Notes under the pieces: generated by a model
Seen by the model: the letters and a program-made list of their open reading frames with translations, nothing else
Database searches by the model: none
What the model was told of the DNA's origin: nothing
Shown: in pieces, positions 1 to 64,000 of the stretch
Position numbering within the stretch: the stretch's first letter is position 1
Layout: each line of letters begins with the position of its first letter
Made by a program: the position numbers and the translations under genes
Assembly (NCBI GenBank): GCA_947172415.1
Contig: OX359189.1
Location: 7,826,501-7,890,500, forward strand
Length of the DNA stretch: 64,000 nucleotides
Direction of reading: 5' to 3'
Source of the DNA: Chondrosia reniformis
Lineage: Eukaryota > Porifera > Demospongiae > Chondrillida > Chondrillidae

Positions 1-178
1 ATTCTTGATACAGCTTATCCACCCTTGCAACCTTATTATTCCAGTGCTAAAAATTTCACAAGGACACTTGTCCAAATGAGATCAATTTTGGTTGCATGGT
101 TATTCATTTTAATGAGCAACCATCAGTCACTGAAATTATATTGTCCTAAACCTGCTATAGACATGAGCATTTAAGTCA
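1..178. repeat. Left copy of a ~175-bp direct repeat (partner 2663-2838)
   Basis: This stretch is nearly identical to 2663-2838, with only a handful of substitutions by eye. The right copy lies in the intron just upstream (minus sense) of the second CTHRC1-domain exon. The left copy lies about 400 bp past the stop of the fourth. The pair marks a duplication about 2.66 kb long that carried whole CTHRC1-domain exons, and it suggests more such exons to the left of the window. No coding potential is seen. Confidence 0.85.
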
Positions 179-583
179 CTTAACTACTACTTGACACAAT
201 CTGAACCATATCACATTTGAGCCATGATACAGTTTGATGCTCGTGATCCAAATCTTCTGGGAAGGATGAAAGCGACTTTGTGTTTTGACGAAATTGTAAA
301 TAAAAATATTGAATTTTAGTACCAAAGAATCTTTGCTGAAATTGGTCAACAATCAACTGTTATTTTAAGCACTGCTATTTTTATTCTATTGTTCCACATT
401 AACAGGGCTGTATGCAGAACTTGGGACCAAAGGGGGCAAAATGAAAATTTTCAAAATGTATTAATTTGTACGTACATTTCAAATTATTATAACATCAGAT
501 ACCAGAAAAGAGATGAGCAAATGCATACAATCATGGTTTCAAAACTATAGAAAAAGATTTGCATTATTGGTGTACAACAACAG

Positions 584-1089
584 TTATATAATAGCTTCAT
601 CACAGTCGTCAGCCGGTGGAGGGATCTCTTCAATAATAAACGTTGACTTTGAGTTGTAACCAGTGATAACATCAAAAGTAGAATTGGTTCCGGGACAGAC
701 GTCAACAATCAGGTCAACTTTGAGGTCACCCGGACCCCACTGTGATCCTTCAGAGGGACCATAGCAGATACCGCTGATGGCAGCCGGGCGTCTGATATCA
801 AATATATCCAATAGTCTGCTACCTCTCAGGTCTTGCATAATAGCTCCGTCTATTGGCTCTGGAGTCTGACATTCTTCTCCATTGATTGTCAAGTACCACC
901 TCATGCAGCAATCCTCACACTGCTCCAGGGCGATGTTACCGTACCAAGAAGCCTTGATGACAGTCTCTGGCTTCTTCTTATTTAGTGTGCAGCTCATTAG
1001 TGGATTTCCGGTTTGATTTTGAAGATTATCTGGAATATTCATCTGACACTGTTTAACATTAGGCCAAAAGTTTCTTGCAGCAGCATTAA
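584..1089 (-). CDS. Terminal exon: CTHRC1 domain 4
   Basis: A single exon encodes a whole CTHRC1 domain and then a TAA stop. It enters in phase 1 after an ATGACAG acceptor. Visible marks are CEDCCMRWYLTINGEEC and FIIEEIPPP near the end. Unlike the exons for domains 1-3 it shows no good donor after the IIEE motif, so it is the natural last exon of the gene. Confidence 0.85.
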
Positions 1090-4000
1090 CTGTCATAGGA
1101 ATAATGAAAGGTCGGTTATTGTATGAAAAAATGGAGGACTAAAAAATTAAGTAGACTGTCTGCATTTTAAATGGTTCATCCATTACAAAACTGCATGCAT
1201 CCATCAAAAAGGTAAGTGTTCAACATGGTTAAAAGAACTACGTATTATATAGTTCTAATGTACAAATGATGTTATATAGGCATGTTTATTATGGGTGTTA
1301 AATAGCTAGTACAGCCCACTCACAAGTAGTAGGGATTTCCTCAATGGTCATGTGAGAAGTGGTGGCAAATCCAGTGTAAGCGTTGTAGGAGTCAATAAAT
1401 CCATCACACAATCCAACCTCAACATGCAGTTGATGTACACCATCAGCAATAGCACCAGAGCTAGTCTCCGAACATATGCCTGCAATGACTGAGGCCCGAT
1501 GAATGTTGATGTTAGATCCATTTTTAGTGTATATGACACCCTCGATGGGACCGGGGGAGGTACACTCCTCTCCATCAATAGTGATGAACCACCTCATGCA
1601 ACAGTCTGAACATTCTGTGATCCTCATGTTGCTGTTAAACGTGATCTTCAGATTAGTGGCAGCGCTTCTCTTTCTAATTTCACAGCCTGTGTCATTAATA
1701 CGACCCAGATCAGTGCCGTCATTGATGGCATCAAAAGCACAGTGGCTGTAATGAGGGTAGAAGACGTTAGGATCCGGATTGGTTGGAGTAAGGCCACCTG
1801 AGAATGTAACAATGAGAAAACAGCAATAACACAGAGCCCATAGCTATATAAAAGGAGTATTATTAGCACATACAATTAGAATAGAAATATCAAATTACTG
1901 ACTATATTTCCATTAGACTGAGCTGTATATTAAAGATGTTATAAAAGGTTATTAATAAGCACCTTCAGATATAGATCATTTAAGGTACCATATTGATGTT
2001 CCATCCACGAATCCACTTAGCTAAGTGGCACAAAATGGCACTTCTATTATTGGTTTTGTAGTATACATACTGTATAACTACGTACCTATATATATACATA
2101 GACAAACATACGTATGTCTCCGCTTAATTAACTTGCCAATAGGTATTTCCTCAACTATGAATCGTGAACTCTGATTAAAACCCGAGGCTCCATCAGCGAT
2201 TGGTGAACCATCGCAGTTCCCAACCTCCAGTTTCAACAATACATTTCCTTTGCCAATTGGACCACCACCGGCTTCAAAACAAACACCACTTAACGTAGTG
2301 GGGAAGAAGAGATTGAAGGATCTGGCGGCAGAGATGGTAGTCCTGACGTCTTCGTGAGCCGTGCATCTGGTCCCGTCAATAGTGATGTACCACTGGGTAC
2401 AGCAAGTGCTGCACCTCTGTTTCCTGAAGTTACCTTCCCAAGTGAACCTCAAAGCAGTATCGTCAGCTTTCTTGACAAAAGAGATATTTGCGATGTGACC
2501 CAAGTTCCTTTCCCTGTTTCTGCTCAGGTTTGGATAGGCAAACTGGCAGTAGTAAGGATTGTATACCTGTGGTGCTATGGGTGGCTTGGTAACAGGGGTT
2601 GTGTCAATGTAGGCTACAGAGAAGGAAAAAAAGTGAAAAATGTTGTCATCTGTACAAGTGAATTTTTGATACAGCTTATCCACCCTTGCAACCTTATTAT
2701 TCCAGTGCTAAAAATTTTACAAGGACACTTGTCCAAATGAGATCAATTTTGGTTGCATGGATATTCATTTTAATGAGCAACCATCAATCACTGAAATTAC
2801 ATTGTCCTAAACCTGCTATAGACATGAGCATTTAAGTCAGGCTCTATGCAGCTCTGATTAAGTTTTATCCTTGCTACCACACTCTTTATGAATGTAAATT
2901 TGTCAACTCACAAGGAACCACTTCTTCAATGATTATTCTCGATATAGTATTCCAGCCAGTGTAGGCATCATATACAAAGCCATCAAATCCAGGGCAGTCC
3001 TGTAGCATCAGCTGTACCCTGTTTAACCCAGCCGTCAGCTCCCTCTCACCAGCCTGGCGGCATATACCTGGACAAAACAAGCATATGACGTAAGCACAGG
3101 ATACAGGTATGTATGTACAGCTTATACCTGGATATACAGTACCATGGATAAAGGTACGTATGTAGAACTTATACCTGGACATAATAAACATACGTATGTA
3201 CAGGATACAGGTATGTAGAGCTTATAGTACCTGCACATACGACATATACAGGTATGTAGGTAGAGCTTATACCTGGATATACAGTACCATGGATAATGGT
3301 AGTTAGAACTTATACCTGGATATACAGTACCATGGATAATGGTAGTTAGAACTTATACCTGGATATATATTTATATAATAACTATGATATGCACCTACGT
3401 ATATAGTATAAATGGTCCTACTAATTTCATAAATTGAACGTTTCAACATGAAGGTCTTCATCAGCATTGCTGGGGATCAATAAAGCTAGGGCACTTAAAG
3501 TAAATATGCCATCCCAAGCCTAGCATTAATACATAAATATATTCACATATATTAGATATACGTATGTACGTACGTAGGTAGTATTGTTTGTACACAATTT
3601 AATTTAATTCTTGTCAATGTGTTCGGTGTTAATCAGTGAAGTAGAACATTTCAATTTTTATTTGTATAAATAAGACTTCTTTTAGATGTGTCACCTCTCA
3701 ACCTTTTAGCATTTTCTATGTACGTAGTGGTTTGAAGGTGAGAAGATGATACTTCCAAAAGATAAGTCTTATGCAGTTAGAAGAAATCCTTGCTAGCTAA
3801 AGGTTTATTCCCCCCAAAACATGGGACACAGCATTTATTCTGGGACAGTTGGCAACTATGCCACATAATCTTACCCGTAATGGAGTAGCTACACATTTTG
3901 AGTAGGTAATACATATAAATACATATATACGTACGTATATAAAGAGTTAGGGTTATTTTGCTTATCAAATACATATACGTATACTTGCTATATCAGTTAC

Positions 4001-7000
4001 TGAAAAATAAGACTTCTATTCACCTGTGAAGTGTCCATGTCTTAGTATGTGGTAATTGGAAGATTGATAGAGCACGTTATCAATGGGGGCAGGGTCGGTG
4101 CATTCCATTCCATTAATGAAGAACAGCCAGCGCATGCAGCAGATAGAACACCTCGTAATTCGCATGTTACCGTCCCATGTGATCCTTAGGAGTGTATCAT
4201 TCCTCACCTTTGAAATATTACAGCCCTGCACACAAGGATATCAACAACTAATGGTAATAAGTATAAATCACATATTACATACAAAAGTGAAATACGTAAA
4301 TATATGAATATGCAAAGTATAGTTTACAAAATATCATGTATAGTAATCTATTAATTACTACTTTTCCTTGGTATAGTATATTAATGGCTATCATAGTGAA
4401 TATATTATATGTATTATATACTGTAGCAATAATGCTTACTATAAAGGTATTATTGACAAGTAATTAAGGCATTACAACAATACTATGTATTAAATATACA
4501 TCAAATATTTCAGTTTCAAATTCTATCACTATATCCTACGTATATATACAGTATATTTGTCAGTTTGATAAGGAACCTTTTAGTGTATAGGCTACACAGA
4601 TACAGGTATCTCAACCAAGCAGAGAGGTCTATACTACACAGATATAGGTATCTCAACCAAGCAGAGAGGTCTATACTACACAGATACAGGTATCTCAACC
4701 AAGCAGGGAGGTCTATACTACACAGATATAGGTATCTCAACCAAGCAGGGAAGTCTATACTACACAAATATAGGTATCTCAACCAAGCAGGGAGGTCTAT
4801 ACTACACAGATACAGGTATCTCAACCAAGCAGGGAGGTCTACACTACACAGGTACAGGTATCTCTGGCTTACACTACACATGCCATATAGGTGCAGAAGG
4901 TATGCTGTATATATAGACTGGGTGGCCAAAATACTATAAAATTCAATTACTATTCTATCATGAGAAGGCCATTTTACAGGTTTCCAAGCCATACAAAGGC
5001 TACACCTTTTTAAAAATCTGTTTACACCAGTTTGGGTATTTCCTAATAGGTATTCAGAATCTTACTAGTTCACCTAAGGCTGACACATTATCATGTACAT
5101 TACTGTAATTGCTCTAGCCTATTATAAGTGTATTCAATTTGTTTTACACATACATAATTGAACAAGTTTGCAGAATCAATTCTGATATTAATAAACTACA
5201 TAATATGTAAAATGCATGCTATAAAAACAAGATTTTTACAATAGCTGTTTCAGAAAATTTAAAACGTTTTAAAAATTGGCAATTATAAAATTGTTGTTCA
5301 TTTATTCAGATATTCACCGTATAAGGTTTAGTGTTTACACTCACAGCTAAAAATCCATAATCTTTCTGGCTGTTCAGGTTGTCAAAGACACACTGGTTCC
5401 AAGACAATTTAGGGTCATCGCAAGTGCCGCCATCTCCAGTACAAACCCCCTGGGCCCCTCTATCCCCCTTCAGTCCCGGGTCTCCTTGGCCACCGGTCAG
5501 ACCCATGCTACCCTTTGCTCCATTGTCTCCCTTGCTTCCCCTAGCTCCCTTTGAACCTGCTCTACCAGCAGGTCCTACCAAACCGGGAGAACCGGGAGAA
5601 CCTTGTGGGCCGGGTGGTCCAGTACTACCATCTGCACCCTTTGCGCCTTTATTTCCACCTTGACCTGCGGCACCTCTTCCACCTACATGCATACGCAGAC
5701 AAAAAGGTGTCATTATCAGTCCAGCAGGGTATCTCAATTACATGCAGCCACTACAATGTAGAGCAAGTATCAGTTTACGGGTTTCACTGCTCGGATAAAC
5801 ACAATTGTTTCTCATTCAAAATAAATGTATAAAGAAAACAAATTGTGCAGAAACCAGTTAAAATTATATAGCTAAGGGCATATCAACTATATCTGTCAAC
5901 ATTCCACCCACACAACAAAATGAGAAACAAATTTCAACACAATTATACCATTAGTGGATATATATATATAGCAAGACATACAGTCACAAATTAATATCAA
6001 TATCTGACATTATTGTATGATACTATATTTAAACACACAAGCCTAAGACACATCACAGATGTGGATCACTATCAGAACGCTTCCGTGAAGTAATGAGTGG
6101 ATGTCTGGAAGGTTTGAGTTGCTCCTGTAAGTATATACTGAAGTAGCCAGTCAGCGTTACATACAATAGAAATTTCATAATTTCAATCAAATCACCAAAT
6201 AAGTACCGTATTATCTCTAATATACGTAAGCCCGGGGGCTTGTATTTTTTCAAATCCCTCTGAACTCAGGCTTTTATTGGAGACTGGGCTTATATTAGAG
6301 ATAATACGGTATATAGTACTGGATATAATATATACATATACGGTATACTATATTCAGTTTGGTTATAACTATTTGTGATAATCTGTTGAAGAAGATAGTC
6401 TTGTATGATTAAATTATCTGTCAGGCTCTAAGTGTGTCAAAGAATGCTTGCATATAATTAAGTGACAAATCCGGCATGACCTACCAGTTTCACCTTTCTG
6501 TCCTTGTTGACCCTGCAAGAGGAGAGGAGAAATGGAAATTGAACAAATAAAGCTACTGTACACAGAGGAAAGCTAATAATAACACATCTCAATTCCCTAT
6601 AGGCCTTTACTCGTAAGGAGATATAAGTATATGTAAGAAAATGTTGTGTTAGATTATTCAACTGATTCCATAAAGCCATACATGTCATGTTGTATCCATG
6701 CAGAATAGCAATTTCTGGTCAAAAAATATAGTCATAACAGACTACAGTATACAAAAGCATGTACAAATGATTACATGCAGTACACTAATAGAACTAGATA
6801 TGCTATGTCTTCGATGTAAACTGAATTTTATGTAAGCAGTCAATACCATGCAACCAATAGAATGGTAAACTTAGTACATTCGTTAGTTGTACACGCGTGC
6901 AGATCAATCTGTCGTATTATAACTGAAGCTAGCTCGACTGACTAGGTACCCTACCAGGACCTCTCAAACAAACCAAGAAGTGGAGGTACACACTTACCGG

Positions 7001-7301
7001 TTCGCCTTTCAATCCCGTCATGGTGGTGGGTCTGCCATTTTCGTCTACCGCTCGTACGTTCCCACCAGCTGAAGTCTCAAACACGATATCGCCAAGGGAC
7101 TTGATTCTTATACCATTACCATCCGTTAAGATTGCAGGCCTGACGGTGGAAGTGTGCGTACAATAAAACAGCTCGTTAATGAGTATCTATCGTTCCCGTA
7201 GCAGTGATACATGGATTAACTTACCCGTCAACTTCCTGCGATAGCGAATATTGTAATACTGTCAAGGTGACAATGAATGCCACACTAAACTTTACAAACA
7301 T
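584..7301 (-). CDS. CTHRC1-like secreted protein: signal peptide, collagen helix, four CTHRC1 domains
   Basis: Nine exons read on the minus strand: 7301-7225, 7139-6998, 6512-6485, 5682-5345, 4225-4024, 3067-2912, 2613-2137, 1797-1324, 1089-584. All junctions keep frame and total 2,400 nt, 799 residues. Residues 1-22 form a signal peptide (MFVKFSVAFIVTLTV...). Residues ~67-165 are Gly-X-Y collagen repeats. Four CTHRC1 C-terminal domains follow (~174-314, 315-473, 474-631, 632-799), recognised by cysteine blocks such as CSICCMRW and by the ending IIIEE. Human CTHRC1 has one such domain after a short collagen stretch. Domain 1 is split over three exons, while domains 2-4 are one exon each with phase-1 boundaries. 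The exon at 2613-2137 would need a GC donor (GCAAGT). Read-through would stop each of domains 1-3 soon after its donor, so alternative ends are possible. A tttatt (AATAAA on the minus strand) lies about 200 bp past the stop. Domain identity is secure; the nine-exon joining is inference. Confidence 0.88.
1324..1797 (-). CDS. Internal exon: CTHRC1 domain 3
   Basis: The exon is 474 nt, phase 1 at both ends, so it can be added or skipped without changing frame. The acceptor is pyrimidine-rich (TTCTCATTGTTACATTCTCAG) and the donor is GTGAGT. It encodes HYSHCAFDAINDGTDLG followed by CSDCCMRWFITIDGEEC and a terminal IEEIPTT. If the donor is not used, translation runs eight more residues to TAA at 1298. 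Confidence 0.82.
2137..2613 (-). CDS. Internal exon: CTHRC1 domain 2
   Basis: The exon is 477 nt, phase 1 to phase 1, after a very strong acceptor (TTTTTTTCCTTCTCTGTAG). It begins with a Thr/Pro-rich linker and then a CTHRC1 domain with CSTCCTQWYITIDGTRC and FIVEEIP. Downstream there is no GT donor at the position used by its sister exons, but GCAAGT sits exactly there, which would be a GC-AG intron. Unspliced, it would end about 20 residues later. Confidence 0.8.
3110..3365. repeat. Minisatellite of ~43-bp units near a splice acceptor
   Basis: Imperfect tandem copies contain tatacctggatatacagtac and ccatggata blocks. On the minus strand each copy holds CCAGGTATA, resembling the real 3' splice site of CTHRC1 exon 6 (TTTTGTCCAG then GTATATG at 3067). 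Confidence 0.75.
3366..4015. other. Intron of CTHRC1-like gene; hammerhead-like repeat fragment at 3445-3475
   Basis: No exon is seen here. A decayed copy of the dispersed family lies around 3437-3480 in minus orientation, with CTGATGA, a short stem and GAAACG. Several TACGTA-type microsatellite stretches are present. Confidence 0.5.
4593..4870. repeat. Minisatellite, 42-bp unit, ~6.5 copies
   Basis: The unit contains ggtatctcaaccaagcag and ggaggtctatact. Because 42 is a multiple of three, both strands stay open over most of it. These open frames are products of the repeat, not genes. It lies in the intron between CTHRC1 exons 4 and 5. Confidence 0.9.
6204..6311. mobile_element. MITE-like foldback element, 108 bp
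   Basis: Perfect 21-bp inverted ends at 6204-6224 and 6291-6311 begin TACCGTATTATCTC. The inner sequence also has opposed aagcccg and gggctt. The size and lack of coding content fit a non-autonomous DNA transposon. It lies in the CTHRC1 intron between exons 3 and 4. Confidence 0.8.
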
Positions 7302-7462
7302 ACTTGCTTTGCAAATATTATATAAAAGACTTTTAAGGAACTTTTCGAAAGCTAACGCGCAACGTGCAGACCCTCAAACTCGTTCTGCACAAGCGAATAA
7401 CTGACTTATAACCCAGTTGTTACAATTTCTACTGTTCTATTTATTTAGCTCGAACCACAACT
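7302..7462. promoter_or_regulatory. Bidirectional promoter region, CTHRC1-like and LEO1
   Basis: Only about 160 bp separate the start codons of the two divergent genes. 5' UTRs and core promoters of both must lie here or overlap the neighbouring coding exons. No clear TATA box can be assigned by eye. Confidence 0.6.
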
Positions 7463-10400
7463 ATGAATATCATTAAATCTCCCCCGATTAAAATGGCGAC
7501 AAAGGCTGCTCTCTTTGGAGATTCTAGCAGCGAGGAGAGTGAAGAAGAGGTTGATAGTCCCCAAGATGAAGATCAAAGAGAAGAACAAGTGCCTAATGAA
7601 GACAAGGAACAAGAAAGCGGGTTGGTATAGTGTTAGCAAAACCAATTACTTTGGCTCAAAATAAGTTAAAAATATCATTTGTAATAGCAAATTTGGTATT
7701 TATCTAATGTCAGAATTTCACTGCTTTTATCAGATTTAGACTAAGCTTTATTCCTCTCCTTGTATATGTAGTCAAGAGGTTAATCATGAATCTGATTATG
7801 AAGGGTTCTCCCCGCATCCTGAACACTCCCCCATTAACCAAGGCCAGCTTTTTGCTCCTCTTGTCAGAGGGTTACCGGGAGGGGAAAGCTTTGCCCCTCT
7901 CAATAACCGTGATGTTCTGGGGGCCATTGGAGGAGGGAGCAGTGACGAGGAAGAAATGGGCAAGAGGAAGAAAATGGATGCAAAGGACCTCTTTGGAGAA
8001 GGCAGTAGCTCGGAAGACAGTGATAAAGGAGAAGAGAGTGAGACTAGTACTCAAACTTGATTAGTTCAATATCAGTTAATAGGATTTATATTGTTATGAT
8101 ACACATATAGAGACTTAATTGGAGGTATCCTAGCAATGGGAATACATGTAAATGTAAATTGATTAATATCCAGATTGTTTAGTCCAATAGTCTTCTCAAG
8201 GTATACAAATAGAAGAAGAACCAGTTTTTAGTAAATTATTTTTCAAATAATTTCCAGTGGGTGCAAGGCCACTCGCATACTCCCTGCATGAGTCTCTATA
8301 GAATTGTCTACATTATGTGTATTGAGTTGCCCTATAGATAGATAATCAATATATGTTGACTGCTCTACAGATAGTCAACCACAACCATTTCTGAGTACGC
8401 ACATTCACATAAAATCATAGACCTTTAGTAGGCGGATATAGATATGTTGGCTTGTTAGTATGGTAGCTATTGGATGGTGTACCAAAAGCTGATAGCTCTT
8501 CTATGTGTGTCTGAATGGCATGTTGGTGTACCAGCACGCTTGTCTATTTGCTGCAGAACCTCCTTCCCATCAGATAGCCCACGATCTGTTCGGTGAGGAT
8601 GACGACATGTCTTCGTAAGTTGAGCTCTTGTGTCAACATAACCCACAGATAGTGATTTGTACACTAAACGGGTATACATACATGCTAATAACAAGAAAAC
8701 TTTTGGGGTCGAAAAGTCTGACAATCAAGAGAGACCACAAAACTGCATCTTTAGATGCTCTAAAGTCAAAATATGATCCTTTCAAAAGATAAATATGACA
8801 CAGTTAGAAGAAATCCTTATTCTATTAAGGTCGTCAAAATTTCATTTTATAAGCTTATGAATAGTAAATAATCATTGGAGTGTAAACCAGTTAAATGACT
8901 TCAGTCAAATCTTGGTTGGGAGACTGAATTTACCAATTTAATAGAACCCCAGGGTCCCAGCCAAGATTAGCTCCTGCAGTCACTTGGATGGTTTGGTCCA
9001 GTACATTTCATTGATTCCTTACAGCTCAGTGAAATCTATTCCCTTCACATATTCACATAATGAATGTGTTTCTTCTTCATGAGTGGCTCAGGGGAGAAAG
9101 AAAGTATCCACATCCAAAGCTCTATAGTCTTGCCCATTGTTATTAGTGTAGGAAAGTAGTTCATTCTATTAGTATGGTTCCTCAGCCTTGAATGTGCAAT
9201 AACCAGTCTATTATGTGTTCTTGTAGAGAGGAGGAGGAGAAGAGAGGAGCAACAGGAGGTAGCTTCTATGGGCTCGAGGAAGATGAGGACATGGAAGGAT
9301 TTATTGATAAAGTAAGCTTGCTTTGAATTATTCACGTTCACACAAAACACTTTGAAGTGAACTTTTTTATTTGGCGGTTTTTGAGCATAGGTAGTGCGTA
9401 TACGTACCTGCGTATGTATGTCTTCACAACTGTAAGGTCTGTGTACCCACATTTCTGTCACTTTGTACATCTCTAATGTAGAGGTGATGGTATGTAGCAG
9501 GTTGCATGTGTTTAATACAGCGCCTACTTACATGAATTACTAAGTACATTTTACCGTATCTTTTAGATGGTACATCTTTCGATTCTTTGAGCGTCTAAAA
9601 ACACAGTTTGGCTTGATAAATCTTTTGATCGTACGTTTCGACCCTGGGGGTCTTCATCAGCGACTGGATTTTCATTGGTCCTTTTATAGACACCATTTCC
9701 TGCCTTTTTCTATTACATTTCACCAGTTATTCTCTGATTTGGCATATTTGATGGGCTGAACATGTTGACATCAGAGTTACTGATATTCTCTTAATTCTAA
9801 TAGTCTATTAGTCTACAAGTAATGTATGGATGACCTTATGTTGTGTACCATTGTGTGTTTCTCTAGAGGTACATAGTACAGTAGCTGAAAGAAGCTCCTT
9901 AAAAGAAAGGTCATTCCTAAATATATCTGTGCTCATCAAATGTTTACAAAATCTACCATTCCATGAGGTAGTCTTAATGCAATCTCTTATTCCATTAGCC
10001 ACTTTAGTAAATATTTTATACCATTAACACCAATAAAGTAGAATAATCATACGATCTTTTCCATATTAATATTAATTGATAGCACTTGTATCATGTAATG
10101 TACCTGTAAATAGTATACATTACTGTTGCAGTATAACTGTATAATGAAAGTATTACATACTGTATATAGGACAGTAATTGATGTAGTGTCTGTGTTAACC
10201 AATCAAAGTGCGCTTGAGCTATGTATGTCGCAATACTCACCTGAAACCTTAGAGCTATCTGTACTGTATATTAATAACTAAATCAATTTTAGTCAAGTTC
10301 ATTTTCAATTATTTCAGCAATTCCAATTAGTTTACCTGTTTGAGCTTTCACTTATTCACTTGTCTTATTCATACTGGGTGACCCCATTAGCTGAGAAAGG

Positions 10401-13400
10401 GCTACTTTTCATGGGCCCCAGTTAATAACATACAGAAATTACAAATAAACATCTACACATACACAGTGTCATACAATTAATCAGTTAATAATATATAGTC
10501 AGTAATCAGTTTGGGCAGGTGTTGATGGTTAAGGAGTTTGCTCAATTTTCTAATGACAAAGTGTGTATTGAGCAGTAAATATGTTGGATCTCTGATTCAC
10601 AGCTAATAATCTAGGAACACTTGCAGTTAATCTATTATTATGAGAGGAGTCAGTGGACTTGTATGTTCCTGGCCTAGTGGATCAGAAGTAGAAGGAGAAA
10701 ACTCTTGTATCCTCATCCAAAGCTCTCATTAGGTTTAGTTCCCTATAAGCCTTTTTTATCTAAAGTAGATGTAGCATGTTGAAATTCTTGTATATTCCTA
10801 TGTCTTTGTACTAGCCTGTATTAAAGGGAGCTTCATATCAGATAGTGTGGAGTGTTCAAATGGGCTCACTGTTTGTGTTCCACTCATAGTCTGTCCTCAG
10901 CTAATCATTGAAAGGCTGAAATAGGAAGCCACATTCCTTACCAGCCCCAAAACATTTGGTTTGTTGTATGATGAAGCCACAGGAGCTGGTCAGTCTTTTG
11001 GTATTGGTGCCTCCTTTAATCAGATGATTGCCATGGCAACCATTACCACAGCACCAGGGTGCATGATGTGTCATGTATAGCTTCTTTGGCAATATATTTG
11101 TGCTCCCAAAGTCTACATGTGTTTTATAAGCCCAAATGTAGTAATGTGCTTCAGTGTATATCTGGAATTAAAACAAAATAGCCCTCCTTCTGAAGAAGCT
11201 GCTCTATCACTATTAAAAGTGTCACTCTTGCCAAGGTGTGAATAGAGAGGCAATGTTTCTACTCTAACTACTACTACTCTAATTCTATTTAGCACACTAT
11301 TCCTTAGCCATGCACGCGCTAGTGGCATTCAATACTGACTAGTTGTACTTCACTCCTTCCAAAGGTACCAGAATATACTGTGAAACCTTTTACTGTATTC
11401 ATCACTCTCCAATTGATACCTCAGTGAAATACTTTAAGGACAAGGAGGTGGTAGTCATGGCAACCTATAGAAATATGTGGTTGTTTATTCGCATAATGTG
11501 CAGATATGCAGATATATATTATGTTCCAATTTTCATTTTTAGAGGCAAGATGATTTGGAAACTGAAACAGAGCCTCCTGTTGAGGTAAATACCATTCAAG
11601 TGGAGATCCCCAGGTGCAATGTTGATCTGGGAGGAGAAATGCATTACTTCAAACTGCCAAACTTTCTAAGCATGGAAACTAGGTAGGTCAACCACTTTAT
11701 GTTAGTCTCTGTGAGTATTACTTTAAAACCAGCTTAACCACATTGTGTATACATGCTGTGAGTGGGTGGGGGAAACCCAGAGTCTAATATTTGGGCTTTA
11801 AAAAGCAGCTTTCCATTTTAAAAGTCTGTTTTTACAATGTTTACCATATTTCCGAATATGTGATGTAATAAATAGGAAATTGTGTGACTTTTACTATTTT
11901 AATCCCCGCTAACCTAATTTCTTATTAACATCACTTCTATAACTCTATTGGTATAACATCACATCTATAACTCTATTGGTGTAACATCACATCTATAACT
12001 CTATTGGATTAATATCACATCTCCTGTTTGTAAGGCCTTTTGATCCGAACTTGTATGAAGATGAGGTTGAGGAGGATGAGGTGTTGGATGAGGAGGGAAG
12101 GGCCAGACTGAAACTGAAGGTGGGTCATGTGCAAGTTCTCTTTCTCCCTCTGACCTCCCCACATTTGTGTTTGTCATTAGGTTGAGAATACAATAAGATG
12201 GAGGTTTGGCCAGGATGAAGAAGGTCTGGGAATCAGAGAAAGTAATGCTAGAATTGTGAAGTGGTCAGATGGAAGGTAGGTAGCTACTTGGAGACATCTT
12301 TACACTCCCACACACACTCACCATCCCCCTTACCCTCCCACCCACACTCACCATCCCCCTTACCCTCCCACCCACACTCACCATCCCCCTTACCCTCCCA
12401 CCCACACTCACCATCCCCCTTACCCTCCCACCCACACTCACCATCCCCTTACCCTCCCTCCCACACTCACCATCCCCCTTACCCTCCCACCCACACTCAC
12501 CATCCCCCTTACCCTCCCACCCACACTCACCATCCCCCTTACCCTCCCACCCACACTCACCATCCCCTTACCCTCCCTCCCACACTCACCATCCCCCTTA
12601 CCCTCCCACACTCACCATCCCCCTTACCCTCCCTCCCACACTCACCATCCCCCTTACCCTCCCTCCCACACTGGCAGCATGTCACTGTATCTCGGTAACG
12701 AGGTGTTTGATATCCACAAGCAGTCTGAGCATGGTCGGCTGAATCATCTCTTTGTCAGACAAGGAACTGGTCTTCAAGGACAGTCAATATTCAGGTCCAA
12801 AATATCTTTCAGGTTAGACTCAAGACATTCACTACAACAAGCGTAGAGCACGCTTACTTCATTAACAGGTGTTAAGCTTCAGTTGGTATCTCCAATCAGT
12901 TTGCAGCTCTTATTCTTTGTTACATATACATACGCATTATACTACTGATATACATACATAGATGATTTATTGAACATCAGCAACCTAATTTATGGACCCT
13001 CGATCCAGCGGTCTTCATCAGCAATACAAATAGAGAAGACAAAGATTCCCAGGGCCACTGATGAAGGGTGGAATTCCCAGAAAACAGCTGTCTGGCCCAG
13101 TGGAGAAGAAGAGAAATAGAAGGAAAAAATTTGTATCCTCATCCAAAGCTCTCACTAGATTTAGTTCCCTATAGGCCCATTACTCTAAAGTTGATGTAGC
13201 ATGTTGGAAAATCATTATTCATGTAATGTATAGTATACTTGTCCCTCATATCCAGACCTCATTCCACTGACAGTCACACGCACAGGAAGATGACACTCTC
13301 CATAGCTGATAGGTTTAACAGAGCCCAGGTGAGCAGTGAAACATGCCCAACTGGGAATTAACACTGTTGGTAGCATTGTGCTAGCACTCCAGGTCTTCCC

Positions 13401-15406
13401 CTGTTTAGTCTATGACCAAGGCCCCTTGATAAAGTGTACAATGTTTAGTTCTCTCATTGGCTTCATCAGGTGTTGTAGTAATTACTGGAAGTATATTCAG
13501 TGATATTTAGGTCCTTTTATATGTAGCTGGGCTATATTTAATGCCACGTATTGATAATGCATTTAGATTTTGTCATCATAAGGTTAAAATACTAAAAAGT
13601 ACATGCATTATATTGTATTCTCTAGAAAATCCGTGTTTTAGCAGCAATTGGACAGGATCCTGAGAACCAGAGGAGAGAAATGATCAAGGTACATTCAAAT
13701 TAGCTGGATCCCCATATCTCTTAGAGACTGCTTTTGTGGTATTTTAGATAATTTACCACACAAAGAGCTGTCAGCCCAAATGTCTAGTTATGGTTGATTG
13801 GATTGGGTTTCTATGAAAATTAGTTTTCATAAGTCTTTCAGAGAGAAAACAAAGTTATGTTGTACATTACAACAGCTTGTCATTAGTTCCCTACCACATG
13901 TAAACTGAAGAGCTGAGATCAGCCAGACCTCTCTATTGGAAGCCATTTTGTTAAAAAGTTATAATTGAATCACAGTAACTTATAAGGGTTGAATTAGCTA
14001 ATTACATTCATGAAGGTGCCAAAGATATTCCTGACTATAGAAGCCTCAGGTAAGATTTGAATTTTGGGGGAGAGTGTTCTTATAAGGTTTCCCTTGTTAT
14101 GTAAAGTCAACACTATTGCAGTTGGAAGGCTTTAGTGCAGTGGAGTTCAGCTGCATCTGTTCAAATTGATTTGAGATGAGTATAACATCTTCTCAATTGC
14201 TTGCCATGCAAGCTGAACCTCAAGGATTGTGCAAAACACTGATTTCATGACAATAATCAGTGTTATAATGCCATTAGATCTGAATTGAATAGGGCAGCCA
14301 TGTTTGGGGGTATCCCTACTTATTAATGAGATTAAGGTAATTATTTGAAAATAGGAATCCTTTGCATTTTCAATTATTGTCTCCAACTTTTCATAAAAAT
14401 CAATTCTACAAGAATAGACTGCTTTATGTATGTTATACTTATACAGAATAAATTCCTTTTTCAAAACTTGAAGACTGTTGTCTCATTTGTGTAGAGAGAA
14501 GAAGAGAGATTAAGAGCGCAAGCAAAATCTGAAAACAAGAAGAGGAGGGTGAGAGAAAAGATTGCAACCAGAACTCGAGTTAGAGTGTCAGATTTGGAAC
14601 CAGATTTCATCAATGATGAAGTACACAATACATGAATAAATTTGAATATTGCACTATTTATATATGAACATTTTGTTGGTCGTGTTAGGATGATATGGAA
14701 GGAGACAGTATTGCAGCTATAAAGCATTCTGTGAAGTCTTCATATCATAAGAAAGCTTCTGGTAAGAGGAGAGTGAAGTAGATATTTAAATTTAGACATG
14801 TTCAACTTGTGATCTAAGTCAAATAATGACTGATGAAGAGGGTAAGGAGAATGGAACTCTCCTTAATCTATAATAATATATCAGTACAACAGAGAAAGGA
14901 TTTGAGACGGTTTAGCTAGTATTTTGCCAAAAGTTTGAAATGTGGCCAATACAAACTCAAACTGAGAGGGGGTACTGTAGCACCCAGTGCACCCCTTGAA
15001 TCTTCCACTGGTGAACTATGTGATTTCAGTTGAACCCCCGCCACAGAAGATGGGATGTTTCCAGTGCTTTTCTTTCAAAATAATTAAATCACCAAATGAT
15101 ATAATTTATTTTTAAGCACCAGATGGCATGAACCCCTTGAAGTTGAAATGTTTGTTTTTCTGTTTTACCTACTCTGATATTTATATGAAAATGGTCACGG
15201 GTATGTTGTTATTGACATGCCTATGTATTTAGGAAAATCCTTATATGAATTACTGTAGCCACATTCACTATCCTTTCATAGAGTCAGATAATGAAGAACT
15301 TTGGGATGAAGACGAGGAAGAGGAAGAGGAAGAGGAGGAGGAGGAGGAAGGAGAAAGTGATGGAGAGCATGAAGCTGTTCCTGTCAGCAAAAGATCACGG
15401 AGATGA
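7463..15406 (+). CDS. LEO1: LEO1, subunit of the Paf1 RNA polymerase II elongation complex
   Basis: Thirteen exons: 7463-7620, 7772-8037, 8557-8614, 9227-9311, 11543-11682, 12035-12119, 12181-12275, 12678-12812, 13256-13328, 13626-13688, 14495-14620, 14689-14761, 15282-15406. All phases agree. Product 493 residues from the first ATG, or 483 from the in-frame ATG at 7493, which has the better context (aaaATGG). LEO1 acts in the nucleus with PAF1, CTR9, CDC73 and RTF1, coupling transcription to histone modification. The N-terminal third is acidic and Ser-rich with DLFGE motifs, as in animal LEO1. The conserved core (~195-372) shows [59 protein letters not shown] and [12 protein letters not shown] basic helical stretch and a Glu-run tail ending SKRSRR follow. 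The exon 1 donor (GTTGGT) is weak. Shorter than human LEO1 because the acidic N-terminus is reduced. Confidence 0.94.
9565..9670 (-). repeat. Dispersed repeat copy with hammerhead-like core
   Basis: On the minus strand at 9634-9660 the order is CTGATGA, A, a perfect GACCC/GGGTC hairpin, then GAAACGTACG. This is the best-preserved stem II of the family. It lies in a LEO1 intron. The helix III and helix I partners are not convincing by eye. Confidence 0.6.
10640..10795 (+). repeat. Dispersed repeat R1 copy
   Basis: Shares gtatcctcatccaaagctct and agttccctata with 13130-13205 (plus) and 30790-30850 (minus). Partial relatives occur near 6575-6615 and 9095-9150. No coding potential; type unknown. 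Confidence 0.7.
12302..12675 (+). repeat. C-rich minisatellite, 30-bp unit, ~12 copies, abutting LEO1 exon 8
   Basis: Units contain caccatcccccttaccctcc and vary slightly in length. The array fills almost the whole intron (12276-12677) and runs right up to the acceptor (ctggcag at 12671-12677), so the repeats themselves form the polypyrimidine tract. A 145-residue Pro/His open frame across it is a repeat product. Confidence 0.95.
12965..13205 (+). repeat. Compound repeat: hammerhead-like arms plus R1 tail
   Basis: A left arm (ttattgaacatcagcaac ... ggtcttcatcagc, 12967-13022) faces a right arm (cactgatgaaggg, from 13057). The R1 sequence follows at 13130-13205. It lies in the LEO1 intron between exons 8 and 9. 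The right arm contains the candidate ribozyme listed separately. Confidence 0.6.
13052..13098 (+). ncRNA. Candidate type I hammerhead ribozyme-like motif
   Basis: Elements in order: stem I 5' strand GGGCCA (13052-13057), core CTGATGA (13058-13064), hairpin GGG/CCC (13066-13068 and 13076-13078), GAAA (13080-13083), a short self-complementary ACAGCTGT, cleavage triplet GTC (13090-13092), stem I 3' strand TGGCCC (13093-13098). The match in order and spacing to the hammerhead consensus is striking. Departures are an A-A opposition at the base of stem II (13065/13079) instead of G-C and one extra A in stem III, so activity is uncertain. Confidence 0.45.
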
Positions 15407-15704
15407 CAGCCATTTTCTTTTTTAAACTATATAAATTACTATACAATAATTACATCCATAATTGTACCACTAGTCATGCATGCATTCATGTACTTAAATG
15501 ATATGTATATTAAAAGTAAAGCACATATATATAACGAAATGACTGATTGCCACTAAAGTCAAAGTCTTTACCTCATAGAAGTAATTAGTGTACGTATATA
15601 CGTCACATCAATGAGGAACTATATATATTAAGTGTAAGATGCTTCATCTTAAAAGAGAAGGAGACATTCCACCATAAGTTATATATAAACTCGTTCTCCA
15701 TGTG

Positions 15705-18200
15705 TCACGTTGACTCCCGATTATCATAAGATGTGTTTGACTTTAGCTTATCAACTTCTCCAAGCAGATTCTACAAAAGTAAATAATAAAATAAATACGT
15801 ACATATATATATAGGTGTGTATACTAATTTATTGAGACTCAGCAACAATTGTATTTAAAAACAAATTGAACGTTTCGACCCAGAGGTCTTCATCAGCATA
15901 ATGAGGAAGAGGGGATTACAAGCCCTTTAAATAGAAAAATTGTGACTTTTCCTTATTATGCTGATGAAGACCTCCGGGTCAAAACGTTCAATTTGTTTTA
16001 AATACAATTGTTGCTGAGTCTCAATAAATTAGTATACTCATTATGAACGCAACAAAACCCCTTATCACTTCATATATAGGTGTCTATAATATTTAAATAG
16101 GTAGTCCCAGTGTACATATATGTGTACGTAGTTGCAAAGTAGCATTCTATGCTGCACATTGCAGAATAACTTTCTCCTCTTCCAACCAAATGATCAAAGT
16201 ATCATCACTAACATTTGACCAGAGCTATGGCCTTCTACACAAAAACAAAGCTAGCGGGAAAAAATAAATGAGACGTGTGTGCACAATTTTGTAATATGTA
16301 CGTAGTTAAATTATACATACATATAACACCCTTCAAGATTCATCTAAAAGATTTCTATAGGTATATACATAAGGAGCTAGTGTTGTGGGTTCAATTAGTG
16401 AATGCAGCCCCTACTGAATCAACTACACTTCCAATTTGAAGCTCCTCTTAAATTGCCCAATATTTTTTAGGTTTCTGGAATGTATCTATCTGATGTTAAT
16501 ATACACACACACATATAAGGAGCTTGGCTGGCTAGGGGTAATTATCCACATATACAATATGTTTAACATATACTGATATGTACTTTATGATTACATGATT
16601 TGTTAACCCGTATATAAATAAAATCATATCTCAATCACATTTCTTGTATTTTTTCATGCATTATATTATATTGTAAAGGTGACTTTGGGCTTTTTCCTTT
16701 CGTAGTCAACCTTATGTATATATGACACTATGCATATATCAAGTGATGATGTCCATCTATGTATCATGGATGTACTATGTATACAGAACCAACCATATAT
16801 GTATGTAGTATAGCAGATGGAGCATGTGTATGTAGTATACGACCTGTATCCTCTTTATTAATACTTTTCTTCTTGATCTTGGTACGGTATCTTTAGCATC
16901 TATCACCTACATAAAGTGGTAGATACAAAATGGAGTTAAAGGCACAGTGTCTGCACAAAGACTATGGTGCATGAGCCATGGATAAAAAATGAAATATATC
17001 ACTAAAGTGTGCTACACTAATAAGCCCAAAGGAAGCAAAGGAGTTGTCTGTGCTTTTTGACAACTTACTATTTGATCAAGTTTCTCCAAAACCTGCATCA
17101 TCTCTTCAGAAACTTGTAAACTTTTCTTGTAAATTTTCTTCTTAGCATCATCCATCACATCTTTGGGCAGAAATCCCTAGATTACATCAGTAGGAATAAC
17201 AGCATCCATCATCACCATGTAATCAGCTCCTTACAATGACCACTTTAAATTATCAGCTCGATCAGCAGAATTAAATATACAAGTAAATAATTGTGGTTTG
17301 ATTATCTAAAAGTGGCATATATATTAATGGTGGTCATATGCAGTTTCACATACTCTACTAACAAGAGATACAGACCTTTACAATGCCATCATATTCTGAT
17401 TGGCTTTCTGTTAATTTCTCTGCCAATTTATCAACTTGTTTGGAATATTTAGCAATTTCCATAACGAGAGGGTTTGCTTCTTCAGCTCCTCCCTACATAT
17501 TCACACATTACAAAAATACATCAATAAATAGCCACAATTATAATATAGACTCAATTGGCTTATGTGTTGAGAATATATACATTTTATATATAGTGTAAGC
17601 TGACAGTCTTATATACAGTTTACTCTGACTGCCTTCTTTCCATTTTCCCTCTCTTCCCACTTCACAACTGTCTTCCCATTCGCTCTTCAGCTACCTTCTA
17701 ACTATATACTATGTATGTATTGTATGAATATAGACCTTTTTTTCTTTTTTCTCATGTAAAAATTTCTTGTGTGCAGAATACATTTTATACTACACTAAAG
17801 TAAAATTATTATTACAGTGTAACAAGGAACATTTAGTAGATCTAGAAATCGGGGATGTGCATACCCACCTTCCTGCCTATAGCCATTATTTTACTCCGAT
17901 TTCCAATCCCTATGGAACCCAGGGTACCTTCTGCAGTGGCATAAAGAGAGCGACCCTTTGATATGAGCTTCAGTGACTCTGGCTCCACCTTTGTGCATGC
18001 GCTAGCAGCGTCGTAAAGTTCCTTCAAAGTGGCCCTTCTTGCTATACTTATGGCATTACTCTTACCTCCTAAAACAGAATTCGAAGCAAAACTTAAGTTA
18101 TTTATGAAATACTTAATATCAAAATTGAAAGCAATCCGAATTTTTTGTACAAACCAAATTTTAACTCTATCTGTATCAACTCATCGTCTCCTTCTGCCAT
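15705..18200 (-). CDS. BAG1: BAG1-like HSP70 co-chaperone
   Basis: Six exons on the minus strand: 18200-18155, 18068-17869, 17492-17376, 17176-17069, 16906-16844, 15770-15705; all phases match; 199 residues. BAG1 binds the HSP70 ATPase domain through its BAG domain, promotes nucleotide exchange and links HSP70 to the proteasome through a ubiquitin-like domain. Residues ~8-82 read as the ubiquitin-like fold (ELIQIELKFGGKSN ... LKLISKGRSL ... KIMAIGRKVG). Residues ~87-178 are the BAG domain, with the family signature GFLPKDVMDDAKKKIYKK followed by a charged helix. The exon 1 donor GTTTGT is weak, but it is the only one that keeps frame. Start codon chosen as the first ATG of the open exon. It converges on LEO1 with 298 bp between stops. 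Confidence 0.87.
15819..16037. mobile_element. Large inverted-repeat element with hammerhead-like cores on both arms
   Basis: Arms of about 85-90 bp run inward from gtatactaatttattgag (left) and its complement (right, ending 16037) around a ~50-bp spacer. Each arm holds, in opposite orientation, the CTGATGA - GACC/GGTC hairpin - GAAAC core; one arm has AAAAC, a CpG-type decay. It lies in the last BAG1 intron. Confidence 0.8.
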
Positions 18201-18357
18201 TTTATATCCTATCAAACCACAAGTATTAACAATTCAGCAACGAAAATTTGATAAATGGTTGTAAAATTCTGATACCAAAAAATTACTTTTTATGTATAAT
18301 ACAAACAATTAAAGAGATAACATGTACAAAAATATACAAGAGATTACGAGTCCAGTA

Positions 18358-19320
18358 TTAATAGCTAGCAATGTTCTTTGGAACTTTTTTCTTTTCTTTG
18401 AAATTCTTTTGAAATTCTTTTGAATCCGTCCTTTCAGTCAAAAAGATTTGCTGTACTTCTTTTTGCATCATCCGATAGATGACCCCAGGGCACACCACGA
18501 GGAGGTAGAAGTACTTCGTGCCCCAAAAGGCCTCCGGTTTCTCAACTCTGTTTGACACTTCCACTACTTGCGTCGTAAGAGAAGCTGCTCGGGAACGGTC
18601 CGGCGTACCTGACCGACCTGTGACCAGTTACTAGTCTTGCACTGCCTCACGCTACGGACAGAACAAGCCCGACCCTGGCGGACCACAAACTCCCACCAAT
18701 GAGAATCATCATGTGCACACAACGTAGCTTGAGAGCACTGTACACAGACTTTAGCTCATTGGGATCGGCCAGGCGCTTTAGAGTAGGGACCCATCAGTTC
18801 ACTGAACTGCAAGAAAAGAATTGAAAATACATAATATAAAATACAAAGAAATACTGCTTTGAATACAAATTAAATGCAAATTCCTTCCAAACCAACCTGA
18901 AGCTGCAGCCTACAACAGGGGTTCCTGACCGACTACGTAGTGGCACTGGACCACACCAACCTCCAGGTACGGGTCGTATAGCAAGAATCCCGCAAGTGCC
19001 AATTTAACACACAAGCAGGATTAATAGTGAGATACATCTCCAGGCACTAACCCATGATAGAGAGACCACCCCACTATACGAACACCGATGACCCTTCGGA
19101 TAGGCATGTACCATTGCTCGTACTCCAAGAATGGTTTTCGCATCGATCCACACCAAAGTAGACCTCCAGAGTTGATAGCCCGGAGGCCAAAGACTGAAAG
19201 TTTCCTTGCCTATTTATTAGAAATTGTCGGCGGGAAACATCGTGAACTTGGCGGAAAATCGTGGAAGCAAAATTTTGTTTATTGTTTTCGATGTCATGTT
19301 CGAGAACAATAGACAACATG
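18358..19320. other. Unresolved gene-like block, GC-richer than surroundings
   Basis: Several pieces look coding, but no consistent model emerged. Minus strand: 18564-18358 encodes a short protein with one hydrophobic segment (YFYLLVVCPGVIY) and a Lys-rich tail, and 19168-19040 is open from an ATG (MRKPFLEYEQWYMPIRR...). Plus strand: 18915-18975 is bounded by good splice signals (CTGCAG acceptor, GTACGG donor), reads LQQGFLTDYVVALDHTNLQ and can join in frame to 19048-19095 with a TGA stop. Both strands cannot be right. No family is recognised. Confidence 0.3.
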
Positions 19321-19329
19321 TAGTACATG

Positions 19330-20721
19330 CACCGACCTATTCAGCAAGTTGTTATTTCTATTGAGTTTAAAACTCGAAAACATGCATACATGGCTATTCA
19401 GCGAAGCTATAATTGAATCATATAACAATTGCAGTGACCCCATGAATGGAAGTGCTTACACAAGCTATTAATATTTCAATCAACCTCAATTGTTCAACAG
19501 AAGTCATTTATTTTAAACATATACAAGCTATTGCGAGCGCATGAATTGACATACTTATGTTTCATGCACAACACAGGACATTGAGAATCAAGGATATTAC
19601 AGATGTATTTGTTAAACAGAATCACAGGCTTCTAAATTATGATATCTATAAAGGTATTATTGTATTTAATGAAGAAAGTCTTTTGAGTGCATATCTTTAC
19701 ATTACGTAGCTAAATCCTTGTGCTATTGCTCCATCAATTTGTGAATCCAAAATGGCCGTTGCTACGTAACTTCTAATGAAGATCTTTGGCGTTGTACATG
19801 CCCTAAACTTCACTGATTGGTAGGTCATTTTGTTTAGGGAATCAGACAAATTATAGCCTCTTTACATGATGTTTGTCTTTCTTTTAAGTTACATGATTAG
19901 CATATTAATCAGCATCTTTACCGCATGTAAGAATACTAACTTGTGAGACTACTCAAAATATAATTTGTCACTGTAGGTACAATTCATGCAAACCAACATT
20001 TGATTACACACGTATATGGCTTATTGTGCAGCCTTGACTTTATTTGCTGTATTTGCAGAAGAATTGTCATGGAAATCAATTTATCAGTTACCTAGCAACA
20101 TGTCCAATTAAGTAGGAGGAAGGACTGAGTGGTGGGAATCATTACATGACTTACCCCATTCAGTTGGGAAAGATAGTGAAAGAAAGTATTAGATTTAAGG
20201 GAGAAATTTGCATGGAGGCAGCAGTGAGTATAACAACTGTAAAGGACCTGGACTACATTTGTTCAATGGGACTACCAGATTTTACATTTTGCTTTCATTT
20301 GCATAGTCATATTCAGCAAAAGTAAATGTTAATATTGCCTAGCAACATGTACATGCATACACAAGGCTGAGTCTAATTAGCTACTTATGATTCCTATTTA
20401 ACCTCTATCAAGACTATTTTGTCTCCAAAGTGCAATGAATTTGACAATTACTGAAGTATTGAAGATAGCTTCATAAATATTACATAAAAATCAATACATA
20501 CGTACATGCAAAACATTTAAATGAAGATGAATGAAAAGTCATACAATGTTGCATAACAACAGTGACAGGAGATGAAAAGGCCACAATGGTGCAATATAAA
20601 ACAGTAGACAAAATAGATACAGTAGAAAACCATGCCAAATGAGGTAAGTATTGTCAGGAGATCTGCCAAATGAACAGCAATGCTTAAATAATCCAAAGTG
20701 AAGTTGCAAATAAGAAACAAG
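19330..20721. other. Intergenic stretch with no recognised feature
   Basis: AT-rich sequence between the unresolved block and the 3' end of the MKK7 gene. No exon chain, RNA gene or clear repeat was found on either strand. Confidence 0.5.
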
Positions 20722-23700
20722 TTAAATAGGCTTGTCCTTTAACCATATAGCAAGGTTTTCTGGTTTTCTTTCATATAGTTTTATAAAAGGATGTTCCTAC
20801 AGTGGAAAGGAATACATCATGTTAATAGAACGTATGTAGAATACCCGCGTACACTCTACTGATTATTAATGCATTGAAACAAATGGTTAGTATCATATAA
20901 TAAATCACCATGGTAATACTTATACAATAGGACAATTAAAGTTGTAAGGTAACCCTAGTTTCCATGGCAACACAATGTATTAAAAAAGGGAAGCATAAAG
21001 CAGTCTTCATGTTTCATTTGCTAACTCACTAATAGTGTTGAGTACACGGGCCTTTCTGCAACATTCTTTGTTAAGCTAGGGTGAGGAAGGACGGCTAAAA
21101 TAAGGCATACTGCTTGCAAAAAGTTGCAACCATCACTTTGCAATGAGATCAAAGAGTAAATCTTCAACGTACTTACCACTTTGCAATAAAGTCATTGAAT
21201 TCATTGGAGTACTTCTCCTTAGAAGGTAACGGTGGAGCACTATCTACTATGTAAGTCAGCAAGTCAAATTCTGTCTTAGTACGAGGAAAGGGGAGTTTCC
21301 CTTCAGCCATTTGTACCTAAAGTGACAGTAACAGTACAAACTTTACATATGTCTACAATATTATGTATAAACATGCACATACGTATGTATACAAAATGTA
21401 TAAGGTAAAGTGGGGTCATTTGGAACACAGAGTAACTTGGAACAGGCCTTTTTTCACTAGACCTAGCTGAACACAGAGGTCTAGGTAGCGTATTTCAGAG
21501 AGAACACTTGCTCGCCTTTAAATAGGCAGCACTCATCTTGTTGGTAGAAGGTAAAAGAAAGCTTTGTTCCATGTTACCCTCCTGTCATTCCAAATTACCT
21601 TATATGCATTCATAGTACAACATGCACATACATATGTACATATGTACGTACGTATGTGTATATATTATTATGTTACACAGTAAGACATTACTTACAATGG
21701 ATATTCCAAGACTCCAGACATCAGCTTTCACTGTATAACCAGAATGGATCTCCTTGATACGTTCAGGCTACAATACAAGACATACGTACAAAAGCATATA
21801 ACTTTATCTGATGAATATAAAACCTCACCCAAGGAAACAGTTCAATTTATTATGTAGCTACATGTGTATACTGTATACGTATGTATTACGTTAATATACG
21901 TAGGGCTTATTTGTTGCGATCATGATGATATATGAAGTTTATTGCGCAACAGCAACATTAAATCTTTGGAATAGAACTTTTCAACCCATAGGTCTTCATC
22001 AGCAATATGGAAAATCAATATATCATATTGCTGATGAAGACCTACGGGTTGAAACGTTTTATTCCAAAGATTTAATGTTGCAGTTGCTCAATAAACTTCA
22101 TATATCATCTACATGTGTATATACGTATGTATTACGTTAATAGGCATGTACATACGTATATACCTGTACATACAATTGTCTGGATAATCACAAATCACAT
22201 CATTAACAATCAAGGCCTTTAAGGCCAGTTTATAGCATGGCTGGTGTATTTTTAACTATACATAGCTTTTTTCGGCAATTTTCAGCCTATTTCGGATTTT
22301 CGCTCCTATACCAATGTATAGGGAAAACGAAACAACCCGTACCATCCCTACATAGAGAGTACTACCATACTCTCTGATAAGAATGTATTATATTTGATGA
22401 AGCCAGTAAAGGCCCAGTATTGCATAATATGCATATTCTTTCATCAAAACCAAATAGTCAGCCTCTCATTATAATATTTTAATCTAATAATACTAAACAC
22501 ATTAGAGGGAACACTTAATGATACAGATGAAAGTAGAACTCTATACTTACCGCCATAAAGGCTGGAACGCCGGCCTCCCTTGTCCACACTTGTGAATTTA
22601 TCAGGTTCCCACTAATTCCAAAGTCACACAATTTAACTTCCCCATTCATGTTAAAGAGCATATTGGATGGTTTTACGTCTGTTATCAACAAAAGAAAAGG
22701 ATTACATAATATAGCACAACTGATTTACTGTACTTGATAACTGACTGTTATTAACAAAAAGAAAAGGATTACATAATATAGCATAACTGATTTACTGTAC
22801 TTGATAACTGACTGTTATTAACAAAAAGAAAAGGATTACATAATATAGCACTGATTTACTGTACTTGATAACTGACTGTTATTAACAGAAAGAAAAGGAT
22901 TACATAATATAGTACACGTAACTTACACAGCTGGACACATTAAAACTTAAAAAACCACTTTTAGTATCAGTAACAAGTTGCACATGTACCAACCTCTGTG
23001 AATAATCTTTAGCTCACGCTTCAGGTAATCCAAGGCTTTGATGATCTGATAGGACCAGAATTACAGAATATACATACGTAGGTACACACATACATTTATT
23101 AAAAAGGGGATAATCACTGAAGGTATTTATTATGTCCAATAACTGCTAACTTACTGGTACTAATATTGTCCCAATTATGGGTTCCGGTAATGGCCCAATC
23201 TTCTTGATTAGTGTGTCAATACAAGTTGTCATCAATTCCATATATAGCCATACCTCATTCTACAGAATACAATGAAACAGTGGAAGTGAACTAATATTAG
23301 TGTTCAATATATTAACTCCATTTTATTAACCAATCAAGTAATCTTATTTCATAGTCAATGAGTACCATGGAACTGTATTTACATGGTGTCTAAGAAAATT
23401 TTTTATTCCTATTCTACTGATGCTAACAAACGTTTATTATAAATTATATTCTTGTATATACAGTGTAACCTGTATAATTAGTCACCTCTCTAGGACAGTC
23501 ACCTCTCTAGGACAGTCACCTCTCTAGGATGGTCACTTCTCTAGGACAGTCACCTCTCTAGGACAGTCACCTCTCTAGGACAGTCACCTCTCTAGGACAG
23601 TCACCTCTCTAGGACGGTCACCTCTCTGGGACAGTCACCTCTCTAGGACGGTCACCTCTCTAGGACAGTCACCTCTCTAGGACAGTCACCTCTCTAGGAC

Positions 23701-26700
23701 GGTCACCTCTCTGGGACAGTCACCTCTCTAGGATGGTCACCTCTCTGGGACAGTCACCTCTCTAGGATGGTCACCTCTCTAGGATGGTCACCTCTCTGGG
23801 ACGGTCACCTCTCTGGGACAGTCACCTCTCTAGGATGGTCACCTCTCTAGGATGGTCACCTCTCTGGGACAGTCACCTCTCTAGGACGGTCACCTCTCTA
23901 GGACAGTCTACTTGTGTAAAGCGGCCAATTCAAGTCCAAAATTCACACAATGCTATTTTTATACTATTTTTAAACCTGAATAATCTGGCCACCTGTCTAG
24001 TGCAGCCACATAATATGTACATTACGTCACATACTGTACACATTAGGTCAGACACTGGGGACTGTAACTGGATAAGAAAGGTTCCACTGTGTTTATATTC
24101 CATGACTTACGTCTTTCACATAAAAGCCGTAATACTCAACTATGTGGGGACAATTATGCTTGTTCATTGTCTGCAAATCCATAAGAACCCTCTTCTTCTC
24201 TCCCTGGACAAGTGACCATTCCATTTTCTGGGGGGGAAAAAAACATTTCATTCACTGCATAATTAATATGGACTATTATTTAAAGTCCACATATAACCAA
24301 ATTAATGAAAATATAATTTTGAAATATGCTATCTATCTGGACTATGCAATACTTGTGGTTTGCTTATCAGTCAAACATAAAATGAATGTCTTACCTTTGC
24401 TGCCATTTCCCTACCAGTTGGTTTGTGACTCATACGGAATACTTTACCAGTGATACCTTCACCTAGCATATCTCTCTTCTCCAAATCTTCCAAATTGAAA
24501 ATTATTTCCTAAAACATAATGTAACAATAAAAGAAAACAATTACAAAGATAAATACAAACATATGTACATACATATATATGGGTAAAAAGGTAGATGAAT
24601 ATTTCAAATGCACTCTGTCCCCCCCCAAGGGTACCCTTCTTAGGGTTACCAAACACATAGTGTTATTAGGATTCCTAGCAACAGCTGTAGTCCTTGGAGA
24701 TGTGATTGGTCAGCAAATTGCTATCAAGTATTGGGTAGTTAGGTGGCTTCTCACACCTTTTGCTTGGAGAAGGACAGTTTTCCCATTTTCCCTTTTATTT
24801 CCTCAAAGTGCTTGTCTTCCTTACTATCACTCTTGTCCAGGCCACTGTACAAGGGGAAGGAAGGCAAATTAAGTATTCATGTAACAATCATCTATACAAG
24901 GGTTTTCCTCATCAATACAGCTGCACTTAATGGTTACCTGGATACCATATACGTATTTATTACATACATTTTGTAAAACTGTGAAAACTAAAGACTTTTG
25001 AACTTTTTGAACATTTAGTTGGTAATAATTTTCTGATTGTCAGACATTTTGACCCTGGGGGTCTTCTTCAGTGACTCAATAAGTTTGACACAGTTAGTAT
25101 TCTATCATACAACATTGACAGTTTGTCAGTATGAGAGAGACTCTAAGCAACACTTAATAGTTGTGTAATACCCAAAGGAGACTGTACACTATATCTGTAC
25201 ATATTATTTCACTGTAAAATTTCTACACAACTCACTGGCTAGATTTTGATCTTGTCAGTGGTTCGAGATCTAAAGCTGGTATACCTACATGTATATACAT
25301 ATATAGTCAACATACGTACGTACATATATATATTTAACATAGGTATGAAATATCTGCTTAGCTGTGTTCAAATACTAATAAAACACTTGCAATAAACCAA
25401 TGCAGACTCCCACAAATTAAGTGTTTGTGTAGGTAGACATGAATATGGCTTTGAAATTCTCTACTACATATGTACGTATATGTACGTACATACGTATATC
25501 AATGCCTCAATATATAAACAAATAAATTCTGTCAAACATTTTAGATTATACAATTATGACACTAACTTTTCTTAGGAGGAGTGGGAGTACTAAATAGTCC
25601 TTTGGGGAGCTCCGGTCTCTTTTTCAGACCCAGTCCATGACTACACAATGAACACACATGTACTAGTTAATTCTACTAATTTAGCTATCAGCAACAATTC
25701 AATGATTTGGACTTTATGTCTTCATTAGCAATAGTGAGAAAAGAAATTGTAATGGTTCTTTAAATAGCAATACATACGTACATATCATATTTGTCTGAAT
25801 AAAGGTCTTATAATGCTAATATGCTAATAAGTAAATCAACACGAGTAACAAATTTGACTGCGTATGTCTTGAAGATCTAAAAACAACAATCCACACTTCC
25901 AGTCACCAATTACTGTTCCTCTAATTGGTCATTGAAAACAGCTTGTTATCAAAGAAATATTACAGAAGCTATCTGACCACGTTCTCATCACAAACAGATG
26001 ACCACAAATTCCAAAACTAACAGTTTGACTTACGGTCTGGCTGGTGTAGTTTGACTTCCAATCTGAAGATTGGAACCGGAAAGTGATTTCAAAGGCGGTG
26101 GCTGAGGAGAGAGTGAAGCACTTCTTTTAGGCTTTTCTCCAAATAAGGGTATATTAGGGGATTGAGGAGAATCAAAGGCAGGAATTGGAGATACTGCATA
26201 CATTGAACACATACGTACGTACATATAGTACATTTACATACACATACATATGTAGTATGTACATTTATACATACAATACATATAGTACATTCACATATGG
26301 TACTATATACGTAATACAACCTACGTACATATGTACGTATATTATACAGCATGTTTGCCTACAGCAGTGTCAGTGCATAATACATTGTACAAGGAGGGAA
26401 AGTCCCTCCATGCCTTCCCTACATAGAGAGCATGACAATCAACTTGTTGTAAAAATTCAAAAGGTTACAAATCAATTTCCTTTTGATATACGCACATATA
26501 CAGTGCAACACAGGACAGGTAGTCCTAGTGTGGATTTTGCACACGCCGTACCCAAAACAATAATATATGCTGTACATACATATACGGTATTGCCGGAAAA
26601 AATCTTAATTTTCGAAGTGATTGTGAAGTTTCTCGAAGCTCGCAGCGAAGTTCGCCCAGGAATGCCGGCCATACCGTATGTACAATCTTCATATGTAGAC

Positions 26701-29700
26701 TTGTGTGCTATGAACATGATAACACATTTACCATTCTGGCTGGAACCTCTTGTGGCAGGCAACGTGTCCCCTGGACTGGCCATGTCTCCCTGCTGGTGGT
26801 GGCCAGATGGAGGAAAGGGTTGGCCCGTCCTGGGACTTAGGGATCCAGTACTTCCTGTAACAGAATAAAGTGGCCAGAATAAATAACCCATGCATATGTT
26901 TGTACATACGTACAAGCTTTATAAATGAACTACATCTTCATTTAATTAATCGGATCAAGTGAAGAGAACGGACCAGCAACGGATCGACCCTAACCCTAAC
27001 CCCAACCCGTGGTCCGTTCTCTTCACTTGACCCCATTAATCAATCCGGAGGTTTAATTTCTTGTGCTATACCTAGGAGGAACATGTAAATGGTGAAAGCC
27101 AGACTTAGTCTTATCAACATAATGTAAATGCAATAATGTAAATATTTAATAAAAACACACTAACATTTAAATAGTTAATACAAAGCTCAGAACCTAAGGA
27201 AATACATAAGTACACAAGTATATCTTAGAAATGCAACTGTTTGCAGACACAATGTAGGCACATACACAAAATCTTGTATGTACGTAAGTAAGTACGTATA
27301 TATAGTAGCAATCTGTCAAATGGTCAACTTAACTCCTTGAAATATGTTAAGTTATGACGATTAGCACAGAGAAACTAATCATTGATTGAATACAGGGTGA
27401 TTTCTAGAGGTACTATCCCACACTGCTGAGCTGGCCATAAGTTGCTAAATGATTACCACTTTTCCATTAGAAGAAAAAACAGTTTAAACAACCTGAAATT
27501 TTCCCAGATACTTTGACCACTCAGCAGATGCCAATTGCTGACAGTTGATAACATGTCTCAGTTCTAAGGAGGAGTCTATTCAGTTCACTGGATTGTGACA
27601 AATGGTCTTGACTAATTCAAGTCAAAAGTCCAAAGGACAAAGTTCAAGAGACAAAAGTTCTCAAAAGGCAAGACTAATTAATTTCTCAAAAGGCCATCAA
27701 AAGAATGATCCAATAGTATGTATGTATTTTCAATAATTGAAGTAGGATTATTTTACAGGTTACATATACTTCCACTTTAGTAATGGTTAAGTAATTGGTT
27801 TCTTGGTAAGTAATTTTCTGGCACATTATGGCTTCTGGAGAGTTCAAAAAATCAATTTGCAACACTCAGGGACTTAGTGCAATGGCATTAAGAAAACATT
27901 TTTAATGACAGTGTCCCTAAATCTATGCTCCAATTACTTTGCCACTATATTGGACATATATTTAATGATTCTGAAAGCTTAAGTATCCTCAAAATTATAG
28001 AAAAGCTTAGTTAATTTGAGTTTCCTGAATGCTGCCATTTTAAAAATCGATGTACTGAGGTACATATAAATTAGGTACGTATTAATATAATAAACGTGTA
28101 TAAAAATCTATCTATCTATATACGTATATAAGTATACCTTGTAGCTGGGATAATTCTGGATATACTCTCAAAAACAGGATATGAATCAATTATATAGTCA
28201 CCTGTATTTATGATTGCATCATTGAAAATCAAACATTGCCATGGACAAATTCTGCTAGAATATGATTACTCAGCAGAGGCTTTGTATTGTAAATATTACA
28301 TTGTCTACTGTCCTTGTATAAATGATACACATACATATCATTCCGTAACATGAAGCCATACAACTGAATCGCAATAGGAAAACAGGAATACCCTAAAAAG
28401 TACAGAATTACATTCCACACCAATGTTTCTGACCATACAGTACTGTAAAACCCTTAATATTAGCGCACCATTAATGTTAGCGAAATTAGCAATGCGATAT
28501 CATTCGTATTGTAGCTAAAATGTTTATTATTACGCATGTGCAGTAGTGTGGAGCAAGTACTTACAACAAAACGTTAAATATTATGGACGTTAATAAGTCA
28601 TATAGGGTAAAACACTAAATATAATGGACATTAATATTAAGGGTTTTACAGTAATGTACGTATGTAGTTGGGTATACGTATATCCACTCATCAACTCAAC
28701 TCTAACACTACCTGGAGCCAGGCAAGATTACCAGATTCGCTTAACTAATCAGATATAAAGGTATTATTAAGTACAGAACAGAATTTTGAACCAAAATGTA
28801 AGAATTGCTTACATACGTACGTATGTACTACGTATATATACATATTGTATGTACGTACTGTACATACGTATGTACTGTATGTCTATACTGTATGTCTGTA
28901 CTGTATGTCTATACTGTGGGTAGGTACGTATGTACGTGATAAAATGTTCAAATAGTGTGAAGTCAAAGCCACTAGTTATATAAGGCTAGTGAAAAGTACA
29001 TATACGTATGTACGCATTATCTCCTAGCCTATGTACCTCCTCAGTGTATGGAGTGCTGTCAAGCTTGACTTGAGGACCTCATACATAAGTATGTATTTAG
29101 ATATTGCTACGTATATCCTTGGTAGGAACTATATACATACCCTTTGAGAAGCTAGGAAATTACACAATACCCCAGCTACGTAACTGTATAAGTATTACAT
29201 CCTGGAATTGACATTCTAATAAAGTGTTAAAATCAAACAAAGCTATGATAAAAAGGAAATTCCTATGTGCACATACATAGGTATGCCTATATACTTCCAC
29301 TCTTTATTTATACCTAAACCATAACACCATTAATAATATAAAGATTGAAGTTTGAAGTTCAGATTGAAGATGTAAAAAGTCAGAAAGCACAAATTTGGCA
29401 ATTGAAAGTCAAAGCAGCTTCCAACTCTATGTAATGATATAAATTGTTTGCTATATTCTATTAGATAGTCAGTCAACTGTTGATACAAGGTAATATATTA
29501 CTTCCATTACAGTTCCTTGATTACAGGAAAGGTTGTCACAATGATTTCTTGTGTCACCTAGCAACAGTATTTGATTATCACTTTATATATGTGGATACCT
29601 ACATTATACTTATACTTAACAACCTTAGGCTGACCATACAGACGTGGCATACTGAAAAGTACTTAACCATACACATCACTTCTGCATTCAGGCATACTTT

Positions 29701-31775
29701 GCATAATCGCTAAAGTACATAAGGATGGTATGCCCAAACACAGAAGTGATATACGTACACACGTATATATGGATAACACATATTTGCATATATCATACAT
29801 ATGTAGATGCATATAGTCCCCCCAATTACATAGTCATGTTGTGTGTCAACACACAGTAACTAGATGCATACAGTCCCCCCAATCACATAGTCATGTTGTG
29901 TGTCAACACACAGTAACTAGATGCATACAGTCCCCCCAATCACATAGTCATGTTGTGTGTCAACACACAGTAACTAGATGCATACACCGTATGACATATC
30001 ACACTTATTCAGCACTGAAATAAATGTACATATTACGGATTGAATAGCAATAGTAAGACTGAAAGTCTATTCCAATGAAGCCCTTATATATGTACGTATA
30101 TACGTACTACAGACACCTGTACCAAATGAAAGCATTATAATTATTAGGCTTCCTTAGAGTTTGAAAGAATATAAGAATGTGAAAATGTACGTTTAAGGCT
30201 TCGCATCTCAGTGGAGTCCCATTAGGAGATGTTATGGATCTGACACATTAAAGAAGACACACTCTACATCAACGAGGAGCAGATGGGACTACAACTAAAT
30301 CTTTCTACATTAAATTAAGGGAAAATTTTAAAAAAATGACAAGATTTGGGTGAATGATTTGGAAAGTGAATGAAGTTTTCCATTCACCTAAAAACCACAA
30401 CTTGAATAAGGTGGGTGGATTAGAAATATATGTGAGGAGAAAAGGAAATATCACTGATGGACAGAACAAATGACCTTCTTTAATATTAAACTTAATAACT
30501 TCCTGCTAGGGTTCACACATCCTATCAGCTTCCCTTAGTCCCAATACAGTACATATGTATGCATATATACGTACGTATAGGTGAAATGACAGTGTCAAGT
30601 ACAAAAGTGTGAAGTGTTAAATAAAATCAAAACTATGTATCTACTTTGTATATGTATGTATATACCGTAATACGTACATTAAATTATGAAAATGACAGGA
30701 ATTATTACGCAAGTGATCAAGGCCACATCTTTGTGGTTGGATCAAATACACATATGTGATACATGAAAAATCTAATACACCATTTTCCTACAGCTTATAG
30801 GGAACTAAACCGGGAGAGAGCTTTGGATGAAGATACAGGAAGGAGTCTTTTCTTTTCTTTCTTCTTCTCCACTAGGCATGTAATCAATACATATAGAATT
30901 GTGGATACGACACCTTAATACTACCCAAATACAGGACCTGCTATAACCCAAGGCACTAAAATGCCTACAAGTCTCAATAGTACAGTTGGCCATAGTTCAA
31001 GTAGGAAACTGAATCATGACCTAGCAACCTCCCATGTTGCCATGGCAACTACAACAATACAGCAGAGAAAGCCTATGGCATTCATAATAATAGCACACAG
31101 GATTTAAAGTCAGCTAAGGGTATTTCCACAAATTTCCATTTTCCAGGTTACCAAATTATATAACCAATACGGGAATATTAGAGTAGAAAGATCTGTTAAT
31201 CCAAATCCCCTAGACTCAGTGTCCCCTAACAATAATCCAATGAAGAATAACAAGATGAACCGAATAATTGCAAACAGTTAAACTTATAAAACGTCCCGCG
31301 CTCCTCATAACGTCCTTCCGCATATTTGTTCGGCCATGACACACTCTTTCGCGTGCTAACTGCTTCAGATTGTGGATAAGATATTAAGAGCTTGTTTAAC
31401 ATTACCAATTTCGGTCATACCTACTCATCTGTTGAAATTCGAGTGATAAAACAGCATCACTTGCCAGACAAAATAGAACCACTTAATTATTACACTCCTG
31501 AAATTAGAATAACTTGTATAACGTTCTTGTCTCACGATTGGAATGCAAGTAATCATATTTAAAGAGCAAAGTTTAAGGCCATCACTTAAGGTAAAGCGTT
31601 TCAACTCACCCATTGGAGAACTGGGAGTACTTCTGCGCTGCTCGGGAGCTTTCTTCACCATGAGGTTGGCCATTACCTCAATCAGTTCTAAGGAGATAGG
31701 AAATGTAGAAATCTATTGTTTAACAGATTCAAAGATCAGACACCTACTCTCATCCGCACTGCTCTTCTTCGACAT
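20722..31775 (-). CDS. MAP2K7: MKK7-type dual-specificity MAP kinase kinase (JNK activator)
   Basis: Fifteen exons on the minus strand: 31775-31748, 31687-31610, 26854-26732, 26193-26034, 25640-25567, 24844-24757, 24508-24395, 24227-24111, 23259-23155, 23045-22994, 22678-22551, 21767-21696, 21316-21177, 21075-21030, 20796-20722; ~467 residues. All junctions keep frame except 25567/24844, where the strong GTTAGT donor is off by one; a GTGTCA donor 4 nt later restores it. MKK7 phosphorylates JNK. The N-terminal ~185 residues are Ser/Pro-rich with a docking-like [19 protein letters not shown]. Kinase marks: GEGITGKVF loop, AAKKM lysine (~223), [26 protein letters not shown], activation loop SQVWTREAG with Ser~343 and Thr~347, [37 protein letters not shown]7 fits better than MKK4 or MKK3/6 (RVLMDL, MELM-TC, LLEH-FIK-YE). 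Intron 2 is 4.75 kb. Confidence 0.92.
21924..22109. mobile_element. Inverted-repeat element with hammerhead-like cores on both arms
   Basis: About 80-bp arms start gatgatatatgaagtttatt and its complement, with only ~15-20 bp at the centre. Each arm carries the CTGATGA...GAAACG core pointing outward from the centre. Same family as 15819-16037, in the MKK7 intron between exons 11 and 10. Confidence 0.8.
22681..22915 (-). repeat. ~67-bp tandem repeat including a duplicated splice acceptor, ~3.5 copies
   Basis: Copies share gttattaacaaaaagaaaag and ctgatttactgtacttgata. On the minus strand each ends TTTTCTTTTTGTTAATAACAG, almost the true acceptor of MKK7 exon 10 at 22679-22680, so the intron carries several decoy 3' splice sites. 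Confidence 0.85.
23478..23908 (+). repeat. Minisatellite, 17-bp unit, ~25 copies
   Basis: Unit cacctctctaggacagt with aca/acg/atg and agg/ggg variants. It lies in the MKK7 intron between exons 8 and 9. The open frame at 23784 is a product of the repeat. Confidence 0.95.
25030..25095 (-). repeat. Dispersed hammerhead-like repeat fragment
   Basis: Minus strand reads CTGAAGA, A, GACCC/GGGTC hairpin, AAAATG. Position 7 of the CTGANGA core is the variable one in hammerheads, and here it is A instead of T. A further decayed relative lies at 25685-25735. Confidence 0.5.
26571..26692. mobile_element. Small inverted-repeat element
   Basis: Ends are imperfectly complementary: gtacatacatatacggtatt...gccgg on the left and ccggccataccgtatgtac on the right. 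The inside holds opposed cgaag/cttcg motifs. No coding content. It lies next to MKK7 exon 3. Confidence 0.55.
26955..27030. repeat. Perfect 21-bp hairpin with telomere-like CCCTAA repeats in the loop
   Basis: Arms 26955-26975 and 27010-27030 are exact complements (starting tcaagtgaagagaacgg). The 34-bp loop contains ccctaaccctaac. It lies in MKK7 intron 2. Confidence 0.85.
28441..28653. mobile_element. MITE-like element, 213 bp, 22-bp terminal inverted repeats
   Basis: The ends 28441-28462 and 28632-28653 are perfect complements (TACTGTAAAACCCTTAATA...). If the outermost TA is the target duplication, the element begins CTGTAAAACCC, consistent with a Tc1/mariner-type non-autonomous transposon. 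No transposase. Confidence 0.8.
28800..28940. repeat. TACGTA/ATGTACGTAC-rich microsatellite stretch
   Basis: Dense run of tacgtacgta, tgtatgtacg and ctgtatgtctata motifs. Shorter runs of the same type recur throughout the first 33 kb, for example near 3560, 21630, 25310, 26210 and 33150. Confidence 0.8.
29803..29984. repeat. 57-bp tandem repeat, ~3 copies, with internal hairpin
   Basis: Unit starts agatgcatacagtcccccca and contains the palindrome tgtgtgtcaacacaca. The last two copies are identical; the first differs at a few positions. Confidence 0.9.
30785..30960 (-). repeat. Dispersed repeat R1 copy, minus orientation
   Basis: Reads CTAGTGGAGAAGAAG, then TCATCCAAAGCTCTC and GTTTAGTTCCCTATA on the minus strand, matching 13095-13205 and 10670-10760. 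Confidence 0.7.
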
Positions 31776-32172
31776 GTCTTTCCAATCAATGCTACTAAAC
31801 TAGAAAATAAATGATTCCCAAACCGTGACGCATCATTTTGTAGAACGTTCACGCCTTCGACGCCATTTTCGATGATGTCATTAGCACATTGCTATCAGCT
31901 GACTGCGGTCTCTCTGCTTTAAGTATTATGTATATAAAATTGCGCAATATACCGGAAATAGTTATCATTCTCTTTAGTTTCTATCAACTACGTTTGAGGT
32001 AAGGGTCTCTTACGAGCCAATTTATCTTCAGTTCAGGTCTGTTAGCAACTTAGGCAAAGATCTATACGTCAATACTCAGCAATGATTATCTAAAAAGTAC
32101 TAAATGTATCTGTTCTACTCTATACAGATCAAACTGTAGAATCCATAAAACATTCTAGCAAAGCTATATTAG
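31776..32172. promoter_or_regulatory. Shared promoter region of MKK7-type and BAX-like genes
   Basis: The 397 bp separate divergent start codons. A TGATGTCA motif, close to a CRE/AP-1 site, lies at about 31873-31880. On the plus side a strong donor (gaggtaaggg at ~31997) and an acceptor (ctatacag at ~32127) suggest a short 5' UTR intron in the BAX-like gene. Confidence 0.55.
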
Positions 32173-32841
32173 ATGGCGCAATCGCAATCTTTAGCTGAAG
32201 GTGTGATTCCTTCAGAAGAAAAAAAGACAAGGGAATTAAAACAGATAGTTTATGATACTGTGGAGAACTTTGCTTCGAACGACCCAGATACGACTCTAGG
32301 TAAACTCATTTTTGACTCCACACAGGAGGCGAAAAAGGAGTCCAATACTGACGATCAAGATGAATCAATAAAGAATTGTGCAAACGAGTTAATTGTCATT
32401 GCCGAAGAGGTGGATGGTGTAGTGGATAAGTATTTGGACCAAATTGTAACTGAAATTCCAACGGAAAACGTACTTGATACTTTGAAAGATATATTTTCAA
32501 AATTGTCCAGTCTGGTGTTTAAAGCTGGAGTTACTCTGAGAAAGATCTGCGTTTTGCTATTGTTCGCATACAAACTTGTTAAAAAGTTTTTGAGAATGTT
32601 AAGAGGAATTTCGGAGAGAGTTTTGGGAAAGAAAGTCACTGAATTTATCATTCATTGTGCCAATGTCCTGGTTGCTGCCTTCCTAAAGTACAAGGTACTT
32701 GAATGGGTAAGATCAAATGGTGGATGGCAAAAGCTATTGCAACATGCATGGAAAAGGAGTGAATGGTCCTTATGGATCATTGTAGTAGGGGCATGTGCTG
32801 TGATAGTTGCTATTCTCTATCGCCAATTGCAAAAGACTTGA
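32173..32841 (+). CDS. Divergent BCL-2 family protein, BAX/BAK-like
   Basis: Uninterrupted 222-residue frame. BAX/BAK proteins permeabilise the outer mitochondrial membrane in apoptosis. BH2 is the clearest match: VLEWVRSNGGWQKLL (~175-189) corresponds to the WI-xxGGW block of BAX and BAK. It is followed by a C-terminal membrane anchor (~199-216, LWIIVVGACAVIVAILY) and a short basic tail. BH1 is divergent: GVTLRKICVLLLFAYKLV (~119-136) keeps the hydrophobic helix but lacks the NWGR motif. A BH3-like LIVIAEEVD (~73-81) aligns with the LxxxGDE core, with Ala for Gly and Glu for Asp. Spacing of BH3, BH1, BH2 and anchor fits BAX. No intron inside the coding region. AATAAA at 32935-32940 is a likely poly(A) signal. 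A pro-survival role cannot be excluded from sequence. Confidence 0.8.
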   Translation: MAQSQSLAEGVIPSEEKKTRELKQIVYDTVENFASNDPDTTLGKLIFDSTQEAKKESNTDDQDESIKNCANELIVIAEEVDGVVDKYLDQIVTEIPTENVLDTLKDIFSKLSSLVFKAGVTLRKICVLLLFAYKLVKKFLRMLRGISERVLGKKVTEFIIHCANVLVAAFLKYKVLEWVRSNGGWQKLLQHAWKRSEWSLWIIVVGACAVIVAILYRQLQKT

Positions 32842-32934
32842 TTTACTTTATCATTTCGATGTGTAATGTATTATACTGCTGAAATGTATATGATGCAATT
32901 GTTACAAAGAAAACTTTAAGATGTTGGATTAAAA

Positions 32935-32940
32935 AATAAA
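32935..32940 (+). terminator. Poly(A) signal of the BAX-like gene
   Basis: AATAAA about 95 bp after the stop codon, in AT-rich sequence. Confidence 0.6.
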
Positions 32941-33165
32941 TTATCCTTTATAGTAAATAACTATATTCATGCAAAGATATACATTATGAACAAATAATAA
33001 TAATATATATGCATGTGATATAACAGTGATCATCAAGCTATATATATATATATATTTTTTACAACAACAAATTCCTATTTCACTCATCAGCCATTTCTAT
33101 ATAAAAACAACCAGATCAGTAAAATCACAGCTCTAAATATTTAAAACACCTACATACGTACGTAC

Positions 33166-36100
33166 GTATGGTGAGAGATTGGGCAAATTTTAAGTTCTAT
33201 CAACATTTCAAAAACCCATTAGACATGCTCTATAGATGTCTGTAAATGCTGACACAAAGTTTAATCTTCATTTCTTTACTTTTGATAGCGTTACAGCCCT
33301 CAATGTACATTAAATTCTGGTATACAAAGTTAATGTATGGTGAGAGATTGGGCAAATTTTAAGTTCTATCAACATTTCAAAAACCCATTAGACATGCTCT
33401 ATAGATGTCTGTAAATGCTGACACAAAGTTTAATCTTCATTTCTTTACTTTTGATAGCGTTACAGACCTCAATGTACATTAAATTCTGGTATACAAAGTT
33501 AATGTATAGTGAGAGATAGGGCAAATTTTAAGTTTCATCAAAATTTCAAAAACCCATTGGACATGTTCTATAGAAGTCTGTGAATGCTGACAATAAGATT
33601 TAGCTTCATATCTATCCATTCGATAGAGTAAAAGCTCTAAATGTACATTAAATTCTCATATAAAATGTAATGTATGGTGAGAGATAAGGCAAATTTTAAG
33701 TTTCATCAAAATTTCAAAAACTCATTGTACATGTTCTATATCTGTGAATGCTGACACAAAGATTTAGCTTCATATCTATCCATTCGATAGAGTAAAAGCT
33801 CTAAATGTACATTAAATTCTGATATACAAAGTTAATGTATAGTGAGAGATAGGGCAAATTTTAAGTTTCATCAAAATTTCAAAACCCCATTGGACATGTT
33901 CTATAGAAGTCTGTGAATGCTGACACAAAGGTTTAGCTTCATATCTCTCCATTTGAGAGAATGACAGCCCTAAATGTAAAATAAATTCTGGTATACCAAG
34001 TTAATGTATAGTGGGAGATAGGGCAAATTTTAAGTTTCATCAAAATTTCAAAAACCCATTGGACATGTTCTATAGATGTCTGTGAATGCTTACACAAAGA
34101 TTTAGCTTCATATCGCGCTATTTGATAGAGTGACAGCAATCAATGTACAATAAATTCTGATATACAAAGTTAATGTATAGTGAGAGATAGGGCAAATTTT
34201 AAGTTTCATCAAAATTTCAAAACCCCATTGGACATGTTCTATAGAAGTCTGTGAATGCTGACACAAAGATTTAGCTTCATATCTATCCATTCGATAGAGT
34301 AAAAGCTCTAAATGTACATTAAATTCTCATATACAATGTAATGTATGGTGAGAGATAAGGCAAATTTTAAGTTTCATCAAAATTTCAAAAACTCATTGTA
34401 CATGTTCTATATCTGTGAATGCTGACACAAAGATTTAGCTTCATATCTATCCATTCGATAGAGTAAAAGCTCTAAATGTACATTAAATTCTGATATACAA
34501 AGTTAATGTATAGTGAGAGATAGGGCAAATTTTAAGTTTCATCAAAATTTCAAAACCCCATTGGACATGTTCTATAGAAGTCTGTGAATGCTGACACAAA
34601 GATTTAGCTTCATATCTATCCATTTGATAGAGTGACAGCCCTAAATGTAAAATAAATTCTGGTATACAAAGTTAATGTATAGTGGGAGATAGGGCAAATT
34701 TTAAGTTTCATCAAAATTTCAAAAACCCATTGGACATGTTCTATAGATGTCTGTGAATGCTTACACAAAGATTTAGCTTCATATCGCGCTATTTGATAGA
34801 GTGACAGCAATCAATGTACAATAAATTCTGATATACAAAGTTAATGTATGGCGAGAGATAGGGCAAATTTTAAGTTTCATCAAAATTTCAAAAACCCATT
34901 GGACATGTTCTATAGATGTCTGTGAATGCTTACACAAAGATTTAGCTTCATATCGCGCTATTTGATAGAGTGACAGCAATCAATGTACAATAAATTCTGA
35001 TATACAAAGTTAATGTATAGTGAGAGATAGGGCAAATTTTAAGTTTCATCAAAATTTCAAAACCCCATTGGACATGTTCTATAGAAGTCTGTGAATGCTG
35101 ACACAAAGATTTAGCTTCATATCTATCCATTCGATAGAGTAAAAGCTCTAAATGTACATTAAATTCTCATATACAATGTAATGTATGGTGAGAGATAAGG
35201 CAAATTTTAAGTTTCATCAAAATTTCAAAAACTCTTGTACATGTTCTATATCTGTGAATGCTGACACAAAGATTTAGCTTCATATCTATCCATTCGATAG
35301 AGTAAAAGCTCTAAATGTACATTAAATTCTGATATACAAAGTTAATGTATAGTGAGAGATAGGGCAAATTTTAAGTTTCATCAAAATTTCAAAAACCCAT
35401 TGGACATGTTCTATAGAAGTCTGTGAATGCTGACACAAAGATTTAGCTTCATATCTATCCATTCGATAGAGTAAAAGCTCTAAATGTACATTAAATTCTG
35501 ATATACAAAGTTAATGTATGGCGAGAGATAGGGCAAATTTTAAGTTTCATCAAAATTTCAAAAACCCTTTGGACATGTTCTATAGATGTCTGTGAATGCT
35601 TACACAAAGATTTAGCTTCATATCGCGCTATTTGATAGAGTGACAGCCCTCAATGTAAAATAAATTCTGATATACAAAGTTAATGTATGGTGAGAGATAG
35701 GGCAAATTTTAAGTTTCATCAAAATTTCAAAACCCCATTGGACATGTTCTATAGAAGTCTGTGAATGCTGACACAAAGATTTAGCTTCATATCTATCCAT
35801 TCGATAGAGTAAAAGCTCTAAATGTACATTAAATTCTGATATACAAAGTTAATGTATGGCGAGAGATAGGGCAAATTTTAAGTTTCATCAAAATTTCAAA
35901 AACCCTTTGGACATGTTCTATAGATGTCTGTGAATGCTTACACAAAGATTTAGCTTCATATCGCGCTATTTGATAGAGTGACAGCCCTCAATGTAAAATA
36001 AATTCTGATATACAAAGTTAATGTATGGTGAGAGATAGGGCAAATTTTAAGTTTCATCAAAATTTCAAAAACCCATTGGACATGTTCTATAGATGTCTGT

Positions 36101-39100
36101 GAATGCTGACACAAAGATTTAGCTTCATATTTATCCATTTGATAGAGTGACAGCCCTCAATGTAAAATAAATTCTGATATACAAAGTTAATGTATAGTGA
36201 GAGATAGGGCAAATTTTAAGTTTCATCAAAATTTCAAAAACCCATTGGACATGTTCTATAGATGTCTGTGAATGCTTACACAAAGATTTAGCTTCATATC
36301 GCGCTATTTGATAGAGTGACAGCCCTCAATGTACATTAAATTCTGGTATACAAAGTTAATGTATAGTGAGAGATAGGGCAAATTTTAAGTTTCATCAAAA
36401 TTTCAAAAACACATTGGACATGTTCTATAGATGTCTGTGAATGCTTACACAAAGATTTAGCTTCATATCGCGCTATTTGATAGAGTGACAGCCCTCAATG
36501 TAAAATAAATTCTGATATACAAAGTTAATGTATGGTGAGAGATAGGGCAAATTTTAAGTTTCATCAAAATTTCAAAAACCCATTGGACATGTTCTATAGA
36601 TGTCTGTGAATGCTGACACAAAGATTTAGCTTCATATTTATCCATTTGATAGAGTGACAGCCCTCAATGTAAAATAAATTCTGATATACAAAGTTAATGT
36701 ATAGTGAGAGATAGGGCAAATTTTAAGTTTCATCAAAATTTCAAAAACCCATTGGACATGTTCTATAGATGTCTGTGAATGCTTACACAAAGATTTAGCT
36801 TCATATCGCGCTATTTGATAGAGTGACAGCCCTCAATGTACATTAAATTCTGGTATACAAAGTTAATGTATAGTGAGAGATAGGGCAAATTTTAAGTTTC
36901 ATCAAAATTTCAAAAACACATTGGACATGTTCTATAGATATCTGTGAATGCTGACACAAAGATTTAGCTTCATATTTATCCATTTGATAGAGTGACAGCC
37001 CTCAATGTAAAATAAATTCTGATATACAAAGTTAATGTATAGTGAGAGATAGGGCAAATTTTAAGTTTCATCAAAATTTCAAAAACCCATTGGACATGTT
37101 CTATAGATGTCTGTGAATGTTTACACAAAGATTTAGCTTCATATCGCGCTATTTGATAGAGTGACAGCCCTCAATGTAAAATAAATTCTGATATACAAAG
37201 TTAATGTATAGTGAGAGATAAGGCAAATTTTAAGTTTCATCACAATTTCAAAAACCCATTGGACATGTTCTATAGATGTCTGTGAATGCTGACACAAAGA
37301 TTTAGCTTCATATTTATCCATTTGATAGAGTGACAGCCCTCAATGTAAAATAAATTCTGATATACAAAGTTAATGTATAGTGAGAGATAGGGCAAATTTT
37401 AAGTTTCATCAAAATTTCAAAAACCGATTGGACATGCTCTATAGATGTCTGTGAATGCTTACACAAAGATTTAGCTTCATATCGCGCTATTTGATAGAGT
37501 GACAGCCCTCAATGTAAAATAAATTCTGATATACAAAGTTAATGTATGGTGAGAGATAGGGCAAATTTTAAGTTTCATCAAAATTTCAAAAACCCATAGT
37601 AAATGTTCTATAGAAGTCTGTGAATGCTGACAATAAGATTTAGCTTCATTTCTCTCCATTTGATAGAGTGACAGCCCTCAATGTACATTAAATTCTGGTA
37701 TACAAAGTTAATGTATAGTGAGAGATAGGGCAAATTTTAAGTTTCATCAAAATTTCAAAAACCCATTGGACATGTTCTATAGATGTCTGTGAATGCTTAC
37801 ACAAAGATTTAGCTTCATATCTCTCCATTTGATAGAGTGACAGCCCTCAATGTACATTAAATTCTGGTATACAAAGTTAATGTATAGTGAGAGATAGGGC
37901 AAATTTTAAGTTTCATCAAAATTTCAAAAACCCATTGGACATGTTCTATAGATGTCTGTGAATGCTTACACAAAGATTTAGCTTCATATCTCTCCATTTG
38001 ATAGAGTGACAGCCCTCAATGTACATTAAATTCTGGTATACAAAGTTAATGTATAGTGAGAGATAGGGCAAATTTTAAGTTTCATCAAAATTTCAAAAAC
38101 CCATTGGACATGTTCTATAGATGTCTGTGAATGCTTACACAAAGATTTAGCTTCATATCGCGCTATTTGATAGAGTGACAGCCCTCAATGTAAAATAAAT
38201 TCTGATATACAAAGTTAATGTATGGTGAGAGATAGGGCAAATTTTAAGTTTCATCAAAATTTCAAAAACCGATTGGACATGTTCTATAGATGTCTGTGAA
38301 TGCTTACACAAAGATTTAGCTTCATATCGCGCTATTTGATAGAGTGACAGCCCTCAATGTACATTAAATTCTGGTATACAAAGTTAATGTATAGTGAGAG
38401 ATAGGGCAAATTTTAAGTTTCATCAAAATTTCAAAAACACATTGGACATGTTCTATAGATATCTGTGAATGCTGACACAAAGATTTAGCTTCATATTTAT
38501 CCATTTGATAGAGTGACAGCCCTCAATGTAAAATAAATTCTGATATACAAAGTTAATGTATAGTGAGAGATAGGGCAAATTTTAAGTTTCATCAAAATTT
38601 CAAAAACCCATTGGACATGTTCTATAGATGTCTGTGAATGTTTACACAAAGATTTAGCTTCATATCGCGCTATTTGATAGAGTGACAGCCCTCAATGTAA
38701 AATAAATTCTGATATACAAAGTTAATGTATAGTGAGAGATAAGGCAAATTTTAAGTTTCATCACAATTTCAAAAACCCATTGGACATGTTCTATAGATGT
38801 CTGTGAATGCTGACACAAAGATTTAGCTTCATATTTATCCATTTGATAGAGTGACAGCCCTCAATGTAAAATAAATTCTGATATACAAAGTTAATGTATA
38901 GTGAGAGATAGGGCAAATTTTAAGTTTCATCAAAATTTCAAAAACCGATTGGACATGCTCTATAGATGTCTGTGAATGCTTACACAAAGATTTAGCTTCA
39001 TATCGCGCTATTTGATAGAGTGACAGCCCTCAATGTACAATAAATTCTGATATACAAAGTTAATGTATGGTGAGAGATAGGGCAAATTTTAAGTTTCATC

Positions 39101-42100
39101 AAAATTTCAAAAACCCATAGTAAATGTTCTATAGAAGTCTGTGAATGCTGACAATAAGATTTAGCTTCATTTCTCTCCATTTGATAGAGTGACAGCCCTC
39201 AATGTACATTAAATTCTGGTATACAAAGTTAATGTATAGTGAGAGATAGGGCAAATTTTAAGTTTCATCAAAATTTCAAAAACCCATTGGACATGTTCTA
39301 TAGATGTCTGTGAATGCTTACACAAAGATTTAGCTTCATATCTCTCCATTTGATAGAGTGACAGCCCTCAATGTACATTAAATTCTGGTATACAAAGTTA
39401 ATGTATGGTGAGAGATAGGGCAAATTTTAAGTTTCATCAAAATTTCAAAAACCCATTGGACATGTTCTATAGATGTCTGTGAATGCTTACACAAAGATTT
39501 AGCTTCATATCTCTCCATTTGATAGAGTGACAGCCCTCAATGTACATTAAATTCTGGTATACAAAGTTAATGTATAGTGAGAGATAGGGCAAATTTTAAG
39601 TTTCATCAAAATTTCAAAAACCCATTGGACATGTTCTATAGATGTCTGTGAATGCTTACACAAAGATTTAGCTTCATATCGCGCTATTTGATAGAGTGAC
39701 AGCCCTCAATGTAAAATAAATTCTGATATACAAAGTTAATGTATGGTGAGAGATAGGGCAAATTTTAAGTTTCATCAAAATTTCAAAAACCGATTGGACA
39801 TGTTCTATAGATGTCTGTGAATGCTTACACAAAGATTTAGCTTCATATCGCGCTATTTGATAGAGTGACAGCAATCAATGTACAATAAATTCTGATATAC
39901 AAAGTTAATGTATAGTGAGAGATAGGGCAAATTTTAAGTTTCATCAAAATTTCAAAAACCCATAGTACATGTTCTATAGAAGTCTGTGAATGCTGACAAT
40001 AAGATTTAGCTTCATATCGCGCTATTTGATAGAGTGACAGCCCTCAATGTACATTAAATTCTGGTATACAAAGTTAATGTATAGTGAGAGATAGGGCAAA
40101 TTTTAAGTTTCATCAAAATTTCAAAAACCCATTGGACATGTTCTATAGATGTCTGTGAATGCTTACACAAAGATTTAGCTTCATATCGCGCTATTTGATA
40201 GAGTGACAGCCCTCAATGTAAAATAAATTCTGATATACAAAGTTAATGTATGGTGAGAGATAGGGCAAATTTTAAGTTTCATCAAAATTTCAAAAACCGA
40301 TTGGACATGTTCTATAGATGTCTGTGAATGCTTACACAAAGATTTAGCTTCATATCGCGCTATTTGATAGAGTGACAGCCCTCAATGTACATTAAATTCT
40401 GGTATACAAAGTTAATGTATAGTGAGAGATAGGGCAAATTTTAAGTTTCATCAAAATTTCAAAAACACATTGGACATGTTCTATAGATATCTGTGAATGC
40501 TGACACAAAGATTTAGCTTCATATTTATCCATTTGATAGAGTGACAGCCCTCAATGTAAAATAAATTCTGATATACAAAGTTAATGTATAGTGAGAGATA
40601 GGGCAAATTTTAAGTTTCATCAAAATTTCAAAAACCCATTGGACATGTTCTATAGATGTCTGTGAATGTTTACACAAAGATTTAGCTTCATATCGCGCTA
40701 TTTGATAGAGTGACAGCCCTCAATGTAAAATAAATTCTGATATACAAAGTTAATGTATAGTGAGAGATAAGGCAAATTTTAAGTTTCATCACAATTTCAA
40801 AAACCCATTGGACATGTTCTATAGATGTCTGTGAATGCTGACACAAAGATTTAGCTTCATATTTATCCATTTGATAGAGTGACAGCCCTCAATGTAAAAT
40901 AAATTCTGATATACAAAGTTAATGTATAGTGAGAGATAGGGCAAATTTTAAGTTTCATCAAAATTTCAAAAACCGATTGGACATGCTCTATAGATGTCTG
41001 TGAATGCTTACACAAAGATTTAGCTTCATATCGCGCTATTTGATAGAGTGACAGCCCTCAATGTACAATAAATTCTGATATACAAAGTTAATGTATGGTG
41101 AGAGATAGGGCAAATTTTAAGTTTCATCAAAATTTCAAAAACCCATAGTAAATGTTCTATAGAAGTCTGTGAATGCTGACAATAAGATTTAGCTTCATTT
41201 CTCTCCATTTGATAGAGTGACAGCCCTCAATGTACATTAAATTCTGGTATACAAAGTTAATGTATAGTGAGAGATAGGGCAAATTTTAAGTTTCATCAAA
41301 ATTTCAAAAACCCATTGGACATGTTCTATAGATGTCTGTGAATGCTTACACAAAGATTTAGCTTCATATCTCTCCATTTGATAGAGTGACAGCCCTCAAT
41401 GTACATTAAATTCTGGTATACAAAGTTAATGTATGGTGAGAGATAGGGCAAATTTTAAGTTTCATCAAAATTTCAAAAACCCATTGGACATGTTCTATAG
41501 ATGTCTGTGAATGCTTACACAAAGATTTAGCTTCATATCTCTCCATTTGATAGAGTGACAGCCCTCAATGTACATTAAATTCTGGTATACAAAGTTAATG
41601 TATAGTGAGAGATAGGGCAAATTTTAAGTTTCATCAAAATTTCAAAAACCCATTGGACATGTTCTATAGATGTCTGTGAATGCTTACACAAAGATTTAGC
41701 TTCATATCGCGCTATTTGATAGAGTGACAGCCCTCAATGTAAAATAAATTCTGATATACAAAGTTAATGTATGGTGAGAGATAGGGCAAATTTTAAGTTT
41801 CATCAAAATTTCAAAAACCGATTGGACATGTTCTATAGATGTCTGTGAATGCTTACACAAAGATTTAGCTTCATATCGCGCTATTTGATAGAGTGACAGC
41901 AATCAATGTACAATAAATTCTGATATACAAAGTTAATGTATAGTGAGAGATAGGGCAAATTTTAAGTTTCATCAAAATTTCAAAAACCCATAGTACATGT
42001 TCTATAGAAGTCTGTGAATGCTGACAATAAGATTTAGCTTCATATCTCTCCATGTGATAGAGTGACAGCCCTCAATGTACATTAAATTCTGATATACAAA

Positions 42101-45100
42101 GTTAATGTATAGTGAGAGATAGGGCAAATTTTAAGTTTCATCAAAATTTCAAAAACCCATTGGACATGTTCTATAGATGTCTGTGAATGCTTACACAAAG
42201 ATTTAGCTTCATATCGCGCTATTTGATAGAGTGACAGCCCTCAATGTAAAATAAATTCTGATATACAAAGTTAATGTATGGTGAGAGATAGGGCAAATTT
42301 TAAGTTTCATCAAAATTTCAAAAACCGATTGGACATGTTCTATAGATGTATGTGAATGCTTACACAAAGATTTAGCTTCATATCGCGCTATTTGATAGAG
42401 TGACAGCCCTCAATGTACAATAAATTCTGATATACAAAGTTAATGTATAGTGAGAGATAGGGCAAATTTTAAGTTTCATCAAAATTTCAAAAACCCATAG
42501 TACATGTTCTATAGAAGTCTGTGAATGCTGACAATAAGATTTAGCTTCATATCTCTCCATTTGATAGAGTGACAGCCCTCAATGTACATTAAATTCTGAT
42601 ATACAAAGTTAATGTATAGTGAGAGATAGGGCAAATTTTAAGTTTCATCAAAATTTCAAAAACCCATAGTACATGTTCTATAGAAGTCTGTGAATGCTGA
42701 CAATAAGATTTAGCTTCATATCTCTCCATTTGATAGAGTGACAGCCCTCAATGTACATTAAATTCTGATATACAAAGTTAATGTATAGTGAGAGATAGGG
42801 CAAATTTTAAGTTTCATCAAAATTTCAAAAACCCATTGGACATGTTCTATAGATGTCTGTGAATGCTTACACAAAGATTTAGCTTCATATCTCTCCATTT
42901 GATAGAGTGACAGCCCTCAATGTACATTAAATTCTGGTATACAAAGTTAATGTATAGTGAGAGATAGGGCAAATTTTAAGTTTCATCAAAATTTCAAAAA
43001 CCCATTGGACATGTTCTATAGATGTCTGTGAATGCTTACACAAAGATTTAGCTTCATATCTCTCCATTTGATAGAGTGACAGCCCTCAATGTACATTAAA
43101 TTCTGGTATACAAAGTTAATGTATAGTGAGAGATAGGGCAAATTTTAAGTTTCATCAAAATTTCAAAAACCCATTGGACATGTTCTATAGATATCTGTGA
43201 ATGCTTACACAAAGATTTAGCTTCATATCGCGCTATTTGATAGAGTGACAGCCCTCAATGTAAAATAAATTCTGATATACAAAGTTAATGTATGGTGAGA
43301 GATAGGGCAAATTTTAAGTTTCATCAAAATTTCAAAAACCGATTGGACATGTTCTATAGATGTCTGTGAATGCTTACACAAAGATTTAGCTTCATATCGC
43401 GCTATTTGATAGAGTGACAGCCCTCAATGTAAACTAAATTCTGATATACAAAGTTAATGTATAGTGAGAGATAGGGCAAATTTTAAGTTTCATCAAAATT
43501 TCAAAAACCCATAGTACATGTTCTATAGATGTCTGTGAATGCTGACAATAAGATTTAGCTTCATATTTATCCATTTGATAGAGTGACAGCCCTCAATGTA
43601 AAATAAATTCTGATATACAAAGTTAATGTATAGTGAGAGATAGGGCAAATTTTAAGTTTCATCAAAATTTCAAAAACCCATTGGACATGTTCTATAGAAG
43701 TCTCTGAATGCTGACAATAAGATTTAGCTTCATATCGCACTATTTGATAGAGTGAGAGCCCTCAATGTACATTAAGTTCTGGTATACAAAGTTAATGTAT
43801 GGTGAGAGATAGGGCAAATTTTAAGTTTCATCAAAATTTCAAAAACCCATTGGACATGTTCTATAGATGTCTGTGAATGCTTACACAAAGATTTAGCTTC
43901 ATATCGGGCTATTTGATAGAGTGACAGCCCTCAATGTACATTAAATTCTGGTATACAAAGTTAATGTATGGTGAGAGATAGGGCAAATTTTAAGTTTCAT
44001 CAAAATTTCAAAAACCCATTGGACATGTTCTATAGTTGTCTGTGAATGCTTACACAAAGATTTAGCTTCATATCTCTCCATTTGATAGAGTGACAGCCCT
44101 CAATGTACATTAAATTCTGGTATACAAAGTTAATGTATAGTGAGAGATAGGGCAAATTTTAAGTTTCATCAAAATTTCAAAAACCCATTGGACATGTTCT
44201 ATAGATGTCTGTGAATGCTTACACAAAGATTTAGCTTCATATCGCGCTATTTGATAGAGTGACAGCCCTCAATGTTAAATAAATTCTGATATACAAAGTT
44301 AATGTATGGTGAGAGATAGGGCAAATTTTAAGTTTCATCAAAATTTCAAAAACCGATTGGACATGTTCTATAGATGTCTGTGAATGCTTACACAAAGATT
44401 TAGCTTCATATCGCGCTATTTGATAGAGTGACAGCAATCAATGTACAATAAATTCTGATATACAAAGTTAATGTATAGTGAGAGATAGGGCAAATTTTAA
44501 GTTTCATCAAAATTTCAAAAACCGATTGGACATGTTCTATAGATATCTGTGAATGCTTACACAAAGATTTAGCTTCATATCGCGCTATTTGATAGAGTGA
44601 CAGCCCTCAATGTACAATAAATTCTGATATAAAAAGTTAATGTATGGTGAGAGATAGGGCAAATATTAAGTTTCATCAAAATTTCAAAAACCTATAGGAC
44701 ATGTTCTATAGAAGTCTGTGAATGCTGACAATAAGATTTAGCTTCATATCTCTCCATTTGATAGAGTGACAGCCCTCAATGTACATTAAATTCTGGTATA
44801 CAAAGTTAATGTATGGTGAGAGATAGGGCAAATTTTAAGTTTCATCAAAATTTCAAAAACCCATAGTACATGTTCTATAGAAGTCTGTGAATGCTGACAA
44901 TAAGATTTAGCTTCATATCTCTCCATTTGATAGAGTGACAGCCCTCAATGTACATTAAATTCTGATATACAAAGTTAATGTATAGTGAGAGATAGGGCAA
45001 ATTTTAAGTTTCATCAAAATTTCAAAAACCCATTGGACATGTTCTATAGATGTCTGTGAATGCTTACACAAAGATTTAGCTTCATATCTCTCCATTTGAT

Positions 45101-48100
45101 AGAGTGACAGCCCTCAATGTACATTAAATTCTGGTATACAAAGTTAATGTATAGTGAGAGATAGGGCAAATTTTAAGTTTCATCAAAATTTCAAAAACCC
45201 ATAGTACATGTTCTATAGAAGTCTGTGAATGCTGACAATAAGATTTAGCTTCATATCTCTCCATTTGATAGAGTGACAGCCCTCAATGTACATTAAATTC
45301 TGATATACAAAGTTAATGTATAGTGAGAGATAGGGCAAATTTTAAGTTTCATCAAAATTTCAAAAACCCATTGGACATGTTCTATAGATGTCTGTGAATG
45401 CTTACACAAAGATTTAGCTTCATATCTCTCCATTTGATAGAGTGACAGCCCTCAATGTACATTAAATTCTGGTATACAAAGTTAATGTATGGTGAGAGAT
45501 AGGGCAAATTTTAAGTTTCATCAAAATTTCAAAAACCCATTGGACATGTTCTATAGATGTCTGTGAATGCTTACACAAAGATTTAGCTTCATATCGCGCT
45601 ATTTGATAGAGTGACAGCCCTCAATGTACATTAAATTCTGGTATACAAAGTTAATGTATGGTGAGAGATAGGGCAAATTTTAAGTTTCATCAAAATTTCA
45701 AAAACCCATTGGACATGTTCTATAGATGTCTGTGAATGCTTACACAAAGATTTAGCTTCATATCGCGCTATTTGATAGAGTGACAGCCCTCAATGTAAAA
45801 TAAATTCTGATATACAAAGTTAATGTATAGTGAGAGATAGGGCAAATTTTAAGTTTTATCAAAATTTCAAAAACCTATAGGACATGTTCTATAGAAGTCT
45901 GTGAATGCTGACAATAAGATTTAGCTTCATATCTCTCCATTTGATAGAGTGACAGCCCTCAATGTACATTAAATTCTGGTATACAAAGTTAATGTATGGT
46001 GAGAGATAGGGCAAATTTTAAGTTTCATCAAAATTTCAAAAACCCATTGGACATGTTCTATAGATGTCTGTGAATGCTGACAATAAGATTTAGCTTCATA
46101 TCTCTCCATTTGATAGAGTGACAGCCCTCAATGTACATTAAATTCTGGTATACAAAGTTAATGTATAGTGAGAGATAGGGCAAATTTTAAGTTTCATCAA
46201 AATTTCAAAAACCGATTGGACATGTTCTATAGATGTCTGTGAATGCTTACACAAAGATTTAGCTTCATATCGCGCTATTTGATAGAGTGACAGCCCTCAA
46301 TGTACAATAAATTCTGTTATACAAAGTTAATGTATAGTGAGAGATAGGGCAAATTTTAAGTTTCATCAAAATTTCAAAAACCCTTAGTACATGTTCTATA
46401 GAAGTCTGTGAATGCTGACAATAAGATTTAGCTTCATTTCTCTCCATTTGATAGAGTGACAGCCCTCAATGTACATTAAATTCTGGTATACAAAGTTAAT
46501 GTATAGTGAGAGATAGGGCAAATTTTAAGTTTCATCAAAATTTCAATAACCCATTGGACATGTTCTATAGATGTCTGTGAATGCTTACACAAAGATTTAG
46601 CTTCATATCGCGCTATTTGATAGAGTGACAGCCCTCAATGTAAAATAAATTCTGATATACAAAGTTAATGCATAGTGAGAGATAGGGCAAATTTTAAGTT
46701 TCATCAAAATTTCAAAAACCCATTGGACATGTTCTATAGATGTCTGTGAATGCTGACACAAAGATTTAGCTTCATATCACGCTATTTGATAGAGTGACAG
46801 CCCTCAATGTAAAATAAATTCTGATATACAAAGTTAATGTATGGTGAGAGATAGGGCAAATTTTAAGTTTCATCAAAATTTCAAAAACCCATTGGACATG
46901 TTCTATAGATGTCTGTGAATGCTGACACAAAGATTTAGCTTCATATTTATCCATTTGATAGAGTGACAGCCCTCAATGTAAAATAAATTCTGCTATACAA
47001 AGTTAATGTATGGTGAGAGATAGGGCAAATTTTAAGTTTCATCAAAATTTCAAAAACCCATTGGACATGTTCTATAGATGTCTGTGAATGCTTACACAAA
47101 GATTTAGCTTCATATCGGGCTATTTGATAGAGTGACAGCCCTCAATGTACATTAAATTCTGATATACAAAGTTAATGTATAGTGAGAGATAGGGCAAATT
47201 TTAAATTTCATCAAAATTTCAAAAACCTATAGGACATGTTCTATAGAAGTCTGTGAATGCTGACAATAAGATTTAGCTTCATATCTCTCCATTTGATAGA
47301 GTGACAGCCCTCAATGTACATTAAATTCTGATATACAAAGTTAATGTATGGTGAGAGATAGGGCAAATTTTAAGTTTCATCAAAATTTCAAAAACCCATT
47401 GGACATGTTCTATAGATGTCTGTGAATGCTTACACAAAGATTTAGCTTCATATCTCTCCATTTGATAGAGTGACAGCCCACAATGTACATTAAATTCTGA
47501 TATACAAAGTTAATGTATAGTGAGAGATAGGGCAAATTTTAAGTTCCATCAAAATTTTAAAAACCCATTGGACATGTTCTATAGATGTCTGTGAATGCTT
47601 ACACAAAGATTTAGCTTCATATCGCGCTATTTGATAGAGTGACAGCCCTCAATGTACAATAAATTCTGGTAAGCAAAGTTAATGTATAGTGAGAGATAGG
47701 GCAAATTTTAAGTTTCATCAAAATTTCAAAAACCCATTGTACATGTTCTATAGATGTCTGTGAATGCTTACACAAAGATTTAGCTTCATATCTCTCCATT
47801 TGATAGAGTGACAGCCCTCAATGTACATTAAATTCTGGTAAACAAAGTTAATGTATGGTGAGAGATAGGGCAAATTTTAAATTTCATCAAAATATCAAAA
47901 CCTCATTGTGCATGTTCTATAGATGTCTGTGAATGCTGACACAAAGATTTAGCTGCTTGTTAATCCATTTGATAGAGTGACAGCCCTCAATGTAAAATAA
48001 ATTCTGATATACAAAGTTAATGTATGGTGAGAGATATGGCAAATTTTAAGTTTCATCAAAATTTCAAAAACCCATTGGACATGTTCTATAGATGTCTGTG

Positions 48101-48660
48101 AATGCTTACACAAAGATTTAGCTTCATATCGCGCTATTTGATAGAGTGACAGCACTCAATGTACAATAAATTCTGGTATACAAAGTTAATGTATGGTGAG
48201 AGATAGGGCAAATTTTAAGTTTCATCAAAATTTCAAAAACCCATTGGACATGTTCTATAGATGTCTGTGAATGCTTACACAAAGATTTAGCTTAATATCT
48301 ATCCATTTAATAGAGTGACAGCCCTCAATGTACAATAAATTCTGATATACAAAGTTAATGTATAGTGAGAGATAGGGCAAATTTTAAATTTCATCAAAAT
48401 TTCAAAAACTCATTGTGCATGTTCTATAGATGTCTGTGAATGCTGACACAAACATTGAGCTTCATATCTCTCCATTTGATAGAGTGACAGCCCTCAATGT
48501 ATATTAAATTCTGATATACACAGTTAATGTATGGTGAGAGATAGGGCAAATTTTAAGTTTCATCAAAATTTCAAAAACTCCTTGAACATGCTGTATAGAT
48601 GTCTATGAATGCTGACAGAAAAATTTAGTTTCATATCTCGCCATTTGATAGAGTTACAGA
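33166..48660. repeat. Satellite block 1: ~169-bp unit, ~92 copies
   Basis: The unit contains gtgagagatagggcaaattt, catcaaaatttcaaaaaccc, ttggacatgttctatag, gaatgcttacacaaagattt and gatagagtgacagccctcaa. Spacing of repeated landmarks is 169 bp or multiples. The first copies (33166-33505) and the last (~48,300-48,660) are the most divergent, as expected at satellite edges. Minus-strand frames of ~60 residues recur each unit but stop; 169 is not a multiple of three, so they are not genes. Confidence 0.97.
36840..42220. repeat. Higher-order repeats of 9 and 12 satellite units
   Basis: Diagnostic variants (aaacacattgg with gatatctgtg; catcacaattt; accgattggacatgctct; acccatagtaaatg) recur in the same order at offsets of 1,521 bp (9 units; 36,840 to 38,361) and 2,028 bp (12 units; 38,361 to 40,389). 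Such multi-unit copies indicate recent block duplication. Confidence 0.85.
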
Positions 48661-49747
48661 ACTACAATAAATGTACTGTTTAGTTAGAGAAAATTGCGTA
48701 ATACTATATATGGCCGACCTTTAGAAGGTATAATATTATAATAAAGATAAAAATTCCATACTATATCTGAAAATCTAGAATACTTTCCAATTTTTTATAC
48801 ATAGGGATATGCACTGTGTAGTACTTGATTGTTATTGAAGTACTGTCTATCCATATATTTTATATGGATCTCGTTAAAGTGAAATTTCGTCAATCGACAG
48901 CCAACGAAACTCCAAAGAAAAAAAGTTGGACCATACCGAACGCTACCATCCACGACGCTCAGAGGCCGGGATCGGTGGTAACGCTCTGCCGAGTTGAGCT
49001 TTGGGTGTCACTTGCGTGAGAAGAACCAGTTCTTCTCGATATGGCCGACTCATATGAATCCTTAAAGATATCAGATGCCAATCCCACATTACGTGGAACC
49101 CCCCCGAAATCCGGATTATTGGTGAGCACGTCTCTATGGCACCAACCGATTAGGAGACAGCTTCAGAGTCTAAGCGCTACCAACCTCTATGGGAACTGCA
49201 ACCACCATAGAGATGTGTCCAGGTAGGCCTACTATATAAGGTTTTTCGCTTCTATTTATATGAAGTTTTGTCCAAAGAAAACGGTTGTGGTTGGGACCTT
49301 TTTTAATATATTTCTCGTTATTTCCAGATCAGTGAATTGTTTCAAGCAAGTTTAAAGACATAGGCAGTATTAGTGGTTCACCTGATAACTGGGAAAAGCG
49401 ACAAAAATCCTGTAAGTGTCTTGATGGGCCGAGGAGAACGACTTTTCTGATCCCAATTATTTTCGAGAAATTGTCAATTTATTCCACTTTAATTCCAGAC
49501 CAGTGAATCGTTCCAAGCAATTTTACACACATATGTAGTATTTCCAATACATCTCAAAACTGTGGCAAATGGATAAAAGCCTGTATGTGTCTTGGTGGAG
49601 GGAGGAGAGCGACTTCATGATATAGAAAACTATATATAGTGCGAGGTCCGATATTTATCGCTATTACGATATTAATGTCAATGATCGATATTTCAACTGC
49701 CGTACCCGTCAAATTCTTAACTCAAGAAACAATAATGTATTGCTAAA
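48661..49747. other. Non-satellite island between satellite blocks 1 and 2
   Basis: Unique sequence whose edges fall at different points of the satellite unit, so it is not a simple clean insertion. It contains the small coding candidate at 49041 and a ~175-bp imperfect duplication (49,310-49,465 and 49,485-49,630). An upstream open frame begins at the ATG at 48864 and ends at 49019. Confidence 0.8.
49041..49355 (+). CDS. Small possible two-exon gene of unknown function
   Basis: Exon 1 (49041-49222) runs from ATGGCC to a good donor (TCCAG then GTAGGC) and encodes 60 residues starting MADSYESLKISDANPTL. Exon 2 (49328-49355) after TTATTTCCAG adds SVNCFKQV and a stop. A duplicated second exon follows at 49,499, also after a TTCCAG acceptor and in frame (PVNRSKQFYTHM, stop), so two alternative ends are possible. 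No family recognised; no promoter visible. Confidence 0.35.
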
Positions 49748-51429
49748 TGATGTCTTTGGACATGCTCTATAAATGTCTGTGAATGCTTACACAAAGATTT
49801 AGCTTCATATTGCGCTATTTGATAGAGTGAGAGCCCTCAATGTACATTAAATTCTGGTATACAAAGTTAATGTATTGTGAGAGATAGGGCAAATTTTAAG
49901 TTTCATCAAAATTTCAAAAACCCATTGGACATGTTCTATAGAAGTCTGTGAATGCTGACAATAAGATATAGCTTCATATTTATCCATTTGATAGAGTGAC
50001 AGCCCTCAATGTAAAATAAATTCTGATATACAAAGTTAATGTATGGTGAGAGATAGGGCAAATTTTAAGTTTCATCAAAATTTCAAAAACCCATTGGACA
50101 TGTTCTATAGATGTCTGTGAATGCTTACACAAAGATTTAGCTTCATATCGCGCTATAATTGATAGAGTGACAGCCCTCAATGTACATTAAATTCTGGTAT
50201 ACAAAGTTAATGTATGGTGAGAGATAAGGCAAATTTTAAGTTTCATCAAAATTTCAAAAACCCAGTGGACATGTTCTATAGATGTCTGTGAATGCTTGCT
50301 CAAAGATTTACCTTCATATCGCGCTATTTGATAGAGTGACAGCCCTCAATATACAATAAATTCTGATATACAAAGTTAATGTATGGTGAGAGATAGGGCA
50401 AATTTTAAGTTTCATCAAAATTTCACAAACCCATTGGACATGTTCTATAGATGTCTGTGAATGCTTACACAAAGATTTAGCTTCATATCGCGCTATTTGA
50501 TAGAGTGAGAGCCCTCAATGTACATTAAATTCTGGTATACAAAGTTAATGTACGTATGGTGAGAGATAGGGCAAATTTTAAGTTTCATCAAAATTTCAAA
50601 AACCCATTGGACATGTTCTATAGATGTCTGTGAATGCTGACACAAAGATTTAGCTTCATATTTATCCATTTGATAGAGTGACAACCCTCAATGTAAAATA
50701 AATTCTGATATACAAAGTTAATGTATAGTGAGAGATAGGGCAAATTTTAAGTTTCATCAAAATTTCAAAAACCCATTGGACATGTTCTATAGATGTCTGT
50801 GAATGCTTACACAAAGATTTAGCTTCACATCGCGCAATTTGATAGAGTGAGAGCCCTCAATGTACATTAAATTCTGGTATACAAAGTTAATATATGGTGA
50901 GAGATAGGGCAAATTTTAAGTTTCATCAAAATTTCAAAAACCCATTGGACATGTTCTATAGATGTCTGTGAATGCTGACACAAAGATTTAGCTTCATATT
51001 TATCCATTTGATAGAGTGACAGCCCTCAATGTAAAATAAATTCTGAGATACAAAGTTAATGTATGGTGAGAGATAGGGCAAATTTTAAGTTTCATCAAAA
51101 TTTCAAAAACCCATTGGACATGTTCTATAGATGTCTGTGAATGCTGACACAAAGATTTAGCTTCATATTTATCCATTTGATAGAGTGACAACCCTCAATG
51201 TAAAATAAATTCTGATATACAAAGTTAATGTATGGTGAGAGATAGGGCAAATTTTAAGTTTCATCAAAATTTCAAAAACCCATTGGACATGTTCTATAGA
51301 TGTCTGTGAATGCTTACACAAAGATTTAGCTTCACATCGCACTATTTGATAGAGTGAGAGCCCTCAATGTACATTAAATTCTGGTATACAAAGTTAATAT
51401 ATGGTGAGAGATAGGGCAAATTTTAAGTT

Positions 51430-53340
51430 TCATCAAAATTTCAAAAACCCATTGTGCATGTTCTATAGATGTCTGTGAATGCTGACACAAAGATGTACCT
51501 TCATATCGCGCTATTTGATAGAGTGACAGCCCTCAATATACAATAAATTCTGGTATACAAAGTTAATGTATGGTGAGAGATAGGGCAAATTTTAAGTTTC
51601 ATCAAAATTTCACAAACCCATTGGACATGTTCTATAGATGTCTGTGAATGCTTACACAAAGATTTAGCTTCATATCTCTCCATTTGATAGAGTGACAGCC
51701 CTCAATGTACATTAAATTCTGGTATACAAAGTTAATGTATGGTGAGAGATAGGGCAAATTTTAAGTTTCATCAAAATTTCAAAAACCCATTGGACATGTT
51801 CTATAGATGTCTGTGAATGCTTACACAAAGATTTAGCTTCACATCGCGCTATTTGATAGAGTGAGAGCCCTCAATGTACATTAAATTCTGGTATACAAAG
51901 TTAATGTATGGTGAGAGATAGGGCAAATTTTAAGTTTCATCAAAATTTCAAAAAACCATTGGACATGTTCTATAGATGTCTGTGAATGCTTACACAAAGA
52001 TTTAGCTTCACATCGATATCGCGCTATTTGATAGAGTGAGAGCCCTCAATGTACATTAAATTCTGGTATACAAAGTTAATGTATGGTGAGAGATAGGGCA
52101 AATTTTAAGTTTCATCAAAATTTCAAAAACCCATTGGACATGTTCTATAGATGTCTGTGAATGCTTACACAAAGATTTAGCTTCATATCTCTCCATTTAA
52201 TAGAGTGAGAGCCCTCAATGTACATTAAATTCTGGTATACAAAGTTAATGTACGTATGGTGAGAGATAGGGCAAATTTTAAATTTCATCAAAATTTCAAA
52301 ACCTCATTGTGCATGTTCTATAGATGTCTGTGAATGCTTACACAAAGATTTAGCTTCACATCGCGCTATTTGATAGAGTGAGAGCCCTCAATGTACATTA
52401 AATTCTGGTATACAAAGTTAATATATGGTGAGAGATAGGGCAAATTTTAAGTTTCATCAAAATTTCAAAAACCCATTGTGCATGTTCTATAGATGTCTGT
52501 AAATGCTGACACAAAGATGTACCTTCATATCGCGCTATTTGATAGAGTGACAGCCCTCAATATACAATAAATTCTGGTATACAAAGTTAATGTATGGTGA
52601 GAGATAGGGCAAATTTTAAGTTTCATCAAAATTTCACAAACCCATTGGACATGTTCTATAGATGTCTGTGAATGCTTACACAAAGATTTAGCTTCATATC
52701 TCTCCATTTGATAGAGTGACAGCCCTCAATGTACATTAAATTCTGGTATACAAAGTTAATGTATGGTGAGAGATAGGGCAAATTTTAAGTTTCATCAAAA
52801 TTTCAAAAACCCATTGGACATGTTCTATAGATGTCTGTGAATGCTTACACAAAGATTTAGCTTCACATCGCGCTATTTGATAGAGTGAGAGCCCTCAATG
52901 TACATTAAATTCTGGTATACAAAGTTAATGTATGGTGAGAGATAGGGCAAATTTTAAGTTTCATCAAAATTTCAAAAAACCATTGGACATGTTCTATAGA
53001 TGTCTGTGAATGCTTACACAAAGATTTAGCTTCACATCGATATCGCGCTATTTGATAGAGTGAGAGCCCTCAATGTACATTAAATTCTGGTATACAAAGT
53101 TAATGTATGGTGAGAGATAGGGCAAATTTTAAGTTTCATCAAAATTTCAAAAACCCATTGGACATGTTCTATAGATGTCTGTGAATGCTTACACAAAGAT
53201 TTAGCTTCATATCTCTCCATTTAATAGAGTGAGAGCCCTCAATGTACATTAAATTCTGGTATACAAAGTTAATGTACGTATGGTGAGAGATAGGGCAAAT
53301 TTTAAATTTCATCAAAATTTCAAAACCTCATTGTGCATGT
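51430..53340. repeat. ~1,024-bp higher-order tandem duplication
   Basis: Two successive copies share the run attgtgcatg, agatgtaccttc, cacatcgatatcgcgc and aatgtacgtatgg in the same order. The period equals six 169-bp units plus the 6-bp and 4-bp insertions. Confidence 0.85.
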
Positions 53341-55031
53341 TCTATAGATGTCTGTGAATGCTGACACAAATATTTAGCTTCATATTTATCCATTTGATAG
53401 AGTGACAGCCCTCAATGTAAAATAAATTCTGATATACAAAGTTAATGTATGGTGAGAGATAGGGCAAATTTTAAGTTTCATCAAAATTTCAAAAACCCAT
53501 TGGACATGTTCTATAGAAGTCTCTGAATGCTGACAATAAGATTTAGCTTCATATCGCACTATTTGATAGAGTGAGAGCCCTCAATGTACATTAAGTTCTG
53601 GTATACAAAGTTAATGTATGGTGAGAGATAGGGCAAATTTTAAGTTTCATCAAAATTTCAAAAACCCATTGGACATGTTCTATAGATGTCTGTGAATGCT
53701 TACACAAAGATTTAGCTTCATATCGGGCTATTTGATAGAGTGACAGCCCTCAATGTACATTAAATTCTGGTATACAAAGTTAATGTATTGTGAGAGATAG
53801 GGCAAATTTTAAGTTTCATCAAAATTTCAAAAACCCATTGGACATGTTCTATAGAAGTCTGTGAATGCTGACAATAAGATTTAGCTTCATATTTATCCAT
53901 TTGATAGAGTGAGAGCCCTCAATGTACATTAAATTCTGGTATACAAAGTTAATGTATGGTGAGAGATAGGGCAAATTTTAAGTTTCATCAAAATTTTAAA
54001 AACCCATTGGACATGTTCTATAGATGTCTGTGAATGCTTACACAAAGATTTAGCTTCACATCGCGCTATTTGATAGAGTGAGAGCCCTCAATGTACATTA
54101 AATTCTGGTATACAAAGTTAATGTATGGTGAGAGATAGGGCAAATTTTAAGTTTCACCAAAATTTCAAAAACCCATTGGACATGTTCTATAGATGTCTGT
54201 GAATGCTTACACAAAGATTTAGCTTCATATTTATCCATTTGATAGAGTGACAGCCCTCAATGTAAAATAAATTCTGATATACAAAGTTAATGTATGGTGA
54301 GAGATAGGGCAAATTTTAAGTTTCATCAAAATTTCAAAAACCCATTGGACATGTTCTATAGATGTCTGTGAATGCTGACACAAAGATTTAGCTTCACATC
54401 GCGCTATTTGATAGAGTGAGAGCCCTCAATGTACATTAAATTCTGGTATACAAAGTTAATGTATGGTGAGAGATAGGGCAAATTTTAAGTTTCATCTAAA
54501 TTTCAAAAACCCATTGGACATGTTCTATAGATGTCTGTGAATGCTGACACAAAGATTTAGCTTCACATCGCGCTATTTGATAGAGTGAGAGCCCTCAATG
54601 TACATTAAATTCTGGTATACAAAGTTAATGTATGGTGAGAGATAGGGCAAATTTTAAGTTTCATCAAAATTTCAAAAAACCATTGGACATGTTCTATAGA
54701 TGTCTGTGAATGCTTACACAAAGATTTAGCTTCACATCGATATCGCGCTATTTGATAGAGTGAGAGCCCTCAATGTACATTAAATTCTGGTATACAAAGT
54801 TAATGTATGGTGAGAGATAGGGCAAATTTTAAGTTTCATCAAAATTTCAAAAACCCATTGGACATGTTCTATAGATGTCTGTGAATGCTTACACAAAGAT
54901 TTAGCTTCATATCGCGCTATTTGATAGAGTGACAGCCCTCAATGTACAATAAATTCTGGTATGCAAAGTTAATGTATGGTGAGAGATAGGGCAAATTTTA
55001 AGTTTCATCAAAATTTCAAAAACCCATTGGA

Positions 55032-55040
55032 CATATGCAT
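55032..55040. other. Putative excision footprint CAT-ATG-CAT
   Basis: The satellite normally reads ggacatgttc. Here it reads ggaCATatgCATgttc: the same 3-bp CAT duplicated, with three extra bases between. The sequence to the right is identical for several hundred bases to that right of the element at 58,669. Confidence 0.65.
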
Positions 55041-57068
55041 GTTCTATAGAAGTCTCTGAATGCTGACAATAAGATTTAGCTTCATATCGCACTATTTGAT
55101 AGAGTGAGAGCCCTCAATGTACATTAAGTTCTGGTATACAAAGTTAATGTATGGTGAGAGATAGGGCAAATTTTAAGTTTCATCAAAATTTCAAAAACCC
55201 ATTGGACATGTTCTATAGATGTCTGTGAATGCTTACACAAAGATTTACCTTCATATCGGGCTATTTGATAGAGTGACAGCCCTCAATGTACATTAATTTC
55301 TGGTATACAAAGTTAATGTATTGTGAGAGATAGGGCAAATTTTAAGTTTCATCAAAATTTCAAAAACCCATTGGACATGTTCTATAGAAGTCTGTGAATG
55401 CTGACAATAAGATTTAGCTTCATATTTATCCATTTGATAGAGTGAGAGCCCTCAATGTACATTAAATTCTGGTATACAAAGTTAATGTATGGTGAGAGAT
55501 AGGGCAAATTTTAAGTTTCATCAAAATTTCAAAAACCCATTGGACATGTTCTATAGATGTCTGTGAATGCTTACACAAAGATTTACCTTCATATCGGGCT
55601 ATTTGATAGAGTGACAGCCCTCAATGTACATTAATTTCTGGTATACAAAGTTAATGTATTGTGAGAGATAGGGCAAATTTTAAGTTTCATCAAAATTTCA
55701 AAAACCCATTGGACATGTTCTATAGAAGTCTGTGAATGCTGACAATAAGATTTAGCTTCATATTTATCCATTTGATAGAGTGAGAGCCCTCAATGTACAT
55801 TAAATTCTGGTATACAAAGTTAATGTATGGTGAGAGATAGGGCAAATTTTAAGTTTCATCAAAATTTTAAAAACCCATTGGACATGTTCTATAGATGTCT
55901 GTGAATGCTTACACAAAGATTTAGCTTCATGTCGCGCTATTTGATAGAGTGAGAGCCCTCAATGTACATTAAATTCTGGTATACAAAGTTAATGTATGGT
56001 GAGAGATAGGGCAAATTTTAAATTTCATCAAAATTTCAAAACCTCATTGTGCATATTCTATAGATGTCTGTGAATGCTGACACAAAGATTTAGCTTCATA
56101 TTTATCCATTTGATAGAGTGACAGCCCTCAATGTAAAATAAATTCTGATATACAAAGTTAATGTATGGTGAGAGATAGGGCAAATTTTAAGTTTCATCAA
56201 AATTTCAAAAACCCATTGGACATGTTCTATAGATGTCTGTGAATGCTTACACAAAGATTTAGCTTCATATCGGGCTATTTGATAGAGTGACAGCCCTCAA
56301 TGTACATTAAATTCTGGTATACAAAGTTAATGTATTGTGAGAGATAGGGCAAATTTTAAGTTTCATCAAAATTTCAAAAACCCATTGGACATGTTCTATT
56401 GATGTCTGTGAATGCTTACACAAAGATTTAGCTTCACATCGCGCTATTTGATAGAGTGAGAGCCCTCAATGTACATTAAATTCTGGTATACAAAGTTAAT
56501 GTATAGTGAGAGATAGGGCAAATTTTAAGTTTCATCAAAATTTCAAAAACCCATTGGACATGTTCTATAGATGTCTGTGAATGCTTACACAAAGATTTAG
56601 CTTCACATCGGGCTATTTGATAGAGTGAGAGCCCTCAATGTACATTAAATTCTGGTATACAAAGTTAATGTATGGTGAGAGATAGGGCAAATTTTAAGTT
56701 TCATCAAAATTTCAAAAACCCATTGGACATGTTCTATAGATGTCTGTGAATGCTTACACAAAGATTTAGCTTCATATCGCGCTATTTGATAGAGTGACAG
56801 CCCTCAATGTACAATAAATTCTGGTATGCAAAGTTAATGTATGGTGAGAGATAGGGCAAATTTTAAGTTTCATCAAAATTTCAAAAACCCATTGGACATG
56901 TTCTATAGAAGTCTGTGAATGCTGACAATAAGATTTAGCTTCATATTTATCCATTTGATAGAGTGAGAGCCCTCAATGTACATTAAATTCTGGTATACAA
57001 AGTTAATGTATGGTGAGAGATAGGGCAAATTTTAAGTTTCATCAAAATTTCAAAAACCCATTGGACAT

Positions 57069-58668
57069 CACTGTAATTTGTATTCGTCTTTACGTATGTA
57101 TAAAGATAACGTAAAGGTACTGTAAAGACATCTTTACGTCACCTTTAAGTTGGCGCTTAAAGGTGCAACATCTTTAATCTTTAAGTTAACTTTACGTTAT
57201 ACAGTAAAGAGCTTAAAGCACCACTTTACGAAGCCCGTAAAGGTGTCATTAAAGACCGTAAAGATGATCGACATCTTTACGGCTAGTAAATGTGTCTTTA
57301 ATCCGTTTGTAAAGTTATTAAATTTCGACTTCAGTTTTTTAAATAAAACTTAAATTTCTTTACAATAAAAACAAGTAAAAACGTTCAGTTAGTAAAAAAA
57401 ATCGTTAGTTTTCGTTCCCTTTTGAGCTGTTTTTCTAAAGAAGAAAGAAATAATCGTGAACAAGGTATTTTATCTAGGACATAAAAACACTTACCATGAT
57501 ATTTCGAATGTTTTGAGTACCTGCACACAAAGAATTAAACAAAATGACATGCGCTACAAAGGTAGGCTAAACAGTGATAGATTACGTAGCAATATGACAG
57601 TTTAAACTTACTTTAAATTCCTTTGAAGCTGTTAAACCTGCATATGTTGAAAAAACATTTAGACAGTAAAGCTGAATCTTACAAATAATAACTAAACATG
57701 ATCATAAAGGCTTACTTCTTTCAGAGATGGTCTGTGTACGAATACCTGCAGTTGGAAGGGATCACAGTGGGATGCGAAATGAATTAAGTCAACTTGAAGC
57801 ATAAATAACTTACCTTTCTTAGATAACTAACTTCTCCCCGCGCTTTATTCAAAAACTAAAAATTGCGCAATATATTGGTCACATGTGTCAAAAACAATGG
57901 CCGCCTTGTGTAAACGATAATTTAAAGGACATTGCAGCATTTTAACCAAATTGCAATGGCTAATTCTTCCATAGGAATTCCTCTTGGAAGAAAATATTAC
58001 ATTTAGTTTAACATTGTATACTATATTTAAACCTGAGTTTAATTGTTTTATGTATGTATGCAGCCATGCCTTATGTATTATAATAATTAATCATTGACAT
58101 GTATGATGCATGTATATATATATAAGTAGCATGCTTAGCCCTGACCCTGTGTGCACCAGTGATTGTTGTCTTTATTTTTTTAAATTAAGAAGTGTATATA
58201 AAAGCACTGCATATATAAATAAAAAGTATATACCGGGAGAAATTGTGTACTGGTACCTGAATGACTATGACCATGAATACATGCATCATGCAACATTGTG
58301 TGCATGTATACAGCTGCTATTATTGTTGGAAATATAACCACAATTAGCCTGTTCAAAAAATGGCTTCAGATAAAATGGGTCCAGCTATATAGCCTATATA
58401 AATGGCAAAATGTCAGCTTAAAGTCATCTTGATCATCTTTACCTTGAACTTAAAGATATATGGAGAGCTTAAAGACATCTTTATCATCTTTACACTGAAC
58501 GTAAAGGTATTAAAGACATCTTGATCATTTTTAATTTAAACTTAAAGATGGTGGAAAGCTTAAAGACATCTTGATCATCTTTAAACATGACTTAAAGATG
58601 GACCTGTACATCTTTAAGCTCATCTTTACTATCTTTACAGAATGTAAAGATGATTCCTTTTTACAGTG
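57069..58668. mobile_element. CACTA/EnSpm-like element, 1,600 bp, in the satellite
   Basis: Ends CACTGTAA and TTACAGTG are inverted repeats (8 bp perfect). The flanking CAT (57066-57068 and 58669-58671) is a 3-bp target duplication inside the satellite motif ggacatgttc. Subterminal regions are packed with taaagatg / catcttta motifs in both orientations, as in CACTA elements. No transposase; hence non-autonomous. Hobo/PIF-type superfamilies are alternatives. Confidence 0.8.
57496..57860 (-). other. Chain of tiny exon-like segments inside the CACTA-like element
   Basis: On the minus strand: a first segment ending TATCTAAGAAAG at a GTAAGT donor (~57814), then three segments of 25-30 nt, each after TGCAG and before GTAAG (~57755-57726, ~57652-57627, ~57520-57495). 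The last ends in ATG. A pyrimidine-rich acceptor (TTTCTTTCTTCTTTAG, ~57440) follows. All segments begin with GT. No long reading frame results. Confidence 0.4.
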
Positions 58669-61600
58669 CATGTTCTATAGAAGTCTCTGAATGCTGACAA
58701 TAAGATTTAGCTTCATATCGCACTATTTGATAGAGTGAGAGCCCTCAATGTACATTAAGTTCTGGTATACAAAGTTAATGTATGGTGAGAGATAGGGCAA
58801 ATTTTAAGTTTCATCAAAATTTCAAAAACCCATTGGACATGTTCTATAGATGTCTGTGAATGCTTACACAAAGATTTACCTTCATATCGGGCTATTTGAT
58901 AGAGTGACAGCCCTCAATGTACATTAATTTCTGGTATACAAAGTTAATGTATTGTGAGAGATAGGGCAAATTTTAAGTTTCATCAAAATTTCAAAAACCC
59001 ATTGGACATGTTCTATAGAAGTCTGTGAATGCTGACAATAAGATTTAGCTTCATATTTATCCATTTGATAGAGTGAGAGCCCTCAATGTACATTAAATTC
59101 TGGTATACAAAGTTAATGTATGGTGAGAGATAGGGCAAATTTTAAGTTTCATCAAAATTTTAAAAACCCATTGGACATGTTCTATAGATGTCTGTGAATG
59201 CTTACACAAAGATTTAGCTTCATGTCGCGCTATTTGATAGAGTGAGAGCCCTCAATGTACATTAAATTCTGGTATACAAAGTTAATGTATGGTGAGAGAT
59301 AGGGCAAATTTTAAATTTCATCAAAATTTCAAAACCTCATTGTGCATATTCTATAGATGTCTGTGAATGCTGACACAAAGATTTAGCTTCATATTTATCC
59401 ATTTGATAGAGTGACAGCCCTCAATGTAAAATAAATTCTGATATACAAAGTTAATGTATGGTGAGAGATAGGGCAAATTTTAAGTTTCATCAAAATTTCA
59501 AAAACCCATTGGACATGTTCTATAGATGTCTGTGAATGCTTACACAAAGATTTAGCTTCATATCGGGCTATTTGATAGAGTGACAGCCCTCAATGTACAT
59601 TAAATTCTGGTATACAAAGTTAATGTATTGTGAGAGATAGGGCAAATTTTAAGTTTCATCAAAATTTCAAAAACCCATTGGACATGTTCTATTGATGTCT
59701 GTGAATGCTTACACAAAGATTTAGCTTCACATCGCGCTATTTGATAGAGTGAGAGCCCTCAATGTACATTAAATTCTGGTATACAAAGTTAATGTATGGT
59801 GAGAGATAGGGCAAATTTTAAGTTTCATCAAAATTTCAAAAACCCATTGGACATGTTCTATAGATGTCTGTGAATGCTTACACAAAGATTTAGCTTCACA
59901 TCGGGCTATTTGATAGAGTGAGAGCCCTCAATGTACATTAAATTCTGGTATACAAAGTTAATGTATGGTGAGAGATAGGGCAAATTTTAAGTTTCATCAA
60001 AATTTCAAAAACCCATTGGACATGTTCTATAGATGTCTGTGAATGCTTACACAAAGATTTAGCTTCATATCGCGCTATTTGATAGAGTGACAGCCCTCAA
60101 TGTACAATAAATTCTGGTATGCAAAGTTAATGTATGGTGAGAGATAGGGCAAATTTTAAGTTTCATCAAAATTTCAAAAACCCATTGGACATGTTCTATA
60201 GAAGTCTGTGAATGCTGACAATAAGATTTAGCTTCATATTTATCCATTTGATAGAGTGAGAGCCCTCAATGTACATTAAATTCTGGTATACAAAGTTAAT
60301 GTATGGTGAGAGATAGGGCAAATTTTAAGTTTCATCAAAATTTTAAAAACCCATTGGACATGTTCTATAGATGTCTGTGAATGCTTACACAAAGATTTAG
60401 CTTCATGTCGCGCTATTTGATAGAGTGAGAGCCCTCAATGTACATTAAATTCTGGTATACAAAGTTAATGTATGGTGAGAGATAAGGCAAATTTTAAATT
60501 TCATCAAAATTTCAAAACCTCATTGTGCATATTCTATAGATGTCTGTGAATGCTGACACAAAGATTTAGCTTCATATTTATCCATTTGATAGAGTGACAG
60601 CCCTCAATGTAAAATAAATTCTGATATACAAAGTTAATGTATGGTGAGAGATAGGGCAAATTTTAAGTTTCATCAAAATTTCAAAAACCCATTGGACATG
60701 TTCTATAGATGTCTGTGAATGCTTACACAAAGATTTAGCTTCATATCGGGCTATTTGATAGAGTGACAGCCCTCAATGTACATTAAATTCTGGTATACAA
60801 AGTTAATGTATTGTGAGAGATAGGGCAAATTTTAAGTTTCATCAAAATTTCAAAAACCCATTGGACATGTTCTATTGATGTCTGTGAATGCTTACACAAA
60901 GATTTAGCTTCACATTGCGCTATTTGATAGAGTGAGAGCCCTCAATGTACATTAAATTCTGGTATACAAAGTTAATGTATGGTGAGAGATAGGGCAAATT
61001 TTAAGTTTCATCAAAATTTCAAAAACCCATTGGACATGTTCTATAGATGTCTGTGAATGCTTACACAAAGATTTAGCTTCACATCGCGCTATTTGATAGA
61101 GTGAGAGCCCTCAATGTACATTAAATTCTGGTATACAAAGTTAATGTATGGTGAGAGATAGGGCAAATTTTAAGTTTCATCAAAATTTCAAAAACCCATT
61201 GGACATGTTCTATAGATGTCTGTGAATGCTTACACAAAGATTTAGCTTCATATCGCGCTATTTGATAGAGTGACAGCCCTCAATGTACAATAAATTCTGG
61301 TATGCAAAGTTAATGTATGGTGAGAGATAGGGCAAATTTTAAGTTTCATCAAAATTTCAAAAACCCATTGGACATGTTCTATAGATGTCTGTGAATGCTT
61401 ACACAAAGATTTAGCTTCATATCTCTCCATTTGATAGAGTGAGAGCCCTCAATGTACATTAAATTCTGGTATACAAAGTTAATGTACGTATGGTGAGAGA
61501 TAGGGCAAATTTTAAGTTTTATCAAAATTTCAAAAACCCATTGGACATGTTCTATAGAAGTCTCTGAATGCTGACAATAAGATTTAGCTTCATATTTATC

Positions 61601-64000
61601 CATTTGATAGAGTGAGAGCCCTCAATGTACATTAAATTCTGGTATACAAAGTTAATGTATGGTGAGAGATAGGGCAAATTTTAAGTTTCATCAAAATTTT
61701 AAAAACCCATTGGACATGTTCTATAGATGTCTGTGAATGCTTACACAAAGATTTAGCTTCATGTCGCGCTATTTGATAGAGTGAGAGCCCTCAATGTACA
61801 TTAAATTCTGGTATACAAAGTTAATGTATGGTGAGAGATAAGGCAAATTTTAAATTTCATCAAAATTTCAAAACCTCATTGTGCATATTCTATAGATGTC
61901 TGTGAATGCTGACACAAAGATTTAGCTTCATGTTTATCCATTTGATAGAGTGACAGCCCTCAATGTAAAATAAATTCTGATATACAAAGTTAATGTATGG
62001 TGAGAGATAGGGCAAATTTTAAGTTTCATCAAAATTTCAAAAACCCATTGGACATGTTCTATAGATGTCTGTGAATACGTACACAAAGATTTAGCTTCAT
62101 ATTGCGCTAGTTGATAGAGTGAGAGCCCTCAATGTACATTAAATTCTGGTATACAAAGTTAATGTACGTATGGTGAGAGATAGGGCAAATTTTAAGTTTC
62201 ATCAAAATTTCAAAACCTCATTGTGCATGTTCTATAGATGTCTGTGAATGCTGACACAAAGATTTAGCTTCATATATTTATCCATTTGATAGAGTGACAG
62301 CCCTCAATGTAAAATAATTTCTGATATACAAAGTTAATGTATGGTGAGAGATAGGGCAAATTTTAAGTTTCATCAAAATTTCACAAACCCATTGGATATG
62401 TTCTATAGATGTCTGTGAATGCTTACACAAAGATTTAGCTTCATATCCCGCTATTTGATAGAGTGAGAGCCCTCAATGTACATTAAATTCTGGTATACAA
62501 AGTTAATGTATGGTGAGAGATAGGGCAAATTTTAAATTTCCTCAAAATTTCAAAACCTCATTGTGCATGTTCTATAGATGTCTGTGAATGCTGACACAAA
62601 GATTTAGCTTCATATCGCGCTATTTGATAGAGTGACATCCCTCAATGTACAATAAATTCTGGTATGCAAAGTTAATGTATGGTGAGAGATAGGGCAAATT
62701 TTAAGTTTCATCAAAATTTCAAAAACCCATTGGACATGTTCTATAGATGTCTGTGAATGCTTACACAAAGATTTAGCTTCATATCTCTCCATTTGATAGA
62801 GTGAGAGCCCTCAATGTACATTAAATTCTGATATACAAAGTTAATGTATGGTGAGAGATAGGGCAAATTTTAAGTTTCATCAAAATTTCAAAAACCCATT
62901 GGACATGTTCTATAGATGTCTGTGAATGCTTACACAAAGATTTAGCTTCATATCGGGCTATTTGATAGAGTGACAGCCCTCAATGTACATTAAATTCTGG
63001 TATACAAAGTTAATGTATGGTGAGAGATAGGGCAAATTTTAAGTTTCATCAAAATTTCAAAAACCCATTGGACATGTTCTATAGATGTCTGTGAATGCTT
63101 ACACAAAGATTTAGCTTCACATTGCGCTATTTGATAGAGTGAGAGCCCTCAATGTACATTAAATTCTGGTATACAAAGTTAATGTATGGTGAGAGATAGG
63201 GCAAATTTTAAGTTTCATCAAAATTTCAAAAACCCATTGGACATGTTCTATAGATGTCTGTGAATGCTTACACAAAGATTTAGCTTCACATCGCGCTATT
63301 TGATAGAGTGAGAGCCCTCAATGTACATTAAATACTGATATACAAAGTTAATGTATGGTGAGAGATAGGGCAAATTTTAAGTTTCATCAAAATTTCAAAA
63401 ACCCATTGGTCATGTTCTATAGATGTCTGTGAATGCTTACACAAAGATTTAGCTTCATATCGGGCTATTTGATAGAGTGACAGCCCTCAATGTACATTAA
63501 ATTCTGGTATACAAAGTTAATGTATGGTGAGAGATAGGGCAAATTTTAAGTTTCATCAAAATTTCAAAAACCCATTGGACATGTTCTATAGATGTCTGTG
63601 AATGCTTACACAAAGATTTAGCTTCACATCGCGCTATTTGATAGAGTGAGAGCCCTCAATGTACATTAAATTCTGGTATACAAAGTTAATGTATGGTGAG
63701 AGATAGGGCAAATTTTAAGTTTCATCAAAATTTCAAAAACCCATTGGACATGTTCTATAGATGTCTGTGAATGCTTACACAAAGATTTAGCTTCATATCG
63801 GGCTATTTGATAGAGTGACAGCCCTCAATGTACATTAAATTCTGGTATACAAAGTTAATGTATGGTGAGAGATAGGGCAAATTTTAAGTTTCATCAAAAT
63901 TTCAAAAACCCATTGGACATGTTCTATAGATGTCTGTGAATGCTTACACAAAGATTTAGCTTCATATCGCGCTATTTGATAGAGTGACAGCTCTCAATGT
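58669..64000. repeat. Satellite block 3: ~169-bp unit, ~31 copies, runs off the window
   Basis: Continues the same unit. The first ~2 kb repeat the order of variants at 55,038-57,000, with two units fewer, showing a higher-order duplication spanning the mobile element. Confidence 0.97.

Follow-up and report, generated by a model that had tools for sequence, protein, structure and literature searches.

A CTHRC1-family gene predicted to carry four tandem C-terminal domains behind one collagen stem, with duplicated tails beside it, in the sponge Chondrosia reniformis

The window analysed here, a 64,000-nucleotide stretch of Chondrosia reniformis DNA (C1:7826501-7890500, in a searched genome of 117,379,552 bases on 15 contigs), holds nine minus-strand exons between positions 7301 and 584 (Table 1). 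These chain in frame to 2400 nt in which the first stop is the last codon, and we infer that they are joined into one message. A preliminary description of this DNA had given the message exactly 800 codons, a figure that fits the 2400 nt with the stop included in the count; the predicted protein has 799 amino acids (799 codons plus the stop), with an N-terminus that looks hydrophobic by eye from the translation.

Table 1. Exons, splice features and tail copies of the CTHRC1 locus (positions are those of the window unless a C1 coordinate is given)
Feature	Position	Strand	Description
Exon 0	7225..7301	-	Start codon (ATG) and N-terminus of hydrophobic appearance (MFVKFSVAFIVTLTVLQYSLSQEVDG); phase 0 to 2; no other site found in genome
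Exon 1	6998..7139	-	N-terminal region, first Gly-X-Y triplets, phase 2 to 0
Exon 2	6485..6512	-	28-nt collagen exon, phase 0 to 1
Exon E1	5345..5682	-	Most of collagen stem and beginning of CTHRC1 domain 1, phase 1 to 0
Exon E2	4024..4225	-	CTHRC1 domain 1 core, phase 0 to 1
Exon E3	2912..3067	-	CTHRC1 domain 1 end, phase 1 to 1; also in copy C
Exon E4	2137..2613	-	CTHRC1 domain 2, phase 1 to 1, without methionine codon; seven cysteines
GC splice donor of E4	2135..2136	-	GT in copies B and C
Exon E5	1324..1797	-	CTHRC1 domain 3, phase 1 to 1
Exon E6	584..1089	-	CTHRC1 domain 4, entered in phase 1; stop TAA at 586-584
3' flank (~130 bp) common to A and B	453..583	-	End of tandemly duplicated unit
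Intron-3 sequence before E4-B	1..178	-	Beginning of copy B, in window
Copy A	Window	-	Full gene with stem
Copy B	E4-E6, C1:7826453-7824404		Outside window, directly downstream of A; intact
Copy C	E3-E6, C1:7793275-7790781		~36 kb off; frameshifted

The exon edges are backed from several sides. When the frame was checked, the exons at 3067-2912, 2613-2137 and 1797-1324 (E3, E4 and E5; 156, 477 and 474 nt, all divisible by 3) did start and end in phase 1, with the last exon entered in phase 1, just as the preliminary description had it. E4 and E5 are symmetrical 1-1 modules and E6 enters in the same phase; the misfit is domain 1, which is split over E1-E3 and so is no single phase-1 module. The donor at 2137 reads GCAAGT in copy A and GTAAGT at the identical place in copies B and C, which supports the E4 boundary; the GC donor of A is probably the altered one. 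Alignment of A and B runs through E4-E6 (1457 nt) without an indel and has 42 and 18 gap columns in introns 4 and 5, respectively, a pattern that supports the predicted edges. The intron between E1 and E2 also contains a 42-bp tandem repeat of 6.5 copies (4592-4864).

Several other features share the window. Near 7493, a plus-strand frame rich in acidic residues, somewhat reminiscent of LEO1, starts ~190 bp from the CTHRC1 start codon and head to head with it; one frame downstream of it had no Pfam match. From 33166 to 64000, and on to ~C1:7893232, runs a satellite array of 169-bp units (~33.6 kb, broken near 48.7-49.8 kb and 57.1-58.7 kb), which explains the even, low G+C and the absence of frames at 33166-64000. 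At the edge of this satellite, a 222-codon frame with a hydrophobic C-terminus (32173-32841, plus strand) matches Pfam Bcl-2 (E 1e-7, 32.8 bits vs a cut-off of 31.4).

All four domains of the predicted protein match PF25815 (CTHRC1_C; Pfam cut-off 27 bits), domains 1 to 4 scoring 116, 85, 113 and 94 bits (E 2e-33, 6.7e-24, 1.4e-32 and 1.7e-26) when the exons of domain 1 are joined. The stem matches PF01391 (Collagen; E 7.6e-12) and consists of 31 uninterrupted Gly-X-Y triplets ahead of GVC, or 32 by a regular expression that includes GVC. The preliminary description had placed four tandem domains and one stem within 584..3067; the domains and the stem stand, but domain 1 starts upstream of that interval, in the exon at 5682-5345. 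Domain 1 is encoded across three exons, whereas domains 2, 3 and 4 occupy a single exon each, entered in phase 1. In CTHRC1 genes, a conserved intron is described as interrupting the C-terminal domain in its 5' part (PMC7058181). In the sponge gene, domain 1 has an intron in its 5' part, at FLA|GCN, and domains 2-4 have none there. Domain 3 is 42, 33 and 34% identical to domains 1, 2 and 4, and the duplications that made the four domains are therefore probably old; as the tree of the four domains reaches only 48% bootstrap, we make no claim on their order of origin. Core cysteines, counted by hand, number seven in domain 2 and eight in each of the other three domains.

Four tandem CTHRC1 domains behind one stem in a single message, as the preliminary description had proposed, is an architecture well supported by phase, splice sites and Pfam matches, by E4 and E5 offering no internal starts, and by a stem of which no second copy was found in the genome. 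The alternative of three independent one-domain genes, with a promoter and a start for each of E4, E5 and E6, strikes us as hardly credible. In copy A, each of the three open frames does run 16-32 codons upstream of its acceptor, and E6 has a single ATG near its start, at codon -2; this ATG, however, comes without a hydrophobic leader, E5 has no methionine before codon 57, in mid-domain, and the E4 open frame, with no methionine codon in either A or B, does not start a gene of its own. Also against separate genes are the clean acceptors of E4, E5 and E6, their phase-1 junctions, and the failure to find more copies of the start or stem exons in the genome. With 150 of 406 candidates scored, E1 gave one full match and no second copy; at least 91 other matches covered parts of the collagen stretch at no more than 56% identity and look like generic collagens. 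Exons 0 and 1 matched this gene only (both of two candidates), with no further start exons found in the genome.

The surroundings of the gene hold more of its tail. A family search of the genome with PF25815 yielded 11 matches from 13 candidates, each of which was scored, and every one of the 11 falls at this locus; 14 control genomes searched in the same way gave no match. Exon-level comparison divides the locus into one stem and three copies of a three-domain tail, A, B and C, of which the latter two were invisible to the preliminary description because they lie outside the window. A and B share a unit of ~2.4 kb, from intron 3 to ~130 bp beyond the stop, and B and C have in common an extra ~2.1 kb of downstream flank. 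Copy B has all three exons and their splice sites intact, with no stem or start of its own. Copy C is without stem and E2, begins within an intron-2 repeat, and carries a 4-bp insertion that shifts the frame of E4; its E3 differs from that of A by two synonymous and no nonsynonymous changes. The tandem place of B and its 94.8% identity to A speak against the idea that it is an uncollapsed haplotype.

In the flank of B and C, plus-strand frames show DNA similarity to exons elsewhere in a receptor-like cluster; a Pfam scan of the cluster exons that resemble these frames gave one fibronectin III match above the cut-off and one weak Ig match. The cluster itself (C1:7766501-7824007, loci L009-L014) consists of duplicated exons on both strands. 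Across four of its exons, fibronectin III passes Pfam in two, the third matches only the interferon-receptor FN3 model, and the fourth has a weak Ig match; one frame of the cluster includes a transmembrane-like stretch.

The preliminary description had also pointed to stops soon after the donors of domains 1-3 and suggested four alternative tails. The stops are there, as read-through beyond the donors of E3, E4 and E5 runs for 8, 19 and 8 codons, but such lengths are ordinary where the median distance to a stop from positions in introns 3-5 is 9 codons. That these frames are genuine alternative last exons giving four tails is, in our estimation, very improbable. An AATAAA close behind the E5 stop is kept in all three copies, which also agree in the short tails after E3 and E5, yet introns 3 and 5 as a whole are 93-97% identical, and the E4 tail is not kept, running to 19, 27 and 35 codons in A, B and C.

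A comparison of the copies suggests that B and C were not free to drift. Substitutions private to one copy were classed over E4-E6, the extra bases in C's E4 being set aside. Nonsynonymous and synonymous changes numbered 7 and 13 in A, 4 and 6 in B, and 7 and 15 in C, where neutrality would make 71-78% of changes nonsynonymous according to the kappa assumed (copy A, P <0.001; copy B, 0.01-0.04; copy C, <2e-4). Relative to the noncoding rate (894 aligned noncoding sites), the nonsynonymous rate is reduced ~6-fold in A, 4-fold in B and 5-fold in C, and relative to the synonymous rate ~6-, 5- and 7-fold, with site numbers entered by hand. The two reference rates, synonymous and noncoding, agree in A (0.041 vs 0.037) and B (0.019 vs 0.016), and less well in C (0.048 vs 0.030). 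Amino-acid change on the B and C branches is four- to seven-fold below neutral, which argues that both tails have been under selection, although the sample for B is small (10 private changes) and its exons taken singly, with 2, 3 and 5 changes, have too few for significance. If the rate in A stands for the constrained level and neutral rates are chosen by hand from the middle of their range, rough 95% bounds put the neutral share of separate history at no more than ~38% for B and ~18% for C. Judged from these substitutions, tails B and C have spent most of their separate existence as coding sequence under selection.

The constraint is not spread evenly. E6 takes six of the seven amino-acid changes in A, three of four in B and two of seven in C; between A and B, this exon differs at 9 nonsynonymous nucleotides. 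Taken alone, E6 is not significantly constrained in A (6 of 11 changes nonsynonymous, P 0.15) or B (3 of 5, P 0.41), and is barely so in C (P 0.049), so that this outermost head may be under relaxed or diversifying selection, two regimes that cannot be told apart here. Private changes are also uneven along the copies, those of A falling at none of 224 sites in intron 3 and 26 of 328 in intron 4, a spread that makes conversion between copies possible; gene conversion may have mixed their histories.

Constraint on a tail is no proof that it is spliced to the stem at present, since C is constrained and yet both frameshifted and stemless. We give nearly even chances to the view that tails B and C are relics of complete four-domain genes that lost their stems recently and are now unexpressed or dying, leaving only A to make protein. 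Copy C, for all its losses, is constrained even in the broken E4 (2 of 11 changes nonsynonymous, P 3e-4), as expected of a recently broken gene, and the constraint may have been left by an earlier stage at which the tails sat in complete genes; B is likewise without a start. Duplicated Ig/FN3-like exons also face B and C tail to tail, an arrangement which points to segmental duplication that copied the tails together with these receptor-like genes. On the other hand, relics sit poorly with a copy B intact in every exon and splice site, with the low ceilings on neutral history given above, and with the finding of no second-stem trace in 124 kb at a relaxed threshold or in the genome search. A candidate event that we hold to be plausible at somewhat less than even chances is that the intact tail of copy B is spliced to A's stem as an alternative tail. 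As the junctions are in phase 1, A's stem would offer the simplest route by which an intact but startless B could be translated. We rank this exchangeable tail behind the relics because C is constrained although stemless and frameshifted.

What the heads might look like was approached through a fold model of the E5 domain, which is predicted to be all-beta and, by fold comparison, TNF/C1q-like with moderate confidence, the model itself being of low to middling quality (mean pLDDT 63.5, nine sequences in the alignment, 34 of 157 residues below 50). The criterion for the C1q/TNF superfamily is a ten-stranded beta-sandwich jelly roll. Among the 50 fold matches listed, 13 were other beta proteins and C1q itself was absent. 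TNF-like/collagen-like heads of known structure include the N-domain of BC2L-C (2wq4), PLTL (9ib7), EDA-A1 (1rj7) and BclA (1wck), at only 6-17% sequence identity to the sponge head, and a common fold with them allows no inference on function. A profile search of solved structures gave no match, and two matches by sequence (E 0.54 and 0.81) were taken as chance. On balance, a C1q/TNF-like fold of the CTHRC1 heads is no more than moderately supported.

Taken together, the locus probably holds one gene for a putatively secreted and trimer-forming protein with a collagen stem and four C1q/TNF-type CTHRC1 heads in a row. The collagen stem would trimerise three chains and, with four heads per chain, such a trimer would display twelve heads instead of three, and would bind its partners with higher avidity. 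By its predicted features the protein would be secreted and would assemble as a trimer, and perhaps, as for vertebrate CTHRC1, it acts in the matrix or takes part in Wnt-type signalling. A further scheme, which we consider doubtful, is that the stem and domain 1 serve swappable cassettes (A or B, and formerly perhaps C) through splicing from E3, each cassette folding as an intrachain pseudo-trimer while domain 1 trimerises between chains. What makes this conceivable is that the predicted jelly-roll domains number exactly three per cassette. If true, the stem would carry three complete, lopsided heads, and their identity could be switched by a change of cassette.

CTHRC1 proteins are described as a secreted matrix family with a link to Wnt/PCP signalling, defined by a CTHR combined to a Cthrc1 C-terminal domain (Leclere et al., 2020; PMC7058181). 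The general scheme given there has one C-terminal domain, in agreement with the preliminary description, which had said that known CTHRC1 proteins have one such domain. The family is reported as lost from the sponge Amphimedon (PMC7058181), and its domains are reported in bacterial metagenomes (Leclere et al., PMC7058181), so that our own null with the four-domain alignment is limited to the contig sets scanned (48 pattern matches in bacterial and 53 in viral contigs, none confirmed). No multi-head CTHRC1 protein appeared in the open-access literature on CTHRC1 in sponges or on its structure, as far as titles and abstract openings tell, and passages from two papers in which CTHRC1 comes up, for a sea anemone and as a putative ligand of GPR180 (PMC6626399; PMC12716839), leave several heads unmentioned. 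Such proteins may already be annotated in animal sequence data.

The predicted sponge protein resembles the CTHRC1 family in its hydrophobic start, short collagen stretch and CTHRC1 C-terminal domain, and differs in having four such domains instead of one, with a single exon, entered in phase 1, for each of domains 2-4. In cnidarians, lineage-specific tandem duplications of whole CTHRC1 genes are described (PMC7058181), whereas the sponge genome yielded one stem-bearing gene and duplicated tail cassettes. By its sequence, the protein falls within the family definition and breaks the one-head scheme; it is a variant architecture rather than a typical member. That the lone CTHRC1 gene found in this sponge is predicted to carry four heads suggests that the head can be multiplied. 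A three-head tail that was duplicated and apparently kept under selection offers a test case for valency gain, and perhaps also for interchangeable ends, in collagen-stem proteins. Multiplied heads are known from invertebrate C1q-domain proteins, in which a single chain may carry two (AbC1qDC1) or three (CfC1qDC-2 and HcC1qDC5), and a review links such duplicated heads to valency and avidity (PMC10672478). Unlike these, the sponge heads are CTHRC1_C by sequence, number four, and stand behind a collagen stem.
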